Assembly (NCBI RefSeq): GCF_003074135.1
Contig: NZ_PPDK01000004.1
Coordinates: forward strand, 62,001 to 126,000
Length of the DNA: 64,000 bases
From: Euzebya tangerina
GTDB lineage: Bacteria > Actinomycetota > Nitriliruptoria > Euzebyales > Euzebyaceae
Direction of reading: 5' to 3'
Shown: positions 1-64,000 of the stretch, piece after piece
Layout: every line of letters begins with the position of its first letter
Position numbering within the stretch: position 1 is the stretch's first letter
Made by a program: the position numbers and the translations under genes
The notes under the pieces: generated by a model
The model's database searches: none
Seen by the model: the letters and a program-made list of their open reading frames with translations, nothing else
Told to the model about the DNA's origin: nothing

Positions 1-374
1 GGTCCGGTGGCGGGGCCTCCCTCGAACAGGACCGTCGTGGACCGTGCCTCCGTAGCGGTCGGTGTGGGCGTCGGGCTGCCGGTCGGAGTCGGCGTCGGAG
101 AGGGATCCTCCGTCGGTGTCGCAGACGCGGTCGGACTTGACGATGGCGTCGCTGCCGGTTCGTCCAACATGGGGTCCACCGGGGCGGGCCTTGGAGCCTC
201 TGTGATGGCCAAGACCGGGTTTGCCTCGTCCCGGTCAGGCTCCCCACCTCCCCCATCCAGCCACCGCGCGCCCAACACGCCGACACCGGCCAGGAAAAGC
301 AGACCGCAGACGCCCCAGACCACCAACTCGGTGGGGCGTTCGCGTAGCCGGCGGCCGCCTCCTCCTGATCTCAT
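1..374 (-). CDS. Pro/Thr-rich single-pass membrane protein, N-terminal part (runs off left edge)
   Basis: An open minus-strand frame begins at ATG 372-374 and has no stop before the window edge, so about 124 residues are visible. It has a short basic N-terminus (MRSGGGGRRLRERP), then a hydrophobic segment at about residues 20-36 (LVVWGVCGLLFLAGVGVLGA), then an acidic and Pro/Thr/Ser-rich stretch with many TPTP-type dipeptides. This is the layout of a membrane-anchored protein with an extracytoplasmic low-complexity linker; the functional domain would lie left of the window. The antisense frame rich in Val and Gly is only the complement of this linker. No function can be assigned. No clear ribosome-binding site precedes the start. 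Confidence 0.6.
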   Translation of the reverse strand, partial: MRSGGGGRRLRERPTELVVWGVCGLLFLAGVGVLGARWLDGGGGEPDRDEANPVLAITEAPRPAPVDPMLDEPAATPSSSPTASATPTEDPSPTPTPTGSPTPTPTATEARSTTVLFEGGPATG

Positions 375-1010
375 CTGCTGCTGTCCCCGATCCCCAGTCC
401 CCGACTACCGGCCGCTGAAGCCCAGAGAGTAGTCGCACCCGGACTGCCTCCGTCGAAGATATCCACAGCCGCAGGACGGGAGATCCATGACACAGCAGGC
501 CCGCAGGATCCGGAGGGCCAGGGCCCACCACAGGCCGGACCTAGCACCCGGCCCGCAGCAGTCAGGTACGGAGTGGGCGGGGCGACTGCAGCCAGCACGG
601 CTCAGACGCCTCGCTGCCCACCGCCCCGGGACCTGACCGCCCCGAAACCCGCGCTGGGCGTATCACCTCAGCCGTTCCGAGCGTCCCTGGCTCGGGCCTG
701 CGATGCCGGTCCAGCGAACACGGTTAGATGAATCGAGTTCAGTTGAGTGTTACACAACACTGCGTAAGAACGACCGGCCCGTGCACGGGCGGGCAAACAG
801 GCCGAACCTAGCCCAAGAACCAGGAAAACACTGCACGATTGGACACCTTGAAGCCCACACAGCCCACACATTCCGTGGTGTTTCAAGTACTACACGTGAG
901 GCCGAAGCTGTGCGCAGCAATCAGCCGATAGTTGACGCGAGGGTCTACGCAACGTAGTTTTGCCAGGCGTGGTTCTGAGGGGCCCGCACGCAGCTTGAGG
1001 GATTCGGGAA
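375..1010. other. Intergenic regulatory region with two palindromes
   Basis: This 636-bp stretch carries no convincing gene; the small frames in it lack ribosome sites and typical codon use. It separates two divergent genes. Visible elements are a dyad at 746-761 (AGTGTT-ACAC-AACACT), a perfect 12-bp palindrome at 778-789 (CCCGTGCACGGG) and a promoter at 932-960. The stretch 690-960 is less GC-rich than the surrounding coding DNA, as expected for a control region. The dyads are operator candidates only; no regulator can be named. Confidence 0.5.
932..960 (+). promoter_or_regulatory. Sigma-A-type promoter of the sugar transferase gene
   Basis: TTGACG (932-937) and TAGTTT (955-960) are separated by exactly 17 bp, close to the housekeeping actinobacterial consensus TTGACA-N17-TANNNT. 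The predicted RNA start near 967 gives a leader of about 44 nt before ATG 1011. A small inverted repeat CTACG-CAA-CGTAG (945-957) followed by four T overlaps the -10 element. Confidence 0.6.
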
Positions 1011-2498
1011 ATGATGCAGCAAAACGTGAACGACGTCGTGATCGACGTACGCGATGACGCCGGGGCGAAGCCGGCGCAGCAGGATGTCGCGCCGCGAATC
1101 CAGCCCTGGCTGGTTCGTGAGAGCGTCATGGGCGCCAAGATCGTCCTGATGATCGCCGACCTGGTCCTCCTCTTCGCCCTTGTGGCAGTGCTGGGCCAGA
1201 CCCTCTTCGGCCGGCCTCTGGCCGCCGGGAGCGTCGTCGACATGAACCCCGTCGCCGTCCTGGCCGGGGTGCTCGCCATGCCCTTCCTGTGGTCTCGCCT
1301 GGGGCTCTACCGCATCCGTCAGCGGGCCACGGCGTTCCGGCTGATCCGGAAGGGCTTCGTCGGCGGGGCCGGGATGATGCTCTGCCTCTTCACCCTGATG
1401 GTCGTCATGGACACCGCAGGCGTCTCTCGGCTCTTCCTGGCGCTGCTGGGGAGCGGCACCGCGGTGCTGCTGACGGTCAACCGCCTGGTCGTACGCAGCT
1501 ACCTGCGGCACCGCTTCGACCGCGACGCGAAGCAGACCCACGTGCTGCTGGTCGGCGACAACCTGGGAGCCGAGCAGTACCTCTCGACCTTGGAGATCCA
1601 CCCCGAGCTGGGTGTGAAGGCCATCGGGTCGGTCGGTCTCCGTCCGATCACCGGCCAGCCGCACCTCGGCGACATCCACGCGCTCGAGCGGATCCTGCGG
1701 GACAAGGTGGTCGACGAGGTCGTCATCTGCCTCCCCTTCGAGGAGTGGCCGCTGATCCGCGAGTGCGCCCGCACCGCCGAGCTCCAGGGCAAGACCGTCC
1801 GAATCCCCATGCTGCTCACCGAGGAGATGGAGTCGCGCAGCCGCATCGACCAACTCGGTGCCCTGCCGATGTTCTCGCTGATCAACACCCCGGACAGCCT
1901 GGTGATGAAGGGCCTCAAGCGGGCCCTGGACCTGGTCGGCGCCGGCTTCGGACTGCTCGTCACCGCGCCGCTCCTGCTCACCGCGGCGATCGGCATCAAG
2001 CTGACCGACGGCGGTCCGGTGTTCTTCAGCCAGGTGCGCGTCGGCCGCCACGGCCGGCAGTTCAACATCCTGAAGCTGCGCAGCATGCACGTCGGAGCTG
2101 AGACCCGACTGGACGAGCTACAACACCTGAACGAACGGCAGGGCTCGGCGTTCAAGCTCTCCGACGACCCACGGATCACCCCGATCGGGCGGTTCTTGCG
2201 GAAGACCAGCCTGGACGAGGTGCCGCAGTTCTGGAACATCATCCGCGGTGACATGTCGCTGGTGGGTCCCCGTCCGGCGCTGCCGAACGAGGTCGACACC
2301 TACGACGGTCGTCACCGCCGTCGGCTGTCGGTCAAGCCCGGCCTGACAGGGCTGTGGCAGGTCTCCGCCCGGCAGGACGCCTCCTTCGAGCGCTGGGTCG
2401 AGCTGGATCTGGACTACATCGACACCTGGTCGATGCAGTCCGACCTCAGGATCATGGCCCGGACCATCCCGGCCGTGGTGCGGGGTACCGGCACCTGA
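1011..2498 (+). CDS. Exopolysaccharide polyprenyl-phosphate sugar-1-phosphate transferase
   Basis: Length is 495 residues. It is a polyisoprenyl-phosphate hexose-1-phosphate transferase of the WcaJ/WbaP/CpsE type, which loads the first sugar phosphate onto undecaprenyl phosphate at the inner membrane. Four hydrophobic segments occupy about residues 44-157. They are followed by a Rossmann-like CoA-binding-type region (HVLLVGDNLG near 177-186) and a fifth hydrophobic segment near 305-328. The catalytic domain then carries GGPVFFSQVRVG, FNILKLRSM, KTSLDEVPQFWNI, GDMSLVGPRP and KPGLTGLWQVSARQD. Domain order and length are typical. GAGGG lies about nine bases before the start. The acceptor sugar cannot be read from sequence. 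Kinase, UDP-sugar dehydrogenase and epimerase genes about 12-16 kb away may act in the same envelope pathway. Confidence 0.9.
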   Translation: MMQQNVNDVVIDVRDDAGAKPAQQDVAPRIQPWLVRESVMGAKIVLMIADLVLLFALVAVLGQTLFGRPLAAGSVVDMNPVAVLAGVLAMPFLWSRLGLYRIRQRATAFRLIRKGFVGGAGMMLCLFTLMVVMDTAGVSRLFLALLGSGTAVLLTVNRLVVRSYLRHRFDRDAKQTHVLLVGDNLGAEQYLSTLEIHPELGVKAIGSVGLRPITGQPHLGDIHALERILRDKVVDEVVICLPFEEWPLIRECARTAELQGKTVRIPMLLTEEMESRSRIDQLGALPMFSLINTPDSLVMKGLKRALDLVGAGFGLLVTAPLLLTAAIGIKLTDGGPVFFSQVRVGRHGRQFNILKLRSMHVGAETRLDELQHLNERQGSAFKLSDDPRITPIGRFLRKTSLDEVPQFWNIIRGDMSLVGPRPALPNEVDTYDGRHRRRLSVKPGLTGLWQVSARQDASFERWVELDLDYIDTWSMQSDLRIMARTIPAVVRGTGT

Positions 2499-2560
2499 CC
2501 CAGCGCAGCCCCGGCGACGGCGAGCCCCTCCCGAGCGGCCGCACGCCGGACGACGTCACG

Positions 2561-4300
2561 GTGGCCGACATCGAGGCGGCCGGCCGAGTCGTCGGTGTCA
2601 CGACAACCGCGGCCGAGCGCGAGCAGATGGTTGGTGCGGTCACGGCTCTGCGCCAGGCCGCCTGGGCGCGACGGAGAGCCTTTCGACCGCCCAACGACCT
2701 GTCACCGGCCACGACGTTTGACCCTCGGCTCCCGGGGTTCATCATGCCAGGGGCAGTCGAGCAGGCCCACGACGCGACCGGGCAACCAGGACCGGCGACG
2801 CCGGCCGTCGACATCGAGGCGCTGTCCGAAGAGGACCTCGCGTACTCCCCCATCACGGTGCTCGCGCGGCTGATCGCCGGCGGCCAGCTCACCAGTCGTC
2901 GGCTGACCGAGATCTACCTCGACCGGATCGCTCGCCTGAGCCCCGACCTGCACTGCCTGGTCACCGTCACGGACGACCTCGCTCGTCGTCAAGCCGACGA
3001 GGCCGACCAGCTGACCGCCGAGGGCATCACCCGTGGCCCCCTCCACGGGATCCCCTACGTCGTGAAGGACCTGTTCGACACCGCGGGCATCACCACCGGC
3101 TGGGGTGCAGAGCCCTACCGCGGCCGTGTGCCGGACTCCGACGCCCACGTGGTGGAGCGTCTGCGGGAGGCCGGAGCGGTCTTGCTGGGCAAGGCCTCGC
3201 TCGGTGCGCTGGCCTACGGCGACCTGTGGTACGGCGGCATGACGCGCAACCCGTGGAACCTGAACGAGGGGTCCAGCGGGTCCAGTGCCGGGTCAGCCTC
3301 GGCCGTCGCCGCGGGGCTTTGCGCCTTCGGGATCGGGACCGAGACCCTGGGCTCGATCGTCTCCCCGAGCGACCGCTGTGGCACCACGGGCCTGCGACCG
3401 ACCTTCGGGCGGGTGTCCCGTCACGGCGCGATGGCGCTGTGCTGGACGATGGACAAGGTCGGTCCGATCTGCCGGACGGTCGGGGACACCGGACTGGTGC
3501 TCGAGGCGATCAACGGACACGACCCGCGGGACCGCAGCTCGATCGATGCGCCGTTCTCGGCACCTCGGGCAGCGGAGTCGAGCGGCAGCGGACCGGCCGA
3601 CATCACGATCGGCATCATCGCCGGCACGTTCGACCAGCCCACCGACAACCAGCCGACCGACGACCAGCCCACCGACGACCAGCCCGCTGAGGCCGATGAC
3701 GCAGCGGAGGAACACGCCAGCGAGGTGGACGTCCAGGCGCTCGCGGCGATCCGGCGGCTGGGGTACCAGGTCCGTGAGGTGACGCTGCCCGACCTGCCCT
3801 ACGACTCGCTGTACGCGCTGCTGCTGGCCGAAGCCGCGGCCGCGTTCGAGGAGCTGACCCTCTCGGGTGCCGATGACCAGCTGGCCTGGCAGACCGACAC
3901 GGGCTGGCCCAACCAGTTCCGGGCAGCGCGCCACCTCTCCGCCGTCGACCACGTCCAGCTGGACCGGCTGCGCCACGCCGTGATGCAGGCGCTGGACGAG
4001 CTGTTCTCCCAGGTCGACATCGTCATCGGTCCGCTGGCGGTGGGACCCATGCTGACGGCGACCAACATGACCGGCCATCCCTGCCTCCACCTGCGCGCCG
4101 GCTTCCGCGACCAGGCCACCCGGGCGCCCTACCACGTCGACGAGACCTGGGAGGACCCAGCCGCCGGACAGCTGTTCACGGTGCCAAGTGGCATCTCGTT
4201 GTGGGCAGGCCTGTTCGACGAGGCCCGGCTGCTGCGCGTCGGTCAGTCCCTGGAGGCCGAGCTGACGGTGTGGGACCGCCGGCCGGGCCACCTGGCATGA
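2561..4300 (+). CDS. Amidase signature family hydrolase
   Basis: From GTG 2561 the product has 579 residues. The frame is open further upstream but that part overlaps the sugar transferase, so the start is a choice; ATG 2627 is an alternative. The amidase Ser-cisSer-Lys triad is present: Lys in VVKDLFDTAG, the Ser-rich SSGSSAGSASA loop, and the nucleophile in ETLGSIVSPS, where families usually have TGGS. It is a GatA homologue but longer, with an N-terminal extension of about 85 residues. It also has an acidic insert holding three TDxQP repeats (3641-3685), probably a surface loop. The true gatCAB operon is elsewhere in the window, so this is likely a separate amide hydrolase of unknown substrate. 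Sixty-two bases separate it from the preceding gene. Confidence 0.8.
   Translation: MADIEAAGRVVGVTTTAAEREQMVGAVTALRQAAWARRRAFRPPNDLSPATTFDPRLPGFIMPGAVEQAHDATGQPGPATPAVDIEALSEEDLAYSPITVLARLIAGGQLTSRRLTEIYLDRIARLSPDLHCLVTVTDDLARRQADEADQLTAEGITRGPLHGIPYVVKDLFDTAGITTGWGAEPYRGRVPDSDAHVVERLREAGAVLLGKASLGALAYGDLWYGGMTRNPWNLNEGSSGSSAGSASAVAAGLCAFGIGTETLGSIVSPSDRCGTTGLRPTFGRVSRHGAMALCWTMDKVGPICRTVGDTGLVLEAINGHDPRDRSSIDAPFSAPRAAESSGSGPADITIGIIAGTFDQPTDNQPTDDQPTDDQPAEADDAAEEHASEVDVQALAAIRRLGYQVREVTLPDLPYDSLYALLLAEAAAAFEELTLSGADDQLAWQTDTGWPNQFRAARHLSAVDHVQLDRLRHAVMQALDELFSQVDIVIGPLAVGPMLTATNMTGHPCLHLRAGFRDQATRAPYHVDETWEDPAAGQLFTVPSGISLWAGLFDEARLLRVGQSLEAELTVWDRRPGHLA
3641..3685 (+). repeat. In-frame 15-bp tandem repeat in amidase gene
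   Basis: Three 15-bp units encode TDNQP, TDDQP and TDDQP, preceded by a partial unit (DQP). They are followed by an acidic AEADDAAEE stretch. The period is a multiple of three and lies in a predicted loop between conserved amidase blocks. Confidence 0.8.
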
Positions 4301-4321
4301 GGCCACGCCCGGCGCCGCATG

Positions 4322-4705
4322 TCAGACGTCCAGTGCCAACATCCACTGGACGCCGAACCGGTCGCTGACCATGCTGAACCCACCGTCGGAGGGGAAGATG
4401 ACCTGCCCGCCCTCCGACAGCTGCTCGTGCAGCTCCCGGTGACGCTCGACATCGTCGAGCCGCAGGAAGATCGAGATGGACGAGCCCACGGGTGTGCGGG
4501 CTGGATTGTCCGAGGCGCGAATCCGCAGCTCCCCGGCCACGACCTCGCTGTTGAAGATGAAGTCGGCCGCGTCGAGAGGCGACTCGATCGGCGCCTCGGC
4601 CATGGTGGTGAGGGTGGTGATCTCCCCGCCCAGGATCGACGCGTAGGCGGTCATGGCGTCACGGCAGGTCCCGGGAAAGGCGATGTAGGGGATGGCTGGC
4701 TGCAT
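4322..4705 (-). CDS. VOC family protein, PhnB-like glyoxalase fold
   Basis: Length is 127 residues, usual for single-domain PhnB/DUF1338-type vicinal-oxygen-chelate proteins. It opens with QPAIPYIAFPGTCRDAMTAYASILGGEI, the family's PYL-F-G-AM-FY-FG-E pattern. It then has ADFIFNSEVVAGELRIRASD and ends with GVQWMLALDV, matching the family's G-W-I ending. Function of these proteins is generally not known beyond the fold. AAGGA sits about eight bases before the ATG. It is divergent from the AraC-type regulator gene at 4846 with 140 bp between, so that regulator may control it; this is inference. Confidence 0.8.
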   Translation of the reverse strand: MQPAIPYIAFPGTCRDAMTAYASILGGEITTLTTMAEAPIESPLDAADFIFNSEVVAGELRIRASDNPARTPVGSSISIFLRLDDVERHRELHEQLSEGGQVIFPSDGGFSMVSDRFGVQWMLALDV

Positions 4706-4833
4706 GATCAGGGTCCTTCGGCTCTCGGGGTGGCGCCCCGCCCGCTGAGGGGCAGCGGGGTCGCTGACGACCCTAGGAACGGTCCGCTGCCAGCCGCTTG
4801 CCAGATCTTGCGCAGTCGCCCGACAGGGCTGGG

Positions 4834-4839
4834 TAGGCT
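4834..4839 (+). promoter_or_regulatory. -10 element, probable leaderless start of AraC-type gene
   Basis: TAGGCT ends 6 nt before ATG 4846, so the RNA would begin at or next to the start codon. No ribosome-binding site is visible. No good -35 hexamer is seen. Confidence 0.5.
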
Positions 4840-4845
4840 GCGCGG

Positions 4846-5745
4846 ATGTCGGAGGGACCGGTCACACCCGCGGCTCGGGCCGACTGGGCAGCCAGGACCG
4901 CAGAGGTGATGGCCCACGTCCGGGCGAACCTGGACGGCGACCTCTCGTTGGCCACCCTGGCGGCGGTTGCACGCTCCGCGCCCCACCACTTCCAGCGCAT
5001 CTTCACCGCGCTGGTTGGCGAGTCCCCGGCCTCGTTCGCCCGGCGGGCACGGGTCGAGCGCGCCGCGTACTTGATGATGGCCGCTCCCTCCCGCTCCCTG
5101 ACGCGGATCGCGGCCGACGTCGGGTTCGCCGGCTCGTCGGACTTCTCACGGTCCTTCCGCCTCCACTACGGGATCCCGCCCTCGGCGTGGGACCGACGCA
5201 CAGACCTGGCGGCAGACATACGGGCGCCACGACCACCGGTTCCCGACCCGCAGCAGCTGGCGGCGCTCGAGGCAGCCACACGTGTCATCCAGCTGCCCCG
5301 GACCACCCTGGCCGTGGTCCAGGCGCCGGGGATCATCGGGCTGGACGACATGCGAACCCCCTATGCGGCCCTGCTCGACTGGGCTCGATCAGCCGGGGTA
5401 GACCCGGATCAGCAGCAGCTGGTCGGCATGTCCTCCGATCACTACGTCGCGACGCCCACCGACCGGATCCACTACAGCTTCGGTCTCTCGGTCCCCGACG
5501 AGGTGGTCGTGCAGCCGCCCTTCAGCCGCAGGACGATCCCAGCGACGGCAGCCGTTGCCCTCCGATGTCGGGGGAGCCTGCAGGAGGTGGCTCAGGCCTG
5601 GGAGTTCCTGTACGGCCACTGGTTCCCGCACACCGGGCACGACCCGGCGGCGGTGCCGGCGATGAAGTGGTTCCACTCTCGGCCGGAGGAATCGGAGTGG
5701 CAGGTCTGGGACCTCGACTGCGTGATCGCGCTGACGCCGCCCTAG
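4846..5745 (+). CDS. AraC family transcriptional regulator with GyrI-like effector domain
   Basis: Length is 299 residues. The N-terminal half is a double helix-turn-helix AraC domain (about residues 22-120) with LATLAAVARSAPHHFQRIF in the first HTH and IAADVGFAGSSDFSRSFRLHYGIPPSAW in the second. The C-terminal half (about 140-299) is a GyrI/SOUL-like effector-binding fold of the Rob/SoxS-partner type, which usually senses small hydrophobic ligands. It is divergent from the VOC gene and likely regulates it or itself. The start ATG is supported by a TANNNT element 6 nt upstream. Its stop codon overlaps the stop of the convergent metalloprotease gene by 4 bp. Confidence 0.88.
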   Translation: MSEGPVTPAARADWAARTAEVMAHVRANLDGDLSLATLAAVARSAPHHFQRIFTALVGESPASFARRARVERAAYLMMAAPSRSLTRIAADVGFAGSSDFSRSFRLHYGIPPSAWDRRTDLAADIRAPRPPVPDPQQLAALEAATRVIQLPRTTLAVVQAPGIIGLDDMRTPYAALLDWARSAGVDPDQQQLVGMSSDHYVATPTDRIHYSFGLSVPDEVVVQPPFSRRTIPATAAVALRCRGSLQEVAQAWEFLYGHWFPHTGHDPAAVPAMKWFHSRPEESEWQVWDLDCVIALTPP

Positions 5746-8735
5746 CCAGAGCCGGCCACCATGGTCGCCGCTTCCCCGCAGGCCACCGGCCTGCCGACAC
5801 AGGTGACGCGGGCGTCTGGGGCCACCGAGCTCGACAGGAACGCGCGGGTGTCCTCGGGCACCAGATCCCCGCTCAGCATCACGATCGGTGCGTCCGTCCG
5901 GGCCGCGAGGGCCGCCAGGGTGAAGCCGGCCGCCCAACTCCCCGGAGCCTGCCCTTCGATCACGATGACCGACGTGGCCGGAGTGGCGGGTGTGAAGCCT
6001 CGGGCCGTCGCGATGGCAGTTGCCGTGGCGAACCGGTTGACGCCGCTGACGCGGCCGACATCGCGGACCAGCGAGCCCGCTTGCGCGGCAACCTCGTTCT
6101 GCACCGCGAAGGGCCCGCCCACGATTGTCAGGTCACCGACCTCAGTAGTCTCCAAGTGTGTCCGTGTGGTGCCCGACAGCACGTCGGTCTGGGTCAGCAG
6201 GACCGATCCCTGCACGCTGGCAGCCCACCCACCGAGCGCCAACGAGTCCGCAAAGGCCTGCGTCGGGTCCGTCGCCTCCGCCGTTGGGAACGCCCGGGAG
6301 AGGAACGCGGGGGGAGGAGGGTCGGCGGGCAATTGGGCGTCTGCCTGGTTGGTCGACACAGCCGCCTCATCCTGGACGAGTTCGGCGATGGCCGCCGCGG
6401 TCTCGAGCCGGGAGGGTCCGAAGGTCCGCTCGACGCGCAGGCCGGCCGCGGTCAGCGACGCCTCCACCGTGGCCGAGATGGCGGCCTCGCCACCCAGGAT
6501 CCGGACCGTCCGAGCGCCAAGACGGGTGATTTCAGCCAGGACCTCGTCCTCGAGCTGCGCAGGATCGTTCAGCAGCAGCACCCGAGTGCCCTGCAGGGCA
6601 CCGGAGGCCAGAGCGTCGGCGAAGACCTCCTCGCTGGCCAGGAGCACCTCGGCGGGGCCGGCGCCGTCGGAGGGGACGGTGGCCCGACTGACCTGGATCG
6701 CGAGGTCGGAGTTGTCGCGTGCCTGCTGGGGTAGCGCGACCGTCAGCGGGGCGGCCTGCTCCTGGTTGCCCCGGCCGTCGCCGGACGGCTGCGGTGGGTC
6801 CTGGCCCGGCTGGCCGGTGGGCTGGTCATCGGGAGTCGGGTCGGGCTCCGGGCTCGGGTCCGGCGTCGGGTCCGGGTCGGGGCTCGGGTCTGGTGTCGGG
6901 GTCGGAGTCGGATCCGGGTCGGGACTCGGGTCCGGAGTCGGAGTCGCAGTCGGAGTCGGAGTCGGCGTCGGGGTCGGGGTCGGGGTCGGGGTGGGATCGG
7001 GGTCCGAGACCGGAGCCACCTCGATGACCACCGACGCGGCGTCGGTCCGGCCACCGTCGTCGGTCACCGTGACCGTGGCCGTGTAGCTGCCGGGACCCGT
7101 GTAGGTGTGGGTCTGGGTGGCAGCCGGACCGGCACCGCCGGCCGAGGTGCCGTCGCCGAAGTCCCACTCGTAGCTCAGCGGCCCATCCTCCGGGTCATCT
7201 GAGCCCTCCGCCGAGAACAGGACCGTCAGCGGTGCCTGACCGGAGGTCGAGGTGGCGGACACCTGAGCTGTTGGCGCCTGGTTACCCGTGTCCGTGGGCA
7301 TCGTCGCCGAGAGGGTGTACGGGCCGAGCGAGCCGTAGCTCGAGTACCCGTTTCCGGTGGCCTCACCATCACCCGCTCCCCGCACCGACAGGGTGTACGT
7401 CCCGGCCTCGACGACGGCCGTGATCGTGGCGTCCAGACCCTCGGCCTCCTGCCGATTGCGTCGAACCATGTCCGGGTCGCTGGCCGCGATCTCGTCCCCG
7501 TCCTCGTCGTGCAGTTCGAGCCGGATGTCCAGGTTCGGGCCCACACCACTCGGCTGCGCGACGATGGTCATCTCGCCCGCGTCGGCCGTCACCGTGAAGA
7601 CGTCGACGTCGTCGGTGCCGATCCGTCCCTCCGCCTCGATGACGGGACCGGCCCCCAGCGAGGTCGCGGCCGCCGCGGTGTCGCCGTGATCATCAGCCAG
7701 CGGGGGGATGCCGCCAGCAGCCATCACGGCCAGGTCGTCCTGGGTGTTGGTGGCGTCGGAGTACTCCCCCTGGCTCCACTGGGTCACCGGATGGGAGTAG
7801 CCGGCTCCCATGATCGGTGCCCATCCGTCGGCGCCGCGGTAGTACTCGTTGTTCCGGCCGTCGTGGAACAGACCGAGGTTGTGGCCGACTTCGTGGCTGG
7901 TTGCCTCGGCGACGCCCTTGGCCCCGGCCCCCGTCCCTGCCGTGTAGACGAATGCGGGCTGGTAGTAGTCGTGAGACCAGCGTTCGTCGAACACGTCCAC
8001 GTAGGCGACGCCGCCGCAGCCACTGGGACACTCCCGCGTCGGTCCGGAGCTGATCAACGCCCGCGTGCCGTACTGTTCGTCTGCGATGCCCGAGCGGTTG
8101 ATGGCGTCGTAGCCGGGGTCCTCCGTGGTGACGTCGACATCGAACGGGGCGAAGTCCTCGGCCACCATGCGCCAGATGTCCTGGATCCGGGTCAACTCGG
8201 GGTCACTGAAGGCGCTCGCGTCGCCGTCGCTGTCGTAGGGCTCGGCGTCGTACGGCTCGTCCCCACCGTCGCTGGTGCGGGTCCAGGCGGAGTTCTCGAT
8301 GCGGTGGCCGTCGAAGTCCAGGTAGATCACCCGGTCCGAGCCCGGCCGGGAGTGCAGCCGGAACGTCTCGGCCAGCGGGAACCGGCCGCCCGCTTCCGGG
8401 CCATCGAACGGACCGACCTGGGCTGAGCTGGCCTCGTCCGGTCCGTCGAAGCTGTGGGCGTCGGCGACCGACGGCTCGACGAAGAGCAGGCGTCCGTCCG
8501 CATCGACCTGCAGTGCCGAGTCCGAGCGCAGCTGCTCGATCAGCTCGAGCGTGGAGAGGTCGTACTCGGCAGCCACGCTGGAGAGCTCCGGTCCGAGGAG
8601 GGCGACGGCCTCCTCACCTCGAAGGGCGCCCGGAAGTACCTCGGGGTCCTGAAGGCCAGAGCCCTCCGCCGCGGCCGGCACGACCGCGAGCACGACAACA
8701 ATCAACAGACCAAGGGTGACTACGGCATGACGCAT
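5742..8735 (-). CDS. Secreted zinc metalloprotease with PPC, PKD and cell-wall-binding repeats
   Basis: Length is 997 residues. A signal peptide ends near residue 23 (VVVLAVVPAAA). The metzincin zinc site HEVGHNLGLFH lies at 281-291, with a Met-turn-like PIMGAGY near 308. Residues about 345-480 resemble a bacterial pre-peptidase C-terminal domain (DVDVFTVTADAG). Residues about 487-573 form a PKD domain (YEWDFGDGT). A Pro-Thr/Asp-Pro linker spans about 578-650. The last 330 residues are cell-wall-binding repeat 2 units (PF04122 type), with pairs of VILGG/VGG and NRFATA-like motifs. It is presumably exported and tethered to the envelope. The linker is encoded by a low-complexity tract at 6790-7000. 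The substrate is unknown. The ATG has no strong ribosome site. Confidence 0.88.
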   Translation of the reverse strand: MRHAVVTLGLLIVVVLAVVPAAAEGSGLQDPEVLPGALRGEEAVALLGPELSSVAAEYDLSTLELIEQLRSDSALQVDADGRLLFVEPSVADAHSFDGPDEASSAQVGPFDGPEAGGRFPLAETFRLHSRPGSDRVIYLDFDGHRIENSAWTRTSDGGDEPYDAEPYDSDGDASAFSDPELTRIQDIWRMVAEDFAPFDVDVTTEDPGYDAINRSGIADEQYGTRALISSGPTRECPSGCGGVAYVDVFDERWSHDYYQPAFVYTAGTGAGAKGVAEATSHEVGHNLGLFHDGRNNEYYRGADGWAPIMGAGYSHPVTQWSQGEYSDATNTQDDLAVMAAGGIPPLADDHGDTAAAATSLGAGPVIEAEGRIGTDDVDVFTVTADAGEMTIVAQPSGVGPNLDIRLELHDEDGDEIAASDPDMVRRNRQEAEGLDATITAVVEAGTYTLSVRGAGDGEATGNGYSSYGSLGPYTLSATMPTDTGNQAPTAQVSATSTSGQAPLTVLFSAEGSDDPEDGPLSYEWDFGDGTSAGGAGPAATQTHTYTGPGSYTATVTVTDDGGRTDAASVVIEVAPVSDPDPTPTPTPTPTPTPTPTATPTPDPSPDPDPTPTPTPDPSPDPDPTPDPSPEPDPTPDDQPTGQPGQDPPQPSGDGRGNQEQAAPLTVALPQQARDNSDLAIQVSRATVPSDGAGPAEVLLASEEVFADALASGALQGTRVLLLNDPAQLEDEVLAEITRLGARTVRILGGEAAISATVEASLTAAGLRVERTFGPSRLETAAAIAELVQDEAAVSTNQADAQLPADPPPPAFLSRAFPTAEATDPTQAFADSLALGGWAASVQGSVLLTQTDVLSGTTRTHLETTEVGDLTIVGGPFAVQNEVAAQAGSLVRDVGRVSGVNRFATATAIATARGFTPATPATSVIVIEGQAPGSWAAGFTLAALAARTDAPIVMLSGDLVPEDTRAFLSSSVAPDARVTCVGRPVACGEAATMVAGSG

Positions 8736-8842
8736 TGCGATCTATGTCGGTGGTCCTCCTACCGGCCTGAAGTACCTTGTGTGGAAACCAACTACTCTCC
8801 GTGAGTGCCGATAGTGGCTGGGAAACGGGTAGGACTGGAGCC

Positions 8843-9448
8843 ATGAGCTCGCCGTTCCCTCCCCCCACACCCGACCAGGCCGCCAGCATGCAGACCGTCG
8901 AGGAGCAGGCCGTGGCGGCCAGCATGGCCGCGACCACCGCGTCGGACTCGGCCACGCTGTGGGTGTTCGTGCTGGACGGTCCCCTCCGCGCCCAGGAGGC
9001 CCTGCTGGCGGCGATGCGACTGGTGGCGCGCAAGCACCTCAAGCTCGAGGACGCGGCCATCGTGACCAAGGTCGGCGGCAGGGTTCGGATCACCCAGACC
9101 AAGGACATCAACCCAGGGCAGGGGGCGATGTCGGGCACCTGGCTCGGTACGTTGGCCGGCCTGTTCGTGGGGCAGCCGTTGATCGGTGCTGCCATCGGGG
9201 CCGCAGTGGGTGGCCTCTTCGCGAAGCTGCGGGACATCGGCATCGACGACGACGAGATGAAGCAGATGGGTGAGGCGTTGGCCGACGACGAGGCGGCGCT
9301 GTTCCTGCTGATCGAGGACTGTCATGAGCTGCGGGCGCTCCGCGAGGTGGCCCGCTTCCCCGGTCGGCTACTGCGGACCACCGCGCCCGACGGCGTGGCG
9401 CAACGGGTCCGCGAGCAGCTGGTGGCACCCGACCCCTGGGGAACCTGA
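8843..9448 (+). CDS. DUF1269 family membrane-associated protein
   Basis: From ATG 8843, which has GGAG five bases upstream, the product has 201 residues. An upstream frame start at 8777 has no such site and would extend into the promoter region of the divergent metalloprotease. The centre (about 100-135) is a Gly-rich hydrophobic helical hairpin (GTWLGTLAGLFVGQPLIGAAIGAAVGGLF) as in DUF1269/DUF456-like proteins. It is followed by DIGIDDDEMKQMGEALADDEAALFLLI, the family's characteristic tail. A preceding ferredoxin-like region is plausible. Function is unknown; family members are often stress-linked. Confidence 0.78.
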   Translation: MSSPFPPPTPDQAASMQTVEEQAVAASMAATTASDSATLWVFVLDGPLRAQEALLAAMRLVARKHLKLEDAAIVTKVGGRVRITQTKDINPGQGAMSGTWLGTLAGLFVGQPLIGAAIGAAVGGLFAKLRDIGIDDDEMKQMGEALADDEAALFLLIEDCHELRALREVARFPGRLLRTTAPDGVAQRVREQLVAPDPWGT

Positions 9449-9476
9449 CCGTCCCCACTCGGTGATGCCGGCCCGG

Positions 9477-9482
9477 TAGCCT
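9477..9482 (+). promoter_or_regulatory. -10 element, probable leaderless start of HAD gene
   Basis: TAGCCT ends 7 nt before ATG 9490; there is no ribosome-binding site. Confidence 0.5.
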
Positions 9483-9489
9483 GCCGGCC

Positions 9490-10365
9490 ATGGGTTCCGC
9501 ACCGATCGACGCCGTCCTCACCGACATGGACGGGGTCCTGGTCCACGAGAGCGAGGCGCTGCCCGGTGCAGCGGACTTCATCGCCCGACTGCAAGAGCGG
9601 GACATGAACTACATGGTCCTGACCAACAACTCGATCTACACGCCGCGGGACCTCTCCGCCCGACTTGGCCGCTCGGGCATCGCCATACCGGAGGAGCGGA
9701 TCTGGACCTCGGCACTGGCCACCGCACGCTTCCTCGACGTCCAACGACCCGGCGGAACGGCCTTCGTGCTGGGCGAGGCTGGACTGACCACCGCGCTGCA
9801 CGAGATCGGCTACGTCATGGTCGAGGAGGATCCGGACTACGTCGTGCTGGGCGAAACTCGCAACTACAGCTTCAACGGCATCACCACGGCCATCCAACTC
9901 ATCCACGATGGCGCCCGCTTCATCGCCACCAATCCCGATGCCACCGGGCCGTCTCCGACCGGGCCGCTGCCGGCAACGGGGTCTGTGGCTGCTCTGATCA
10001 CCAAGGCCACCGGCCAGGAGCCGTACTTCGTCGGCAAGCCGAACTCGCTGATGATGCGCTACGCACTCAACGCCATCGATGCCCACTCCGAGACCACGGT
10101 GATGATCGGCGATCGGATGGACACCGACATCAAGGCAGGACTGGAGGCGGGCCTGCGCACGGTGCTGGTCCTGAGCGGCTCGACGGCGCCGGACGAGATC
10201 TCGACCTTCCCCTACACGGCCTCGGTCGTCCTGGACGGGATCGGGGACGTCGATCTGGCAGCACTCGCCGAGCCGGCTGAGAATCCGACCGGCTCGGAGG
10301 ACGGCGACTCGCGGCAGGCGCCAGACCAGACACGGCTTGCCAAGCCGGCAGGCTCCGAGTCGTGA
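9490..10365 (+). CDS. HAD-IIA family hydrolase (NagD-like phosphatase)
   Basis: Length is 291 residues. Motif I is [10 protein letters not shown] (nucleophile Asp and acid-base Asp), motif II is VLTNNS, motif III Lys is in VGKPNSLMM, and motif IV is [26 protein letters not shown]. The C2-type cap between motifs II and III marks subclass IIA, a group that includes NagD and p-nitrophenyl phosphatases; the substrate is probably a phosphorylated sugar or nucleotide. The last 30 residues are a Glu/Asp/Gln-rich tail unlike the family. It shares GTGA with the following MBL gene (4-bp overlap), so the two are probably translated together. Confidence 0.87.
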
Positions 10366-11423
10366 GCTGGGACGAGCCGGGGACCGAGACCGTGGTACCG
10401 GGGGTGCATCGCGCCCCCGTCCCCCTCCCGATGGACGGACTGCGCGCCATCAACGTCTACGTCATCGAGGACGGCGACGGGGTCACCCTCATCGACGCCG
10501 GCTGGAACGACACCGAGTACGAGCATCCGGTCGCTCGCGAGGCGGTCGACGCAGGCCTCGCCGCCGCCGGGGCCGAGATGGGTGACGTCAACCGAATCCT
10601 GGTCACCCACGTCCACTACGACCACGTCGGCCAGGCGACCGAGCTGGTTCGGGCAGGAGCTGGCGGCTACTGGCTGGGCGAGCGGGACAAGCCGAGCTTC
10701 GACAAGCTCACCTCGGATCCGCTGGCCTCCCGAGCCGAGCGCATGGCCCTGCTCGAGACGTACGGCGCGACCGAGCTGGCCGATCGCTCACGGGCCCGCA
10801 AGCCGATGCTGACCGAGCCCGTCGATTGGGACGAACCCGAGCGGTGGATCGACGACGGCGACACCCACACGACAGCCGTCGGCGCGTTCGTGGCGATCGC
10901 CACGCCAGGGCACACGGCCGGCCACCACGTCTTCCACCTGCCCGAGCGGCGGCTGCTCTTCGCCGGCGACCACGTCCTGCCCCGGATCACCCCCTCGATC
11001 GGCCTGGAGTCAAACACGAATCGGCTGGCGCTGGTGCACTTCCTGGAGTCCCTCGCCAAGATCCGCAATCTCGATGTCGACCTGGTCCTGCCCGCCCACG
11101 GGGCACCGTGGCCTGACCTGGCGGGACGGGTCGATGAGCTCGTCGCCCACCACGATGATCGGCTGGCGGCCAGCCGCGCGGCCGTCGGGGCGGCTCACAC
11201 CGACGGTGTCCCCACGGTCGGGATGGGCACGACGGCGTACGACGTCGCCAAGGCACTCCCCTGGACCCGTCGGCAGACCGCCTTCGCCGATCTCGACCTG
11301 TTCAACCAGGTCCTCGCCACCTGGGAGACGGCGGCCCATCTGGAACTCCTGGTGCAGCGCGGCGACCTGCTGCGGTTGGAGGACGAGGTGATCCGCTTCC
11401 TCAGGCCACCAGGTTCTCCCTGA
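10362..11423 (+). CDS. MBL-fold metallo-hydrolase
   Basis: Length is 353 residues from GTG 10362. The metallo-beta-lactamase motif HVHYDH follows a beta-rich start ([18 protein letters not shown]). Further metal ligands are in [23 protein letters not shown] and [10 protein letters not shown]. The C-terminal 80 residues are a winged-helix-like extension found in glyoxalase II-like and LACTB2-like proteins of this class. It is translationally coupled to the upstream HAD gene. It overlaps the convergent sigma factor gene by 23 bp. Substrate is not evident. Confidence 0.85.
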
Positions 11424-12162
11424 CCGTGGAGAGGCTCCGCCGCAGCAGCCGCGAGACGTGCATCTGCGAGCAGCCAACCCGCTCGGCGATCTCGCGCTGG
11501 GTCAGATCCTGGAAGTAGCTGAGGAAGACGATGCGACGCTCGCGGTCCGGCAGGGCCCGGATCTCAGCGAGTATGTCGATCAGGTCCTCCCGGTCGCGCC
11601 CGTCGGTGGAGCCGTCGGGGATCAGGCTGCCGATCTCGGCGCCGTCCCCGCCCAGCCGGACGTTCAACGAGTCGCTGCTGTAGGCCGAGGCGGCCTCCAT
11701 CCCGATCCCGATCTCCTCCTCGGTCATGCCGCTGTAGTCGGCCAGTTCGAGGATGGAGGGCTCACGACCGTGGTCGGTCTCGAAGAAGCGGGTGAAGCGC
11801 GTGACGCGCAGCGAGAGGTTCTTCGCCGACCGGGTGACGTGGACATCCCAGGTGCGATCGCGGAAGTACCGCTTCATCGCACCGTCCATCGACCGGGTGG
11901 CAAACGTCGTGAACGACGCCCCGCCGTCAGGTCGCCAGCGCTTCATCGCACCGACGGCGGCCAGCCGGGCGACCTGATAGAGGTCGTCGAACTCCACGGA
12001 CGGGCGGAGGACCTTGCGGACGCGTGAGCGGATCAGGGGGTCGATCTGGGTCATGACCAGTGCGCTGTCCCGCTCGTCGTGTTCCCGCTGGTGGCGAAGA
12101 ACGACCTCGTGCAGCTCGTCGGTGCGCAGCCGGCCGGTGGCCTCTCGTACTGGCGGTGACAT
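11401..12162 (-). CDS. RNA polymerase sigma factor, SigB/SigF/SigG group
   Basis: Length is 253 residues. Region 2 is seen in RKVLRPSVEFDDLYQVARLAAVGAMKRW and GASFTTFATRSMDGAMKRYFRDRTW. Region 3 follows (GREPSILELADYSGMTEEEI), and region 4 carries the helix-turn-helix LTQREIAERVGCSQMHVSRLLRRSL. This is the group 3 sigma family that in actinobacteria handles stress, stationary phase or sporulation, usually held by an RsbW-like anti-sigma factor; none is visible here. AGGGG lies about eight bases before ATG 12162. Genes upstream on the same strand encode a GAF-ANTAR regulator and a possible pseudokinase, suggesting a stress-signalling group. Confidence 0.87.
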   Translation of the reverse strand: MSPPVREATGRLRTDELHEVVLRHQREHDERDSALVMTQIDPLIRSRVRKVLRPSVEFDDLYQVARLAAVGAMKRWRPDGGASFTTFATRSMDGAMKRYFRDRTWDVHVTRSAKNLSLRVTRFTRFFETDHGREPSILELADYSGMTEEEIGIGMEAASAYSSDSLNVRLGGDGAEIGSLIPDGSTDGRDREDLIDILAEIRALPDRERRIVFLSYFQDLTQREIAERVGCSQMHVSRLLRRSLSTVRENLVA

Positions 12163-12231
12163 CAGATAACCCCTGGCGACGACGACTGGCAGGCCATCGC
12201 GCAGGGGTCGGGCGCTGGCATCACACTATCA

Positions 12232-12264
12232 GCACGGGGGTGCCCGTGCGGACGTACCCCCGTG
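12232..12264. other. Alternative stem-loop pair between GAF-ANTAR and sigma genes
   Basis: GCACGGG-GGTG-CCCGTGC (12232-12249) and CACGGGGGT (12233-12241) pairing with ACCCCCGTG (12256-12264) use the same left arm, so only one stem can form at a time. The site lies downstream of the GAF-ANTAR gene and about 70 bp before the sigma factor start. It could be a terminator or a leader switch. ANTAR proteins act on paired hairpins, which makes the position suggestive but not more. Confidence 0.4.
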
Positions 12265-12279
12265 TCCACCCGACCAGCG

Positions 12280-13011
12280 TCAGGCGGCGTCGATCACGTC
12301 GCTCAGGTCGAGTTTGCCCTCCATCACGGTCCGAGCGACGTCGAGGACGCGGTTCCGACCTCGCCGGGCATACCGGCGCAAGGCCCCGAACGCCTCCCGT
12401 TCGCTGAGGCCGTAGGTGTGCATCAGCACGCCCTTGGCCTGGTCGATGACGCCGCTCTCGTCGAGCGCGATGCGAAGCCCCTCGATCTGACGGGTCAAGC
12501 GGTCGTGCTTGCGGGCGTTGAACAGGTAGGACGTGGCGATGTCGGCGAGGATCTGTCCCACCTCGTGGCCGTCGTCCGGCAGCGGACCGGGCTTGTCGCG
12601 ATAGAGGTTGAGCGCCCCGACGCGGAGGTCCTCGATCTTCATGGGGAAGCTGTGGACGGCCCGCATGCCGGAGGAGAGCGCCACCTCGGCGAACGCGGGG
12701 AACGGAGTCGTTCCCTCGAGGTCGTCGGTCAGGACCACCTGACCGGTTTCGTAGGCCATCACGCAGGGTCCCTGGCCGGTCTGGACCTGGAACTCCTCGA
12801 TCAAGCGCAACCGGTCGTTGGATGCGGCGACGAACCGCAGCTCACCCTTGTCGTCCTCCAGCATGACGCCGGCACCGTCCACGTCGAGCATGGTGGGCGC
12901 GGCCGCCATCAGCTTGTCCAGTGCTTCCTCGGCGTGGAAGTCAGACACCAGCGTCTGGGCGAAGTGCACCAGCACTCGCTTCATGCGCTCGTCCGTGGTC
13001 GCGGTCGACAT
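12280..13011 (-). CDS. GAF and ANTAR domain transcription antitermination regulator
   Basis: Length is 243 residues from ATG 13011. This start is chosen because TAGAGT lies 7 nt upstream; a GTG three codons earlier overlaps that element. A GAF domain spans about 20-165 (GAGVMLEDDKGELRFVAASND, QTGQGPCVMAYETGQ, VHSFPMKIEDLRVGALNLYR). An ANTAR domain follows (about 178-240: RIALDESGVIDQAKGVLMHTYGLSEREAFGALRRYARR). ANTAR domains bind dual-hairpin RNA and prevent termination; GAF senses a ligand or state. This GAF-ANTAR pairing is common in actinobacteria. RNA targets cannot be read here, but the hairpin at 12232-12264 is nearby. Confidence 0.9.
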   Translation of the reverse strand: MSTATTDERMKRVLVHFAQTLVSDFHAEEALDKLMAAAPTMLDVDGAGVMLEDDKGELRFVAASNDRLRLIEEFQVQTGQGPCVMAYETGQVVLTDDLEGTTPFPAFAEVALSSGMRAVHSFPMKIEDLRVGALNLYRDKPGPLPDDGHEVGQILADIATSYLFNARKHDRLTRQIEGLRIALDESGVIDQAKGVLMHTYGLSEREAFGALRRYARRGRNRVLDVARTVMEGKLDLSDVIDAA

Positions 13012-13018
13012 CCGCGTC

Positions 13019-13024
13019 ACTCTA
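13019..13024 (-). promoter_or_regulatory. -10 element, probable leaderless start of GAF-ANTAR gene
   Basis: On the minus strand TAGAGT is followed by 7 nt and then ATG 13011, with no ribosome-binding site between. Confidence 0.5.
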
Positions 13025-13089
13025 CGCGAGCAGGCTTGGCGCTCGCCAACCCGCTCTGCGGTCCCACCACAGGTCCCCCGATCCCCGAG

Positions 13090-13842
13090 TCAGACCGCGC
13101 TGAGTTCACCGGCGCGGCTGGACTGCTCGGCTGCGTGGATCGCGTGATACCAGTCATCAGCGGCCGGTGCCGTGGTCTGGTCGGTCTCGGACTGCTCGAG
13201 CAGCGTGGCCAGAGCCCCGTCAGGCCAAGGATGGCCGCTCAGCAGCCGCACCATCAGGTTGGCCAGTCGTCGGCGGTCCTGGGCGACCCGCCGCGTGCCG
13301 GCTGCCGGCAGCAGCTCGTCGATGGCGACCATCACGATGCCGGCTCGCTCGTCGGTGCGGAACTGCCGGCCGTGGATGTTGGCATGGCCGGCGTGGTGCA
13401 GCGCCGCGGCGGCCGCGGCCACGTTCTTGGCCACGCGGAGCAGGTGGCGTCGAGTGGTTAGCGGGGCGATGGTGGCGCGTGTGGCCGGGTCGACGAACTC
13501 AGCCAGCGGCCAGGTCCTGCCGGAGCGGTGGCGGCGGGCGGTGTACCCGACGACCTGACCCTCCAGGTCGTGGAGCAGGTCAACCGGCCACGACAGGTGC
13601 ACGCCACGGCCGGGATCCGGTGGTGGCGAGGCCAGCAGGCCGGCAACACGAGGTTCGTACTCCTCGGACGGATGGCTGTGGACGACGGCGACGTGCTCGG
13701 GAACCTCCTCGACCCGTGCGACACCGCGTGTGTCATCGCAGGCGACGTAGGTGAGCGTCACCCACCGCTCATCACTGGTCCGCTGCAGCGCCGTGGGGAA
13801 CGCCGGGTCGCACACGACGGCCGTGGGGAAGGTGTCGGCCAT
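13090..13842 (-). CDS. Unknown protein, possible degenerate protein-kinase-like fold
   Basis: Length is 250 residues from ATG 13842; GTG starts at 13887 or 13860 are possible. I do not recognise a family with certainty. The middle (VDLLHDLEGQVVGYTARR...LAEFVD) resembles the end of an N-lobe and hinge. LLRVAKNVAAAAAALHHAGHANIHGRQF followed by AGIVMVAID resembles the alpha-E helix, catalytic loop and metal loop of TerY-associated/YegI-like kinases, but HRD and DFG are not present. If this is right it is a pseudokinase. It heads a minus-strand run with GAF-ANTAR and sigma factor genes. The antisense frames here are not supported. Confidence 0.5.
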   Translation of the reverse strand: MADTFPTAVVCDPAFPTALQRTSDERWVTLTYVACDDTRGVARVEEVPEHVAVVHSHPSEEYEPRVAGLLASPPPDPGRGVHLSWPVDLLHDLEGQVVGYTARRHRSGRTWPLAEFVDPATRATIAPLTTRRHLLRVAKNVAAAAAALHHAGHANIHGRQFRTDERAGIVMVAIDELLPAAGTRRVAQDRRRLANLMVRLLSGHPWPDGALATLLEQSETDQTTAPAADDWYHAIHAAEQSSRAGELSAV

Positions 13843-13933
13843 ACCTCCAACATGCCCCACATCCACCTCACCGTCAACATTCGCCACACGAGCAACAGCG
13901 CTGTGATGATTGGGGGCACGCCTCGTCGGGCGT

Positions 13934-13939
13934 TACATT
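13934..13939 (+). promoter_or_regulatory. -10 element, probable leaderless start of SDR gene
   Basis: TACATT ends 7 nt before ATG 13947. TTGGGG lies 18 bp upstream as a possible -35. No ribosome-binding site is visible. Confidence 0.5.
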
Positions 13940-13946
13940 GCCGCGC

Positions 13947-14729
13947 ATGGAACTCTCCGGCAAGACGACGTTGGTGACGGGTGGCGGCAGTGGGATCGGG
14001 GCGGAGCTGTGTCGCCGGTTCACCGCCGAGGGCGCGACCGTCGTCGTGGTCGACCGCGATGAGGACGCGGCCCTCGACGTCGCCGAGGAGATCGACGGGA
14101 CGGCGCTGATCGTCGACGTCGGCACGGCCGAGGAGAACACCCGCATGATCGTGGAGGCGGAGGACGCGGTGGGCCCCATCGACCTGCTGTGCCTGAACGC
14201 CGGCATCGGCAACGGTGGCGGGGTCGAGGCCCCCGATGAGTCGTGGGACCAGGCGTGGCGAGTCAACGTGATGGCTCACGTCTGGGCCACCAGAGCGTGG
14301 CTACCTGGTGCGCTGGAGCGCGGGGAGGGCTACCTGCTGCACACGGCGAGTGCCGCAGGGATGCTGTCCAACATCGGAGCGGCGCCATACACGGTCAGCA
14401 AGCACGCGGTGCTGTCCCTGGCCGAGTGGCTGTCGATCACCCATGGGGACCAGGGCATCACGGTCTCGGCGCTGTGCCCCATGTTCGTGGAGACCCCGAT
14501 GGTGGAGGCGCTCCGCGAGTGGCCAGGCGGGAAGGGCCTGACGGCCCTGGGTGTGATCTCGCCGACCGAGGTGGCAGACGCCGTCGTGGCCGGGCTGGCG
14601 GACGAGCGGTTCCTGATCCTCCCCCACCCGGCAGTGGCCGAGATGGAGGTCGGCCGTGCGACGGACCGGGACCGCTGGCTGGGCGGCATGCGCAAGCTCC
14701 AGCGCCGGGTCCTGGCCATGGAGTCCTAG
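13947..14729 (+). CDS. Short-chain dehydrogenase/reductase (SDR)
   Basis: Length is 260 residues from ATG 13947; a TTG three codons earlier overlaps the -10 element and is not preferred. It is a classical SDR: the NAD(P) glycine motif is TGGGSGIG, NAGIG follows beta-4, the catalytic Ser is in HTASAAGM, and Tyr-Lys are in YTVSKH. ASP/ARG pattern VVDRDEDAA after beta-2 suggests NAD rather than NADP. The C-terminus (RWLGGMRKLQRRV) resembles actinobacterial SDRs of lipid or steroid metabolism, but the substrate is not known. It is divergent from the unknown gene at 13842 with about 100 bp between. Confidence 0.87.
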   Translation: MELSGKTTLVTGGGSGIGAELCRRFTAEGATVVVVDRDEDAALDVAEEIDGTALIVDVGTAEENTRMIVEAEDAVGPIDLLCLNAGIGNGGGVEAPDESWDQAWRVNVMAHVWATRAWLPGALERGEGYLLHTASAAGMLSNIGAAPYTVSKHAVLSLAEWLSITHGDQGITVSALCPMFVETPMVEALREWPGGKGLTALGVISPTEVADAVVAGLADERFLILPHPAVAEMEVGRATDRDRWLGGMRKLQRRVLAMES

Positions 14730-14793
14730 ATCGGTCCTTACGGCCTGGTGACCCCTGGCCATCCGCTCCTGAAACAGCCTGTCCAGTCGGCAA

Positions 14794-14799
14794 TAGTTG
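14794..14799 (+). promoter_or_regulatory. Variant -10 element before Ser/Thr kinase gene
   Basis: TAGTTG ends 6 nt before GTG 14806. The last base is G, not T, so the match is weaker than at the other leaderless sites. The spacing still favours GTG 14806 over TTG 14797, which lies inside the element. Confidence 0.35.
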
Positions 14800-14805
14800 C
14801 CGGTA

Positions 14806-16743
14806 GTGCCCCCTCCTCCTCCGCAGATCCCAGGCCTGCGTGACCTCCGTCTGATCGGCGAGGGTGGCTTTGCCCGTGTGTACCGCGCGCGGGAGGAGAC
14901 GTTTGACCGAACGGTTGCCGTCAAGGTGCTGAACTCGCGCATGGCGGACGCGGAGGCGTTGTCCCGCTTCGAGCGGGAGTGCCGCGCGCTAGGCCAGGTG
15001 GACGGCCACCCGAACATCGTGACGGTCCACTCGGCGGGGACGACGGTCAGCGGACAGCCGTACCTGATCATGGCGTACGAGCCGAACGGGTCGCTGCAGG
15101 ACCGCCTCGACCGGGGCCTGCGACCCGAACCGCAGCAGTTGGCCAAGATCGGCGGCGAACTGGCAGATGCACTCGCCACGGCCCACGCCGCCGATGTGCT
15201 CCACCGCGACGTCAAGCCCTCCAACGTGCTGCTGTCGTCCCGGGAGGTCCCCAAGTTGGCCGACTTCGGCATCGCCCGTCTGGTGGGCGACACGTCACGG
15301 ACCAAGAGCGGGTCGATCACCGCCTCGATCGCCCACGCCCCACCGGAGCAGATTGAGGGGAGGGCCGCCGGGCCGGCCAGTGACGCCTACAGCCTGGGGT
15401 CCACGCTGGCCGCGCTGGCACTGGGTCACCCGCCGTTCATGACCTCGGGGAACGACAGCCTGGCCAGTGTCCTGGGCCGGATGGTCACCCAGGACCCGCC
15501 GGACCTGCAGGACGTCGGGCAGTCCGAGGAGATGGCGACGCTGGTGGCCGAGCTGATGCAGAAGGAGCCGGGCGCCCGACCGGCTGACCTGTCCGCCGTC
15601 GCCGCACGGCTCCGGCACATGGCCGAGCGCACCGACGCGCCGTACGCCACTGACGCCCAGGTCAACTTCGCGCCGATCCCGCCTGACCTGCGAGGCTACC
15701 CACGGACGACGGCGGGGGCTCTGCCGCCGCCAGGGGCGATCGCATCATCGGCGGGTCAGCCGCCGGCGGGCGGATACGGGCCGCCTCCGGGGGCACGTGC
15801 CGTCGGAGCTGCGTCCGGCGGTCGCCCGGCATCGGCGGCGCGGACCGGGCTGCTGATCGGCGGTGTGGTGGGCGCGTTGGTTCTGCTCGTCATCGGTGGC
15901 TTCGCGCTCAACGCACTTCGCCAGCAGCCGGTCGACATCCAGGCCGATGTGGCCGTCAGCCGACCCTCGTCGAGCCCGACGGCCGCTCCCACGCCAACCG
16001 ACGCGCCGGGTGAGCAGCTCCAGCCGTTGACGCCTGCCGACCCTCGCCCCACGCAGTCCGAGCGCCCCCCGGCACGACCTGCCGATGGGACGCCTGAGCC
16101 GACGTCAACCGCACCTGACGACGCGCCGACCAGTAGCCCCGAGACGCCGGCTGACGGCTCCTCGCTGCTGTCGGATGCCGGACTGCTCAGCACCACCCTG
16201 GTGGGTGAGAACGATCTGCCGGGTGAAGACTGGTCGCTGGCATCCTCCGCGGAGGCCGCGTCTCCGGACGACCCCGCGCATCCGGTCGCGCTGTGGGACG
16301 TCTGCGACCAGCGACTCGACCCGTCGCAGTACGGAGCCGCGGCCACGAACACGTTCGTCCAAGCCGGCGATGGCGCGGGCGATCCGGCCCTACCGGTGGC
16401 ATCCACCGTCGTCGAGATCCTGACCGAGCCCGCCACGGTCGCGGAGGACATCCTGGCGCACCACGAGGCGTGCGGCTCCTACGCCGACAGCCAGGCCGAC
16501 GGCAGCGAGGTGACCGTCGACATCTTCAGCGCCGAGCCACTCGACTTCGGCACGTTCGACGGTGTCATCGCGCTGCAGACCCTCCCCGAACTGGGCATCA
16601 CCTACTTCAGCAGCTACGTCATCACCGAGGAGACGGTCGTGGCCATCGAGGCCGACCAACGTCTGGGCGTCGCGGAGATCACGGAGCTCGTGGCGGTCGT
16701 CCAGCTCAACCTGACGACGCTGGCTGACGGGCCCGGTCAGTAG
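14806..16743 (+). CDS. Membrane-anchored Ser/Thr protein kinase with extracytoplasmic sensor domain
   Basis: Length is 645 residues from GTG 14806 (TTG 14797 is possible). The Hanks-type kinase domain has a Gly loop GEGGFARVY (18-26), ATP Lys 40 (VAVKVL), HRDVKPSN (133-140) and DFGIARL (153-159). All catalytic residues are present. A Pro/Ala-rich juxtamembrane region precedes one transmembrane helix near 348-366 (LLIGGVVGALVLLVIGGFAL). Outside the membrane a Pro/Thr-rich linker leads to a sensor-like domain of about 185 residues with two cysteines (WDVCDQ and HEACGSY), reminiscent of the PknH sensor. It lies just before the UDP-sugar dehydrogenase gene. The ligand is not known. Confidence 0.9.
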   Translation: MPPPPPQIPGLRDLRLIGEGGFARVYRAREETFDRTVAVKVLNSRMADAEALSRFERECRALGQVDGHPNIVTVHSAGTTVSGQPYLIMAYEPNGSLQDRLDRGLRPEPQQLAKIGGELADALATAHAADVLHRDVKPSNVLLSSREVPKLADFGIARLVGDTSRTKSGSITASIAHAPPEQIEGRAAGPASDAYSLGSTLAALALGHPPFMTSGNDSLASVLGRMVTQDPPDLQDVGQSEEMATLVAELMQKEPGARPADLSAVAARLRHMAERTDAPYATDAQVNFAPIPPDLRGYPRTTAGALPPPGAIASSAGQPPAGGYGPPPGARAVGAASGGRPASAARTGLLIGGVVGALVLLVIGGFALNALRQQPVDIQADVAVSRPSSSPTAAPTPTDAPGEQLQPLTPADPRPTQSERPPARPADGTPEPTSTAPDDAPTSSPETPADGSSLLSDAGLLSTTLVGENDLPGEDWSLASSAEAASPDDPAHPVALWDVCDQRLDPSQYGAAATNTFVQAGDGAGDPALPVASTVVEILTEPATVAEDILAHHEACGSYADSQADGSEVTVDIFSAEPLDFGTFDGVIALQTLPELGITYFSSYVITEETVVAIEADQRLGVAEITELVAVVQLNLTTLADGPGQ

Positions 16744-16758
16744 GGCCGTGTCCGGCCC
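16743..16758 (+). terminator. Short hairpin after the kinase gene
   Basis: GGGCCG-TGTC-CGGCCC forms a perfect 6-bp stem with a 4-nt loop directly at the kinase stop codon. There is no T tract. It is a possible terminator only. Confidence 0.35.
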
Positions 16759-16764
16759 GGCGAG

Positions 16765-16803
16765 TACCGTGGGCGAATCGTGAACACCGAAGTGATGCCG
16801 TGA
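16765..16803 (+). promoter_or_regulatory. Possible promoter and seven-codon upstream ORF before UDP-sugar dehydrogenase
   Basis: TACCGT (16765-16770) is followed 9 nt later by GTG 16780, which opens a seven-codon frame (MNTEVMP). Its TGA (16801-16803) overlaps the GTG 16800 of the dehydrogenase. Such short leading frames coupled to the next start are known in actinobacteria. The case rests only on spacing and overlap. Confidence 0.3.
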
Positions 16804-18098
16804 ACGTCGAGGAGATCAAGGGCCGCTTGGCCGACCGGTCCGCCACCGTTGCCGTGATCGGGCAGGGCTACGTCGGGCTGTCGGTGGCGTTGGCCGCCGC
16901 CAAAGCCGGGCTGCGCGTGATCGGGATCGACACCAACCGCTCGCTGATCGAGGGGCTGGCCGATGGCCGACTGGTGGTCGCAGGGGTTCGCGAGGACGCC
17001 TTCGCCGAGGGCATCGCCACCGGCCGGATGACCTTCACCACCCAGCCGGACGGGATCGGCGCGGCCGACATCGTCCTGCTGTGCGTGCCGACGCCGGTGC
17101 GGGACCACAACCCCGACCTGTCTGCTGTGGAGGAGGCCGGTCTGACCGTCGGCGAGTACCTCTCGCCCGGCGCCCTGGTGATCCTCGAGTCCACGACCTA
17201 CCCGGGCACGACGGAGCAGGTCCTGTGCCCGCAGATCGAGAAAGGCGGACTGGCGGCCGGGGTCGACTTCCTGCTGGCCTACTCCGCCGAGCGGATCGAC
17301 CCCGGCAACACGGCCTTCACCTTCGCCGACATCCCGCGAGTCGTCGGCGGGATCGACCCCGCGTCCTCGGCCGTCGCGCAGGCGTTCTACGCGCTGCTGG
17401 TGGACGTGGTGCACCCGGTCTCCTCGTGCCGGGCGGCCGAGATGGCCAAGCTGCTCGAGAACACCTACCGCATGGTCAACATCGCGTTGGTCAACGAGCT
17501 TGCGATGGTGTGCAGCGACCAGGGGATCAGTCCGTGGGAGGTCATCGACGCCGCGGCGACCAAGCCGTTCGGGTTCGAGCGGTTCCTCCCGGGGCCAGGT
17601 GTCGGCGGGCACTGCATCCCGATCGACCCGACCTACCTGACCTGGCAGTCACGCCGGGACACCGGTCGGCCGTACCGGCTGGTCGAGCTGGCCAACGACA
17701 TCAACGCCGAGATGCCGGGGTACGTCGTCTCGCGTGTCGCGGAGATCCTCAACGAGGAGTCCCGCGCGGTGAAGGGCAGCAAGATCCTGGCGCTCGGGGT
17801 CACCTACAAGCCGGACGTCGGCGACCTGCGCGAGTCCGCCGCGGTCCAGGTCATCCGCCGGCTGGTCCGACAGGACGCACAGGTGACCTTCCACGACCCG
17901 TTCATCGACGAGGTGGAGGTGGACGGCGTCATCCTCCACGGCTCGGAGCTGACCGACGAGCTGATCGCCGACGCCGACCTGGTTGCGGTGCTGACACCCC
18001 ACTCAGCCTTCGACCTCGATCACGTCGTCGAGGTGGCGGGGACGGTCTTCGATGCCCGGAACGCGATCGGAGCGGCGCCCGGCGTGGTCGTCCTGTAG
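16800..18098 (+). CDS. Nucleotide sugar dehydrogenase (UDP-HexNAc/UDP-glucose 6-dehydrogenase family)
   Basis: Length is 432 residues from GTG 16800. It oxidises C6 of a UDP-sugar to the uronic acid in two NAD-dependent steps. The N-terminal Rossmann motif is VIGQGYVGLSVALAAAKAG. The catalytic Cys is in GPGVGGHCIPIDPTYL, with the Lys in EMAKLLENTYRMVNIAL. The C-terminal UDP-binding domain has LALGVTYKPDVGDLRESAA. GGHCIPIDP together with the overall spacing favours the UDP-GlcNAc/ManNAc (WecC/WbpA) branch over Ugd. It is convergent with the epimerase gene 61 bp away; both fit polysaccharide sugar supply. Confidence 0.88.
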   Translation: MNVEEIKGRLADRSATVAVIGQGYVGLSVALAAAKAGLRVIGIDTNRSLIEGLADGRLVVAGVREDAFAEGIATGRMTFTTQPDGIGAADIVLLCVPTPVRDHNPDLSAVEEAGLTVGEYLSPGALVILESTTYPGTTEQVLCPQIEKGGLAAGVDFLLAYSAERIDPGNTAFTFADIPRVVGGIDPASSAVAQAFYALLVDVVHPVSSCRAAEMAKLLENTYRMVNIALVNELAMVCSDQGISPWEVIDAAATKPFGFERFLPGPGVGGHCIPIDPTYLTWQSRRDTGRPYRLVELANDINAEMPGYVVSRVAEILNEESRAVKGSKILALGVTYKPDVGDLRESAAVQVIRRLVRQDAQVTFHDPFIDEVEVDGVILHGSELTDELIADADLVAVLTPHSAFDLDHVVEVAGTVFDARNAIGAAPGVVVL

Positions 18099-18159
18099 GC
18101 GGCCCGATCCCACCAGTGCGTGTCGCCTTCCGAGCCCCGGCCAGCACAAGGTGACACAC

Positions 18160-19176
18160 CTACCTCCCGCGCAGGTGCACCCGCATCCAGTCGAGCGTTG
18201 CCGCCAGGCCATCCGCCAGCGGCGTCGGGGACCACGATGGCACCAGGGCCTGCAGCCGGGAGATGTCCGCCTGGGAGCGCTGAACGTCCCCCGCCCGAGG
18301 CGGACCGAACTCGGTGGCCACGGTGGTCCCGGCAGCCTGGCCAAGCCGGTCGATGATCTCCAGCAGCGACGTGCGGGTTCCGGCCGCCACGTTGACCGGT
18401 ACCGGCGAGGTCAACCCGTGTGTGATGGCCCTCGTGATCAGCCAGGCGACGTCGTCGACGTACACGAAGTCGCGCGTTTGCGAGCCGTCGCCGAACACCG
18501 TGACGGGCGTCCCCTCCACCACCGCTGCGGCGAAGGCCGGGATGGCGGCGGCGTAGACGTGCCCCGGGGGCTGGTACGGCCCGTAGACGTTGAAGAAGCG
18601 GAGCGGTAGGACCGGCAGGTCGTAGGTCGCCGACCAGGCCATGGTGCTCGCCTCCGTCGCCAGCTTCGTCGCAGCGTAGGGGCTGCGGGGGTCAGGTGGG
18701 GTTGTCTCCGGTGTGGGGAGGGTCGGGTCGGCGCCGTACAGGGCGGCGGAGGAGGCCACGATGACCTGGGCGTTCCCGGCCTGCCGGGCCGCCTCCAGCA
18801 CCCGCACAGTGCCCGTCACGTTGACCGCGTGGCTGTCGACGGGGTTGGCCACCGACTCGGGCACCGAGGCACGAGCGGCCAGGTGGACGATGGCGTCGAC
18901 CCCGTCGGTCGCCTCCGCCAGCGCCGAGGGGTCGAGGATCGAACCCCGGCTGTCGGTCAGGTTCCCCACCGGGTCGGTCAGGTTCCCCACCGGGTCGGTC
19001 AGGTTCCCCACCGGGTGGGTGGGCTCCCCCGTCAGATCAGCAAGCGTCCCGTGGTCGCCCGCCGAGCGGTCGTCGAGAACGCGCACCTGGTCGATCCCCT
19101 CGGTCGCCAGCAGCCGCGCGACCAGGTTGGTGCCGATGAACCCGGCCCCGCCGGTCACCAGGACGGTCTTGCCCAC
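18160..19176 (-). CDS. NAD-dependent nucleotide-sugar epimerase/dehydratase with repeat insertion
   Basis: Length is 338 residues from GTG 19176, with a strong GGAGGAAGG site upstream. The extended-SDR motif TGGAGFIGTNL opens the protein. VHLAARASV and the Tyr-Lys pair in SPYAATKLA follow, then FFNVYGPYQPPGHVYAAAIPAF, typical of UDP-glucose 4-epimerase-like enzymes. Residues about 55-75 carry three near-identical NLTDPVG units encoded by the 21-bp repeat at 18953-19015, between the NAD-binding beta strands; this insert is not part of the family fold. The gene follows E3 by 45 bp on the same strand and may be the last gene of that operon or independent. Substrate is inferred as a UDP-hexose. 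Confidence 0.86.
   Translation of the reverse strand: MGKTVLVTGGAGFIGTNLVARLLATEGIDQVRVLDDRSAGDHGTLADLTGEPTHPVGNLTDPVGNLTDPVGNLTDSRGSILDPSALAEATDGVDAIVHLAARASVPESVANPVDSHAVNVTGTVRVLEAARQAGNAQVIVASSAALYGADPTLPTPETTPPDPRSPYAATKLATEASTMAWSATYDLPVLPLRFFNVYGPYQPPGHVYAAAIPAFAAAVVEGTPVTVFGDGSQTRDFVYVDDVAWLITRAITHGLTSPVPVNVAAGTRTSLLEIIDRLGQAAGTTVATEFGPPRAGDVQRSQADISRLQALVPSWSPTPLADGLAATLDWMRVHLRGR
18953..19015. repeat. In-frame 21-bp tandem repeat inside epimerase gene
   Basis: Three units of TCGGTCAGGTTCCCCACCGGG run without interruption, followed by a degraded fourth. The core GGTCAGGTTCCCCACC is identical to the intergenic 20-bp repeat family at 31431, 38721 and 42784. Here the period is 21, which keeps the reading frame. 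On the coding strand each unit reads VGNLTDP or a close form. Confidence 0.9.
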
Positions 19177-19221
19177 AGCTCGGCCTTCCTCCTCGACACG
19201 TCCCCGACGTCGGGCGCGACG

Positions 19222-20766
19222 TCAGTGCGAGTGGAACGGTAGATCGGCGGCGGCCATGTGCACCTCACCCATGGCTTCGGCCAGCGTCGGGTGCGGGTGG
19301 ACCAGAGCGCCCACCTCTGCCGGTAGGGCTCCCCACGAGGTGATGAGCTGGGCCTCGGCGATCAGGTCCGTGGCGTGTGGGCCGAGGATGTGGACACCGA
19401 GGACAGCCCCGTCCGGCCCGCCGGTGACCACCTTGGTGAACCCGTCCGAGCCGTGGATGATCCCCTTGGCATTGCCCTTCAACGAGTAGGTCGCCGTCGC
19501 GACAGCGTCAGCGCCGAAGCGCTCGACGGCCTGTGCTTCGGTCAACCCGACCGAGGCCACCTCCGGCGTGCTGTACGTGACCCGCGGGACCTGGGCGTAG
19601 TCGACCGGCGTGACGTGGTCCTCGTGCAGGCCGTTCGCGGCGGCGATCTGGTCTGCCACGACGAAGCCCTCCGCGAAGCCGGCGTGTGCCAGCGCCAGCG
19701 CCGGTGGTGCGAGCACATCGCCGACGGCCCAGATGCCGTCGATGGCGGTGCGCCCCCACTCATCGGTGCTGACGTAGCCGCGCGCGTCCAGGACCTCGTA
19801 CTCGGTGGGCCCGTCCGATCGGGACCCCTGTCCGGCCGTGACCAGCCCGATGCCGGCGGTCCGGGGGGCCCGGCCGACCGCAACCAGGACGGTGTCGACG
19901 ACCAGCGACTGCCCATCCGAGAGGCTGACGGCTGCGGCGCGGCCCGTCGGCCCCTCCACAACGGTGACGGAGTCTGCGGTCGTGCCGGCAACGGTGGTGA
20001 TCCCCCGCTTGCGGTAGGCGCGGGCCAGGCCCTTGGAGAGGTCGGGGTCCTCCAGCGGGGCAATCCGGTCGAGGGCCTCGACGATCGTGACCTCGGTCGC
20101 GCCGAGTGAGCGGAAGAGGCTCGCGAACTCCAGGCCCACGGCGCCGGACCCGATCACCACGGCCTTGTCGGGAACCCGCTTGAGCTTGGTCGCCTCGTCG
20201 GAGGTGATCACCACCTCACCATCGATCTCGATGCCGGGGAGGGTGCGGACTGTCGAGCCGGTCGCCACCACGATGTGGGGGGCCTGCAGGATCTCCCCGG
20301 TCGACGACTCGCCGATCGACGACTCACCCGACACGGCCACGCGGTGGATGAACTCCCCTGTCTGCTCCGAGCGCCCGAGCGGCTGCACGATCCGCCCGAA
20401 CCCGTTGGCGACGTGGATCCGACGCGCCTGGATCAGCCCTTCGAGCCCCCGCGTGAGCTGCTCCTGGACACCCTCGCGGAAGGCGGCCATGCGGGCGAGG
20501 TCGAGTCCCTCCACGGTGAGGTCGAGCCCGAAGCGGTCGGCCTCACGCGCCTCGTCCATGACCGAGCCGACGTGCAGCATCGCCTTGGATGGGATGCACC
20601 CCCAGTGCAGGCAGGTCCCGCCGACCCGGTCGGCTTCGACCATGGCCACCGTCAGGCCCTGGACAGCCGCGCGCAAGGCCACGCCGTACCCACCCGGACC
20701 GCCGCCGAGGACGATGACATCGGCGTCGGTGGTGGTCTCCGCCGGTGCCGCTTCCGCTGCGCTCAT
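19222..20766 (-). CDS. lpdA: Dihydrolipoyl dehydrogenase (E3)
   Basis: Length is 514 residues. It is the FAD flavoprotein that reoxidises the lipoyl arm of E2 with NAD. The FAD motif is VIVLGGGPGGYGVALRAA, the redox-active disulfide is in GGTCLHWGCIPSK, the NAD motif is VVIGSGAVGLEFASLFRSLG, a second FAD motif is GIWAVGDV, and the C-terminal HPHPTLAE carries the catalytic His-Glu. A segment near residues 140-160 has a small repeat (SSIGESSTGE). It is the fourth gene of the 2-oxo acid dehydrogenase operon, 70 bp after E2. Confidence 0.93.
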   Translation of the reverse strand: MSAAEAAPAETTTDADVIVLGGGPGGYGVALRAAVQGLTVAMVEADRVGGTCLHWGCIPSKAMLHVGSVMDEAREADRFGLDLTVEGLDLARMAAFREGVQEQLTRGLEGLIQARRIHVANGFGRIVQPLGRSEQTGEFIHRVAVSGESSIGESSTGEILQAPHIVVATGSTVRTLPGIEIDGEVVITSDEATKLKRVPDKAVVIGSGAVGLEFASLFRSLGATEVTIVEALDRIAPLEDPDLSKGLARAYRKRGITTVAGTTADSVTVVEGPTGRAAAVSLSDGQSLVVDTVLVAVGRAPRTAGIGLVTAGQGSRSDGPTEYEVLDARGYVSTDEWGRTAIDGIWAVGDVLAPPALALAHAGFAEGFVVADQIAAANGLHEDHVTPVDYAQVPRVTYSTPEVASVGLTEAQAVERFGADAVATATYSLKGNAKGIIHGSDGFTKVVTGGPDGAVLGVHILGPHATDLIAEAQLITSWGALPAEVGALVHPHPTLAEAMGEVHMAAADLPFHSH

Positions 20767-20836
20767 TGGTTCTCCTGCCGCTCGCGCCGAGCCGCCGACC
20801 TCCGCGTCGGTCGGGTTCTCAGCCGGCTGCGCGAGC

Positions 20837-22471
20837 TCACAGGTTGGCGACCAGCTGGGTCGGATCCTCGGTCATGTCAGCCAGCAGGCGGAGGAACCCT
20901 GCCCCCTCGCCGCCGTCGCACACCCGGTGGTCGAAGGCGATGGAGTAGGTGATGACCTTGCGGACCTTGATCTTGCCGCCGGTGACCCAGGGCTTGTCGG
21001 TGATCCTCCCCACGCCGAGGATGGCGACCTCCGGGTGGTTGATGACCATGTCGCCACCATCGACCCCGAACGCCCCGTAGTTGGAGATGGTGAAGGTCCC
21101 GCCGCTCATCTCCGTCGGGGTGAGCTTGCCGGCACGAGCTGTCTCGGCCTTCTCGTTCAGGGCGGCTGCCAGCTGCACGGTGGTCATGATGTGGGCGTCG
21201 GGGATGACCGGGACGACCAGTCCGCGGGGTGTCTGGGCGGCGATGCCCAGGTTGACGTGGCCGTACTGGACGATCTCCTCGGTCTCGACGTCCAGCGAGG
21301 CGTTCAGCGAGGGGTACGCACGCAGCCCGGCGACGGCCATCCGCATGATGAGCGCGAGCGGGCTGATCTTGGTCTCCGACGCCTCGTTCAGCTTCCTCCG
21401 CAGCTTCCACAGCGGGGTGGCATCGGCCTCGACCCAGGTGACGGCTTCGGGGATCTCGCGGCGCGAGCGGCCCATCTGGGCGGAGATGGCCTTGCGGATC
21501 TGCCCCATCGGGATCCGGGTCTCGCTGCTCCCGTCCGCGGACGCGGCCACTCCGGCGGTCGAGGACCCGGTGTCGCGTGCGCCGGCCTCGGCTGAGGCGG
21601 CAGCCGCGTGCTCGGCGGCGATGGCTGAGGGGTCGGTCGCGGCACGGGCCTGGGCGGCCTCGGCCGGGCTCTCCGCCGGGACGGTCGGGCTCTCCGCCGG
21701 GACGGTCGGGCTCTCCGCCGGGACGGTCGGGCTCTCCGCTCGGGATGAGGTGTCGGCGGCGGCGTGAACGTCCTCGCGCGTGATGACTCCGTCCTCACCG
21801 CTGCCGGCGACGACGTCCAGGTCGACTCCCAGGTCCTTGGCCAGCTTGCGGACCGGCGGCTTGGCCTTGGGGCGCCCGTCGCGCTCGACCGGCGCGGGCG
21901 ATTCGACACGATCGGGGCCTGAACCCTCCATGTGGCGGTTAGCCCCCGATCGTGCACCATCGTGGGCCGAGTCAGCACCAGCTGACGAGGTCACCCGGCG
22001 CCGCCGAGAGCCCCCGCCACCCGAGGTCCCGTACCCCACCAGCACACTGCCCGACTCACTGCGGTCCTCCCCGGAACCGCTGTCGCCGGATGGTGCCTCC
22101 GCCGCGGCCTCTGCCGACCCGGTTGCCGAGATCGCCGTCCCCGGTGCGTCACCCGAGGAGAGGTCCCCGTCTGCTCCTGCTGACCCCGACTCGCCCGCCG
22201 ACCCCGTCGCGCCGCTCGAGGACCCCTCACCTCCGACATCGATGGTGATGAGCGGCTCGCCGACGGCCACCTCCTCGCCTGGCTGGGCGTGCAGAGTGGT
22301 CACCGTCCCCGCGAACGGAGAGGGCACCTCCACAACGGCCTTCGCGGTCTCCACCTCGGCGATGTACTGGTCCACCTCGACGGTGTCGCCGACCGCAACC
22401 AGCCAGGCCACGACCTCGCCCTCCGTCAGCCCCTCACCGAGGTCGGGCATCATGAACTCGCGCTGGCTCAC
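20837..22471 (-). CDS. 2-oxo acid dehydrogenase dihydrolipoyl acyltransferase (E2; pdhC/bkdC type)
   Basis: Length is 544 residues. One lipoyl domain covers about 1-80, with the lipoylated Lys in EVETAKAVVEVPS. A long Ser/Gly/Ala/Glu linker follows, then a peripheral-subunit-binding domain (PVRKLAKDLGVDLDVVAGSGEDGVITREDV). A second linker holds three SPTVPAE repeats. The catalytic CoA acyltransferase domain ends with AFDHRVCDGGEGAGFL, which has the HxxxDG active site. It accepts the acyl group from E1 and passes it to CoA. Lipoyl-domain number and sequence do not settle pyruvate against branched-chain substrates. It sits between E1 beta and E3 in the operon. Confidence 0.9.
   Translation of the reverse strand: MSQREFMMPDLGEGLTEGEVVAWLVAVGDTVEVDQYIAEVETAKAVVEVPSPFAGTVTTLHAQPGEEVAVGEPLITIDVGGEGSSSGATGSAGESGSAGADGDLSSGDAPGTAISATGSAEAAAEAPSGDSGSGEDRSESGSVLVGYGTSGGGGSRRRRVTSSAGADSAHDGARSGANRHMEGSGPDRVESPAPVERDGRPKAKPPVRKLAKDLGVDLDVVAGSGEDGVITREDVHAAADTSSRAESPTVPAESPTVPAESPTVPAESPAEAAQARAATDPSAIAAEHAAAASAEAGARDTGSSTAGVAASADGSSETRIPMGQIRKAISAQMGRSRREIPEAVTWVEADATPLWKLRRKLNEASETKISPLALIMRMAVAGLRAYPSLNASLDVETEEIVQYGHVNLGIAAQTPRGLVVPVIPDAHIMTTVQLAAALNEKAETARAGKLTPTEMSGGTFTISNYGAFGVDGGDMVINHPEVAILGVGRITDKPWVTGGKIKVRKVITYSIAFDHRVCDGGEGAGFLRLLADMTEDPTQLVANL
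21666..21739. repeat. In-frame 21-bp tandem repeat in E2 linker
   Basis: Three identical units (GGGCTCTCCGCCGGGACGGT plus C) and a partial fourth encode SPTVPAE repeats on the minus strand. They lie in the flexible linker between the subunit-binding domain and the catalytic domain. The sequence differs from the GGTTCCCC family. Confidence 0.9.
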
Positions 22472-22546
22472 CTTGCACTCCTGTTGTCATCCGGCGTCAG
22501 CCGGCATGTGTCCGTGACCGTGGACGGCCCGAGCGGTAGCGGGATG

Positions 22547-23518
22547 TCAGTACTCCAGCGTCGTCGCGACGGCATCCAGGATTCGGTCCACGTCCGGCAG
22601 GAAGAACTCCTCGAGCATCGCCGCCGGATAGGGGATGTCGAAGCCGCCAACGCGCTGGACCGGCGCCTCCAGCGAGTAGAACGCGTGCTGCTGCACCCTG
22701 GCCGCCACCTCGGCACCGAACCCGGCTGTCGTCTGCGCCTCGTGCACCACGACCAGCCGTCCGGTCCGCTCGACCGACTCCACGATCGTGCCGTGGTCGA
22801 ACGGCACCAACGAGCGGATGTCGATGACCTCGAGGTCCCACCCCTCCGCCTCCGCGGCCTCGGCCGTCTCCAGGCAGGTCTTGACCATCGGCCCGTAGGC
22901 TGCCAGCGTCGCCGTGGTCCCCGGCCGACGGACGACGGACTGGCCGATGGGCTCGGTGGTGATGGGGAGGATCGCGTCCTCCTTCATCCAGTACCGGCGC
23001 TTGGGCTCGAAGAAGACGACCGGATCGTCGGAGAAGATCGACTCGGTCAGCAGGGAGTAGGCGTCTGCGGGCGTCCCCGGCGTGACAACCTTCAGGCCGG
23101 CCGTGTGGGCGAAGTAGGCCTCGGGCGACTCGGAGTGGTGCTCCACCGCTCCGATCCCCCCGCCGAAGGGGATCCGGATCGTGATCGGCATCGTCACCGT
23201 CCCGCGCGACCGGTTCCGCATCTTGGCGATGTGGGACACGATCTGCTCGAAGGCGGGGTAGGTGAAGCCGTCGAACTGCATCTCGATGATCGGGCGGAAG
23301 CCGTACATGGCCATCCCGACCGCGGTCCCCGCGATGCCTGCCTCGGCCAGCGGGGTGTCGAAGCAGCGTTGGTCACCGAACCGCTCCTGCAGCTTGTCGG
23401 TGATCCGGAAGACCCCGCCAAGGGTTCCCACGTCCTCACCGAAGAGGACCACCCGGTCGTCCTTCTCGAAGGCATCGTGCAGGGACTGGTTCAGGGCCTG
23501 AGCCATGGTGATCGCCAT
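22547..23518 (-). CDS. 2-oxo acid dehydrogenase E1 component beta subunit (pdhB/bkdB type)
   Basis: Length is 323 residues. The transketolase-like pyrimidine-binding domain has VVLFGEDVGTLGGVFRIT, RCFDTPLAEAGIAGTAVGMAMYGFRP and EMQFDGFTYPAFEQIVSH. The C-terminal domain has LEVIDIRSLVPFD and VVHEAQTTAGFGAEVAARV. It pairs with E1 alpha to form the thiamine-diphosphate decarboxylase. Four bases separate it from E1 alpha, so the two are coupled. The closest type is the actinobacterial alpha-ketoacid dehydrogenase beta, often named BkdB; the actual substrate is not resolved. Confidence 0.9.
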   Translation of the reverse strand: MAITMAQALNQSLHDAFEKDDRVVLFGEDVGTLGGVFRITDKLQERFGDQRCFDTPLAEAGIAGTAVGMAMYGFRPIIEMQFDGFTYPAFEQIVSHIAKMRNRSRGTVTMPITIRIPFGGGIGAVEHHSESPEAYFAHTAGLKVVTPGTPADAYSLLTESIFSDDPVVFFEPKRRYWMKEDAILPITTEPIGQSVVRRPGTTATLAAYGPMVKTCLETAEAAEAEGWDLEVIDIRSLVPFDHGTIVESVERTGRLVVVHEAQTTAGFGAEVAARVQQHAFYSLEAPVQRVGGFDIPYPAAMLEEFFLPDVDRILDAVATTLEY

Positions 23519-23522
23519 CGGA

Positions 23523-24653
23523 TCAGCCTTCCGTTCCGTTGGTGCCCGCGTCCAGCTCGCGCGTCAGCAGCGCCCGCTGGTCGGCGAACTCGGCCGGGGG
23601 GTCGACGTAGACGTGCTCGAACAGCTCCATCGGGTCGCCGTGTGGCGCTTCGTAGATCTCCTCGCGGATGCCGGAGGCCAGGGTCTCGACATCGGCGTCG
23701 ATCCGGTCCTTCAGCTCGTCGTCCATCAGGCCCTCTGCGCTCAGGTACGCCCCGAAGCGGGCGATGGGGTCACGCCGCTGCCACTCGTCCATCTCCTCGG
23801 GCGTGCGGTAGCGGGTCGGGTCATCGGAGGTGGTGTGGGCCTCCATCCGGTAGGTGACGGCCTCGATGAGGGACGGACCCTCGCCGGCGCGGGCTCGCTG
23901 GACCGCACGTCTGGTGACCGCGTAGGTGGCCAGCACATCGTTGCCGTCGACGCGGTAGCCGGGGATCCCGTAGCCGATGCCCTTGTGGGCGATCGTGGGG
24001 GCGCGGGTCTGCTCGCTGAGGGGCGTCGAGATGGCGTACTGGTTGTTCTGGACGAAGAAGATGCAGGGAGCGTCGTACACCGCGGCGAAGTTCATCGCCT
24101 CGTGCGGGTCGCCCTCACTGGTGGCGCCGTCGCCGAAGTAGGTCATGACGACGATGTCCTCGCCGTCGAACGCGGCAGCGATGGCGTAGCCGGCCCCGTG
24201 GATGGCCTGGGTGCCGATCGGGATGCTCATCAGCGCGAAGTTGGAGTCGTAGGGGTTGTGGCCCGACAGCCACGTCCCCCGCCACTGGTGCAGCAGCTGC
24301 CCCGGCTCGAGGCCCCGGACGATGGCGGCACCCATCTCCCGGAACGAGGGGAACATCCAGTCACGGTCCTCCAGCGCGTACGCGCCGCCGACCTGGGCGG
24401 CCTCCTGCCCCAGCAGTGAGGCGTAGACCCCGAGCTGCCCCTGGCGTTGCAGGCTGATGGCCTGCTTGTCGATCCGCCGGCTGACCACCATGTAGCGATA
24501 CAGGTTGCGCAGGTCGTCGGGACCCAGGTCGTCGATCGGGAAGTCCGGGTTCTCGTGCAGCACCCCGTCGTCGTCGAGCAGTTGGACGGGCTCTGCCGGA
24601 GGCAACAGCTGCAGGTAGCGCTGATCAAGCGCAGCGGGCTCGGATCGGTTCAT
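23523..24653 (-). CDS. 2-oxo acid dehydrogenase E1 component alpha subunit (pdhA/bkdA type)
   Basis: Length is 376 residues from ATG 24653, with AGGAGG about eleven bases upstream; a longer frame to 24833 overlaps the promoter and is not used. The ThDP-binding motif is GDGATSEGDPHEAMNFAAVYDAPCIFFVQNNQYAIS. Upstream is YMVVSRRIDKQAISLQRQGQLGVYASLLGQEAA, the typical start of the family. YRMEAHTTSDDPTRYR is the phosphorylation-loop region. It is the first gene of the operon and decarboxylates the 2-oxo acid on ThDP. Control is probably at the promoter and palindrome at 24739-24779. Confidence 0.9.
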   Translation of the reverse strand: MNRSEPAALDQRYLQLLPPAEPVQLLDDDGVLHENPDFPIDDLGPDDLRNLYRYMVVSRRIDKQAISLQRQGQLGVYASLLGQEAAQVGGAYALEDRDWMFPSFREMGAAIVRGLEPGQLLHQWRGTWLSGHNPYDSNFALMSIPIGTQAIHGAGYAIAAAFDGEDIVVMTYFGDGATSEGDPHEAMNFAAVYDAPCIFFVQNNQYAISTPLSEQTRAPTIAHKGIGYGIPGYRVDGNDVLATYAVTRRAVQRARAGEGPSLIEAVTYRMEAHTTSDDPTRYRTPEEMDEWQRRDPIARFGAYLSAEGLMDDELKDRIDADVETLASGIREEIYEAPHGDPMELFEHVYVDPPAEFADQRALLTRELDAGTNGTEG

Positions 24654-24738
24654 GCAGACGTCTGCCTCCTGGGCAACAGCGGGGGTCTCCCGGTGCCACG
24701 AATCGATGGTGCGGTGGGGATGGCCGCACCATGACCGT

Positions 24739-24768
24739 ACGCTACTGAACACTTCCGCTGGCTCACAA
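24739..24768 (-). promoter_or_regulatory. Promoter of the 2-oxo acid dehydrogenase operon
   Basis: On the minus strand TTGTGA (24763-24768) and TAGCGT (24739-24744) are 18 bp apart. RNA would start near 24732, about 80 nt before the E1 alpha ATG. An ATG stands at 24732 and opens a 35-codon frame that overlaps the E1 alpha start; it may be coincidental. Confidence 0.5.
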
Positions 24769-24779
24769 GGGATTGTGAG
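24762..24779. promoter_or_regulatory. 18-bp palindromic operator candidate
   Basis: CTCACAA-GGGA-TTGTGAG is a perfect inverted repeat with 7-bp arms. It covers the -35 hexamer of the operon promoter, the position expected of a repressor site. The regulator is not in the window. Confidence 0.5.
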
Positions 24780-24839
24780 ACACGTTGTCCGATTCGATTG
24801 CACGAACTGACGAGACACTGACGATACGAACACCCAAGT

Positions 24840-24868
24840 AAGGCCTGACGGAAGGATCGTCAGGCCTT
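24840..24868 (-). terminator. Strong hairpin terminator after the DsbA-like gene
   Basis: AAGGCCTGACG (24840-24850) and CGTCAGGCCTT (24858-24868) form a perfect 11-bp stem with a 7-nt loop, and flanking CCC/GGG can extend it. It lies 25 bp past the stop of the DsbA-like gene and before the E1 alpha promoter, so it insulates the two. No long T tract follows, as is common in high-GC bacteria. Confidence 0.7.
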
Positions 24869-24892
24869 GGGTTTGTCGAAATGGCCGCCGCG

Positions 24893-25525
24893 CTACAGCT
24901 GGATGCTGCTCATGTCCGGACCCTCGTTCCGGGTGCGCTTCAGTTCGTAGAACCCGTCGACCTCGATGAGCGCCGACAGCCCGTCCCAGAGCGTGAGCGC
25001 CGCATCACCGGTCGGCACGCTCGGGATGACCGGACCGAAGTAGCCCTTCCACTCGCCGTCCACCTCGTAGGCGATGATCGGCGTTCCGACGTCGTCGCCG
25101 GCCACGTCCTCGGCCTCCGCCGTCGATGCTCGGACGGCCTCATCCAGCGAGCTGTCGTCCATGTACTCGGCGTAGGAGGCGTCGACGCCGGCCGCGGTCA
25201 GCGCCTCGGTCACGTCGAAGTCGAGCCCGTCGTCCGCGTGGTGGAAGTGTGTTCCGAACTCCTTGTAGACCGCACGGATCTGATCGGTCTTGCCGTCCTT
25301 GCGAAGGGCCTCCACGATGCGGAGCAGCGCGAACGACCGGTTCATTGCTGGCTGGACCTTCTCCCGGTACTCGGGATCGATCTCCTTGCCCTCGTTGCGG
25401 ACCTTCAGGCTGATGGGACGCCAGTCGATCTCGATGTCGCGGTGGGGACGAACCTCGTCGTCCAGCCAGAAGCTGGTGACCCAGCACCAGGGGCAGAGGG
25501 GGTCGAAGTAGAAGCGGACCTGCAT
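24893..25525 (-). CDS. DsbA family protein, mycothiol-dependent nitroreductase (Rv2466c) type
   Basis: Length is 210 residues from ATG 25525. The thioredoxin-fold active site is DPLCPWCW, as in Rv2466c. The protein also shares its EDVGTPII (here DDVGTPIIAYEVDG), GYFGPVIPSVPTG and FYELKRTR elements. In Mycobacterium this enzyme uses mycothiol and protects against oxidants, and it activates some nitro drugs; the match implies this organism also makes mycothiol. The C-terminus extends slightly past the usual end. AAAGG lies about ten bases before the start. The frame extends further upstream but that part runs into the divergent sigma factor promoter. A strong terminator follows. Confidence 0.88.
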   Translation of the reverse strand: MQVRFYFDPLCPWCWVTSFWLDDEVRPHRDIEIDWRPISLKVRNEGKEIDPEYREKVQPAMNRSFALLRIVEALRKDGKTDQIRAVYKEFGTHFHHADDGLDFDVTEALTAAGVDASYAEYMDDSSLDEAVRASTAEAEDVAGDDVGTPIIAYEVDGEWKGYFGPVIPSVPTGDAALTLWDGLSALIEVDGFYELKRTRNEGPDMSSIQL

Positions 25526-25661
25526 GGGTGAGTGCCTTTCAGGCGGCATATAGGTGACGGTTTCCCTGCGTGCAGCGGGGTACCTGCCACGGTTATTCCC
25601 GAGCAGGGACGTCTCGCACACCCGGTGCAACCTGACAGCCCTGTCGATCGTCACGTTGCAG

Positions 25662-26306
25662 ATGGCCCTCGATCCAGCGCTAGCATCCTTCTGCCGCCAG
25701 GCCCACCCCCGTCTGGTCGGCAGTCTGACGCTGTACACGGCCGATCCTGCACTTGCCGAGGAGATCGCCCAGGACGCCTTGGCGTCGCTGATCACGACCT
25801 GGGCTGAGGTCCAACACAAACGAGAGCCGTTGGCGTGGGCACACACCGTGGCGCTGAACCTCGCCCGGACCCGCCTGCGACGGCGGCGCGTTGGCCGCCG
25901 GCTGCTGCGGTTGGCAGCCACGACGACACCCACGGTGCACCACGATCCCGACGCTGGGGACGCTGTGGCAGTACGTCAGGCACTGCAGTGTCTGCCCCAC
26001 CGACAGCGCGCCGTCCTCATCGCTCGCTTCTACGCGGGACACTCCGTGGCTGAGACGGCTCACATCCTCGACGTTCCCCAGGGCACCGTGAAGTCCGACA
26101 CGCACCGCGCGTTGGCCGCGCTGCGGGCACTGCTGGGTGATGACGCCCTGGCGGCCCCGGCGACCGGCTCATCGGCCACAAGCCACGTACTGGGTCCTGC
26201 GCCTCGCCCTGGAAGGCCAGGCCACCAGAAGCCGTCACCTCAGAACGGACCACAGAGGCAGCCCGGCAACACGACTCAGCCGACCCCACGGAGTACCCAT
26301 GAGTGA
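25662..26306 (+). CDS. ECF RNA polymerase sigma factor, SigE family
   Basis: Length is 214 residues from ATG 25662; an upstream frame exists but overlaps the divergent DsbA-like gene's start region. Region 2 includes PALAEEIAQDALASLITTWAEVQHKREPLAWAHTVALNLARTRLRRRR. Region 4 includes LPHRQRAVLIARFYAGHSVAETAHILDVPQGTVKSDTHRALAALR. There is no region 3, so it is an extracytoplasmic function factor. The C-terminal 45 residues are Pro/Gln/Arg-rich. Its stop overlaps the ATG of the next gene by 8 bp, so that gene is likely its partner regulator. Confidence 0.85.
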   Translation: MALDPALASFCRQAHPRLVGSLTLYTADPALAEEIAQDALASLITTWAEVQHKREPLAWAHTVALNLARTRLRRRRVGRRLLRLAATTTPTVHHDPDAGDAVAVRQALQCLPHRQRAVLIARFYAGHSVAETAHILDVPQGTVKSDTHRALAALRALLGDDALAAPATGSSATSHVLGPAPRPGRPGHQKPSPQNGPQRQPGNTTQPTPRSTHE

Positions 26307-27819
26307 TCAGTCGACGCAACAAGACGACCCGTCGAGCCGCAGTCTAGGAAAGTTGCTCGAACGCGCCGCCGGCACGGCGGCATCGTTGGACCTGGACGCT
26401 CTGGAGCAGCGGGCAGCACGGCACCGCCGCCGGACATCGGCTCAGCGAGCGCTCACTGGATCGGCCGTTGCGCTGGTGATCATCCTGCTGGCGGCTTCCG
26501 CCATCCGCCTTGCGGATCCGGGTCCGCCGGCCGTTGTGCTGGACCATGATCCAGCGGGGTCTCCGCTCGACGTCACCCCGACCGCCAACCCCTTGCCGCC
26601 GACCCCTGAGGTTGCCGTCACCTCCCAGATCGACCCGAGGAGCGGCGTCGAAGTGACCGAGATTCCTGCTGACGGTGCGTCTGCTGATCGAGAGCCGGCG
26701 GCGGCATCGCCTCCCAGCACCGAGATGCTTGCCATCTTGGAACAGCCACCCGCCGTCCTGTCGGCAGGCGAGGCAGGGATGGTCGCTTTCGGTCCCACCG
26801 GCCGCGGTCCGTTGTGGTTGGCCGGGGAGGCCGAGAACCATCGCGTCCTCGTGGCACCACGGTCTGACGGCGACATCGCTTCTATTGCCGTGGCGGCGAT
26901 GGGTGCCGCCGGAGGCAATGGCCTGCTGACGCTGAACACCAGCCTGCGACCGGACAGCTGGTTGGTCTGGTCGATCGTTCCTGACGGCTACGACACCGGG
27001 GTACTCGCTGATGGCCGCGAACTGCCCATCAACAACAATCTGCTGTCCTTCGCGGGCCCAGACGGCATCCCCTCGGAGCTGGCAGGAACGGGTGAGGTCG
27101 ACATCAGGGGCAGCGTCACAGGACCGGCCGGATCGCTGCCGCTGCGACGCGCCCAGCCACCGACGGAGGACGCCGCCGCCACCTTCGACGTCCTTGACGA
27201 ATCAGAGCCACCGTGGCCGCTCGTCGGCGGCGTCGATCAATTGCGACCCCAGAACCTCTGGCCGACAGACCAACTGCGTCCGCTCAACAGCGTGGTGGGG
27301 ACCGTCGAATCGGTTGTTGGCTCACTCGCCATCACCTCCGCAGATCAGGTCGAGGCGATACCGCCGGAGCTGGCGGTAACCGAAGGTCTGTGCCTCACAG
27401 TACTGTTCACGCCACCTGACCCTCCCCCCATCGGCTGTGGCTATGCGCGGACGACCGGCACTCCCCTGGTCGCAACGATCTCGTGGACGGGCGCCGACGG
27501 TGGTCTCAGCTGGGCAGCCCTGGTGCCCGACGGGTGGACCGAACTGGTCACGTCCAACGGCTCCTCCACACCAGTGCGGGACAACGTCCTCGCCATTCCG
27601 GACATCACCACCCATCCGCGAACCGCCGAGTTGGTCAACGCTGATGGCCGGCGCGAGGTGGTCGCCGTCATGCCGTGGGAGGGCGACGAACCGAACAACC
27701 TCGAAGCGCTGGCCAGCGCTCCACCCGGGCTGCCCCTCACCGAGGAGCCCGAGGTCATCATCCCATCACACGCACCCAGCCCGTGGCTCACCGCGACGGA
27801 GCAGCCAGCGCTCGACTGA
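26299..27819 (+). CDS. Single-pass membrane protein, putative ECF anti-sigma partner
   Basis: Length is 506 residues from ATG 26299. A cytoplasmic N-terminus of about 55 residues (LGKLLERAAGTAASLDLDALEQRAARHRRR) precedes one transmembrane helix (about 56-76, ALTGSAVALVIILLAASAIRLA). A large external part of about 430 residues follows that I do not recognise. It has two related halves around TGRGPLWLAGEAENH and LAALVPDGW-type segments (SWLVWSIVPDGYD and SWAALVPDGWTEL), suggesting a duplication. The 8-bp overlap with an ECF sigma gene makes an anti-sigma or sensor role plausible, but no ZAS zinc motif is present. Function is inferred only from position. Confidence 0.6.
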   Translation: MSDQSTQQDDPSSRSLGKLLERAAGTAASLDLDALEQRAARHRRRTSAQRALTGSAVALVIILLAASAIRLADPGPPAVVLDHDPAGSPLDVTPTANPLPPTPEVAVTSQIDPRSGVEVTEIPADGASADREPAAASPPSTEMLAILEQPPAVLSAGEAGMVAFGPTGRGPLWLAGEAENHRVLVAPRSDGDIASIAVAAMGAAGGNGLLTLNTSLRPDSWLVWSIVPDGYDTGVLADGRELPINNNLLSFAGPDGIPSELAGTGEVDIRGSVTGPAGSLPLRRAQPPTEDAAATFDVLDESEPPWPLVGGVDQLRPQNLWPTDQLRPLNSVVGTVESVVGSLAITSADQVEAIPPELAVTEGLCLTVLFTPPDPPPIGCGYARTTGTPLVATISWTGADGGLSWAALVPDGWTELVTSNGSSTPVRDNVLAIPDITTHPRTAELVNADGRREVVAVMPWEGDEPNNLEALASAPPGLPLTEEPEVIIPSHAPSPWLTATEQPALD

Positions 27820-27851
27820 CTCGCCCGCCCGTGGCTGGACCCCGTCCACCG

Positions 27852-29696
27852 TCAGGCGTAGATGCCCTCGATCACGTCGGCGTACTTCGTCTCGACCACG
27901 TGCCGCTTCAGCTTCATCGACGGGGTCAGCTCGCCCGACTCGACCGTCCAGTCCGTGGGCAGCAGCTCCCAGCGCTTGACCTGCTCGACCCGCGCCAGCT
28001 TGGTGTTGGCCGTCTCCACGGCCCGCTCGATCTCGGCCCGGACGTCCTCCCGCTGGGAGAACTCCGCCAGCGACTCGTAGGGGATGTCGTTCTTGGCCGC
28101 CCATCCGGGCGCCGCCTCCGGGTCCAGCACCAGCAGCGCCGAGATGTAGTTCCGGTCGTCGCCGACGGCCATGACCTGCCCGATCAGCGGGTGGGCGGTC
28201 ATGTGAGTCTCGATCTCGTGCGGGCTGACGTTCTTGCCGGAGGAGGTGACGATGATCTCCTTCTTCCGGCCGATGATCTCCAGGTACCCCTCGCTGATCC
28301 GGCCGAGGTCCCCGGTGTGGAGCCAGCCGTCGTCGTCGTAGAGCTCCTCGGTGGCCTCGGGCCGCTTGTAGTACGCCGGTGTCATGGTCGGTCCACGGGC
28401 GATGATCTCGCCGTCATCAGCGATCGCGACCTCGATGCCCGGCAGCGCCTCGCCGACCGTCGAGAGCCTCGTCCGACCGGGCTGGTTCGCATTCGTGACC
28501 GCACACGTCTCGGTCATCCCGTACACGTTGAGGATCTCGATTCCGAGGCCCGAGAAGAACATCAGGAGGTCGTCCGGCATCTTGGCGGCACCGGTCAGCG
28601 CCACCGTGAGGTCGTCCATGCCCAGGCCTTCGCGGACCTTGGAGTACACCAGCCGCTCGAACAACGTCGCCTGCGCCTGCAGCAGGATGGAGGGCTTGCG
28701 ACCGGTCAGCTGCATGCCGCCCAGCTGCGGGAGGATCTCGAAGGCCTGCTGCCCCAGCTTCGCCTTCGGTCCCTCCGCCTCCGCCACCCGGTTGAGCAGC
28801 GCCGAGCGCATCTTCTCCCATACGCGGGGGACGGCCAGGAAGGCCGTGGGCCGTGCGACCGGTAGGTACTCCGCGATCTTGGTGTAGTCGTCGCAGAAGA
28901 AGACCTTGCTGGCGTACAGGATCCCCTGCCAGTGGCTGAAGGTCCGCTCGGCCACGTGGGCCAGCGGCAGATAGGACAGCACCCGCGGGTTCATCGGCAG
29001 CTCGAAGACCTGCTTGGCGGCCTCCATCAGGTACAGGACCGCCTGGTGGGTCTCGACCACACCCTTGGGTGGCCCCGTGGTGCCGGAGGTGTAGATCAGC
29101 GTGGCGGTGTCGTCGGGCTCGACGGAGTTCCACCGCTCGGTGTAGACCTCCTCGCCGACCTCGGCCAGGTGTGCCTCACCCTCCGCCAGGAAGTCCGCCC
29201 AGCTGATGACACCCTCACCGTCACAGGCGTCGGCGTCCTCGATGACCACGATCGTGGCCAGCTCGGGCAGCTGATCCCGGACGGCCGCCCACCGTCCGTA
29301 CGCCTCGGGTCCGCCCAGGACGGCGACCTTGGCCTCGCAGTTGCCGGCCACGTAGGCGATCTGGTCCTCCGCCAGGGTGTTGTAGACGCTGACACCGGTG
29401 GCGGCAGCCATGAACGAGCCGGCGTCGGCGATGCAGTGCTCCGGCCGGTTCTCCACCATGATCGCAACGAAGTCGCCCTTGCCCAGGCCGCGCTTGTGCA
29501 GCGCCATGGCCACGTGCTTGGCGGCCTGGCCGTACGCACCCCACGACGTCCAGTGCCAGTTGCCGTCGTCGTCCCGCCGGCCCAGGGCGTCGGCGTCCGC
29601 GTGGTCGGTGGTGGCCTGGTGGAAGAGCGTGCAGAGCGTCTGGCCCTCGATGGCGGAGAGGATCTTGGCGCGCTGTGCCTCGACGGGAGTGGTCAT
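27852..29696 (-). CDS. Long-chain fatty-acid-CoA ligase (FadD-type, ANL superfamily)
   Basis: Length is 614 residues from ATG 29696, with AAAGG about nine bases upstream. The frame remains open for 1.3 kb more upstream, but that part is antisense to two well-supported genes. Adenylation motifs are YTSGTTGPPKGVVETHQA (P-loop), NVYGMTETC, HTGDLGRI and GRKKEIIVTSSGKNVSPHEIE. It activates fatty acids as acyl-AMP and then acyl-CoA. LPLAHVAERTFSHW and the overall length match the bacterial long-chain acyl-CoA synthetase group (FadD15-like). It probably supplies beta-oxidation; an acyl-CoA dehydrogenase is encoded at 47688. A -10-like TAGGAT lies on its strand near 29754. Confidence 0.9.
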   Translation of the reverse strand: MTTPVEAQRAKILSAIEGQTLCTLFHQATTDHADADALGRRDDDGNWHWTSWGAYGQAAKHVAMALHKRGLGKGDFVAIMVENRPEHCIADAGSFMAAATGVSVYNTLAEDQIAYVAGNCEAKVAVLGGPEAYGRWAAVRDQLPELATIVVIEDADACDGEGVISWADFLAEGEAHLAEVGEEVYTERWNSVEPDDTATLIYTSGTTGPPKGVVETHQAVLYLMEAAKQVFELPMNPRVLSYLPLAHVAERTFSHWQGILYASKVFFCDDYTKIAEYLPVARPTAFLAVPRVWEKMRSALLNRVAEAEGPKAKLGQQAFEILPQLGGMQLTGRKPSILLQAQATLFERLVYSKVREGLGMDDLTVALTGAAKMPDDLLMFFSGLGIEILNVYGMTETCAVTNANQPGRTRLSTVGEALPGIEVAIADDGEIIARGPTMTPAYYKRPEATEELYDDDGWLHTGDLGRISEGYLEIIGRKKEIIVTSSGKNVSPHEIETHMTAHPLIGQVMAVGDDRNYISALLVLDPEAAPGWAAKNDIPYESLAEFSQREDVRAEIERAVETANTKLARVEQVKRWELLPTDWTVESGELTPSMKLKRHVVETKYADVIEGIYA

Positions 29697-29795
29697 CGGA
29701 GGGGCCTTTGGTCGTGTCGGGTCGCCGACCGTGGCGGGGTCGGCGGACCGCGATCCTAACGGTTGGCGCACAACGCGACGAGGGACCCTGGGGCC

Positions 29796-30683
29796 ATGAC
29801 CCATCCCCCACACGATCATCCGTCCTCCGCCACCGGCCTGCTGCTGATCGCCCACGGCACCCGAGACCCCGCCGGAGCAGAGGAGATGGAGGAACTGGTG
29901 GCCGCCGTGTCGCAGCGAGTACCGGTTCCCGTGGCCCACGCGTGGTTGGAGGACTTCTCCGACCCCCAGGGCGTCGAGGGGGCCCGCCCCCTGATCGAGG
30001 GGCACAGCGTCAGTCGGCTGGTCACGCTTCCGCTGCTCAACTTCGCGGCCGGGCATGCCAAGAACGACGTCCCCGAGCAGTTGGCGGAGATCAAGACGGC
30101 CTTCCCGGACATCGAGGTCACGCACGGCCGTGTCCTGGGGGTGCACCCGGATCTGCTCGAGCTGGCATGGCGGCGCCTGGACGCGGTCAGCCCGCGTGAC
30201 CAGCGGGCCGACGAGGTGCTGCTGGTCGCCGCCTCGGGATCGAGCGACCCGGACGCCAATGGCGAGCTGTACAAGGCCGCGCGGATGCTGGCGGAGGGAT
30301 CCGGCCACCGCTGGGTTGAGACCTGCGTGGCCGGGGTGACCTGGCCGAAGACCGACGAGGTGCTGGCCCGAGTGGCGGCCGCCGGAGCCAAGCGCGTGGT
30401 GGTGTTCAGCTGGTCGCTGCTCGCCGGGCTGCTCGAGCGGCGGATCTGGGAGGCGGTGGACGCCGCCGACCCTCTGGGGATGACGATCACCAAGGCCGGT
30501 CGGTTCGGCCCCTCGGACGGCGTGGCCGACGCGATCGTGCAGCGCTTCACCGAAGCACTGGGCGGCGACATCCGGGCCAACTGCGACGCTTGCGTGTACC
30601 GGATCGCATTCCCGGGCCGCGAGGAGCGGCAGGGCGCACCCTCGGCCGGTGGTGTGCGAGGATCCCGCCATGTCGATTCTTGA
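29796..30683 (+). CDS. Sirohydrochlorin chelatase, CbiX family
   Basis: Length is 295 residues from ATG 29796. The first half has the class II chelatase motif LLLIAHGTRDPAGAEEM and a second conserved His in LPLLNFAAGHAKNDVP. The second half is a degenerate copy (VLLVAASGSSDPDANGELY) without the first His. This two-half layout and the C-terminal NCDACVYRI tail are common in actinobacterial CbiX proteins that insert Co or Fe into sirohydrochlorin for cobalamin or siroheme. The C-terminus overlaps the start of the following SDR gene by 14 bp. No other tetrapyrrole gene is present in the window. Confidence 0.82.
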   Translation: MTHPPHDHPSSATGLLLIAHGTRDPAGAEEMEELVAAVSQRVPVPVAHAWLEDFSDPQGVEGARPLIEGHSVSRLVTLPLLNFAAGHAKNDVPEQLAEIKTAFPDIEVTHGRVLGVHPDLLELAWRRLDAVSPRDQRADEVLLVAASGSSDPDANGELYKAARMLAEGSGHRWVETCVAGVTWPKTDEVLARVAAAGAKRVVVFSWSLLAGLLERRIWEAVDAADPLGMTITKAGRFGPSDGVADAIVQRFTEALGGDIRANCDACVYRIAFPGREERQGAPSAGGVRGSRHVDS

Positions 30684-31431
30684 TCTCTTCCAGCTGAATG
30701 GTCGCGTCGCCCTGGTCACCGGGGCCTCATCGGGGCTGGGGGTGAGCGCTGCGGAGGGGTTGGCCGAGGCCAGCGCGGACCTGGTCCTGGTCGCCCGCCG
30801 GGCGGAGAAGCTGGAGGCGACCAAAGCCGCCGTCGAGGCGCTGGGTCGGGAGTGTGTGGTCGTCACCGGTGACGTGTCCGACCCGGAGACCGGCACTCGG
30901 GCGGTGGAGGCGGGGATGGAGGCCTTCGGACGGGTCGACATCCTGGTCAACAACGCCGGCATCGGTACTGCACACCCGGCCACCCGCGAGGCGCCGGAGG
31001 ACTTCGAGCAGGTCATCGACGTCAACCTCAACGGGTCCTACTTCATGGCTCAGGCCTGTGGGCGGGTGATGCAGCCCGGTTCCTCGATCATCAACATCAG
31101 CTCGATCCTGGGGTTTACCACGGCGGGCCTGCCGCAGTCGGCCTACGCCTCCTCCAAGGCTGCGGTCGTGGCGATGGCGCGGGATCTGGCCGTGCAGTGG
31201 ACGGGCCGGAAGGGCATCCGGGTCAACGCCATCGCACCCGGGTTCTTCGAGTCGGAGATGACGGCGCAGTACCCGGAGGGCTACATCGAGAAGATGATGC
31301 ACCGGGTCCCCGCCGGCCGGAAGGGCAAGCACGAGGAGTTCGTCGCGGCCGTGATCTTCCTGGCCAGTGACGCCGGGGGCTACTGCACCGGGATCTGCCT
31401 GCCGGTGGACGGCGGGATGCTGACGACCTAG
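30670..31431 (+). CDS. Short-chain dehydrogenase/reductase (FabG/glucose dehydrogenase-like)
   Basis: Length is 253 residues from ATG 30670, with GAGGA seven bases upstream. Motifs are TGASSGLG, NNAGIGTAH, NISSILGF (Ser), YASSKAA (Tyr-Lys) and the C-terminal YCTGICLPVDGGMLTT. VARRAEKLEA after beta-2 suggests NADPH. The overall fold and length match FabG-like 3-oxoacyl or sugar dehydrogenases; the substrate is unknown. The start lies inside the end of the CbiX gene. Its TAG stop (31429-31431) touches the first base of the 20-bp repeat array that fills the space to serA. Confidence 0.87.
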   Translation: MSILDLFQLNGRVALVTGASSGLGVSAAEGLAEASADLVLVARRAEKLEATKAAVEALGRECVVVTGDVSDPETGTRAVEAGMEAFGRVDILVNNAGIGTAHPATREAPEDFEQVIDVNLNGSYFMAQACGRVMQPGSSIINISSILGFTTAGLPQSAYASSKAAVVAMARDLAVQWTGRKGIRVNAIAPGFFESEMTAQYPEGYIEKMMHRVPAGRKGKHEEFVAAVIFLASDAGGYCTGICLPVDGGMLTT

Positions 31432-31515
31432 GTCAGGTTCCCCGCCACGAGGTCAGGTTCCCCACCACGAGGTCAGGTTCCCCACCCAAGGTCAGGTTCC
31501 CCACCACGAGGTCAG
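31431..31515. repeat. 20-bp tandem repeat array A filling a convergent gap
   Basis: Four units of GGTCAGGTTCCCC(A/G)CCACGA, at 31431-31450, 31451-31470, 31471-31489 (one base short) and 31490-31509, are followed by a partial unit GGTCAG. The array begins on the last base of the SDR stop codon. Its last partial unit supplies the serA stop codon (TGA on the minus strand, 31512-31514). No base between the two genes lies outside the array. Confidence 0.92.
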
Positions 31516-33080
31516 ACCAGGTTGACCGCCCGCACCGCTGTTGCGCCGATGGCATCGCAGATGTCGTCCAGCACGTCCGGCGGGATCGCCGAGTCGACGG
31601 TCATCGCCACCAGTGCCTCCCCGCCCGTGTTCGTCCGACCGACCTGCATCGAGGCGATGTTGACCTGGGCATCCCCCAGCTTGCTGCCGACGGTCCCGAC
31701 CACCCCGGGCTTGTCGGTGTAGCGGAAGAAGACCATGTGGGCCGCCGGCTCCATGTCCGTCTCGAACCCCCACACCTCGACCAGCCGCGGACGGTGGTTC
31801 GGCCCGACCAGCGTGCCGGACACGGCGTTGTCACCCGACCGCAGCCGCACCAGCGACACGTAGTCCTCGGACGCCTCGTTGGTCAACGTGGACAGGGAGA
31901 GATCGCGATCGGCGGCGATCAGCGGCGCGTTGACGAACGTCACCGGCTCGTGCACCACGTCGGTGAGCAGACCTCTGAGGGCCGACAGGTTGAGCGCGTC
32001 CAGTCCCTCCTCGGCGATCCGGCCGTGGTACTCCACGCAGACCCCGTCGGGGTGGCCGTCGGCCAGTGCCGTGAAGAGCCGACCCAACGTCTCGGTCAGC
32101 TCCATGTACGGCTTGACACCCTCCGGGATGCCCCCACCGATCTGGACGTTGACGGCCGAGGGGACGAACTCGCCGTCCAGTGCCAGGGCCACTGCCTCAG
32201 CAACCTGTACGCCCGCCTTGTCCTGCGCCTCGTCCGTGGACGCGCCGAGGTGCGGGGTCAGCACGGCGTTCGGCAGCTCGAGCAGCGGGGAGTCGCCCAG
32301 CGGCTCGTTGTCGAACACGTCCAGAGCCGCGCCACGGATGACGCCTTCGGCGAGCGCCGTGTGCAGGGCCACCTCGTCGACCAGTCCACCTCGGGCTGCG
32401 TTGACCAGCAGCGCACCGGGTCCGAGCGCCACGAGCTCCTCCTTCCCGATGATCCCGGCCGTCTCGGGTGTCTTCGGGAGGTGGATGGTGATGATGTCGG
32501 CCTGCTCGCACACATCGAGGACGGTCTCCGCGAGCGTGACCCCGAGTCGGGCCGCCCGCTCGGTGGTGACGAACGGGTCGTAGGCGACGAGGTGCACCCC
32601 GAAGGCCATCAGCCGCTGCGCCACCAGGGTGCCGATCCGCCCCAGGCCCAGGACGCCGACGGTCTTGCCGGCCAGCTCCACGCCCTTCAGCTTGGACCGC
32701 AGCCACGCCCCCTCTCGCATGGAGGCGTCGGCTTCGGGGATGCGCCGGGCCAGGCTGAGCAGCAGCGCGACGGCGTGCTCGGCAGCGGAGATGATGTTGG
32801 ACTGCGGGGCGTTGCAGACCAGGACCCCGCGTGCCGTCGCCGCGTCGATGTCGACGTTGTCCAGGCCGATGCCCGCCCGGGCGACCACCTTGAGCTTGGT
32901 GGCCGCCTCCAGCACATCGGCATCGATGGTCGTTGCCGAGCGGATCACGACGGCGTCGTAGCTGCCGATCACCTCGATCAGCTGCGGCTTGGGCAGACCA
33001 GTTCGAACATCGACCTCGAATCGCTCCGCAAGCTGGTCAACACCAGCATCGCTGAGCGCATCGGCGACAAGGACCTTCAT
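31512..33080 (-). CDS. serA: D-3-phosphoglycerate dehydrogenase
   Basis: Length is 522 residues, as in the long actinobacterial SerA. It oxidises 3-phosphoglycerate, the first step of serine synthesis. The substrate domain starts with MKVLVADALSDAGVDQL. The NAD motif is GVLGLGRIGTLVAQRL, catalytic residues are in NAARGGLVDE (Arg) and LTPHLGAST (His), and Glu lies between them. An intervening ASB-type domain precedes a C-terminal ACT domain that ends the protein (MQVGRTNTGGEALVAMTVD), where serine would bind for feedback inhibition. The gene is divergent from the GGDEF-EAL gene. Confidence 0.94.
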   Translation of the reverse strand: MKVLVADALSDAGVDQLAERFEVDVRTGLPKPQLIEVIGSYDAVVIRSATTIDADVLEAATKLKVVARAGIGLDNVDIDAATARGVLVCNAPQSNIISAAEHAVALLLSLARRIPEADASMREGAWLRSKLKGVELAGKTVGVLGLGRIGTLVAQRLMAFGVHLVAYDPFVTTERAARLGVTLAETVLDVCEQADIITIHLPKTPETAGIIGKEELVALGPGALLVNAARGGLVDEVALHTALAEGVIRGAALDVFDNEPLGDSPLLELPNAVLTPHLGASTDEAQDKAGVQVAEAVALALDGEFVPSAVNVQIGGGIPEGVKPYMELTETLGRLFTALADGHPDGVCVEYHGRIAEEGLDALNLSALRGLLTDVVHEPVTFVNAPLIAADRDLSLSTLTNEASEDYVSLVRLRSGDNAVSGTLVGPNHRPRLVEVWGFETDMEPAAHMVFFRYTDKPGVVGTVGSKLGDAQVNIASMQVGRTNTGGEALVAMTVDSAIPPDVLDDICDAIGATAVRAVNLV

Positions 33081-33249
33081 CAGGATCGGGCTTTCGGTCG
33101 GGTGGGCCCCCGTGGTTGCCGGGAGCCAGACGATGGAGCGCCCCAGCGTAGGTCGGCCGGGGTCACCCGCTGCCCACCAGCCGGACTCTGCCAGCGGATG
33201 CAGGAAAGATTGTCGTCAGTTCGAGCCAGTGGACGCCGATTACTCCCGT

Positions 33250-35973
33250 GTGGCTGTGTCCTCAACCCCACTCCGGAGACTGGTGCCCCAGCGCCTGCGC
33301 GACATCAGGCGCTACCTGGTGCTGCCTGTGCTGGTGTTCGCGCTGGGGGCAGCGTTCACCACGCAGATCGCAAGCCGCGTGGCCGAGGAGGCGGCGCAGA
33401 CGGAGTTGATCCGCGTCGGCGGTCAGCAGGAGGCCCTGTTGACGGCCAGACTCGAGCAGATCGGTGGCTTGGTTGCGGGTGCATCAGCCCACTGGTCGCT
33501 CAACGACCACGAGCCCGCCGCCGTCACCGGCGAGGAACTGCGGGACTACATCTCGATCGCAGGAGACGGGGAGAACGTCGAGCGCTTGACGACCGGGCTC
33601 GTCTACATCCTGCGCACCAGCAACGCGGAGCTCTCCGACGACCTGGCCATCCGGCAGGAATCCAAGTCAGACTTCGAGATCGGTGAGCTGGCGGGCGGGT
33701 CGCAGCATGCCCTGGTCTGGGCCCAGTCGGGCGAGGAGTTCGAACTGGGCAGCGCGTGGAACGCCGACGGGGCCCGGCGCGACCAACTGGCCGTGGTGAC
33801 CACGGACCGTCGGGTCCTGGTCAGCACCCCCATCGTGGAGGACGACGAGACCGTCATCGCCGTGGTCGGCCCCGTCGCTCATCGGACCGGGCTCCCGCTC
33901 GGGTTCATCGGCACCCAGGTCGATGTCGGTGAGCTGATGGCCGACGTCATCGACCGTGCCTCCCCGACCCGGTGGACCATGCGCGAAGGCGAGTTCGTCC
34001 TGGGGGAAGCCGGTCAGGAGCTGTCTGCCGACACCGGAATCCTGAGCCGGACCTTCGGGGTGGAGGTCCTCGACCGTCCGTGGCAGCTGACCGGACAGAT
34101 CCAGGCGCCCACCGTGGACCCGGTGCTCTTCGGAGCGGGGTTGCTGCTGTCCGGTCTGATGTCGGTCCTGACGCTGGTGCTCAGCCGCGCCCTGGGCCGC
34201 TATCGCGAGTCTGCCGAGACGGCCGTGAAGGATCGCGATCGCTACGAGTCCTTCGCCGAGACGGTCATGGCCAGCATCGACGTCGGCATCGTCGCCGTCG
34301 ACGAGCACGGGACCGTCACCATGACCAACGAGGCTGCCCGGCAGCTGTACGGCACGGACCTGACCCCCACGCCCGAGATGGCCGAGTGGACCGCGCTCCC
34401 CGACCTTCGGGGAGACGACGGCATATCGCTGTCGACCGACCAGCTGCCGCTGAGCCGGGCGTTGCGGGGCGAGACCGTCACCGACGCAGAGGTGTCGCTG
34501 ACCCTCCAGGGGCGCTGGCAGCACCACGTCGTCAGCGCCACACCACTCCGAGACCCCGAGCAGGGCACCATCATCGGCGCGGTCGCAAGCGTCTACGACA
34601 TCACCGACCGCAAGGCATCGGCAGATGAGATGGCACGGCTGGCCATGCACGACCACCTGACGGGTCTGGCGAACCGTCGGCAGCTGTACGAGATGCTCGA
34701 GTTGGCGTTGGCGGACCAACAGTCCGGCGGCCCGCAGGTCACCCTGCTGTTCATGGACCTCGACCGGTTCAAGGAGGTCAACGACGGTGTCGGCCACCAC
34801 CGCGGTGACCAGATGTTGACCGACATCGCCGCACGCCTCCAGGACTCCACCCACGACGGTGACCTGGTCGCCCGCATCGGTGGCGACGAGTTCGTGCTGT
34901 TGTGCCCGCACCAACCCGACCACCGGTCGGCGCTGAACCTCGCCCGTGAGGTGGCTGCCAGCGTCACACCCGTCCTGACCGTGCGGGGGAACAACATCCG
35001 CTGCGGGATCAGCGTCGGTGTGGTTCGGCCCGACGACACCTCCAGCGTCCAGGACGTGCTCCGCCACGCCGACCTCGCGATGTATGAGGCCAAGGGCGAC
35101 GTGGTGCACTCGATCCGCGTCTACGAACCCGAACTGGACGCGCGGGCAGCCGCGAACCGACAGACCGAGGTGGAACTCCGCACCGCCATCGAGCAGGACG
35201 AGTTGGCCGTGGCCTTCCAGCCGCTCATCGCTGCCGACGACCTGTCCGTCATCGGTATGGAGGCGCTGGTTCGCTGGAACCACCTGGGCGAGTTCCGCTC
35301 ACCCGGCATGTTCCTCCCGATCGCCGAACGCTCGGACCTGATCGTGGATCTGGACCTCTGGGTCCTGCGCCATGCCTGCCAGGCGGTCGGTCAGCAGGGG
35401 ATGCCGGAGCGCGTCAACGTGAACCTGGGCGCTCGAACGCTGGCGCTGGGCGATCTGGTGCAGCGTGTCAGCGAGGCGCTCGATCTGGTCGGCCTGAGCC
35501 CTGAACAGCTGTGCCTCGAGCTCACCGAGACCTCGCTCATCGGCGCCTCGGAGGTGATGGACGCCTCGCTGCAGACACTCGCCGACATGGGTGTGACCCT
35601 GGCACTGGACGACTTCGGCACCGGGTATGCCTCACTCAACTACTTGCGGAGGTTCCCGGTCGACGTCGTGAAGATCGACCGCAGCTTCGTGGACGGTATG
35701 GCCGACAACGAGGACGACCTGGCCATCGTCGCCGGTTCCATCCAACTGGCTCGCAGTCTGGGGCTCCTCACCGTGGCGGAGGGTGTGGAGACGGCCGCCC
35801 AGCGGGATCTGCTGATCGAGTTGGGCTGTGACCGACTGCAGGGCTACTTCTTCGGCCGTCCCCTGTTCCCGTCGGAGTGGCCGAAGGTCGGGGAGAGCCA
35901 GGCGCCCCAGTACGCGACCTCAGCGGCCGACGCCGGTGAAGGGGTCATAGCCGTAGACCTGCTCCGGCCGTAA
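33250..35973 (+). CDS. CHASE-PAS-GGDEF-EAL membrane protein (c-di-GMP turnover)
   Basis: Length is 907 residues from GTG 33250 (GTG 33256 also possible); the open frame extends upstream but into serA. A first transmembrane helix lies near 22-42, followed by a CHASE-like external domain of about 250 residues, and a second helix near 296-318. A PAS domain then lies at about 330-450. GGDEF is intact (RIGGDEFVLLC, near 544). The I-site RxxD upstream is HDGD, so product inhibition may be lost. The EAL domain has EAL near 671, LELTETSLI, DDFGTGYASLNYLRRFPVDVVKIDRSFV and TVAEGVET, so it also looks active. The direction of the net reaction cannot be told. It overlaps the DUF3592 gene by 54 bp. Confidence 0.88.
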   Translation: MAVSSTPLRRLVPQRLRDIRRYLVLPVLVFALGAAFTTQIASRVAEEAAQTELIRVGGQQEALLTARLEQIGGLVAGASAHWSLNDHEPAAVTGEELRDYISIAGDGENVERLTTGLVYILRTSNAELSDDLAIRQESKSDFEIGELAGGSQHALVWAQSGEEFELGSAWNADGARRDQLAVVTTDRRVLVSTPIVEDDETVIAVVGPVAHRTGLPLGFIGTQVDVGELMADVIDRASPTRWTMREGEFVLGEAGQELSADTGILSRTFGVEVLDRPWQLTGQIQAPTVDPVLFGAGLLLSGLMSVLTLVLSRALGRYRESAETAVKDRDRYESFAETVMASIDVGIVAVDEHGTVTMTNEAARQLYGTDLTPTPEMAEWTALPDLRGDDGISLSTDQLPLSRALRGETVTDAEVSLTLQGRWQHHVVSATPLRDPEQGTIIGAVASVYDITDRKASADEMARLAMHDHLTGLANRRQLYEMLELALADQQSGGPQVTLLFMDLDRFKEVNDGVGHHRGDQMLTDIAARLQDSTHDGDLVARIGGDEFVLLCPHQPDHRSALNLAREVAASVTPVLTVRGNNIRCGISVGVVRPDDTSSVQDVLRHADLAMYEAKGDVVHSIRVYEPELDARAAANRQTEVELRTAIEQDELAVAFQPLIAADDLSVIGMEALVRWNHLGEFRSPGMFLPIAERSDLIVDLDLWVLRHACQAVGQQGMPERVNVNLGARTLALGDLVQRVSEALDLVGLSPEQLCLELTETSLIGASEVMDASLQTLADMGVTLALDDFGTGYASLNYLRRFPVDVVKIDRSFVDGMADNEDDLAIVAGSIQLARSLGLLTVAEGVETAAQRDLLIELGCDRLQGYFFGRPLFPSEWPKVGESQAPQYATSAADAGEGVIAVDLLRP

Positions 35974-36654
35974 CCCGAACGACTGGAACAGGGCCAGGGT
36001 GTCCGCATCCGGTGCGCTCCCGTTCGGGACGGCCACCGCCACCTCCGAGGGATCCGCAGGGTCGTACCACGCGGGGAAGGACAGGCCCACCCGGGGCGCC
36101 ACGGCGGCGAAGTCGAGCACCTGGGTCTTGGCGTTGGTGAAGGGGGCCGACCCATCCAGCGGGTGGACGAGATACTCCACGGCGAGCTGCGGTCGGTTGT
36201 TGATGTAGACACCGGTCTGCCGGGCGCCGCGGATCTGCGCCACCGCTCGGCTGCCGGTGGCCTGCAGGTGTGCCGCCTTCTTGGCCCGTCTGCGGCCCAG
36301 GATCGCCACGGTGAGCAGGATGGCCGGTCCGAGCAGCACACAGCCGGCGATGAACAGCGAGAACGGCAGGTTGTCGCCGAGGACGCTCACCCCCTCACGG
36401 GCCAGGAAGAGCACCGCGGCGAGGAGGCCCGAGACCGGTCCCGTGATCCACGACCACGGCCACATGAAGGCCGCGACCACGAACACCACGATCCCGCCGC
36501 CGAGCACCCCGAAGGTGCTGACCGGCGGGGCACAGCCACCACCGATGCAGGTGCCCTCCGGCAGGCTGCTCAGACCCGCCGTCGCCGACACGATGCCGTA
36601 GGCGATCATCACAGCACCGACGATGCTCAGCAGAGCACCCAGTGATTTCCTCAT
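35920..36654 (-). CDS. DUF3592 family membrane protein
   Basis: Length is 244 residues from ATG 36654, with GAGGGAG close upstream; a GTG four codons earlier is less likely. Four hydrophobic segments lie in the first 130 residues (LLSIVGAVMIAYGIVSA, FGVLGGGIVVFVVAAFMW, ITGPVSGLLAAVLFLA, LFIAGCVLLGPAILLTVAIL). A soluble beta-rich region follows (ATGSRAVAQIRGARQTGVYINNRPQLAVEYLVHP...FPAWYDPADPSEVAV), the DUF3592 pattern. Function is unknown. Its last 54 bp are antisense to the end of the GGDEF-EAL gene. Confidence 0.75.
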   Translation of the reverse strand: MRKSLGALLSIVGAVMIAYGIVSATAGLSSLPEGTCIGGGCAPPVSTFGVLGGGIVVFVVAAFMWPWSWITGPVSGLLAAVLFLAREGVSVLGDNLPFSLFIAGCVLLGPAILLTVAILGRRRAKKAAHLQATGSRAVAQIRGARQTGVYINNRPQLAVEYLVHPLDGSAPFTNAKTQVLDFAAVAPRVGLSFPAWYDPADPSEVAVAVPNGSAPDADTLALFQSFGLRPEQVYGYDPFTGVGR

Positions 36655-36822
36655 GGTCTCCCTCACCTCTGTCTCGCGTGTTCACCTGCTGGCCGGTGCC
36701 ACCTCCGGAGATGGCGGCAACGTCGGTGAGACGGGCGGTCGCCCCACTCTGATACACACGGCTCGAACGCCGGGGGCGAACCCGGGGGCCCGACGCTCGA
36801 CTCCGGTGCCTCAGCGCCTGGC

Positions 36823-37611
36823 TCAGACTGCGGAGGCCCAGAATCGTGCCCCATCACGCCGGACGCGCAGGTCGATGCCGAACACCTGGGACATCCAGTG
36901 GTCGGCCACCACGTCGTCCAGCGGTCCACCCCTCACGATCCGGCCACCGGCCATCAGCGCAGCATGGGTGAAGCCGGGCGGGATCTCCTCGACGTGGTGG
37001 GTGACCAGGACGATGGCCCGGAGGTCCGGGCTTGCGGCCAGCCGGCCGAGGTCACCGACCAGCAGCTCACGGCCTGCGATGTCCAAAGCGGCGGCCGGCT
37101 CGTCCAGGATCAGCAGTTCGGGTTCACCCACCAGGGCCCGGGCCAGGTGCACGCGGCGTCGTTCGCCATCGCTGATGACCTGCAGCCGGCGGTCGGCCAG
37201 AGCGGTCAGTCCCATCCGGTCCAGGGCGCGCTGGACCTGCTCCGCCTGCTCTCCGCTAAGCGTGGTGTGCCAGTTCGTGAGGTGGCCGGCGAAGCCCGTC
37301 GCTGCCGCGTCCCGGACCGTCATGTGCTGTCGGGTCAGCCGTTCCAGCTCGCTGGAGGTGACCCCGATGCGTCGGCGCAGCTGCTCGACCGGGGTGCGAC
37401 CGAGCCTGCCACCGAGCACCTCGACGGTGCCGTCGGAGGGCAACTCGTAGGTCGAGGCCAGCCGGAGCACGGTCGACTTGCCCGCGCCGTTGGGCCCGAG
37501 GATGACCCAGCGCTCGCCGGCCTTGACCTCCAGGTCGGTCGGGTGGAGCACCACCTCTCCCTGGCGGCGCAGCCCGGCACCGGCCAGCCGCACCACCACC
37601 TGATCATCCAC
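36823..37611 (-). CDS. ABC transporter ATP-binding protein
   Basis: Length is 262 residues from GTG 37611. Walker A is GPNGAGKST, the Q loop is followed by IGVTSSELERL, the signature is VISDGERRRVHLARAL (where most have LSGGQ), Walker B is LLILDEPAAALD, and the H loop is VTHHVEE. The signature VISDGE is characteristic of the YlmA/ModF-like family of ATPases. No permease or binding-protein gene lies beside it, so it may act alone or with a distant partner. The gene follows the DUF3592 gene region and precedes ilvC on the same strand, with a 14-bp palindrome (37665-37678) in the gap. Confidence 0.85.
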   Translation of the reverse strand: MDDQVVVRLAGAGLRRQGEVVLHPTDLEVKAGERWVILGPNGAGKSTVLRLASTYELPSDGTVEVLGGRLGRTPVEQLRRRIGVTSSELERLTRQHMTVRDAAATGFAGHLTNWHTTLSGEQAEQVQRALDRMGLTALADRRLQVISDGERRRVHLARALVGEPELLILDEPAAALDIAGRELLVGDLGRLAASPDLRAIVLVTHHVEEIPPGFTHAALMAGGRIVRGGPLDDVVADHWMSQVFGIDLRVRRDGARFWASAV

Positions 37612-37664
37612 CTGGACTCATTTCACCGCTGCACGACGCGTGCCGCCGCTCGCTCAGCAGTGGG

Positions 37665-37678
37665 CGCCACGCGTGGCG
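37665..37678. other. 14-bp palindrome after ilvC
   Basis: CGCCACGCGTGGCG is a perfect palindrome one base downstream of the ilvC stop. It could form a short hairpin or be a protein site. Nothing else supports a role. Confidence 0.4.
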
Positions 37679-37679
37679 G

Positions 37680-38675
37680 CTACTTCTTCAGCCAGGACAT
37701 CTTCTCCCGCAGTTCAGCCCCGACGTGCTCGATCTGCTGGTCGGCCGCCCGACGGCGCATGGCCTTGAACGAGGCTTGGTTGGCCTGGTTGTCCAGAATG
37801 AACTCCCGCGCGAACTCGCCCGACTGGATGCGACCGAGGATCCCGCGCATCCGCTCCTTGGTGTCGGCGTCGACCACGACGGGGCCGGAGACGTAGTCGC
37901 CGTACTCCGCCGTCTCGGAGATGGAGTACCGCATCCCCGCCAGACCACCCTCATACATCAGGTCCACGATCAGCTTGAGCTCGTGGAGGCACTCGAAGTA
38001 GGCGATCTCGGGCTGATACCCCGCCTCGACCAGCACCTCGAACCCGGTCTGGACCAGCATGGAGGCGCCTCCACATAGCACGGCCTGTTCGCCGAAGAGG
38101 TCGGTCTCGGTCTCCTCCTCGAAGGTGGTCTCGAGCACGCCGGCGCGGGTTCCGCCGATGCCCTTGGCGTAGGCGAGCGCCAACTGGCGGGCCTGCCCGG
38201 TGGCGTCCTGGTGGACGGCGAAGAGCGCCGGGACGCCGGCTCCTTCGGTGTAGACGCGCCGCACCAGATGGCCCGGGCCCTTGGGCGCCACCATGCAGAC
38301 GTCGACGTCGGCGGGGGGCTCGATCTGGGCGAAGTGGATGTTGAACCCGTGGGCGAAGAACAGCGCGTTGCCAGACTCGAGGCCGGGGAGGATCGCGTCG
38401 CGGTACAGCCCCGCCTGGGTCTGGTCGGGGACCAGGATCATGATGATGTCGGCCCGCTTCGCGGCGTCGGCGACGGCGGCGACCTCGAGGCCAGCTTCGG
38501 TCACGGCCTCGCGGCTCTTGGAGGTCTCGTGCAGCCCGACGACGACCTGCACCCCGCTCTCGGCCAGGTTGCGCGCGTGGGCGTGGCCCTGGGAGCCGTA
38601 GCCGATGATCGCCACCGTCTTGTCGGAGAGCAGACCGAGATCGGCAGCGTCGTCGTAGTACATGGTTGCTGGCAT
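37680..38675 (-). CDS. ilvC: Ketol-acid reductoisomerase (NADP+)
   Basis: Length is 331 residues from ATG 38675, with AAGGAA seven bases upstream. The frame extends into the repeat array but those codons are not part of the family. It is a class I enzyme. The NADPH motif is [19 protein letters not shown], then [13 protein letters not shown], and the C-terminal knotted domain has [14 protein letters not shown] and [14 protein letters not shown] with the Mg-binding acidic residues. It makes 2,3-dihydroxy acids in Val/Ile synthesis. It is the last gene of ilvBNC, separated from ilvN by 185 bp that hold the repeat array. Confidence 0.95.
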
Positions 38676-38720
38676 TGGGTGTTCCTTGGGGCGTGGTCGG
38701 GGGGTCTGCGGGGAGTCTTG

Positions 38721-38840
38721 GCTCGTGGTGGGGAACCTCACCTCGTGGCGGGGAACCTCACCTCGTCGTGGGGAACCTCACCTCGTCGTGGGGAACCTCA
38801 CCTCGTGGCGGGGAACCTCACCTCGTCGTGGGGAACCTCA
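38721..38840. repeat. 20-bp tandem repeat array B in the ilvN-ilvC gap
   Basis: Six units, all exactly 20 bp, read on the minus strand as TGAGGTTCCCCACGACGAGG, with CGCCAC or CACCAC variants. It is the same family as arrays A and C with TGAGG in place of TCAGG. The orientation is opposite to arrays A and C on the plus strand. It starts 46 bp before the ilvC start and ends 20 bp after the ilvN stop. Confidence 0.92.
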
Positions 38841-38860
38841 CGTTGAGCGTGTTGTGACGG

Positions 38861-39385
38861 TCAGGCGCTGCGCTCAAGCCGGAGCGCCCGTCCTTCGGTG
38901 ATCGACTTGGTACCACGGCCGACGGCGATCAGGCCAGAACGGACCAGCTCGCGGATGCCGTAGGGGTTGAGGAGGCGGACCATCGCCTCCAACTTGTCGG
39001 TCGACCCGGTTGCCTCCAGGACCACGGCCGAGTGGTCCACGTCGACGACGTTGGCGCGGAAGACGGCGGCGATCTCGATGACCTGGGCACGATCCTCCGG
39101 TGCGGCAGAGACCTTGATCAGCCACAGCTCGCGTTGGACGGCGCCGGCATCCTCGAGCTCCACGATCTTCAGCACGTGGATCAGCTTGTTGAGCTGCTTG
39201 GTCACCTGCTCGAGCGGCTGGGCGTCGGCGTCGAGGACGATGGTCATCCGGGAGACGTCCAGCACCTCCGTCGGCCCGACCGCCAGGGAGTCGATGTTGA
39301 ATCCTCGCCGGCTGAACAGCCCGGCCACGCGTGACAGGACACCGGGTCGGTTCTCGACCAGGACGCTGAGGGTGTGCTTGGGCAT
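38861..39385 (-). CDS. ilvN: Acetolactate synthase small (regulatory) subunit
   Basis: Length is 174 residues. The N-terminal ACT domain has HTLSVLVENRPGVLSRVAGLFSRRGFNIDSLAVGPTE, which binds valine for feedback control. The second half (LIKVSAAPEDRAQVIEIAAVFRANVVDVDHSAVVLEATGSTDKLEAMVRLLNPYGIRELVRSG) is the typical C-terminal ACT-like domain. It activates IlvB. The gene is nine bases after ilvB. Confidence 0.94.
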   Translation of the reverse strand: MPKHTLSVLVENRPGVLSRVAGLFSRRGFNIDSLAVGPTEVLDVSRMTIVLDADAQPLEQVTKQLNKLIHVLKIVELEDAGAVQRELWLIKVSAAPEDRAQVIEIAAVFRANVVDVDHSAVVLEATGSTDKLEAMVRLLNPYGIRELVRSGLIAVGRGTKSITEGRALRLERSA

Positions 39386-39394
39386 TGGGGGTCC

Positions 39395-41176
39395 TTAGCT
39401 GGGTGGTCCGGCGCTCTTGAGGTCTGCGCCCTCGCCTCGCTGGGCCGCGGCTTCACGCTCGCGCCACTCGTCCATGTTCTCGATGATCAGGTCGTTCGAC
39501 TGGCCCGCCGGGACCATCGGGAACACCTTCTCCTCGGGGTCGACGCGGAAGTCGATGACCACGGGGACATCGGTGACCGCGAGCGCCTTCTCGATCGTCG
39601 GGCCGAGCTCGTCGACGGTGGAGACCCGGAAGCCCTGACAGCCGAACGCCTCGGCGAGCTTGACCAGATCCGGGACGCTGGCGTCCAAGTCGATCTGGGA
39701 GAAGCGGCGGTCGTAGAACAGCTCCTGCCACTGCCGGACCATGCCCAGCACGCCGTTGTTGAGGACGGTGAAGATGACGGGGATGCCCTCGGTCCGCGCG
39801 GTGGCCAGCTCCTGAAGGGTCATCTGGAACGAGCCGTCGCCGTCGATCAGGATGACCTGGGCGTCAGGGCGGCCGGCCTTCGCGCCGATCGCGGCTGGTA
39901 CGCCGTAGCCCATCGTCCCCAAGCCACCCGAGTTGATCCACTGCCGGGAGGTCTCGTAGGAGATCAGCTGACTGGCCCACATCTGGTGCTGCCCCACCCC
40001 GGTGACGATGATGGAGTCCTGCGCCCGCGCCTCGTTCAGGGCCCGCACCACGGTCTGGGGCTTGAGGGGTCCATCGGGATCCTGCTCGTGGGTCAGCGGG
40101 TGGTTCTCCAGCCAGCCGTTCAGGGTCTCCCACCAGGCGGTGAGGTCCGCCGGCACCCGGCCGGCCTCCAGGCGCTTGGTGAGCACCTCCGCAAGCTGAT
40201 CCATGACGATGGAGAGGTCGCCGACGATGGGGACGTCGACCGCCTTGTTCTTCCCGATCTCCGCCGGATCGATGTCGACGTGGACGACCTTCGCGTGGGG
40301 TGCGAATGCCTCCAGCTTTCCGGTGACCCGGTCGTCGAAGCGGGTGCCGAGGGCGATCAGCAGGTCAGCCTTCTGCAGCGCGGTGACCGCGGACCAGTGG
40401 CCGTGCATCCCCGGCATGCCGATGTGATTGGGGTGGGAGTCCGGGAAGGCACCCCGGGCCATCAAGGTGGTGACGACAGGAAGGCCGAGGGTCTCGGCAA
40501 GGCTCCGGAGTTGAGCCTCGGCCCCCGCGGCGACGATGCCCCCACCGGCGTAGACGATCGGCCGCTCGGCGGACAGGATCACGTCGACGGCCTCGCGGAC
40601 CATCTTGGAGTGGCCCTTCACGTTCGGCTTGTACCCGGGGAGCAAGACCTTCTCGGGCCACTCGAAGGCGGTCAGCTCCTGCGCCAGCACGTCCTTCGGG
40701 ATGTCGATCAGGACGGGCCCCTTGCGGCCGGTGGAGGCGATGTGGAAGGCCTCGGCGATCGCGCCGGGAATCCGATCGGCCTCGTGGATCATCTCGTTGT
40801 GCTTCGTCACCGGCATGGTGATGCCGGTGATGTCGGCCTCTTGGAAGGCGTCACCTCCGACCGCACTGGTGGCGACCTGCCCCGTGATGCACACGATGGG
40901 GATGGAGTCCATCAGGGCGTTGGCCAGTGGGGTGACGAGGTTGGTTCCTCCGGGCCCGGAGGTGGCGATGGCGACGCCGACCCGGCCGGTGGCTTGGGCG
41001 TATCCCTCCGCCATGTGTCCAGCGCCCTGCTCGTGCCGGGCGAGCACATGGCGAATCGGCGAGTCGAGCAGCGGGTCGTATGCCGGCAGGATGGCACCCC
41101 CGGGGTGGCCGAACACAACCTCGACACCAGCCCGTTCAAGCGAGGCGATGACCGCTTGGGCACCTGTCATCTGCAT
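39395..41176 (-). CDS. ilvB: Acetolactate synthase large (catalytic) subunit
   Basis: Length is 593 residues from ATG 41176; ATG 41170 and an upstream in-frame ATG are less suitable. It condenses pyruvate molecules, or pyruvate with 2-oxobutyrate, in the first Val/Leu/Ile step. ThDP glutamate is in [14 protein letters not shown]. The domain III motif for ThDP/Mg is [17 protein letters not shown] with [14 protein letters not shown] following. FAD region has [13 protein letters not shown]. It is preceded by a leader with a branched-chain-rich peptide and hairpins, so attenuation is likely. Confidence 0.95.
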
Positions 41177-41254
41177 GTCTCGTCCACACCTTTCGTGTTG
41201 GGCTCTTGCTCGGTCGTGGTCGTCGGGGGCCACGAGGGATCCCGTAAACGCCGA

Positions 41255-41276
41255 CGACCTCCCGGTGGGGAGGTCG
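41255..41276 (-). terminator. Candidate attenuator hairpin before ilvB
   Basis: On the minus strand CGACCTCCC-CACC-GGGAGGTCG makes a 9-bp stem with a 4-nt loop, and is followed by TCGGCGTTTA. It lies 33 bp after the leader peptide stop and about 80 bp before the ilvB start. There is only a short T tract. Confidence 0.55.
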
Positions 41277-41308
41277 CGTCTGTCACGTTGCGGCTTCTCG
41301 GGCTCAGG

Positions 41309-41374
41309 TCACCGAGTAGCAACGGCAGACGCCTGCCGTACTACGGGAACGAGAATGAGAAGTCGCTGGGGCAT
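41309..41374 (-). CDS. ilvB attenuation leader peptide
   Basis: A frame of 21 codons starts at ATG 41374 and reads MPQRLLILVPVVRQ before an Ala/Val-rich end and TGA (41309-41311). Codons 5-9 are Leu-Leu-Ile-Leu-Val and 11-12 are Val-Val, the residues made by this operon. A 7-bp hairpin, ACGGCAG-GCGT-CTGCCGT (41322-41339), overlaps its second half, followed downstream by the attenuator stem at 41255-41276. The arrangement is that of classical ilv/leu attenuation. It is too short for ordinary gene calling. No strong ribosome site is visible; AGAGG lies 16 bases upstream. Confidence 0.65.
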   Translation of the reverse strand: MPQRLLILVPVVRQASAVATR

Positions 41375-41523
41375 TCGTGGCCAGTTTGCGCCTCTGGGGC
41401 CCAGACTTCAAGTTCGGAGTGCAAATCGGCGTATTCCGGTCGCACGGGTGACCGACGTGTCCGAACGGTCCCACACTCGCTCTGGACGGGGCAGGCGTGG
41501 CTGGTACCGTGACCACTAGGCCG

Positions 41524-41529
41524 ATCCTA
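41524..41529 (-). promoter_or_regulatory. Possible -10 element of the ilv operon
   Basis: TAGGAT on the minus strand would place an RNA start near 41516 and a leader of about 140 nt before the leader peptide. No good -35 is visible. Confidence 0.3.
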
Positions 41530-41576
41530 CGGGACACGGTTGGCCGACCAGGCTTCGCGACCTACTTCGACACACC

Positions 41577-41864
41577 ATGTGTAGGGCGGGTTCCCGCCCC
41601 CTCCCTGCACTACGGTGTGTTGAGGTCGCCTGCTGGAGGCGGGAACCCCGCGCCACGCCTCCCACAATCCCCTGCACCACGATGTGTCGAGGCCGTCATC
41701 GGCGGGGACCCGACTCTCGGTACAGGCACCGCCAGCGACCCACTCTCGGTACACCAGACGGCCCACGTGGCCGTTCGTGGCGAACTGAGAGTCAAGAGCC
41801 CGCTGGTCACGGGCAACTCTGGGTACACGGCCCTCGCTCAGCGTCCGAGGCGTGTACCGAGAGT
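41577..41864. repeat. Intergenic cluster of short direct and inverted repeats
   Basis: This non-coding stretch between the ilv leader and the alpha/beta hydrolase holds ACTCTCGGTACA(C) at 41713 and 41742, a variant at 41816, and the inverse GTGTACCGAGAGT at 41852-41864. The copy at 41742-41754 and the inverse form a perfect 13-bp inverted repeat. A 7-bp stem GGGCGGG-TT-CCCGCCC lies at 41584-41599, and an inverted copy of its GGTTCCCGCC lies near 41638. Three CACxxxxxGTGT-type blocks recur at 41572, 41612 and 41678. Nothing here looks coding. Confidence 0.6.
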
Positions 41865-41881
41865 TGGGGTGGAGGGGACGC

Positions 41882-41887
41882 TAGGGT
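41882..41887 (+). promoter_or_regulatory. -10 element, probable leaderless start of alpha/beta hydrolase gene
   Basis: TAGGGT ends 7 nt before GTG 41895. ATG 41904 lies three codons further in the same frame; the spacing favours GTG. Confidence 0.45.
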
Positions 41888-41894
41888 CCGTTGC

Positions 41895-42785
41895 GTGCAG
41901 ACGATGACCACAATCCAGGTCGAGGGTGGGGAGTTGGCCGTCGCCCGTTGGGGGCCCACAGACGCGCCCACGGCAGTCGCCGCCCATGGCATCACCTCCC
42001 ACCATCTGGCTTGGTCGCTCGTCGGCCAGGACCTGGCGGAGCGGGGCCTGGGGCTGGTCGCCCCTGACTTGCGTGGCCGAGGCGACTCCAGCGATCCGGG
42101 CGCCGCCAGCTCACTGGCCGCTCACGCCGACGACCTGGTCGCGATGGCCCACTCGCTGGCCCTGCCCACGCCTGGTGTCGTTGCCGGTCACTCGATGGGA
42201 GGGTTCGTCGCCGCGATGGCCGGGGTCCGGCACCCCGGGTCCTGGTCGCACGTCGTGCTGGTGGACGGAGGACCACCTCTCTCCGACCCCCTGCCGGAGG
42301 GAACCGACGTCGAGGCGGTGCTGCTCAGCGTCATCGGCCCTGCGCTCGAACGGTTGGATGCCAGGTTCGAGTCCCCCGAGGCCTACCGGGTGTTCTGGCG
42401 GAACCACCCGGCGCTGGCTGGGGTCGACCCCCATCTGGTCAATCGCTACGCCGATTACGATCTGCGCCCGGACGGTGACACCTGGCGGTCCAAGGTCTCG
42501 CGGGCGGCGATCCTGGCCGACGCGCGAGACACGCTCGTGGATCCTGAGGTCAGGACTGCAGTGGAGTCCCTGGCGCCGCTACCCGCGACGATGCTGCACG
42601 CCGAGCGAGGGATGCAGGACGGTCCCGTGGCGCTCTACCCGCCGGAGCGGATCGCCGCGATCGTGGATCCCCTCCCCCACGTGGAGACGCACCTGGTGGA
42701 GGACGTCAACCACTACACGATCAGCCTGGCCCCGCACGGGGCTCGTGCGGTGGCGGACGCGATCGCGTCAGCCCTCACGACGTAG
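41895..42785 (+). CDS. Alpha/beta-fold hydrolase
   Basis: Length is 296 residues from GTG 41895 (293 from ATG 41904). The oxyanion region is AVAAHGITSHHLAW, the nucleophile elbow is VAGHSMGGFVAAMAG, and the catalytic His is in EDVNHYTISL. LVAPDLRGRGDSSDP is typical of the family. Asp of the triad is not certain. Substrate is unknown. A longer open frame upstream crosses the repeat cluster and is not a gene. Its TAG stop begins repeat array C. Confidence 0.82.
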   Translation: MQTMTTIQVEGGELAVARWGPTDAPTAVAAHGITSHHLAWSLVGQDLAERGLGLVAPDLRGRGDSSDPGAASSLAAHADDLVAMAHSLALPTPGVVAGHSMGGFVAAMAGVRHPGSWSHVVLVDGGPPLSDPLPEGTDVEAVLLSVIGPALERLDARFESPEAYRVFWRNHPALAGVDPHLVNRYADYDLRPDGDTWRSKVSRAAILADARDTLVDPEVRTAVESLAPLPATMLHAERGMQDGPVALYPPERIAAIVDPLPHVETHLVEDVNHYTISLAPHGARAVADAIASALTT

Positions 42786-42930
42786 CCAGGTTCCCCACCA
42801 CGAGGTCAGGTTCCCCACCACACGGTCAGGTTCCCCACCACACGGTCAGGTTCCCCACGACGAGGTCAGGTTCCCCACCACGAGGTCAGGTTCCCCACGA
42901 CGAGGTCAGGTTCCCCACCACGAGGTCAGG
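42784..42930. repeat. 20-bp tandem repeat array C filling a convergent gap
   Basis: Seven complete 20-bp units (42784-42923) and a partial one (42924-42930) follow the form GGTCAGGTTCCCCACCACGA, with ACCACAC and ACGACGA variants at the end of the unit. The first unit starts inside the stop codon of the hydrolase gene. The last partial unit holds the stop codon of idi2 (TGA on the minus strand, 42926-42928). The repeats therefore make up the whole gap between the two genes. Confidence 0.93.
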
Positions 42931-43978
42931 CGGGGCGGAGGTCCCCCGGACCCAGGCCGGTCACCGACCGATGGCCGGTCGCCCAGACGGCGATCCGCAA
43001 CTGCTCGACCAGCACGCCCAACTCCTCCGACGCGGCCGCCGGCCCCTCCGCCCCGGCAGCCAGCAGCCGACGTCCGAAGCCCGCCAGATCTGCGCCCAGG
43101 GCCACGCACTTCGCGGCGTCCACCCCGTCCTCCAAACCGCCGGACGCCATCAGCACGACCGCCGACCCCCGCTCCGCCCGTACGGTCGCGGCCGACCGCA
43201 ACGAGTCGACCGTCGACCACCCCCAGTCCGCGAACGCTCCGGCCACCCGCCCCGCCCGGCTGTCGCGTTGCCCCTCCACCGTCGCCCAGTTCGTCCCCCC
43301 CGCGCCCGCCACATCGATTCCGGCCACCCCTGCGTCGACCAGGGCGGCGATGTCCTCGCGAGCCATCCCGAAGCCGACCTCCTTGACCACGACGGGAACC
43401 TCGAGCCGGCCGGCCACCGTCTCGATGGCCTCCAGGACCCCCTCGAAGTCCGTGTCCCCGCCCGGCTGGACCGCCTCCTGAACCGCGTTGAGGTGCAGCA
43501 CCAGCACATCTGCGCCTGTGGCCTCCAGCAGCCGTCGACACCCCTCGACCCCGTGCTCCGCCAGCTGGACCGCCCCGAGGTTGGCCAGCAGCAGCACATC
43601 GGGTGCGATGTCGCGGACCTGGAACGAGGCGGGGTCTCCTCCCTCGAGCAGCGATCGGCCCGACCCCAGGCCAAGCACCACCCGGTGCTCCTGCGCCGCC
43701 GCCGCCAGTGCCCGATTGACCGGCCCCGCCGCACCGGTGCCTCCCGTCATGCAGCTGATCGCGACGGGAGCGGCCACCCGCCGCCCGAAGAGCTCGACGC
43801 CGAGGTCGACGTCCGCCAGTGAGCAGCCCGGTAGCGCCCTGGCGTTCAACCGCAGTGCCTCAAGACCGGTGGTGATGCCCACGTGGCCCACGTCCTCCTG
43901 CAAGCTCAGCCGCAGGTGGTCGGCCTTGCGCGCCGCGACGCCGTCCTCCCGGCCGCCCGCTTGCGAGCCCGCGCTCAA
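42926..43978 (-). CDS. fni: Isopentenyl-diphosphate delta-isomerase, type 2
   Basis: Length is 350 residues from TTG 43978. It interconverts IPP and DMAPP with FMN and NADPH. Family features are RKADHLRLSLQEDV at the start, PVAISCMTGGTGAAGPVNRALAAAAQEHRVVLGLGSGRSLL, LHLNAVQEAVQPGGDTDF, VVKEVGFGMA and AGIDVAGAGGTNW. The C-terminus has ALGADLAGFGR. No ATG or GTG lies close to the family's start; TTGA overlaps the TGA of crtB, so translation is probably coupled. An open frame extends upstream but only into crtB. It closes the carotenoid operon and supplies C5 units. Confidence 0.86.
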   Translation of the reverse strand: MSAGSQAGGREDGVAARKADHLRLSLQEDVGHVGITTGLEALRLNARALPGCSLADVDLGVELFGRRVAAPVAISCMTGGTGAAGPVNRALAAAAQEHRVVLGLGSGRSLLEGGDPASFQVRDIAPDVLLLANLGAVQLAEHGVEGCRRLLEATGADVLVLHLNAVQEAVQPGGDTDFEGVLEAIETVAGRLEVPVVVKEVGFGMAREDIAALVDAGVAGIDVAGAGGTNWATVEGQRDSRAGRVAGAFADWGWSTVDSLRSAATVRAERGSAVVLMASGGLEDGVDAAKCVALGADLAGFGRRLLAAGAEGPAAASEELGVLVEQLRIAVWATGHRSVTGLGPGDLRPA

Positions 43979-44928
43979 CGAGCCATCTCGCGGACCGCCA
44001 CCGTCGCCTTCTGCCAGCCTGGAACGGACGCGCGCACCTGGAAGACCTGATATCCGCACCGCTCGACCCGGTCCAGGATGCCGGCGTAGAGGTGGTGGGC
44101 GGTCCGGATGCACCGGGCGCTGGCCGGCGGCAGCATCGCCCAGCCCGCCTCAGCCCGCCGGTAGAGCGCCCGCGTCCGCTCGATCTCGAAGGCCAGCAGC
44201 CGCCGCAGCTCCGGGCCGACGAAGCGGGACCGGAAGTGCTCGTCGGTCACGCCGAACCGATCCAGATCCTCCAGCGGCAGGTAGATCCTCCCGCGTTCGA
44301 AGTCCTCGGCCACATCGCGGATGAAGTTGGTCAGCTGGAAGGCGATGCCGAGTTCCATCGCCGGTCCACGCGCCGTGGCGGTCGTGGGCTCGAGGACCGG
44401 CAGCATCATGGAGCCGATCACCGCCGCCGAGCCGTACACGTAGGTGTGCAGGTCGTCGTAGGTGGCGTAGCGGGTGACGGTCAGGTCCATGGCCATGGAC
44501 GTGAGGAAGGCGTCTAGGTCGTCGTGGTCGATCCCCAGCGTCGTGACCGTGTGGATCACCGCCTTGAGGACCGGATCTTCGGTCTCACCGGCGGCCAGGT
44601 CGGCCAGGAACCCGGCCGTCCACGCCTCGAGCTCTCGGCGCCGATCCTGTGGCGTCCACTCCAGGCCAAGGTGGTCGACCAGGTCGTCGGCGTACCGCGC
44701 GAAGGCGTACAGGGCATGCACGTGGGGGCGCTTGTGGGCCGGCAGGAGGCGCGTCGCGAAGTAGTAGGTCCGGCCGTGCGCGGCGTTGATCCGGCGGCAG
44801 AGCTCGTAGGAGGTTGCGAGGCTCACCGCCTCGCCCCGTGCACTGCCGACCATCGCCGTGACGATGTCGGTCGTGGGGTTGGGGTGGGTGTAGCCGCCAG
44901 CCACGGCCCCCGAGGCCAGCTGACTCAC
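43975..44928 (-). CDS. crtB: Phytoene synthase
   Basis: Length is 317 residues from GTG 44928; ATG 44853 is an alternative. It joins two geranylgeranyl diphosphates into phytoene. The two aspartate-rich motifs are ARYADDLVD and NFIRDVAEDFERGRIYLP. SYELCRRINAAHGRTYYFATRLLP at the start is typical of the squalene/phytoene synthase family. The gap from crtI is 19 bp, and the TGA overlaps the TTG of idi2 by 4 bp. Confidence 0.92.
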   Translation of the reverse strand: MSQLASGAVAGGYTHPNPTTDIVTAMVGSARGEAVSLATSYELCRRINAAHGRTYYFATRLLPAHKRPHVHALYAFARYADDLVDHLGLEWTPQDRRRELEAWTAGFLADLAAGETEDPVLKAVIHTVTTLGIDHDDLDAFLTSMAMDLTVTRYATYDDLHTYVYGSAAVIGSMMLPVLEPTTATARGPAMELGIAFQLTNFIRDVAEDFERGRIYLPLEDLDRFGVTDEHFRSRFVGPELRRLLAFEIERTRALYRRAEAGWAMLPPASARCIRTAHHLYAGILDRVERCGYQVFQVRASVPGWQKATVAVREMAR

Positions 44929-44947
44929 CGGGACGCACCCGCTCGCG

Positions 44948-46423
44948 TCACCGGGCCGCCAGCTGCTGCTGGACCCGCTCGGCGGCAAGGCGACCCGACA
45001 CGATGACCATGGGGACGCCGACACCGGGGGTGGTGGAGGAGCCGACGAAGACCACGCCGTCGACCTTGGGCGCCACGTTGGCCGGCCGGAATGGGCCGGT
45101 CTGCCGGAAGTGGTGGGAGGCCGCGAACGGGGTGCCGGCCGCCATCCCCTGGTCGGCCCAGTCCTGCGGGGTCACCACGCGACTGGTGACGACGGAGTCC
45201 GAGACCGGCCCGTACTTGGCGTCCTCGAGTCGCTGGATCGTCGCCTCCAACTCGCGTGGCGCCTGGGTGGTCCAGTTGATGGGGTCCCCGTGTAGGTTCG
45301 GCGAAGGGATGAGGACGAACCCGACCTCGCCACCGTCGGGAGCCATCGCCGGTTCACCGAGCGTCGGGACGGTCAGGAACCACGACGGGTCGCGTTGCAG
45401 GCGGCCGGCCAGGATGTCGTCGAAGGAGCCCTGGTAGTCCGCGGCGAAGTGGATGTTGTGGTGGGCGGCGTCCAGCAGCTTCCGGTCCAGGCCGAGGTGG
45501 ACCACGATGCAGCTGGGCGAGTAGGTCAGGTGCTTCACCCGGCGCGGGGTCGCCTTCGGAGGCAGCAGCCGCTCGTAGGCGATCGGCAGGTCGGGGTTCA
45601 GCACGACGACATCGGCGGGGATGTGCTCGCCATCCACCAGCGCCACACCCGTTGCTCGACGACCGCGACCGGTCACCCGCGCCACCTCCGCCTCGTACCG
45701 GATCTCGACCCCGTGTCGGGTGGCCAGGTCGGCCAGCGCCTGACTGGTCGCGTGGATCCCGCCCTTGGGGAAGTACACGCCGGCGATCGAGTCCATGTAG
45801 GCGATGACCGCGTACACGCCGAGGGCCTCGTACGGGCTCATTCCGGCATACATCGACTGGAAGGTGAACAGGCGCTGCAGACGCCAGTCGGTCAGCTTGG
45901 AGGCGACCAGGCTGTGGACCCGCCGGAAGCCGCCCAGGCGGATGAGCTCCGCCATCTTGGCCGGCTTGGCCAGGTCGAGCAGCGAGTCGAAGTTCGCGTC
46001 GATGAAGGTGTCGTACTCGGCCTCGTACAAGCGCTTCAGGTGGTCGGCGAAGTCGACGAACCGGTCCGCCTCGGCCTGGCCGGCGAAGCCGGTGATCTCA
46101 GTGACCATCTGCTCCACCGAGCCGCGGATGTTGACCACGGCTCCGTCGTCGAAGACAGCACGGTAGGCGGGGTCCAGCCGCTCGATCTCCAGGTGATCGG
46201 CCATGTGTTCGCCGTGTAGTGCGAACAGCTCCTCGACGAGGGCCGGCATCGTCAGCACCGTGGGTCCGGTGTCGAAGGTGAAGCCCTGATCGGTGAACCG
46301 TCCGGCCCTGCCGCCCGGGATGGCCTCCCGCTCGAGGATCGTCACCCGGTGTCCGGCAGCGGACAGGCGAAGCGCAGTGGACAGACCGCCCAGGCCTGCC
46401 CCGACGACAACAACTGATCCCAT
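44948..46423 (-). CDS. crtI: Phytoene desaturase
   Basis: Length is 491 residues from ATG 46423, with AGGAGAGA upstream. The FAD motif is VVVGAGLGGLSTALRLSAAGHRVTILE, followed by GGRAGRF and TFDTGPTVLTMP. The C-terminus has VFVGSSTTPGVGVPMVIVSGRLAAERV, the hallmark of CrtI enzymes. It would convert phytoene to lycopene or an intermediate. It is 33 bp after crtE. Confidence 0.93.
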   Translation of the reverse strand: MGSVVVVGAGLGGLSTALRLSAAGHRVTILEREAIPGGRAGRFTDQGFTFDTGPTVLTMPALVEELFALHGEHMADHLEIERLDPAYRAVFDDGAVVNIRGSVEQMVTEITGFAGQAEADRFVDFADHLKRLYEAEYDTFIDANFDSLLDLAKPAKMAELIRLGGFRRVHSLVASKLTDWRLQRLFTFQSMYAGMSPYEALGVYAVIAYMDSIAGVYFPKGGIHATSQALADLATRHGVEIRYEAEVARVTGRGRRATGVALVDGEHIPADVVVLNPDLPIAYERLLPPKATPRRVKHLTYSPSCIVVHLGLDRKLLDAAHHNIHFAADYQGSFDDILAGRLQRDPSWFLTVPTLGEPAMAPDGGEVGFVLIPSPNLHGDPINWTTQAPRELEATIQRLEDAKYGPVSDSVVTSRVVTPQDWADQGMAAGTPFAASHHFRQTGPFRPANVAPKVDGVVFVGSSTTPGVGVPMVIVSGRLAAERVQQQLAAR

Positions 46424-46456
46424 GGTGCTCTCTCCTCTTATCAAGTCCGCTGGCGG

Positions 46457-47560
46457 TCAGGAGGTGCGATCGATGGCCTCGGCGGCCAGCTCGAGCAGCG
46501 CGGACCGCGCCGGTTCGCGGACCTCGTCGATCGCTGCCTCCGCCGTGGCGCGGAGCGTGCTCAGACTGGCCTCGACCTGGTCCAGCGCGCCGGTCTCGGT
46601 CACGACCTGGCGGACCTGATCGACCCCCTCGTCCGCGGCCGCTGGGTCACCGAGGACACCGGCCAGCACGTCGCGTTGGGCGGGGGTGGCGAGGTCGCGG
46701 GCACGCAGGACCAGCATGGTGCGCTTGCCCTCGCGGACGTCTTCCAGGGCACCCTTGCCGGTCTCGTCCGGGTCGCCCATCAGACCCAGGATGTCGTCGC
46801 GCAGCTGGAAGGCGACGCCGATGGCGTCACCGAACTCCACCAGCGCACGATCGAGTGCGTCGTCCGGCGCACCCAGTGCCGCACCCATCTGCAGTGGCCG
46901 GGTGACGGTGTAGCGGCCGCTCTTCAGCAGCGACACGCGCAGCGAGTCCTCCTCGCTGGCCTCGGGCAGACCCGACAGTCGCAGATCGAGGTACTGGCCG
47001 GCCATGACCTCGGTCCGCAGGTGGGCGAACACGGTCCTCGACCGTGCAAGCGCGACGGGATCGAGGGCGGCCGCCTCGAACAGCATGTCGGCCCACACGA
47101 AGACCATGTCACCGGCCAGAATCCCGCCGCCGGTTCCGAACCACTCGGCGTCCCCGGCCATACCAGCCTCGCGGTGGTGTTCGGCCAGCGCGGAGTGGAC
47201 GGCCGGCAGACCCCGTCTCGTGGCCGACTTGTCCATGATGTCGTCGTGGATCAGGGCGAAGGTGTGGAGGAGCTCTGCCGCCCCGGCCGGCTTGAGGATC
47301 TCGGGGTCGGGCTCCGCCGCCGCGGCCATCGCCCCCCACCAGACGAACGCCGGCCGAAGCCGCTTTCCGCCCGCCTCGACCAGCGCGGTGACCGAGTCCG
47401 CGACCGGATTGAGCGCGGCGTCGATGGCCGCCAGCTCCTTGGCGCGTTCGGTCAGGAAGGTCGCCAGCACCTCGTCCACCCGCTGGGCGAGGAGGCCCAG
47501 GACCTGGCCGGACGGCGGTGCCGCCAGGTCGATCGAGGACGGGAAGAGACGGGGGCTCAT
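46457..47560 (-). CDS. crtE: Polyprenyl (geranylgeranyl) diphosphate synthase
   Basis: Length is 367 residues from ATG 47560. The first aspartate-rich motif is LIHDDIMD, followed by RRGLPAVH, and the second is FQLRDDILGLMGD. GGKRLRPAFVWWGAMAAA and GQYLDLRLSG are also conserved. In this operon geranylgeranyl diphosphate is the likely product, but chain length cannot be fixed from sequence alone. It is the first gene of the operon and divergent from an acyl-CoA dehydrogenase gene; the longer upstream frame is not coding. Confidence 0.9.
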   Translation of the reverse strand: MSPRLFPSSIDLAAPPSGQVLGLLAQRVDEVLATFLTERAKELAAIDAALNPVADSVTALVEAGGKRLRPAFVWWGAMAAAAEPDPEILKPAGAAELLHTFALIHDDIMDKSATRRGLPAVHSALAEHHREAGMAGDAEWFGTGGGILAGDMVFVWADMLFEAAALDPVALARSRTVFAHLRTEVMAGQYLDLRLSGLPEASEEDSLRVSLLKSGRYTVTRPLQMGAALGAPDDALDRALVEFGDAIGVAFQLRDDILGLMGDPDETGKGALEDVREGKRTMLVLRARDLATPAQRDVLAGVLGDPAAADEGVDQVRQVVTETGALDQVEASLSTLRATAEAAIDEVREPARSALLELAAEAIDRTS

Positions 47561-47687
47561 GAGGCGACAAACGTACCCGTCTGCCCGGCGCGTACTCCCG
47601 CCGTCACCTCTCGCCACAGGCCGACCGCACCCAGGCCGACACTGCACCCAAGGCGTATGACGAAGGCCGACCGGATAGGAACGGGCC

Positions 47688-48887
47688 ATGTGGCGCCTCA
47701 CCGAGACCGAAGAAGCACGACGAGAGCAGTTCCAGACCGACGTTCGCCGACTGATCCAACCCGAGGTGGACGGCATCCACGCGACGGGCGAGTACCCCCG
47801 GCGGTTGTACGACGTCATGGGGCGGGCCGGCATGCTGGGTGTCTCGATCCCAGCGGAGTTCGGCGGCCAGGGCCAGACGACGGTCACCGATGCCGCCTGC
47901 GTCGAGGAGTTGGCGAAGGTCTCGGGGACGGTGTCCCTGATGGCTGCCTACGTGACGCTCACGGCCCTCCCGGTGATGATCGCCGGCTCAGCGGAGGTGA
48001 AGCAGACCATCCTCCCGCGGCTGTGCTCCGGCGAGTGGTTGGGTTCCTATGCCATCACCGAGCCGCACGCGGGCTCCAACCCGGCCGACATGCGGACCAC
48101 GGCCACCCGAACCGATGCCGGCTGGCTGATCAACGGGCAGAAGAAGTTCATCGGCAACGCGGGGATCAACGACGTGTACGTCATCTTCGCGAGGACGGGT
48201 GGGGAGGGAGCCGGCGGCATCAGCGCCTTCTGGCTCCCCGCCGACACACCGGGCATCACGGCCGAGGTGCTGCCGACCATGGGGCTGCCCGGGTGGCACC
48301 TCGGCCAGCCGAGGTTCACCGATGTCGAGGTGGGTGAGGACCACCTGATGGGCGGCGAGGGCAACGGGTTCGCCATCGCCATGCAGGCCTTCGACGCCTC
48401 ACGGCTGATCGTCGCTGCGCAGGCGGTGGGGTTGGCGCAGGGTGCGATCGACCTGGCCATGGACTACGCGCTGCGCCGCCACACCTTCGGGGTCCCGGTC
48501 ATCGATCATCAGGGCATCCAGTTCAAGCTGGCAGAGCTGGAGGCGCAGGTCGCTGCCGCCCGCTCGCTGACCTACATGGCTGCGACGATGGCCGACGAGG
48601 GGGCGGAGGGCCTGACCAAGATCAGCTCCTCGGCCAAGATGTTCGCCTCCGACGTGGCGATGCGGGCGACGACGGAGGCCGTCCAGGTGCTGGGTGGCAA
48701 CGGGTACCTGGACGGGTTCCCGGCGGAGCGGATGATGCGTGATGCCAAGGTGCTGCAGATCTACGAAGGCACCAACGAGATCCAGAAGCTGGTCATCGCA
48801 CGGGCCATGCGGGCCCAGGCGGAAGCCCGGGAGCCACTGTGGGCCGACCTCATGCCGGGCCAGCCGGGGGTCCCCGACGGGACCTAG
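47688..48887 (+). CDS. Acyl-CoA dehydrogenase
   Basis: Length is 399 residues from ATG 47688, with AGGAA about seven bases upstream. It performs FAD-dependent alpha-beta dehydrogenation of acyl-CoA. The FAD-binding signature is AITEPHAGSNPADM. The catalytic Glu is in QIYEGTNEIQKLVIARAM. The C-terminal alpha domain has RHTFGVPVIDHQGIQFKLAELEAQVAAARSLTY and AVQVLGGNGYLDGFPAERMMRDAKVL. Chain-length preference is not evident. It may work with the fatty acyl-CoA ligase at 27852. Confidence 0.92.
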   Translation: MWRLTETEEARREQFQTDVRRLIQPEVDGIHATGEYPRRLYDVMGRAGMLGVSIPAEFGGQGQTTVTDAACVEELAKVSGTVSLMAAYVTLTALPVMIAGSAEVKQTILPRLCSGEWLGSYAITEPHAGSNPADMRTTATRTDAGWLINGQKKFIGNAGINDVYVIFARTGGEGAGGISAFWLPADTPGITAEVLPTMGLPGWHLGQPRFTDVEVGEDHLMGGEGNGFAIAMQAFDASRLIVAAQAVGLAQGAIDLAMDYALRRHTFGVPVIDHQGIQFKLAELEAQVAAARSLTYMAATMADEGAEGLTKISSSAKMFASDVAMRATTEAVQVLGGNGYLDGFPAERMMRDAKVLQIYEGTNEIQKLVIARAMRAQAEAREPLWADLMPGQPGVPDGT

Positions 48888-49108
48888 CTGGCAACCCCTC
48901 GCCACCGCCCCAGGCCTCGATGTCCGCGCCCGACGTCAGGCCCATTGGACCGATGGGTCGCGGCTGGCTGTCGCAGCTGAGAATGGCTCCTGGGATCGGT
49001 GTCAACCGGATCGGCCTACCACGCGTCTTTACCGGCGGGGCACGCCCGTCCCACCGCCCGAACCCCGGTCGACCGAATCCACAGCCCTCCACGTACGGAG
49101 CCACAACC

Positions 49109-51781
49109 ATGACCAGCTCACGAGCAGTCCTGCTCATCCTCGCCGTCACCGCCGCGCTGCTCGCACTGCCGGGTCCCGCGGCGGCCCAGCTGTCACGCCC
49201 GACCGGACTCGATGCAACCGTCGACACCGAGCGGGTGCGGGTGCACTACACGACCGATCCGTCCTCACCCGATGCCACCGACGAGGCGTTCGCGCGGTCG
49301 GTGGCCGAGTCCACCGAGCGGGCCTACGAGCTGCTCGTCGTCGAGGAGGGCTGGACGGCGCCGGCTGACGACGGCGACCTCGGCGGTGATGGCCGGATCG
49401 ACGTGTACATCCGCGAGCTCTTCGGGCCGGACGGTCAGGCGGACGCCGACCGTTCCTGCGACCTGCCCGGCTGCTCGTCGGTGTCGGGCTACTTCAGCCT
49501 CGACCCCCAGTTCCTCGGCGGCGAACTCGACGGGCTCGTGATCCACGAGCTGCACCACGTCATCCAGTCGGCCATCAGCCAGGGCACGGAGCCGTGGTTC
49601 AAAGAGGCCACGTCGACCTACGAGGAGGTCGAGAACAGCGATCGCGTCCGGACCTTCGACGTCGGCGAGTACGCGAGGACGACGACGACCCCGCTCGACC
49701 GGGCCGAGTCGGTCGGTGAGGGGTTCGACCCGCAGCGGTTCTACGGCTCCCACGTGCTCCTGCAGTGGATCGGCGCCCGCCACGGGCTGCAGACGATCCA
49801 GCAGGCGTGGCAGGTCTCGGCGTCGACCAACGGCCTGGCCCTCCCTGCCCTCGACCAGGTGCTCGCCGAGCGCGACAGCTCCTTTCCCGTCGAGTTCCTC
49901 GGCTTCGCCGCCGCCTCCGCGGCCTGGAACCAGCCGGGCACGTTCCCCCGTGACACCGTGGAGGGCCGCGAACTCGTCTACCCGACCGTCGAGCGACAGG
50001 GTCGACTCGAGGCCGATGACGCGATCGACGTGACGCTCGATCACGCGTCGTATGCCGTCTACGACGTCGCTCCGACTCGGGACATGACCATCACGGTGAC
50101 CACGGCCCCGTACCTGCTGGGTGGGGCTGCCCTCGTCGTCGAGCAGCTCGACGGGACGGTTCAGACCACCCTCAGCCCGTTCGAGGACGGCTCTGCCGAG
50201 GTCTCGTTCCTCGGCGTCGAGGAGGCGACCGCCGTGTCGCTCGTGGTCGTGAACGCGGAGTTCGAGAACCGTGGCGTCGAGCCGGACGACGTCGACGCGC
50301 AGGTGCAGCTGACGTCTGGAGGGGGTGCGATCCCCACCGGCGAGCCGGTCTCAGCCCGCGTCGAGGGTTCCAACCGCTACGCGACGGCCGCGAGCCTGGC
50401 CGCCCTCGACCGTCCCGACGGCGCCGACACCGTCATCCTTGCCCGTGCCGACGACTTCCCGGACGCCCTGGCTGCCTCGGCGCTGTCCCCCGGTGGAACG
50501 GTGCCGGTGCTCGTCACCGACACCGAGCGGCTGAACCTCGAGACCGAGCAGGCGCTGGCCGACCTCGGTCCCTCAACCGTCTTGGTCATGGGCGGCACGG
50601 ACGCCGTCTCCGAGGCGGTGGTCGACGCGCTACCGGCCTCGATCGCCGACATCCGCCGCGTCGAGGGGCCCAACCGTTTCGCCACCGCCGCCGACGCGGC
50701 ATCGCTCTTGGCGGAGCGCACCACCGGTGAGGTCGAGTTCGCGCGCTCGGCGTTCCTCGCCGACGGCGGCGACTTCGCCGCCGCTCTGGCTGCCGGTCCA
50801 GCAGCCGCCCAGCAGGGCTTCCCGATCCTCCTCGCCGAGCAGGATCGCCTCCCCGAAGAGACCGAGGCCGCCCTGGTCGACACCGAGATCGAGCGCGTCT
50901 ACCTGCTCGGGGGCCCCGACGAGTTGGGCACCGAGGTCGAGGCCGTGGTCGCCGACCTCGGCATCGAGGTGACCCGTATCGCGGGTGCCGACCGCCTCGG
51001 CACGGTCGAGGCCGTCGCGGCCGCGTCCCTCGAGCGCGGCTGGGTCGCCGGTCAGGGCGTGCTGCTCGGCCGCGGCGACCTGTTCGTCGACGTCCTCGCC
51101 GCCGGTCCGCACGGCGCCGCCACCGGGTCGCCGATCGTTCTGACCCAGTCGCCGGACGTCCTCGGCACCGGCGCGACGTCGTTCCTGGCTGACCCGTCGC
51201 TCCCCCTGCCGGACTACGTGCGGGCGATCGGCGGGAGCACCGCCGTGCAGCCGGACGTCTTGGGCGCGGCAGTGGCCGCCACGACGCGTCGCGGTCCGGT
51301 CGACGTGGAAGATGGACTTGCCTTCAGCCTCTTCGGCGTGGGGGACGACCAGCAGACGACGTTGCCGGCCGATGGGTCCGCTCAACTGACCGTCGAGGGG
51401 ATCTTCCCCGACCAGTTGCTGCCCGAGGTGTTCGAGGTCGCCCTCTTCCCCTGTACCGGGCAGCCCGAGCCGATCGACGGCGTGGACGTCCTGCTGACCG
51501 ACGCCGACGACGACGGTCGGGCCGACGGTCCTGGCTCGTCGGACGCCGGTGCGGTGGCCATCGGCTCTCTGGAGGGGAGGCCGATCGACACGGTCGCGGC
51601 GCTGCACGACGCGCCCGTCGGTGACGACAACGTCCTGACGTTCGAGCTCACAGGCGGGGGAACCCCCGACTGCGCGATCCTCGTGGTGTGGGAGGATGCC
51701 GACGGCGACGGCCAGCTCCGCCTGGCCACCGACGGCCGGCCGGCGGAGAGCTTCGGTACGACCCGGGTGACCATCGAGTAG
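49109..51781 (+). CDS. Secreted metalloprotease-like protein with cell-wall-binding repeats
   Basis: Length is 890 residues from ATG 49109, with CGGAG eight bases upstream. The signal peptide ends near residue 26 (LLALPGPAAAQ). The zinc motif HELHHVIQ is at 146-153, with a downstream acidic cluster in WFKEATSTYEEVE that can give the third ligand, as in MXAN_6640-type putative metalloproteases. A central region of about 200 residues is unassigned. Cell-wall-binding repeat 2 units follow (RVEGSNRYATAASLA, RRVEGPNRFATAADAA, RIAGADRLGTVEAVA, each with a VLVMGG/VYLLGG strand). The C-terminus holds two DxDxDG-type acidic loops (TDADDDGRADG and EDADGDGQL). It is the second such protein in the window; the catalytic fold differs from the first. 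Confidence 0.85.
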   Translation: MTSSRAVLLILAVTAALLALPGPAAAQLSRPTGLDATVDTERVRVHYTTDPSSPDATDEAFARSVAESTERAYELLVVEEGWTAPADDGDLGGDGRIDVYIRELFGPDGQADADRSCDLPGCSSVSGYFSLDPQFLGGELDGLVIHELHHVIQSAISQGTEPWFKEATSTYEEVENSDRVRTFDVGEYARTTTTPLDRAESVGEGFDPQRFYGSHVLLQWIGARHGLQTIQQAWQVSASTNGLALPALDQVLAERDSSFPVEFLGFAAASAAWNQPGTFPRDTVEGRELVYPTVERQGRLEADDAIDVTLDHASYAVYDVAPTRDMTITVTTAPYLLGGAALVVEQLDGTVQTTLSPFEDGSAEVSFLGVEEATAVSLVVVNAEFENRGVEPDDVDAQVQLTSGGGAIPTGEPVSARVEGSNRYATAASLAALDRPDGADTVILARADDFPDALAASALSPGGTVPVLVTDTERLNLETEQALADLGPSTVLVMGGTDAVSEAVVDALPASIADIRRVEGPNRFATAADAASLLAERTTGEVEFARSAFLADGGDFAAALAAGPAAAQQGFPILLAEQDRLPEETEAALVDTEIERVYLLGGPDELGTEVEAVVADLGIEVTRIAGADRLGTVEAVAAASLERGWVAGQGVLLGRGDLFVDVLAAGPHGAATGSPIVLTQSPDVLGTGATSFLADPSLPLPDYVRAIGGSTAVQPDVLGAAVAATTRRGPVDVEDGLAFSLFGVGDDQQTTLPADGSAQLTVEGIFPDQLLPEVFEVALFPCTGQPEPIDGVDVLLTDADDDGRADGPGSSDAGAVAIGSLEGRPIDTVAALHDAPVGDDNVLTFELTGGGTPDCAILVVWEDADGDGQLRLATDGRPAESFGTTRVTIE

Positions 51782-51898
51782 TGGTCCGGTGTGCTGGCTG
51801 GGTCAGGTCGCGTCGTCGGGGATCCTGACCTCGCTGATCGACGGCGCCGACACGGTGAGGGCATCCGGTGGTGGCGACCAGCAAACCTCGCATCAGCA

Positions 51899-52876
51899 TC
51901 AGAGGTGCGGCCGGACCTCCTCGGTGAAGAAGCGGATGGTCGCCTCGACATCGTTGCCGATCGGGATCAGCGAGAGGTTGCGGAAGCCGGCGTCGACGAA
52001 CCCGGTGATGGCCTCGGCGTAGGACTGCGGGTCGGGGCCGTGCGGGACGACGTCGGCCATGTCTGCGGGCTCGGCCAGTTCGGTCGCCGCCGCGAAGTTG
52101 ACCGGGTTCGGGAGCTCGGACATCACCTTCCAGCCCGACAGGGCGAAGCGCATCTTCTCGTGTGCCAGGCGCAGCCCCTCCTCCGCGGTGTCGGCGTAGG
52201 CCATGGGCACCTCCGACCAGGTCTGGGCCGCATCGCCGCCGCGCTCGCCCCAGCCAGCGATCAGGTCCGGATCAGCGTCGGTGGCCATGATCCCGTCGGC
52301 CTCGACGGCGGCTGCGAGGTCCAGCGACTGGTCACCCGAGACGCCGAGCACGATCCGCATCGGCGTCTCCGGCAGGTCGTAGATCCGGACGTCGTCGGCG
52401 GTGAAGTGCTCGCCCCGGTAGCTCTGGAACCCGCCCTCGCCGAGCAGCGAGATGATCTCGCACGCCTCGCGGAGCATCTCGTGCCGGACCGCGACCGACG
52501 GGAACGGCTTGCCGGTGACGTGTTCGTTGAGCCGCTCGCCAGCGCCGAGCGCCAGGGTGAAGGGGTGGTCGCTCATCGCGGCCACGGTGGCGGCGGCTTG
52601 GGCGATGATCACCGGGTGGTAGCGGCCGATGGGGCAGGTCAACCCGGTCGCCATCTCGATGCTCGTCGCCGCCGCGACCCCGCCGAGGACGGACCAGGCG
52701 AAGGGCGAGTGGTCGTGCTCGGGGAGCCAGGGGTGGATGTGGTCGGAGATGCAGACGAAGTCGAGGCCTGCCTCCTCGGCCATCTGCGCCTGTCGGACGA
52801 GCGCTCGTGGGCCGTACAGCTCAGACATGAGCTTGAGGCCGAAGCGGGGGGATCCTGTCGCTGGGGTGCTGGTCAT
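51899..52876 (-). CDS. F420-dependent LLM-class oxidoreductase
   Basis: Length is 325 residues. It is a luciferase-like TIM barrel with features of the F420 glucose-6-phosphate dehydrogenase-like group: RFGLKLMSELYGPRALVRQAQMAEEAGLDFVCISDHIHPW, WSVLGGVAAATSIEMATGLTCPIGRYHPVIIAQAAATVAAMS, and LALGAGERLNEHVTG. The cis-peptide and His positions of the family appear present. Cofactor F420 is inferred from family. It follows gatB by 22 bp on the same strand; AAGGGG lies just before the start. Confidence 0.84.
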   Translation of the reverse strand: MTSTPATGSPRFGLKLMSELYGPRALVRQAQMAEEAGLDFVCISDHIHPWLPEHDHSPFAWSVLGGVAAATSIEMATGLTCPIGRYHPVIIAQAAATVAAMSDHPFTLALGAGERLNEHVTGKPFPSVAVRHEMLREACEIISLLGEGGFQSYRGEHFTADDVRIYDLPETPMRIVLGVSGDQSLDLAAAVEADGIMATDADPDLIAGWGERGGDAAQTWSEVPMAYADTAEEGLRLAHEKMRFALSGWKVMSELPNPVNFAAATELAEPADMADVVPHGPDPQSYAEAITGFVDAGFRNLSLIPIGNDVEATIRFFTEEVRPHL

Positions 52877-52898
52877 GGGCCACCCCTTCCCGGCGGCG

Positions 52899-54404
52899 CT
52901 AGCTGGTCAACTTCTCCGCCAGCAGTTGGTTCACCACCGCCGGGTTGGCCTTGCCCTGCGTCGCCCGCATGACGCCGCCCACCAGGGCCCCGATGGCCTT
53001 GGTGTTGCCGTCCCGGACCTTCTGGGCCGCATCGGCCTGCTCGGCGATCACCTGCTCGACGATGCGCTCCAGCTCGCCGGTGTCGCTGACCTGCTCGTGG
53101 TCAGCCGCCAGCTCGGTCGGTGAGCCCTTGCCGGCCATGACGTCGGCCAGGACCTTGCGCGCCCCACCCTTGGCCAGCGTCCCGTCGGCGATGAGCGCGA
53201 GCAGCGCTGCCAGATCCTCGCCGCTGAGGACCTCGGTTGCCGGGCGGCCGTGTTCGTTCTGCCAGGCCGCCACCTCGTTGGTCAGCCACTTGGTGGCCTC
53301 GTTGGCGTCGACGCCCGGCTGCTTGGCAGCGAGGGCGGCGTCGAGCAGGGGCACCAGGCCGGCGTCGTACAGCACGACGGCGTCCCCCGCGTCCACCCCG
53401 ACCTCCTGGGTCAGCCGGGCGCGAGTCTGTGCCGGCAGCTCCGGCAGCGAGGCGCGGATCTGTTCGATCCACTCGGGGTCGGGGGCCACCTCGACCAGGT
53501 CGGGGTCGGGGAAGTACCGGTAGTCGTCCAGTGTCTCCTTGCGCCGGAGGGTGGAGGTCCGACCGGCATCCTCGTTCCAGTGCCGCGTCTCCTGCACGAC
53601 CGTTCCACCTGAGCTGAGGACGTCGACCTGACGGGTGATCTCGTAGGAGATGGCCCGTCCGAGAGACCGGACGGAGTTGAGGTTCTTGACCTCGGCCCTT
53701 GTGCCGTACGGCGTCCCCGGCCGGTGGACGGACACGTTGGCGTCACACCGCATCGACCCCTCCTCCAGCTTCGCGTCGGAGATGCCGAGCGCCAGGACGA
53801 TGGCCCGCAGCTCGGTCAGGTAGGCCTGCGCTTCGTCGGCGCTGCGGATGTCGGGCTCGGAGACGCACTCGAGCAGTGGGACGCCTGCTCGGTTGTAGTC
53901 GACGAGCGAGTACGAGGCGCCGGCGATCCGACCGGTCTCACCGGCGTGTGTGGTCTTGCCGGCATCCTCCTCCATGTGCACCCGGGTGATGCCGACACGC
54001 TTGGTCCCGCCGTCGGGCAGGGTGACGTCGAGGTGCCCCTGCCCGCAGATGGGGATGTCGTACTGGGAGATCTGGTAGTTCTTCGGCATGTCCGGATAGA
54101 AGTAGTTCTTCCGGTGGAACTGGCTGGACGGCTCGATCGCGCAGTCGAGGGCGAGACCGAGCCTGATGGCGTACTCCACAGCCGTGCCGTTGACGACGGG
54201 CAGGGTGCCGGGGAGCCCCAGGTCGACCGCGCTCACCCGCGTGTTCGGGTCGCCGCCGAAGGCGTTGGGGCAGGCCGAGAACATCTTGGTCTTCGTCGAC
54301 AGCTCGACGTGGACCTCGAGGCCGATGACGGCCTGGTAGACGGTCCCGTCGGGGCCGGTGGTGGTGGTGTCGTTGGCGTCAGCGGCGTCGGTGGTGGTAC
54401 TCAT
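52899..54404 (-). CDS. gatB: Asp-tRNA(Asn)/Glu-tRNA(Gln) amidotransferase subunit B
   Basis: Length is 501 residues. It binds the misacylated tRNA and transfers ammonia. Motifs are [60 protein letters not shown] and [11 protein letters not shown]. The C-terminal YqeY-like tail is present. Its ATG overlaps the gatA stop by 4 bp. The complex supplies Gln-tRNA or Asn-tRNA where direct synthetases are missing. Confidence 0.94.
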
Positions 54405-55918
54405 GCCGTCGGTGCCTCCAGTGCGTTCGCGCCACGTGGGGTCAGGTCTAGGTCGAGGTCAGCCTCGAGTGCAGCCGCGGTCTGCAGCATGACCGGCTCG
54501 CCGAGCAGCGGCCCGATGAGTTGCAGGCCAACCGGTAGGCCGTCGCGGCCCTCGGCCTCGGGTGCGCCGTCGTCGAAGCCGACCGGCAGACTCATGGCCG
54601 GCATGCCCGCAAGGCTCGCGGGGACGGCGTAGATGTCGTTGAGGTACATCGCCAGCGGATCAGCCGTCTTGTCCCCCAGCGGGAAGGCCACCGTCGGGCA
54701 GGTCGGGCCCACCAACACGTCGGCCTGGTCGAAGGCGGCCGCGAAGTCGCGGATGATCAGCGTCCGGACCTTCTGGGCCTGGCCGTAGTAGGCGTCGAAG
54801 TAGCCGGCTGAGAGGGCGTAGGTGCCGATCATGATGCGACGCTTGACCTCGGCGCCGAAGCCGGCGGCGCGCGTGGCGGCCATCATCTCGTGTGTGGTCG
54901 CTCCGTCGACGCGCAGGCCGTAGCGCACCCCGTCGTAGCGGGAGAGGTTGGCCGAGGCCTCCGATGGCGCGATCAGGTAGTACGCCGGCAGGCCGTAGGA
55001 GGCGTGGGGCAGCGTCACCTCCACGATCTCAGCACCCAGGGCGGCCAGCCGGTCGATGGCGTGTCGGACGGCGGTCATGACGCCGGGGTCGGCTTCCGCG
55101 CCGCCGCCGGTGCCCATCCACTCCGTCACGATGCCGACCCTGAGCCCCTCGACACCGGCGTCGAGCCCCTCAGTGTAGGAGGTCATCGGCTCGGGGATCG
55201 AGGTCGAGTCGAGGGGGTCGTGGCCACAGATGGCCTGCAGGCCCACCGCCGCGTCGTGGACGGTCCGACCGAAGGTGCCGGCCTGGTCCAGGGAGCTTGC
55301 GAAGGCGATCAGGCCGTACCGGGAGGCTCGCCCGTAGGTCGGCTTGATGCCCACGGTGCCGGTCACGGAGGCGGGTTGGCGGATCGATCCCCCCGTGTCG
55401 GTGCCGAGCGAGAGCGGCGAGTGGAAGCCGGCGACCGCAGCGGCCGACCCGCCGGAGGAGCCGCCGGGGATCCGACCGAGGTCCCACGGGTTGTGGGTGT
55501 CCCCCCAGGCGGAGTTCTCGGTGGAGGAGCCCATCGCGAACTCGTCCATGTTGGTCTTGCCCAGGATGATGCCGCCGGCCTGCTTGACCTTGCTGACCAC
55601 GGTGGCGTCATAGGGCGGGCGGAAGCCCTCGAGGATCTTCGAGCCGGCGGTCGTCGCCACTCCCGTCAGGCACATCAGGTCCTTGATGGCGACCGGGATT
55701 CCTGCCAGTGGCCCCACGGACTCGCCGGCGGCCCGGCTGGTGTCGATGGCCTCGGCGTCCGCAAGTGCCTGCTCGGCCGTCATCTCGAGCCACGCACCGA
55801 GGCGCTCGTCGGTGGCGGCGATCCGGTCCAGGTGGGCCTGGGTGACCTCGACGGCGGAGGTGTCACCGACGGCCATGGCCTGGGTGAGCTGGGCGGCGGT
55901 CTTGGTGACGAGGCTCAC
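54401..55918 (-). CDS. gatA: Asp-tRNA(Asn)/Glu-tRNA(Gln) amidotransferase subunit A
   Basis: Length is 505 residues from GTG 55918. The amidase triad is present: Lys in [13 protein letters not shown], the Ser-rich loop [12 protein letters not shown], and the nucleophile in [13 protein letters not shown]. It releases ammonia from glutamine. GTGA overlaps gatC, and ATGA overlaps gatB, so the three are tightly coupled. Confidence 0.94.
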
Positions 55919-56265
55919 TGGCGCTCACCCACGCTCTGCTGGCCCAAGGGGGCGGCTCCCCCTTCCGAACCCCCCTCACCCACTATTCTCGGAACCCGGA
56001 ACTGCGTGTCCTGCTCGGCCGGCGCGTTGGCGATGACCTCCTCGGGTGGGAGGGGCTCACCGACCTCCTCATCGCTGCGGAAGACGTTCTTCAGCGGGTA
56101 GGCGTGCGACGTCGGGGGAACCTCGGAGACGGCCACCTCACCGACCTTCTCGGCGTAGGCCAGGATCTCGGCCAACTGCGGGACCAGGCCCTGGACCTCC
56201 TCGTCGGTCAGGGCCAGCTGGGCCAGGTTGGCGACGTGCCGCACGTCGTCTTCGGAGAGAGCCAT
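55915..56265 (-). CDS. gatC: Asp-tRNA(Asn)/Glu-tRNA(Gln) amidotransferase subunit C
   Basis: Length is 116 residues. [42 protein letters not shown] is the conserved core, and [11 protein letters not shown] is the usual end. About 20 extra residues follow ([21 protein letters not shown]), unusual for a family of about 95-100. It stabilises GatA. The start is supported by TAGCGT 7 nt upstream. Confidence 0.9.
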
Positions 56266-56272
56266 GGCCGGA

Positions 56273-56278
56273 ACGCTA
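56273..56278 (-). promoter_or_regulatory. -10 element, probable leaderless start of gatCAB operon
   Basis: TAGCGT on the minus strand is followed by 7 nt and ATG 56265. Confidence 0.5.
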
Positions 56279-56329
56279 GCGGCAGGTCGAAGAACCGTCT
56301 GACCTGCATCATGATGTTAGGTCTGGTGC

Positions 56330-56549
56330 ATGCGTACGACGTTCCTTGGAGGACGATGTGCCGGCGGAGCATGAGCGCCTGCGACGTGCGGAGGGAATCG
56401 GGATCAGCGAGGCCGTGAATCGGCTGATCCGGGCGGGCCTCGCGGCGCCCCCCGCCGCACGCCCGTATCTGCATCGTACAGCTGCGGTCGGCATCACCGT
56501 CGACGTCGCCAACGTCGGCGAGGTGCTCGACCTGCTCGACCAGGCCTAG
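56330..56549 (+). pseudogene. VapB-like ribbon-helix-helix antitoxin, frameshifted
   Basis: ATG 56330 opens with MRTTF, and after CTT/TTG at 56345-56348 the reading continues in another frame as LEDDVPAEHERLRRAEGIGISEAVNRLIRAGLA. Together these match the RHH antitoxin start MRTTxYLDDDV...RRAEG, with one residue lacking two bases near 56345. A TTG at 56346 could in theory start the downstream frame of 67 codons, but the DNA-binding strand would be lost. The gene sits directly before a decayed PIN toxin. Confidence 0.6.
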
Positions 56550-56550
56550 C

Positions 56551-56832
56551 TCTTGCTGGTCGACGCCAACCTGCTGCTCTACGCCGTCGACACGGCGAGC
56601 CCTGATCATGGCCCGGGGCGGCCTGGCTGAGCGCCGTCCTGCAGGGTCGCAGGCGTGTCGGGCTGTCGTGGCCGGACTGGTCGGCCGACATCAGATCACC
56701 GGCAACCTGGTGCCGGACGCCATGCTCGCGGCCCTGGCCCTGGAGCATGGCTTGACCGTGTACAGCGCCGACACCGACTTCGCCCGCTTCGACGAGCTCA
56801 ACTGGGTCCACCCCCTGTGGACCGGTTCGTGA
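56551..56832 (+). pseudogene. VapC-like PIN-domain toxin remnant
   Basis: LLLVDANLLLYAVDTASPDH at 56551-56610 is the N-terminal PIN motif with the first catalytic Asp. RRVGLSWP appears near 56648 in another frame, and ITGNLVPDAMLAALALEHGLTVYSADTDFARFDELNWVHPL at 56695-56817 is the C-terminal half with the last Asp residues. The middle, about 60 residues in intact homologues, is missing, and the parts are in different frames. The gene is therefore broken. Confidence 0.65.
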
Positions 56833-56909
56833 GGCAACCGGGGGACGAGGTGCCGGACATCGTGCTTCGTGAGCGTGGACCAGCCGGTCCGGTTCGGATC
56901 GTCTCTCGG

Positions 56910-58220
56910 CTACTCGACGCAGCCGGTGACGCTGCTCAGGATCCAGCTGCCGTCCTCCAGTTGCCGCACCGTGGCGCGGAGAACCTCTCTGTTGCTGCTC
57001 ACGACCGTGCCGACCTCGCCCATGATCCGGATCTCCTCGTCATCTGCCTCTTGCCTGAGGCGCTCGTAGAGAGCGGTCTCCGGGGTGGCTGAACCCCTGG
57101 CGTCCGCTCCCAAGATGCCGGGGCCTTCGCCGAACCGATCGTCGGTCAGACAGTCCAGCTGACCGTCGATGATCGTGCCGTCTGGCGCGATGGGCGCCTC
57201 ATCCGCTGGGACGGTGCCTGCCTCGGCAACGTCGGGTTCCTCGGCGTCGTCGGATTCCCGGGCGTCGCCCGGGCCAGGCTCAGTGGTGGGACCGGCACCG
57301 GGTCGCCGGATGACCGGGACTACGGCTCGGGCGATCTCCGACTCCTGGCCATCCTGCACGACGATCTGGACGAGGTCGCCCCCCTCCAGCGCCTGACCGG
57401 GAAGGTCGAGCTCGACCTGTGAGCCACCCGGTGAGGCGACCAGCGGCTCCCCCATCTGTTGGGTGCTCTCGATCGGCCCGGCGACGGTGAAGCCAGTCGC
57501 TGCGAACGACTCGGCGCCGTCGAACACGCCCATGCCGGAGCCCAGCGTGAGCGCGACGCTGCCGGTTGGGTCGACGATGGCCTGCGGCTCCACCCGCACG
57601 TCGGGGCCGACATCGCCGATCAGCGGTTCGACCGGACCCGCGACCACCTCGAAGGTGGCAGTGCGCTCACCTCGGGCGTCCTTGACGATCCGGTACTCAC
57701 CGTCGTCCAGGGGCGGGAGGCGGAGTTGTTCGACGATGCCGACTCCGGGCGTCTGATCGCCAACCACGAGCGCGATGCCCTCGATCGGGAACTCGTCCTG
57801 GGGGACGAAGCCGTAGTACCCCTCCCCCGCACCCGCGTAGGACGTCCCGAACGCCGCGACGTACTCCCAGCCACCGTCGACCAAGCGCTCGATCCGACCA
57901 GCCGGTGAGTACTCAATCCTCACGCCTGGCTCATCGACGACGGCGAGGAGCACCGTCTGCTCGGGACCGACTCGCTCGTGACTGAACCACAACCCGTCGG
58001 TGTGACCGGCCAGGGCTTGGACACCCTCCGTCGACATCGCGTCCGGGGCGCCCCCGCCGACCTCCTGCCGCCCCGGTTCCGTAGGTGGACCGCCGACCGG
58101 GTCAGGAGCGGCCCCGCTGCACGCCGCCAGCGCGACGACCGCGATGCTGAGGAAGAGCATCCGACCGATCGGGAAGCAGACACGCCGAAGGCGCCTTCCC
58201 AGTTCGCCGCTCGCGCTCAT
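56910..58220 (-). CDS. Lipoprotein of unknown function
   Basis: Length is 436 residues. A basic N-terminus and hydrophobic stretch end in the lipobox VALAAC near residue 34, so it should be lipidated and anchored outside the membrane. ATG 58163 (MLFLSIAVVALAAC) is an alternative start. The mature part is Gly/Pro/Asp/Glu-rich and includes VRIEYSPAGRIERLVDGGWEYVAAF and YYGFVPQDEFPIEGIALVVGDQ, which resemble a two-lobed beta domain. An acidic linker (about 320-355) precedes a C-terminal segment with two Cys (QLDCLTD and VTGCVE). I recognise no family. Confidence 0.7.
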   Translation of the reverse strand: MSASGELGRRLRRVCFPIGRMLFLSIAVVALAACSGAAPDPVGGPPTEPGRQEVGGGAPDAMSTEGVQALAGHTDGLWFSHERVGPEQTVLLAVVDEPGVRIEYSPAGRIERLVDGGWEYVAAFGTSYAGAGEGYYGFVPQDEFPIEGIALVVGDQTPGVGIVEQLRLPPLDDGEYRIVKDARGERTATFEVVAGPVEPLIGDVGPDVRVEPQAIVDPTGSVALTLGSGMGVFDGAESFAATGFTVAGPIESTQQMGEPLVASPGGSQVELDLPGQALEGGDLVQIVVQDGQESEIARAVVPVIRRPGAGPTTEPGPGDARESDDAEEPDVAEAGTVPADEAPIAPDGTIIDGQLDCLTDDRFGEGPGILGADARGSATPETALYERLRQEADDEEIRIMGEVGTVVSSNREVLRATVRQLEDGSWILSSVTGCVE

Positions 58221-58304
58221 GGTCTATCCGACGCCGGCAACGACCGAAGGGTTCCTGGTACGAGGGTCGGGCTGTCCGTCGTCCTCCCCCATGGCCATCA
58301 CTAG

Positions 58305-58452
58305 GTCGAACTGCCTCCAGACGGGCGTCCCACAGGTTGGGGTGGAGGCAGAACGACTCACCCGGCCCCGAGAATCCGCGGTCTGAGGCTTTCGGCGGAG
58401 GCAAGACGACCGCAGGTGGAGGCGGAACGACCAGTTGGCAAGCCTCCACCCC
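58305..58452. repeat. Intergenic cluster of GGTGGAGGC-R-GAACGAC repeats
   Basis: GGTGGAGGCAGAACGAC (58341-58357) and GGTGGAGGCGGAACGAC (58415-58431) are near-identical. GGAGGCAAGACGAC (58397-58410) is a degraded copy. GTCGAACTGCCTCC (58305-58318) and AAGCCTCCACCCC (58440-58452) are inverted copies. All lie in the 296-bp gap between leuB and the lipoprotein gene, which holds no gene. Confidence 0.6.
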
Positions 58453-58516
58453 GGTCGGACTGCGACCACAGCCCGGCCGCCTACAGGTGTCGCTTCACCG
58501 GCCTGGGACTCCTCCC

Positions 58517-59599
58517 TCAGCCCGCAGCGGTGGCCGCGATCCGGTCCCCGATCTCCGCCGTCGAGCCGCCCATCTCGGGGCCGGCCATCCCCTCCATCTC
58601 CGTCAGCGCCTGCGCGGCCGCCGCCTCCACCGTCGCGGCCGCCTCCCCCTCCCGCAGGTGGTCCAGGCACATCGCCAGCGACAAGACGGCGGCCACCGGG
58701 TTGGCCCAGCCCTTGCCCGTGATGTCGGGGGCCGAGCCGTGCACCGGCTCGAACATCGAGGGGTGCTCACCCGACGGGTTCAGGTTCCCGCTGGCGGCCA
58801 GGCCGAGCCCACCCTGCACGGCCGCACCCAGGTCGGTGATGATGTCGCCGAAGAGGTTGTCGGTCACCACGACGTCGAAGCGCTCGGGCGAGTTCACCAG
58901 GTACAGGCACATGGCGTCCACGTGCACGTAGTCGCGCTCCACCTGCGGGTAGTCGGCCTCGCCCACCTCGGTGAAGGTCCGCATCCACAGGCCCCCGGCG
59001 TGGGTCAGCACGTTGGTCTTGTGGACCAGCGTCAGGTGGTTGCCACGCCGTGTGGCGCGCTCGAAGGCATCACGGATGACGCGCTCGACCCCGAATCGGG
59101 TGTTGAGTGATTCCTGGGTCGCCACCTCCGACGCGGTGCCCTCGTACACCGTGCCGCCAGCACCGACGTACATCCCCTCGGTGTTCTCGCGCACCACGAC
59201 CATGTCGCACCGCTCCGGCGTCAGACCCGCGACCGGCGTCGGCACACCGGGCAGCAGCTTGACCGGTCGCAGGTTCACGTACTGGTCGAAGGCGAAGCGC
59301 AGCTTGAGCAACAGCCCCCGCTCGAGCACACCAGGTGGCACATCGGGCGTCCCGATGGCACCGAGCAGGATGGCGTCGGTCTGGTCGAACTCCTCCATCA
59401 CCGAGTCCGGCAGCACCTCGCCGGTCTCCAGATACCGCCTCCCGCCGAGATCGTAGGAGGTCCGACTGGTCGAGAAGCCGTACCGCTCGGCCACGACGTC
59501 GAGCACCTTGAGGGCCTGCTCCGTCACCTCAGGACCGACCCCGTCACCGCCCATGACCGCAAGGTCGTAGTGACGGGCATCGGTGTCGGTGGTGCTCAT
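58517..59599 (-). CDS. leuB: 3-isopropylmalate dehydrogenase
   Basis: Length is 360 residues. It oxidatively decarboxylates 3-isopropylmalate in leucine synthesis. [18 protein letters not shown] begins the fold. [37 protein letters not shown] and [32 protein letters not shown] carry the substrate and metal residues. [19 protein letters not shown] is the NAD-binding end. NLRPVKL and the overall pattern favour LeuB over isocitrate or tartrate dehydrogenases. No other leu genes are near. TATCCT lies 8 nt before the start. Confidence 0.88.
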
Positions 59600-59607
59600 G
59601 GCCGGTC

Positions 59608-59613
59608 AGGATA
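59608..59613 (-). promoter_or_regulatory. -10 element, probable leaderless start of leuB
   Basis: TATCCT on the minus strand is followed by 8 nt and ATG 59599. Confidence 0.45.
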
Positions 59614-59674
59614 TCGGGCGGCGACGGCACGACCCTCGTGCATCACGACCGAGCCGGTCGGGTAGGGGCCCCTC

Positions 59675-61210
59675 ATGAGTGACGACACACCGAACGACCT
59701 GACCGGACTGACCAAGGACGAGCTGTACGCACGGGCCCAAGAGCACGACATCGAGGGTCGGTCGACGATGTCCAAGGAGGAACTCCGGGCCGCACTCTCG
59801 GAGGCGGAGGCGCCCGTCCCGCAGGAGCGGACCGTGGACCGCGTCGAGGACTTCCGCCGGCTGGCCGAAGCCCGAGCCGCCGGTGAGTTCGTCCTGCTGC
59901 CGAGGTCACTCACCGGGCAGGATCGTCGGCTCCACGTCCGGGAGACCCTCCGAGAGGACCACACCACCCGGATCATGTCCCGGGCCGCCGATGCGGAGCT
60001 CAAGTTCGAGGAGCTTGCCGACTCGCTGTTCAGCTTCTTCCGTGGGACCGCGCTGCTGTTCTACCGGGACATGGCTGGCGACGACGCCTGGATGCCGACC
60101 GTCCTGGCCCTCGGTGACGTCCACCCGGAGAACTTCGGGGTCATGCCGAACGCGCACAACGTCCCGATCTTCAGCGTCAACGACTTCGACGAGGCCCTCT
60201 ACGCGCCGTTCACCTGGGACATCAAGCGCGGCGCCGTCGGGTTCATGGCGGCGGCGAAGGAGATCGCCGGCTACGGGCACAAGAAGCGACGACGGATCGT
60301 GCGCCACTTCGTCAAGGGCTACGTCGCGGGCATCACGAACTTCGCCGAACACGGCACCGAGTCCGACGACGAGATGCGGCTGGACAGCGCACCCGATCTG
60401 ATCGTCGACCTGATCGAGGATGCCGAGGAGTCCCGCGCCGAGTGGCTCCAGGACGACTACTTGGACGATTACAAGCGGGGCTTCCGAGCCGACGACGAGC
60501 ATGTCCCGATCAGCAGCCGTCGGGAGGAGTTCCAGGAGATCATCGACCGGTTGATCACCGAGAACGACATCGAGATCCCGGACCGAACCGCAGGCATGCG
60601 GGTCAAAGACGTGTGCATCCGCCGCGGCCAAGGGACGGCGTCGCTGGGACTGGATCGGTTCTACGTGCTGATCGAGGGCCCGCAGGCGGACGGTACGGAC
60701 GACGTGATCATCGAGCTGAAGCAGGCTCGTCGGTCAGCGCTGACCGGTCTGGTCCCGCCCACGCCCTACGGTCTGGACACCTGGGGGGACACGGGCGCGC
60801 AAGGCCACCGCGCCGGGCGGATCGTGCACGCCCAGGGGGTGCAACTGGTGCGCGGCGACGTGTTCTACGGCTCGGTCGAGATCGACGGCGTCAGCTTCAT
60901 GTCACGGGAACGCGCGCCCTTCCGGGACGACATCGACCTCGATGACCTCTCCAAGAAGGAGTGGCGGCGTTACGCCAAGATCTGCGGCTGGGTCCTGGCC
61001 CACGCCCACGCGCTGAGCGACGAGTTGGGCGCGCTGGAGCACGACATCGAGCCCGAGATCCTGGCCGCCATCGGCGAGGTCGACCTCTTCGTCGACGACA
61101 TCGTTCAGTTCGCCGAGGAGGCGATGGATCGCCTCAAGAAGGACCATCGGACCTTCCAGGTCGACCACGCCATGGGTGCCTTCCAGCAGGTCGATCGCAT
61201 CTTCGTGTGA
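59675..61210 (+). CDS. DUF2252 family protein with N-terminal SAP/Rho-N-like segment
   Basis: Length is 511 residues. Residues 8-45 (LTGLTKDELYARAQEHDIEGRSTMSKEELRAALSEAE) form a helix-hairpin like SAP or Rho N-terminal domains. The rest is DUF2252, a kinase-like fold: FEELADSLFSFFRGTALLFYRDMAGDD, VLALGDVHPENFGV, FSVNDFDEALYAPFTWDIKR and a C-terminal WVLAHAHALSD. GDVHPENFG and NDFDEA correspond to the catalytic and metal loops of aminoglycoside-phosphotransferase-like folds, so a phosphotransferase role is possible but not shown. Variant -10 TAGGGG lies 6 nt before ATG 59675. It may form an operon with glycogen synthase 38 bp downstream. Confidence 0.84.
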   Translation: MSDDTPNDLTGLTKDELYARAQEHDIEGRSTMSKEELRAALSEAEAPVPQERTVDRVEDFRRLAEARAAGEFVLLPRSLTGQDRRLHVRETLREDHTTRIMSRAADAELKFEELADSLFSFFRGTALLFYRDMAGDDAWMPTVLALGDVHPENFGVMPNAHNVPIFSVNDFDEALYAPFTWDIKRGAVGFMAAAKEIAGYGHKKRRRIVRHFVKGYVAGITNFAEHGTESDDEMRLDSAPDLIVDLIEDAEESRAEWLQDDYLDDYKRGFRADDEHVPISSRREEFQEIIDRLITENDIEIPDRTAGMRVKDVCIRRGQGTASLGLDRFYVLIEGPQADGTDDVIIELKQARRSALTGLVPPTPYGLDTWGDTGAQGHRAGRIVHAQGVQLVRGDVFYGSVEIDGVSFMSRERAPFRDDIDLDDLSKKEWRRYAKICGWVLAHAHALSDELGALEHDIEPEILAAIGEVDLFVDDIVQFAEEAMDRLKKDHRTFQVDHAMGAFQQVDRIFV

Positions 61211-61236
61211 CGGGCACGAGTTCGGTGGTGATGGGG

Positions 61237-61242
61237 TAGCGT
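61237..61242 (+). promoter_or_regulatory. -10 element, probable leaderless start of glycogen synthase gene
   Basis: TAGCGT ends 6 nt before ATG 61249. No ribosome-binding site is visible. Confidence 0.5.
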
Positions 61243-61248
61243 CCGGCC

Positions 61249-62412
61249 ATGCGCATCGGGATCCTCACCAGGGAGTGGCAGCCGGACATCTATGGCGGGG
61301 CTGGTGTCCACGTCGACTTCCTGGTGCCCGAACTGCGGAACCTGATCGAGGTGGACGTCCACTGCTTCGGCGGGCCCCGGGGCGACGCGACGGCCCACCA
61401 GCCGGCCGAGCAGCTGGCGAGCGCCAACATGGCCCTGCAGACGCTGTCGGTCGACCTCTCCATGGCCGGGGCGCTGGGTGGCGTCGAGCTGGTCCACTCC
61501 CACACCTGGTATGCGAACATGGGCGGCCACCTCGCGGGTCTGCTGCACGACGTCCCCCACGTCGTGACCGCCCACTCCCTGGAACCGCGCCGGCCATGGA
61601 AGGCCGAGCAGCTGGCCGGCGGGTATGCGCTCAGTTCCTGGGCCGAGCGCACTGCCTATCTGGGCGCCGACGCGGTCATCGCGGTGTCAGAGGGCATGCG
61701 GACCGACGTCATGGACTGCTACCCGGAGCTGGACCCGGAGAAGGTGCACGTCGTCCGCAACGGCATCAACACCGAGCTGTACCAGCCTGACCCGGGCACT
61801 GACGAACTGGAGCGGCTGGGCATCGATCCCGACCGCCCATCAGTGGTGTTCGTCGGTCGGATCACCCGTCAGAAGGGCGTTCCGCACCTGCTGGCGGCGG
61901 CCCACGAGATCGACCCGTCGGCCCAGTTGGTGCTCTGTGCGGGGGCGCCGGACACCGAAGAGCTCGAGAGGCTGACCCGCGAGGAGGTCGACGTCTTGTC
62001 GTCGGAGCGGGACGGCGTGTTCTGGATCTCCGAGATGCTGCCGCGCCCCTCGATCGTCCAGATCCTCAGCCGCGCCACGGTGTTCATCTGCCCCTCGATC
62101 TATGAGCCCCTGGGCATCGTGAACCTCGAAGCCATGGCGTGCGGCACCCCGGTCGTGGCGTCGGCCGTCGGGGGGATCCCCGAGGTCGTCGATCACGAGG
62201 AGACCGGACTGCTGGTGCCCTACGACGAGTTCCAGCCGAAGGCGTTCGAGCGTGGATTGGCGGCCGGGGTCAACCAGCTGCTGGGTGACCTGGACCGGGC
62301 GGCCGAGATGGGACGGGTCGGCCGAGAGCGGGTCGTCGCCGAGTTCGGCTGGGACACCGTGGCCGAGGAGACGGTGAAGGTCTATACGGCAGCGCTGGCC
62401 TCGCGTCAGTAG
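61249..62412 (+). CDS. glgA: Glycogen synthase, actinobacterial type (GT4, GlgA/GlgM)
   Basis: Length is 387 residues. It is a GT-B glycosyltransferase of the short actinobacterial group, shorter than enterobacterial GlgA. RIGILTREWQPDIYGGAGVHVDFL, HSHTWYANMGGHLAG, TAHSLEPRRPWKAEQLAGGYALSSWAERTA, HVVRNGINTELYQPD, VFVGRITRQKGV and CPSIYEPLGIVNLEAMACGTPVVASAVGGIPEVV are the family's conserved blocks. In Mycobacterium the homologue makes maltose-1-phosphate from ADP-glucose; that activity is possible here. The DUF2252 gene just upstream is on the same strand. Confidence 0.88.
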   Translation: MRIGILTREWQPDIYGGAGVHVDFLVPELRNLIEVDVHCFGGPRGDATAHQPAEQLASANMALQTLSVDLSMAGALGGVELVHSHTWYANMGGHLAGLLHDVPHVVTAHSLEPRRPWKAEQLAGGYALSSWAERTAYLGADAVIAVSEGMRTDVMDCYPELDPEKVHVVRNGINTELYQPDPGTDELERLGIDPDRPSVVFVGRITRQKGVPHLLAAAHEIDPSAQLVLCAGAPDTEELERLTREEVDVLSSERDGVFWISEMLPRPSIVQILSRATVFICPSIYEPLGIVNLEAMACGTPVVASAVGGIPEVVDHEETGLLVPYDEFQPKAFERGLAAGVNQLLGDLDRAAEMGRVGRERVVAEFGWDTVAEETVKVYTAALASRQ

Positions 62413-62435
62413 GCAACACCCCGTGCCACGGCGGG

Positions 62436-63395
62436 TCAGGGAAGGCGGGAGAACCAGAGCAGGCTGAAGATCGCGGCCGCGGTCCCCAGGATGAGGGCGG
62501 CGACCATGAACGGGACCGTCACCTCCACCTCCTCCGTCGTCACCCCGACAGCCACGCCGAGGGTCTCGAACACCTCGGTCAGCGCCTCGGCGCTCTCCGC
62601 GTCGTAGAAGCGTCCGCCGGTGTCGTCGGCGATCGCCTCGAGCGCCCGACCGTTGGACGGCACCGGAACGATCTGTCCCTGGAAGAAGATCGTCCCCTCC
62701 CTGGTCCCGAAGCTGATCGTCGAGACGGCGATGTCAGCTTGTTCGGCCGCCCGCACCCCGATCTCGTTGGCCCGGCCGGCGGTCGTGTCGCCGTCGGAGA
62801 GCACGACGATCGTCGCCGGCTGCTGCTCACTCGAGTCCGTCTGCGCCTGGAGGGCCGCCAGGTCCGCCTGGATCAGGTCGACGGAGGTGAGGAGCGCCTC
62901 GCCGATGGCGGTCCCCGGTCGGAGTTGGAGCGCCTCGATGGCCGCCCGGACCGTGGACCGGTCATCGGTCGGCGCCACGTTGGCCACCGCCGTCTCGGCA
63001 AAGGACACCAGCCCCACTCGAACCTGGTCGGGGACCTCCTCGAGGAACCGGTACGCCGCAGCCTGCGCGGCGTCCAGCCGGCGCGGGTCGACGTCCCGTG
63101 CGTCCATGGAGATGGAGGTGTCGAGCGCCAGCACCACCGTCGACGCCTCGACCGGCACCTCGACCTCCCGGGTCGGCCGGGCGATGCCGATGACCAGCAT
63201 GGTGATGGCCAGGACCAGCGCGATGGCGGGGACGTGACGGCGCCAGCCGGGGGTGTCCGGGGCGATCTCGTCCAGCAGGTCGAGGTTGGTGAACTGGATC
63301 GCGTAGTCGGCCCGCTTGGTCTGCCGGTAGACGTAGGCCCCGGCGAGGGACAGGGGCAGGACCAGGAGGAGCAACAGCCAGGGGGCGGCAAACAT
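62436..63395 (-). CDS. VWA domain membrane protein (BatA-like)
   Basis: Length is 319 residues. Two N-terminal transmembrane helices (about 3-20 and 55-75) precede a von Willebrand A domain with the metal-site motif LALDTSISMDARD and the later threonine and aspartate positions (VVLSDGDTTAGR). A further helix lies at the C-terminus (PFMVAALILGTAAAIFSLLWF). This is the BatA layout, usually with MoxR ATPase and DUF58 partners. Its ATG overlaps the DUF58 stop by one base (TGATG). Confidence 0.88.
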   Translation of the reverse strand: MFAAPWLLLLLVLPLSLAGAYVYRQTKRADYAIQFTNLDLLDEIAPDTPGWRRHVPAIALVLAITMLVIGIARPTREVEVPVEASTVVLALDTSISMDARDVDPRRLDAAQAAAYRFLEEVPDQVRVGLVSFAETAVANVAPTDDRSTVRAAIEALQLRPGTAIGEALLTSVDLIQADLAALQAQTDSSEQQPATIVVLSDGDTTAGRANEIGVRAAEQADIAVSTISFGTREGTIFFQGQIVPVPSNGRALEAIADDTGGRFYDAESAEALTEVFETLGVAVGVTTEEVEVTVPFMVAALILGTAAAIFSLLWFSRLP

Positions 63396-64000
63396 CAGCG
63401 CACCCCACCCGAGCGGGTCATCCGGCTGCGGCGGCGGACCTCGATGTGGCGGATCAGGTCGCTCAGCCAGTCACGGTCGGTCCGGACCGTCAGGTGGTCG
63501 GCACCGGTCCGGCGGATCTCGTCGGCGATGCGGGCACGCTGGCCGGCCGCGGCAGCGCGGTAGCGAGCGCGGAGGCCGGCATCGCTGGTGTCGACCACGC
63601 GCCGCCGGCCGGTCTCGGGGTCCGCGACGGTCATGAATCCGACGTCAGGCAAGGTCAGCTCGCGAGGATCGACCACGTCGATGGCCATGACCTCGTGCCG
63701 GTCTGCCAGTGCCCGCATGGGCTTGGACCACGTCGAGGGCCCCAGGAAGTCGCTGATGACCACCATCAATCCGCGGCGACGAGCCAGCCGGTTGGCGCGG
63801 GCGAGACCTCTCGCCAGGTCGATCCCGGCGGCACGGCCATCGTCTGCGGCGTTGGCTCGCGGCATCTGGGCCAGCCGTCGGAGGGTGGCGTGGACGTGGT
63901 GGCGGCCGCTGGCCGGGGCCAGCCACTTCTCACCGGCGGGGTGGACGGCCAGGACCCCGAACCGGTTGGCGCCGTGTGCTGTCACGAATCCCATCGCACC
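63395..64000 (-). CDS. DUF58 domain protein, C-terminal part (runs off right edge)
   Basis: About 201 residues are visible before the frame leaves the window. MVVISDFLGPSTWSKPMRALADRHEVMAIDVVDPRELTLPDVGFMTVADPETGRRRVVDT is the conserved VWA-like end of DUF58 proteins. It is followed by VRTDRDWLSDLIRHI, also typical. The MoxR/DUF58/VWA cassette is presumably continued by a MoxR ATPase to the right. Role is thought to be chaperone-like assembly of metalloproteins or envelope proteins. Confidence 0.85.
   Translation of the reverse strand, partial: GAMGFVTAHGANRFGVLAVHPAGEKWLAPASGRHHVHATLRRLAQMPRANAADDGRAAGIDLARGLARANRLARRRGLMVVISDFLGPSTWSKPMRALADRHEVMAIDVVDPRELTLPDVGFMTVADPETGRRRVVDTSDAGLRARYRAAAAGQRARIADEIRRTGADHLTVRTDRDWLSDLIRHIEVRRRSRMTRSGGVR

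Follow-up and report, generated by a model that had tools for sequence, protein, structure and literature searches.

A probable lineage-specific dispersed minisatellite at gene ends and within genes of Euzebya tangerina

The GGGAATC and GGGGA(C/T)T repeats of Xanthomonas and Nostoc consist of 7-bp units that form G-quadruplexes, and are found mainly between aligned genes (PMC4692102). The STAR elements of Staphylococcus have a 14-bp core, T(G/A/T)TGTTG(G/T)GGCCC(C/A), with spacers of at least 40 bp, and the mechanism of their dispersal is stated to be unknown (PMC3532100). The array family described here most closely resembles the Xanthomonas/Nostoc repeats and works like the STAR elements, but by sequence it belongs to neither.

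The stretch of DNA analysed (the window) comprises 64,000 nucleotides, C4:62001-126000, of a genome of 4.78 Mb in 12 contigs. An SDR-family oxidoreductase gene (30670..31431, plus strand; PF13561, 2.7e-57) converges here with serA, the phosphoglycerate dehydrogenase gene (31512..33080, minus strand; Pfam 2-Hacid_dh, PGDH_inter and ACT). The whole gap between their stop codons is spanned by an array (31431..31514, plus strand) of four GGTCAGGTTCCCCNCCACGA units and a partial GGTCA. The first base of the array is the last base of the adjoining SDR stop (TAG, 31429-31431; G at 31431), and the serA stop (TCA, the minus-strand TGA, 31512-31514) lies within the partial fifth unit. The initial annotation gave both the sequence and the coordinates of this stop-to-stop array correctly. 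TRF reports it at 31430-31515, with a period of 20, 4.3 copies and 92% matches. The AGGTTCCCC cores start at 31435, 31455, 31475 and 31494, giving spacings of 20, 20 and 19. The units are not all identical: in order they are GGTCAGGTTCCCCGCCACGA, ...ACCACGA, ...ACCCAA and ...ACCACGA, with GCC in place of ACC in unit 1 and a length of 19 bp in unit 3, which ends in ACCCAA. Allowing at most one mismatch, GTCAGGTTCCCC has 23 matches in the window against 0.66 expected, which is not chance; lone cores elsewhere, such as the isolated GTCAGGTTCCCC at 9438..9449 (minus strand), are at about chance level.

The window has three sister arrays that had been overlooked. One (18956-19012, plus strand) has three units of 21 bp, in frame within a sugar-nucleotide epimerase gene (18160-19176, minus strand), where it encodes (VGNLTDP)3. 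Another (38722-38841, minus strand; six units, GAGGTGAGGTTCCCC...) separates ilvN from ilvC within the ilv operon. The third (42785-42926, plus strand; seven units) again fills a stop-to-stop gap, between convergent genes for a hydrolase (41895-42785, plus strand) and an FMN-dependent dehydrogenase (42926-43978, minus strand). The whole-genome search for the unit that the initial annotation had proposed confirms and extends the picture: the array between SDR and serA is one member of a family of about 49 arrays that share the core AGGTTCCCC. The genome has 133 adjacent-core pairs, and a reversed-pattern control gave none. Mapping within 1.64 Mb, which contains essentially all of the 133 matches, located 49 arrays of 2–12 units each, with unit spacings of 20 bp (n=120), 21 bp (n=13), 19 bp (n=2) and 18 bp (n=3). 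Single GGTTCCCC copies number 63, about the chance level. The unit consists of a 9-bp core and an 11-bp linker, the linkers being near-identical within an array; the consensus over the array consensuses is GGTCAGGTTCCCCACCGCGA, with a G-strand core of GGGGAACCT.

The arrays are clustered, with five gaps of less than 2 kb against 1.0 expected (p=0.003). There is no homology among their flanks beyond overlapping stretches and nearby repeat sequence, and no large duplication carries flanks along with an array, so it is the unit itself that was copied. Most arrays are purely direct repeats; about four loci have units in inverted, head-to-head orientation. At C3:116201-116292 and C1:3329530-3329700 the head-to-head units form perfect hairpins, for example GGGGAACCTGGCCT-CACA-AGGCCAGGTTCCCC, and such loci could terminate transcription, though most arrays cannot. 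Contigs C2 and C4 of this genome (G000) both start inside the same 20-bp ACGGGTCGGTCAGGTTCCCC array, on opposite strands (C2:5-94 and C4:3-91), which suggests that they are neighbours bridged by a longer array.

The placement of the arrays is not random. Genes were called with a home-made caller trained on this genome, so that single boundaries may be off. Of the 49 arrays, 12 lie within genes and 2 at contig ends; the others are flanked by a convergent gene pair in 15 cases, by a co-directional pair in 18 and by a divergent pair in 2. In contigs C2–C4, which are nearly fully sampled and to which the junction counts were restricted, 9/152 convergent junctions have an array, against 3/655 co-directional and 1/151 divergent ones (p=3e-5; counted by gene 3' end, p=0.0025). 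With the units subtracted, the convergent gaps measure −17 to 100 bp (median 17, against a background median of 39). Short gaps make up only 6% of convergent intergenic DNA, and most convergent arrays are nevertheless in gaps that are short without their units, so the arrays track gene ends and not the amount of spacer. At many gene ends the first core is 2–15 bp from the stop. Of 30 orientable cases, 22 have the C-rich strand antisense to the gene, which makes the G-rich strand coding by 22:8 (p=0.016). Array orientation has no relation to replication as judged by local GC skew (16/12 against 11/10). Units at random positions in coding and non-coding DNA were named in the initial annotation as evidence against its reading; that is not the distribution found, convergent ends being enriched genome-wide, although about a quarter of the arrays do lie inside genes.

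With the Xanthomonas/Nostoc repeats the family has in common dispersed arrays of short direct repeats that are mostly intergenic and have an invariant G-run, a position 0–50 bp past stops with the G-rich strand coding and possible overlap with the stop, the occurrence of inverted pairs, and a presence in few genomes (PMC4692102). It differs in its 20-bp units, its convergent enrichment, its many arrays of two or three units and its restriction to one species; the arrays contain no tandem heptamer GGGAATC or GGGGA(C/T)T, and their GGGG runs are 16 nt apart. Like the STAR elements, the family has a GC-rich conserved core, locus-specific spacers, a copy number that grows and shrinks, dispersed and mostly intergenic loci, and loci that differ from species to species (PMC3532100). 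The layout here is a 9-bp core with an 11-bp linker, the sequence is a different one, and the STAR signature is absent from the array consensus. The MIRU/VNTR loci of Mycobacterium tuberculosis are also interspersed tandem repeats in small gaps between a stop and the next gene, and are lacking in relatives, but they have units of 40–100 bp of unrelated sequence and lie mainly between co-directional operon genes (PMC2734929; see also Supply 1997). Rickettsia palindromic elements share the property of being non-coding repeats found in frame in unrelated metabolic genes and tolerated as extra peptide, but are MITE-like palindromes of about 150 bp, whereas the repeats here are short, direct and mostly between genes (PMC10969869). 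CRISPR repeats with diverse spacers of about 30 bp were not found, the period being 20 and the 11-bp linkers near-identical; nor were the inverted-repeat ends, movement as a unit and target duplication of MITE or REP elements, since the arrays are mostly direct repeats with unrelated flanks. One tandem unit recurs at many loci that are otherwise unrelated, is homogenised within each of them and is lacking in close relatives; these features are those of a dispersed minisatellite.

Judged from the genomes searched, the family is lineage-specific: some 450 further genomes of the phylum and the three congeners have no arrays, save one isolated two-unit match. The adjacent-unit pattern has no match in 60 relatives, including the three congeners. 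In a phylum sample of 396 genomes (this genome and the congeners included), a narrower pattern requiring GAGGTTCCCC matched, besides this genome, only 1/395, with a single two-unit match. Nine single arrays were found in other phyla, with linkers unlike those of the family; this is about the number that we estimate for unrelated minisatellites, and they were rejected as members. Matches in IMG/VR come mostly from a single viral group that is unrelated and has AGGTTCCCC/GGGGAACCT at constant positions; they were likewise rejected. The viral contigs L150-L157, L159 and L161-L165 have in common a conserved stretch with several AGGTTCCCC copies and an inverted GGGGAACCT at fixed positions, which might be an origin or a structured region. 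A literature search on AGGTTCCCC and "tandem repeat" returned only unrelated papers and no description of the sequence.

Comparison with the congeners indicates that the arrays are insertions, because these have array-free sites both at ilvN–ilvC and inside the epimerase gene. At ilvN–ilvC, the flanking genes align up to array-free gaps of 48 bp (G002), 85 bp (G003) and 116 bp (G001). The epimerase orthologues of G002 and G003 have a short loop instead of (VGNLTDP)3, and the closest solved structures align to the epimerase with a gap at this position. serA of the congeners shares about 82% identity with that of this genome; the SDR–serA junction was sought there and is not conserved, so that this array has no direct array-free counterpart. 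Copies in frame are also found in hutI, argJ, valS and acyl-CoA ligases, and the genes that carry them stay open and still match their own families. Further in-frame copies are present in a partial queA-like gene, which, from its low score, may be degenerate.

The core is much less variable than the linker. Within arrays, 22/234 columns are polymorphic in AGGTTCCCC against 86/286 elsewhere (p=5e-9, a value that is indicative because units inside one array are not independent), and for TTCCCC the figure is 4/156, while linkers drift. When TRF arrays were chosen by linker alone, with C1 regions that had been selected for containing arrays, the core was present in 27/30, the remaining three being chance look-alikes. 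The near-invariance of TTCCCC implies that something recognises it, be it a factor that binds there or a copying machinery that depends on the sequence.

The genus has other repeats. Congener G001 carries a dispersed element of its own, with 41 copies of GGAGTCGATCCGTG as inverted arms over about 230 bp: minus copies, a centre with a CACGGATGTGCAC-like motif, then plus copies. Its sites include C45:116065 (L168, L195, L256), C51:23946 (L262), C55, C57, C99, C101 and others, one of them at the serA 3' end, and its copies are spaced at 21, 32–33, 44, 53–54, 64 and 75 bp, approximately multiples of 10.7. The element is absent from G000 (searched as a paired-unit pattern), G002 and G003. Minisatellites of 16–23 bp starting at or near stops are present in G001 (L213:13040-13170 and L197:11700-11830), in G002 (L229:5780-5990 and L224:2900-3120) and in the present genome (C3:17650-17900). 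Those at L213 and L197 look like duplications of the last codons and stop of their own gene.

We consider it likely (probability roughly 0.7) that the family is a lineage-specific dispersed minisatellite, whose copies reached new sites, multiplied there and survived where they did no harm. A unit of about 20 bp with the core AGGTTCCCC has been copied without flanking DNA to some 49 sites of one genome, as shown by the same unit at unrelated sites, the non-homologous flanks and the array-free congener sites. At each site, higher-order repeats and locus-specific linkers point to amplification and trimming through replication slippage or unequal exchange. Copies persist chiefly behind stops, foremost where two genes converge, and within genes as loop peptides in frame; this placement is observed, and the reason is presumably that they do least harm there. 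Removal of the units between SDR and serA leaves TAG-G-TCA, so the junction before the array was probably only a few bases long, and an array inserted into it would run from stop to stop. Copying may have occurred by templated insertion at short homologies, as GGTCAGG/CCTGACC resembles TGACC, which is the commonest stop context (201 of about 1390 stops, 14.5%). A core-less unit matches CCGGTGACCGAC in the epimerase orthologue, a possible hint of insertion at short homologies; the match was not taken as proof that linkers derive from local host DNA, as the same linker is found in other arrays. Several points count against the minisatellite reading: no transposase, target duplication or copying intermediate was identified for the family, the array between SDR and serA has no array-free counterpart in the congeners, the invariance of the core exceeds what is predicted for a purely neutral minisatellite, and the convergent-end enrichment could also reflect function.

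Such a function might be protein binding, with a DNA-binding protein recognising GGTCAGGTTCCCC and the bound arrays serving as roadblocks in both directions or as insulators where genes converge, or anchoring the nucleoid. The constrained core, the spacings of mostly 20–21 bp and the convergent enrichment speak for this, but we regard it as doubtful: a roadblock would be harmful at the arrays within genes, about a quarter of the total, and in the ilv operon, all congeners lack the arrays, and no candidate protein was identified. The initial annotation took the 20-bp period to place each unit on the same helical face, which is a weak argument, since tandem duplication sets the spacing in any case and 18, 19, 20 and 21 bp all occur. 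The units may bind a protein, the near-invariant TTCCCC being the only hint of it. A role in termination is less probable still. The initial annotation rightly saw no hairpin within a unit: folds and scans of the arrays found no GC hairpin with a T-run, an intrinsic terminator was rejected, and the arrays fold no better than shuffled sequences. Nor do they replace terminators at convergent ends, where foldedness is the same as at other gene ends. The lack of a hairpin, together with one array inside the ilv operon, argues against an obligatory terminator. An RNA-level terminator, acting after stops either through Rho loading on the C-rich strand, with its UUCCCC at 20-nt intervals, or through G-quadruplexes in the G-rich strand, would fit the tight placement behind stops, the usually coding G-rich strand and the Xanthomonas G-rich arrays near stops, where more transcripts start or end (PMC4692102). 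It is nonetheless improbable, because 18/49 arrays have fewer than four units, insufficient for a G-quadruplex from GGGG runs alone, because the ilvN–ilvC array has its C-rich strand in sense, and because arrays also occur within genes. The arrays reveal no new way of ending transcription.

The initial annotation offered two origins for the array between SDR and serA: growth from the gene ends, or one unit supplying both stops. In keeping with the latter, several genes of the genome take their stop from the repeat, four of them from inside an array. The former is not supported, given the same unit at about 49 unrelated sites and two sister arrays that are insertions relative to congeners. Its general form, that each array arose on its own when the 3' end of its gene was duplicated in tandem, with the stop inherited by the first unit, has apparent parallels in G001, namely CTGTTCGACTGA (17 bp), GAGGTCCAGGCCCTCTGA (16 bp) and a 16-bp CCTGGTCTGACCGGGC duplication at serA; with the GGTTCCCC unit the same everywhere and pre-stop codons generally unlike it, we consider this very unlikely. 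That long arrays break assembly is seen at the starts of C2 and C4, but an assembly artefact is scarcely credible when units within an array differ from one another, 45 or more arrays are inside long contigs with distinct flanks, and the genes with in-frame copies are open and match their families.

Returning to the dispersed minisatellite, a more ambitious version is offered only tentatively. A self-spreading 20-bp unit, whose invariant TTCCCC a host factor would recognise, might enter GGTCAGG-like sites through templated insertion where short homologies exist, and at many genes the site would be the stop codon (TGACC); the independently born, stop-anchored minisatellites of the congeners and one other dispersed family would then make gene ends in the genus a place where repeats arise time and again.

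For the question of how short direct repeats that are not palindromic disperse through bacterial genomes with no transposon, the genome described here is a clean case: its arrays, about 49 in number, are young, the three congeners have none, and array-free orthologous sites reveal the insert. A tRNA synthetase and biosynthetic enzymes have also gained peptide from such repeats.
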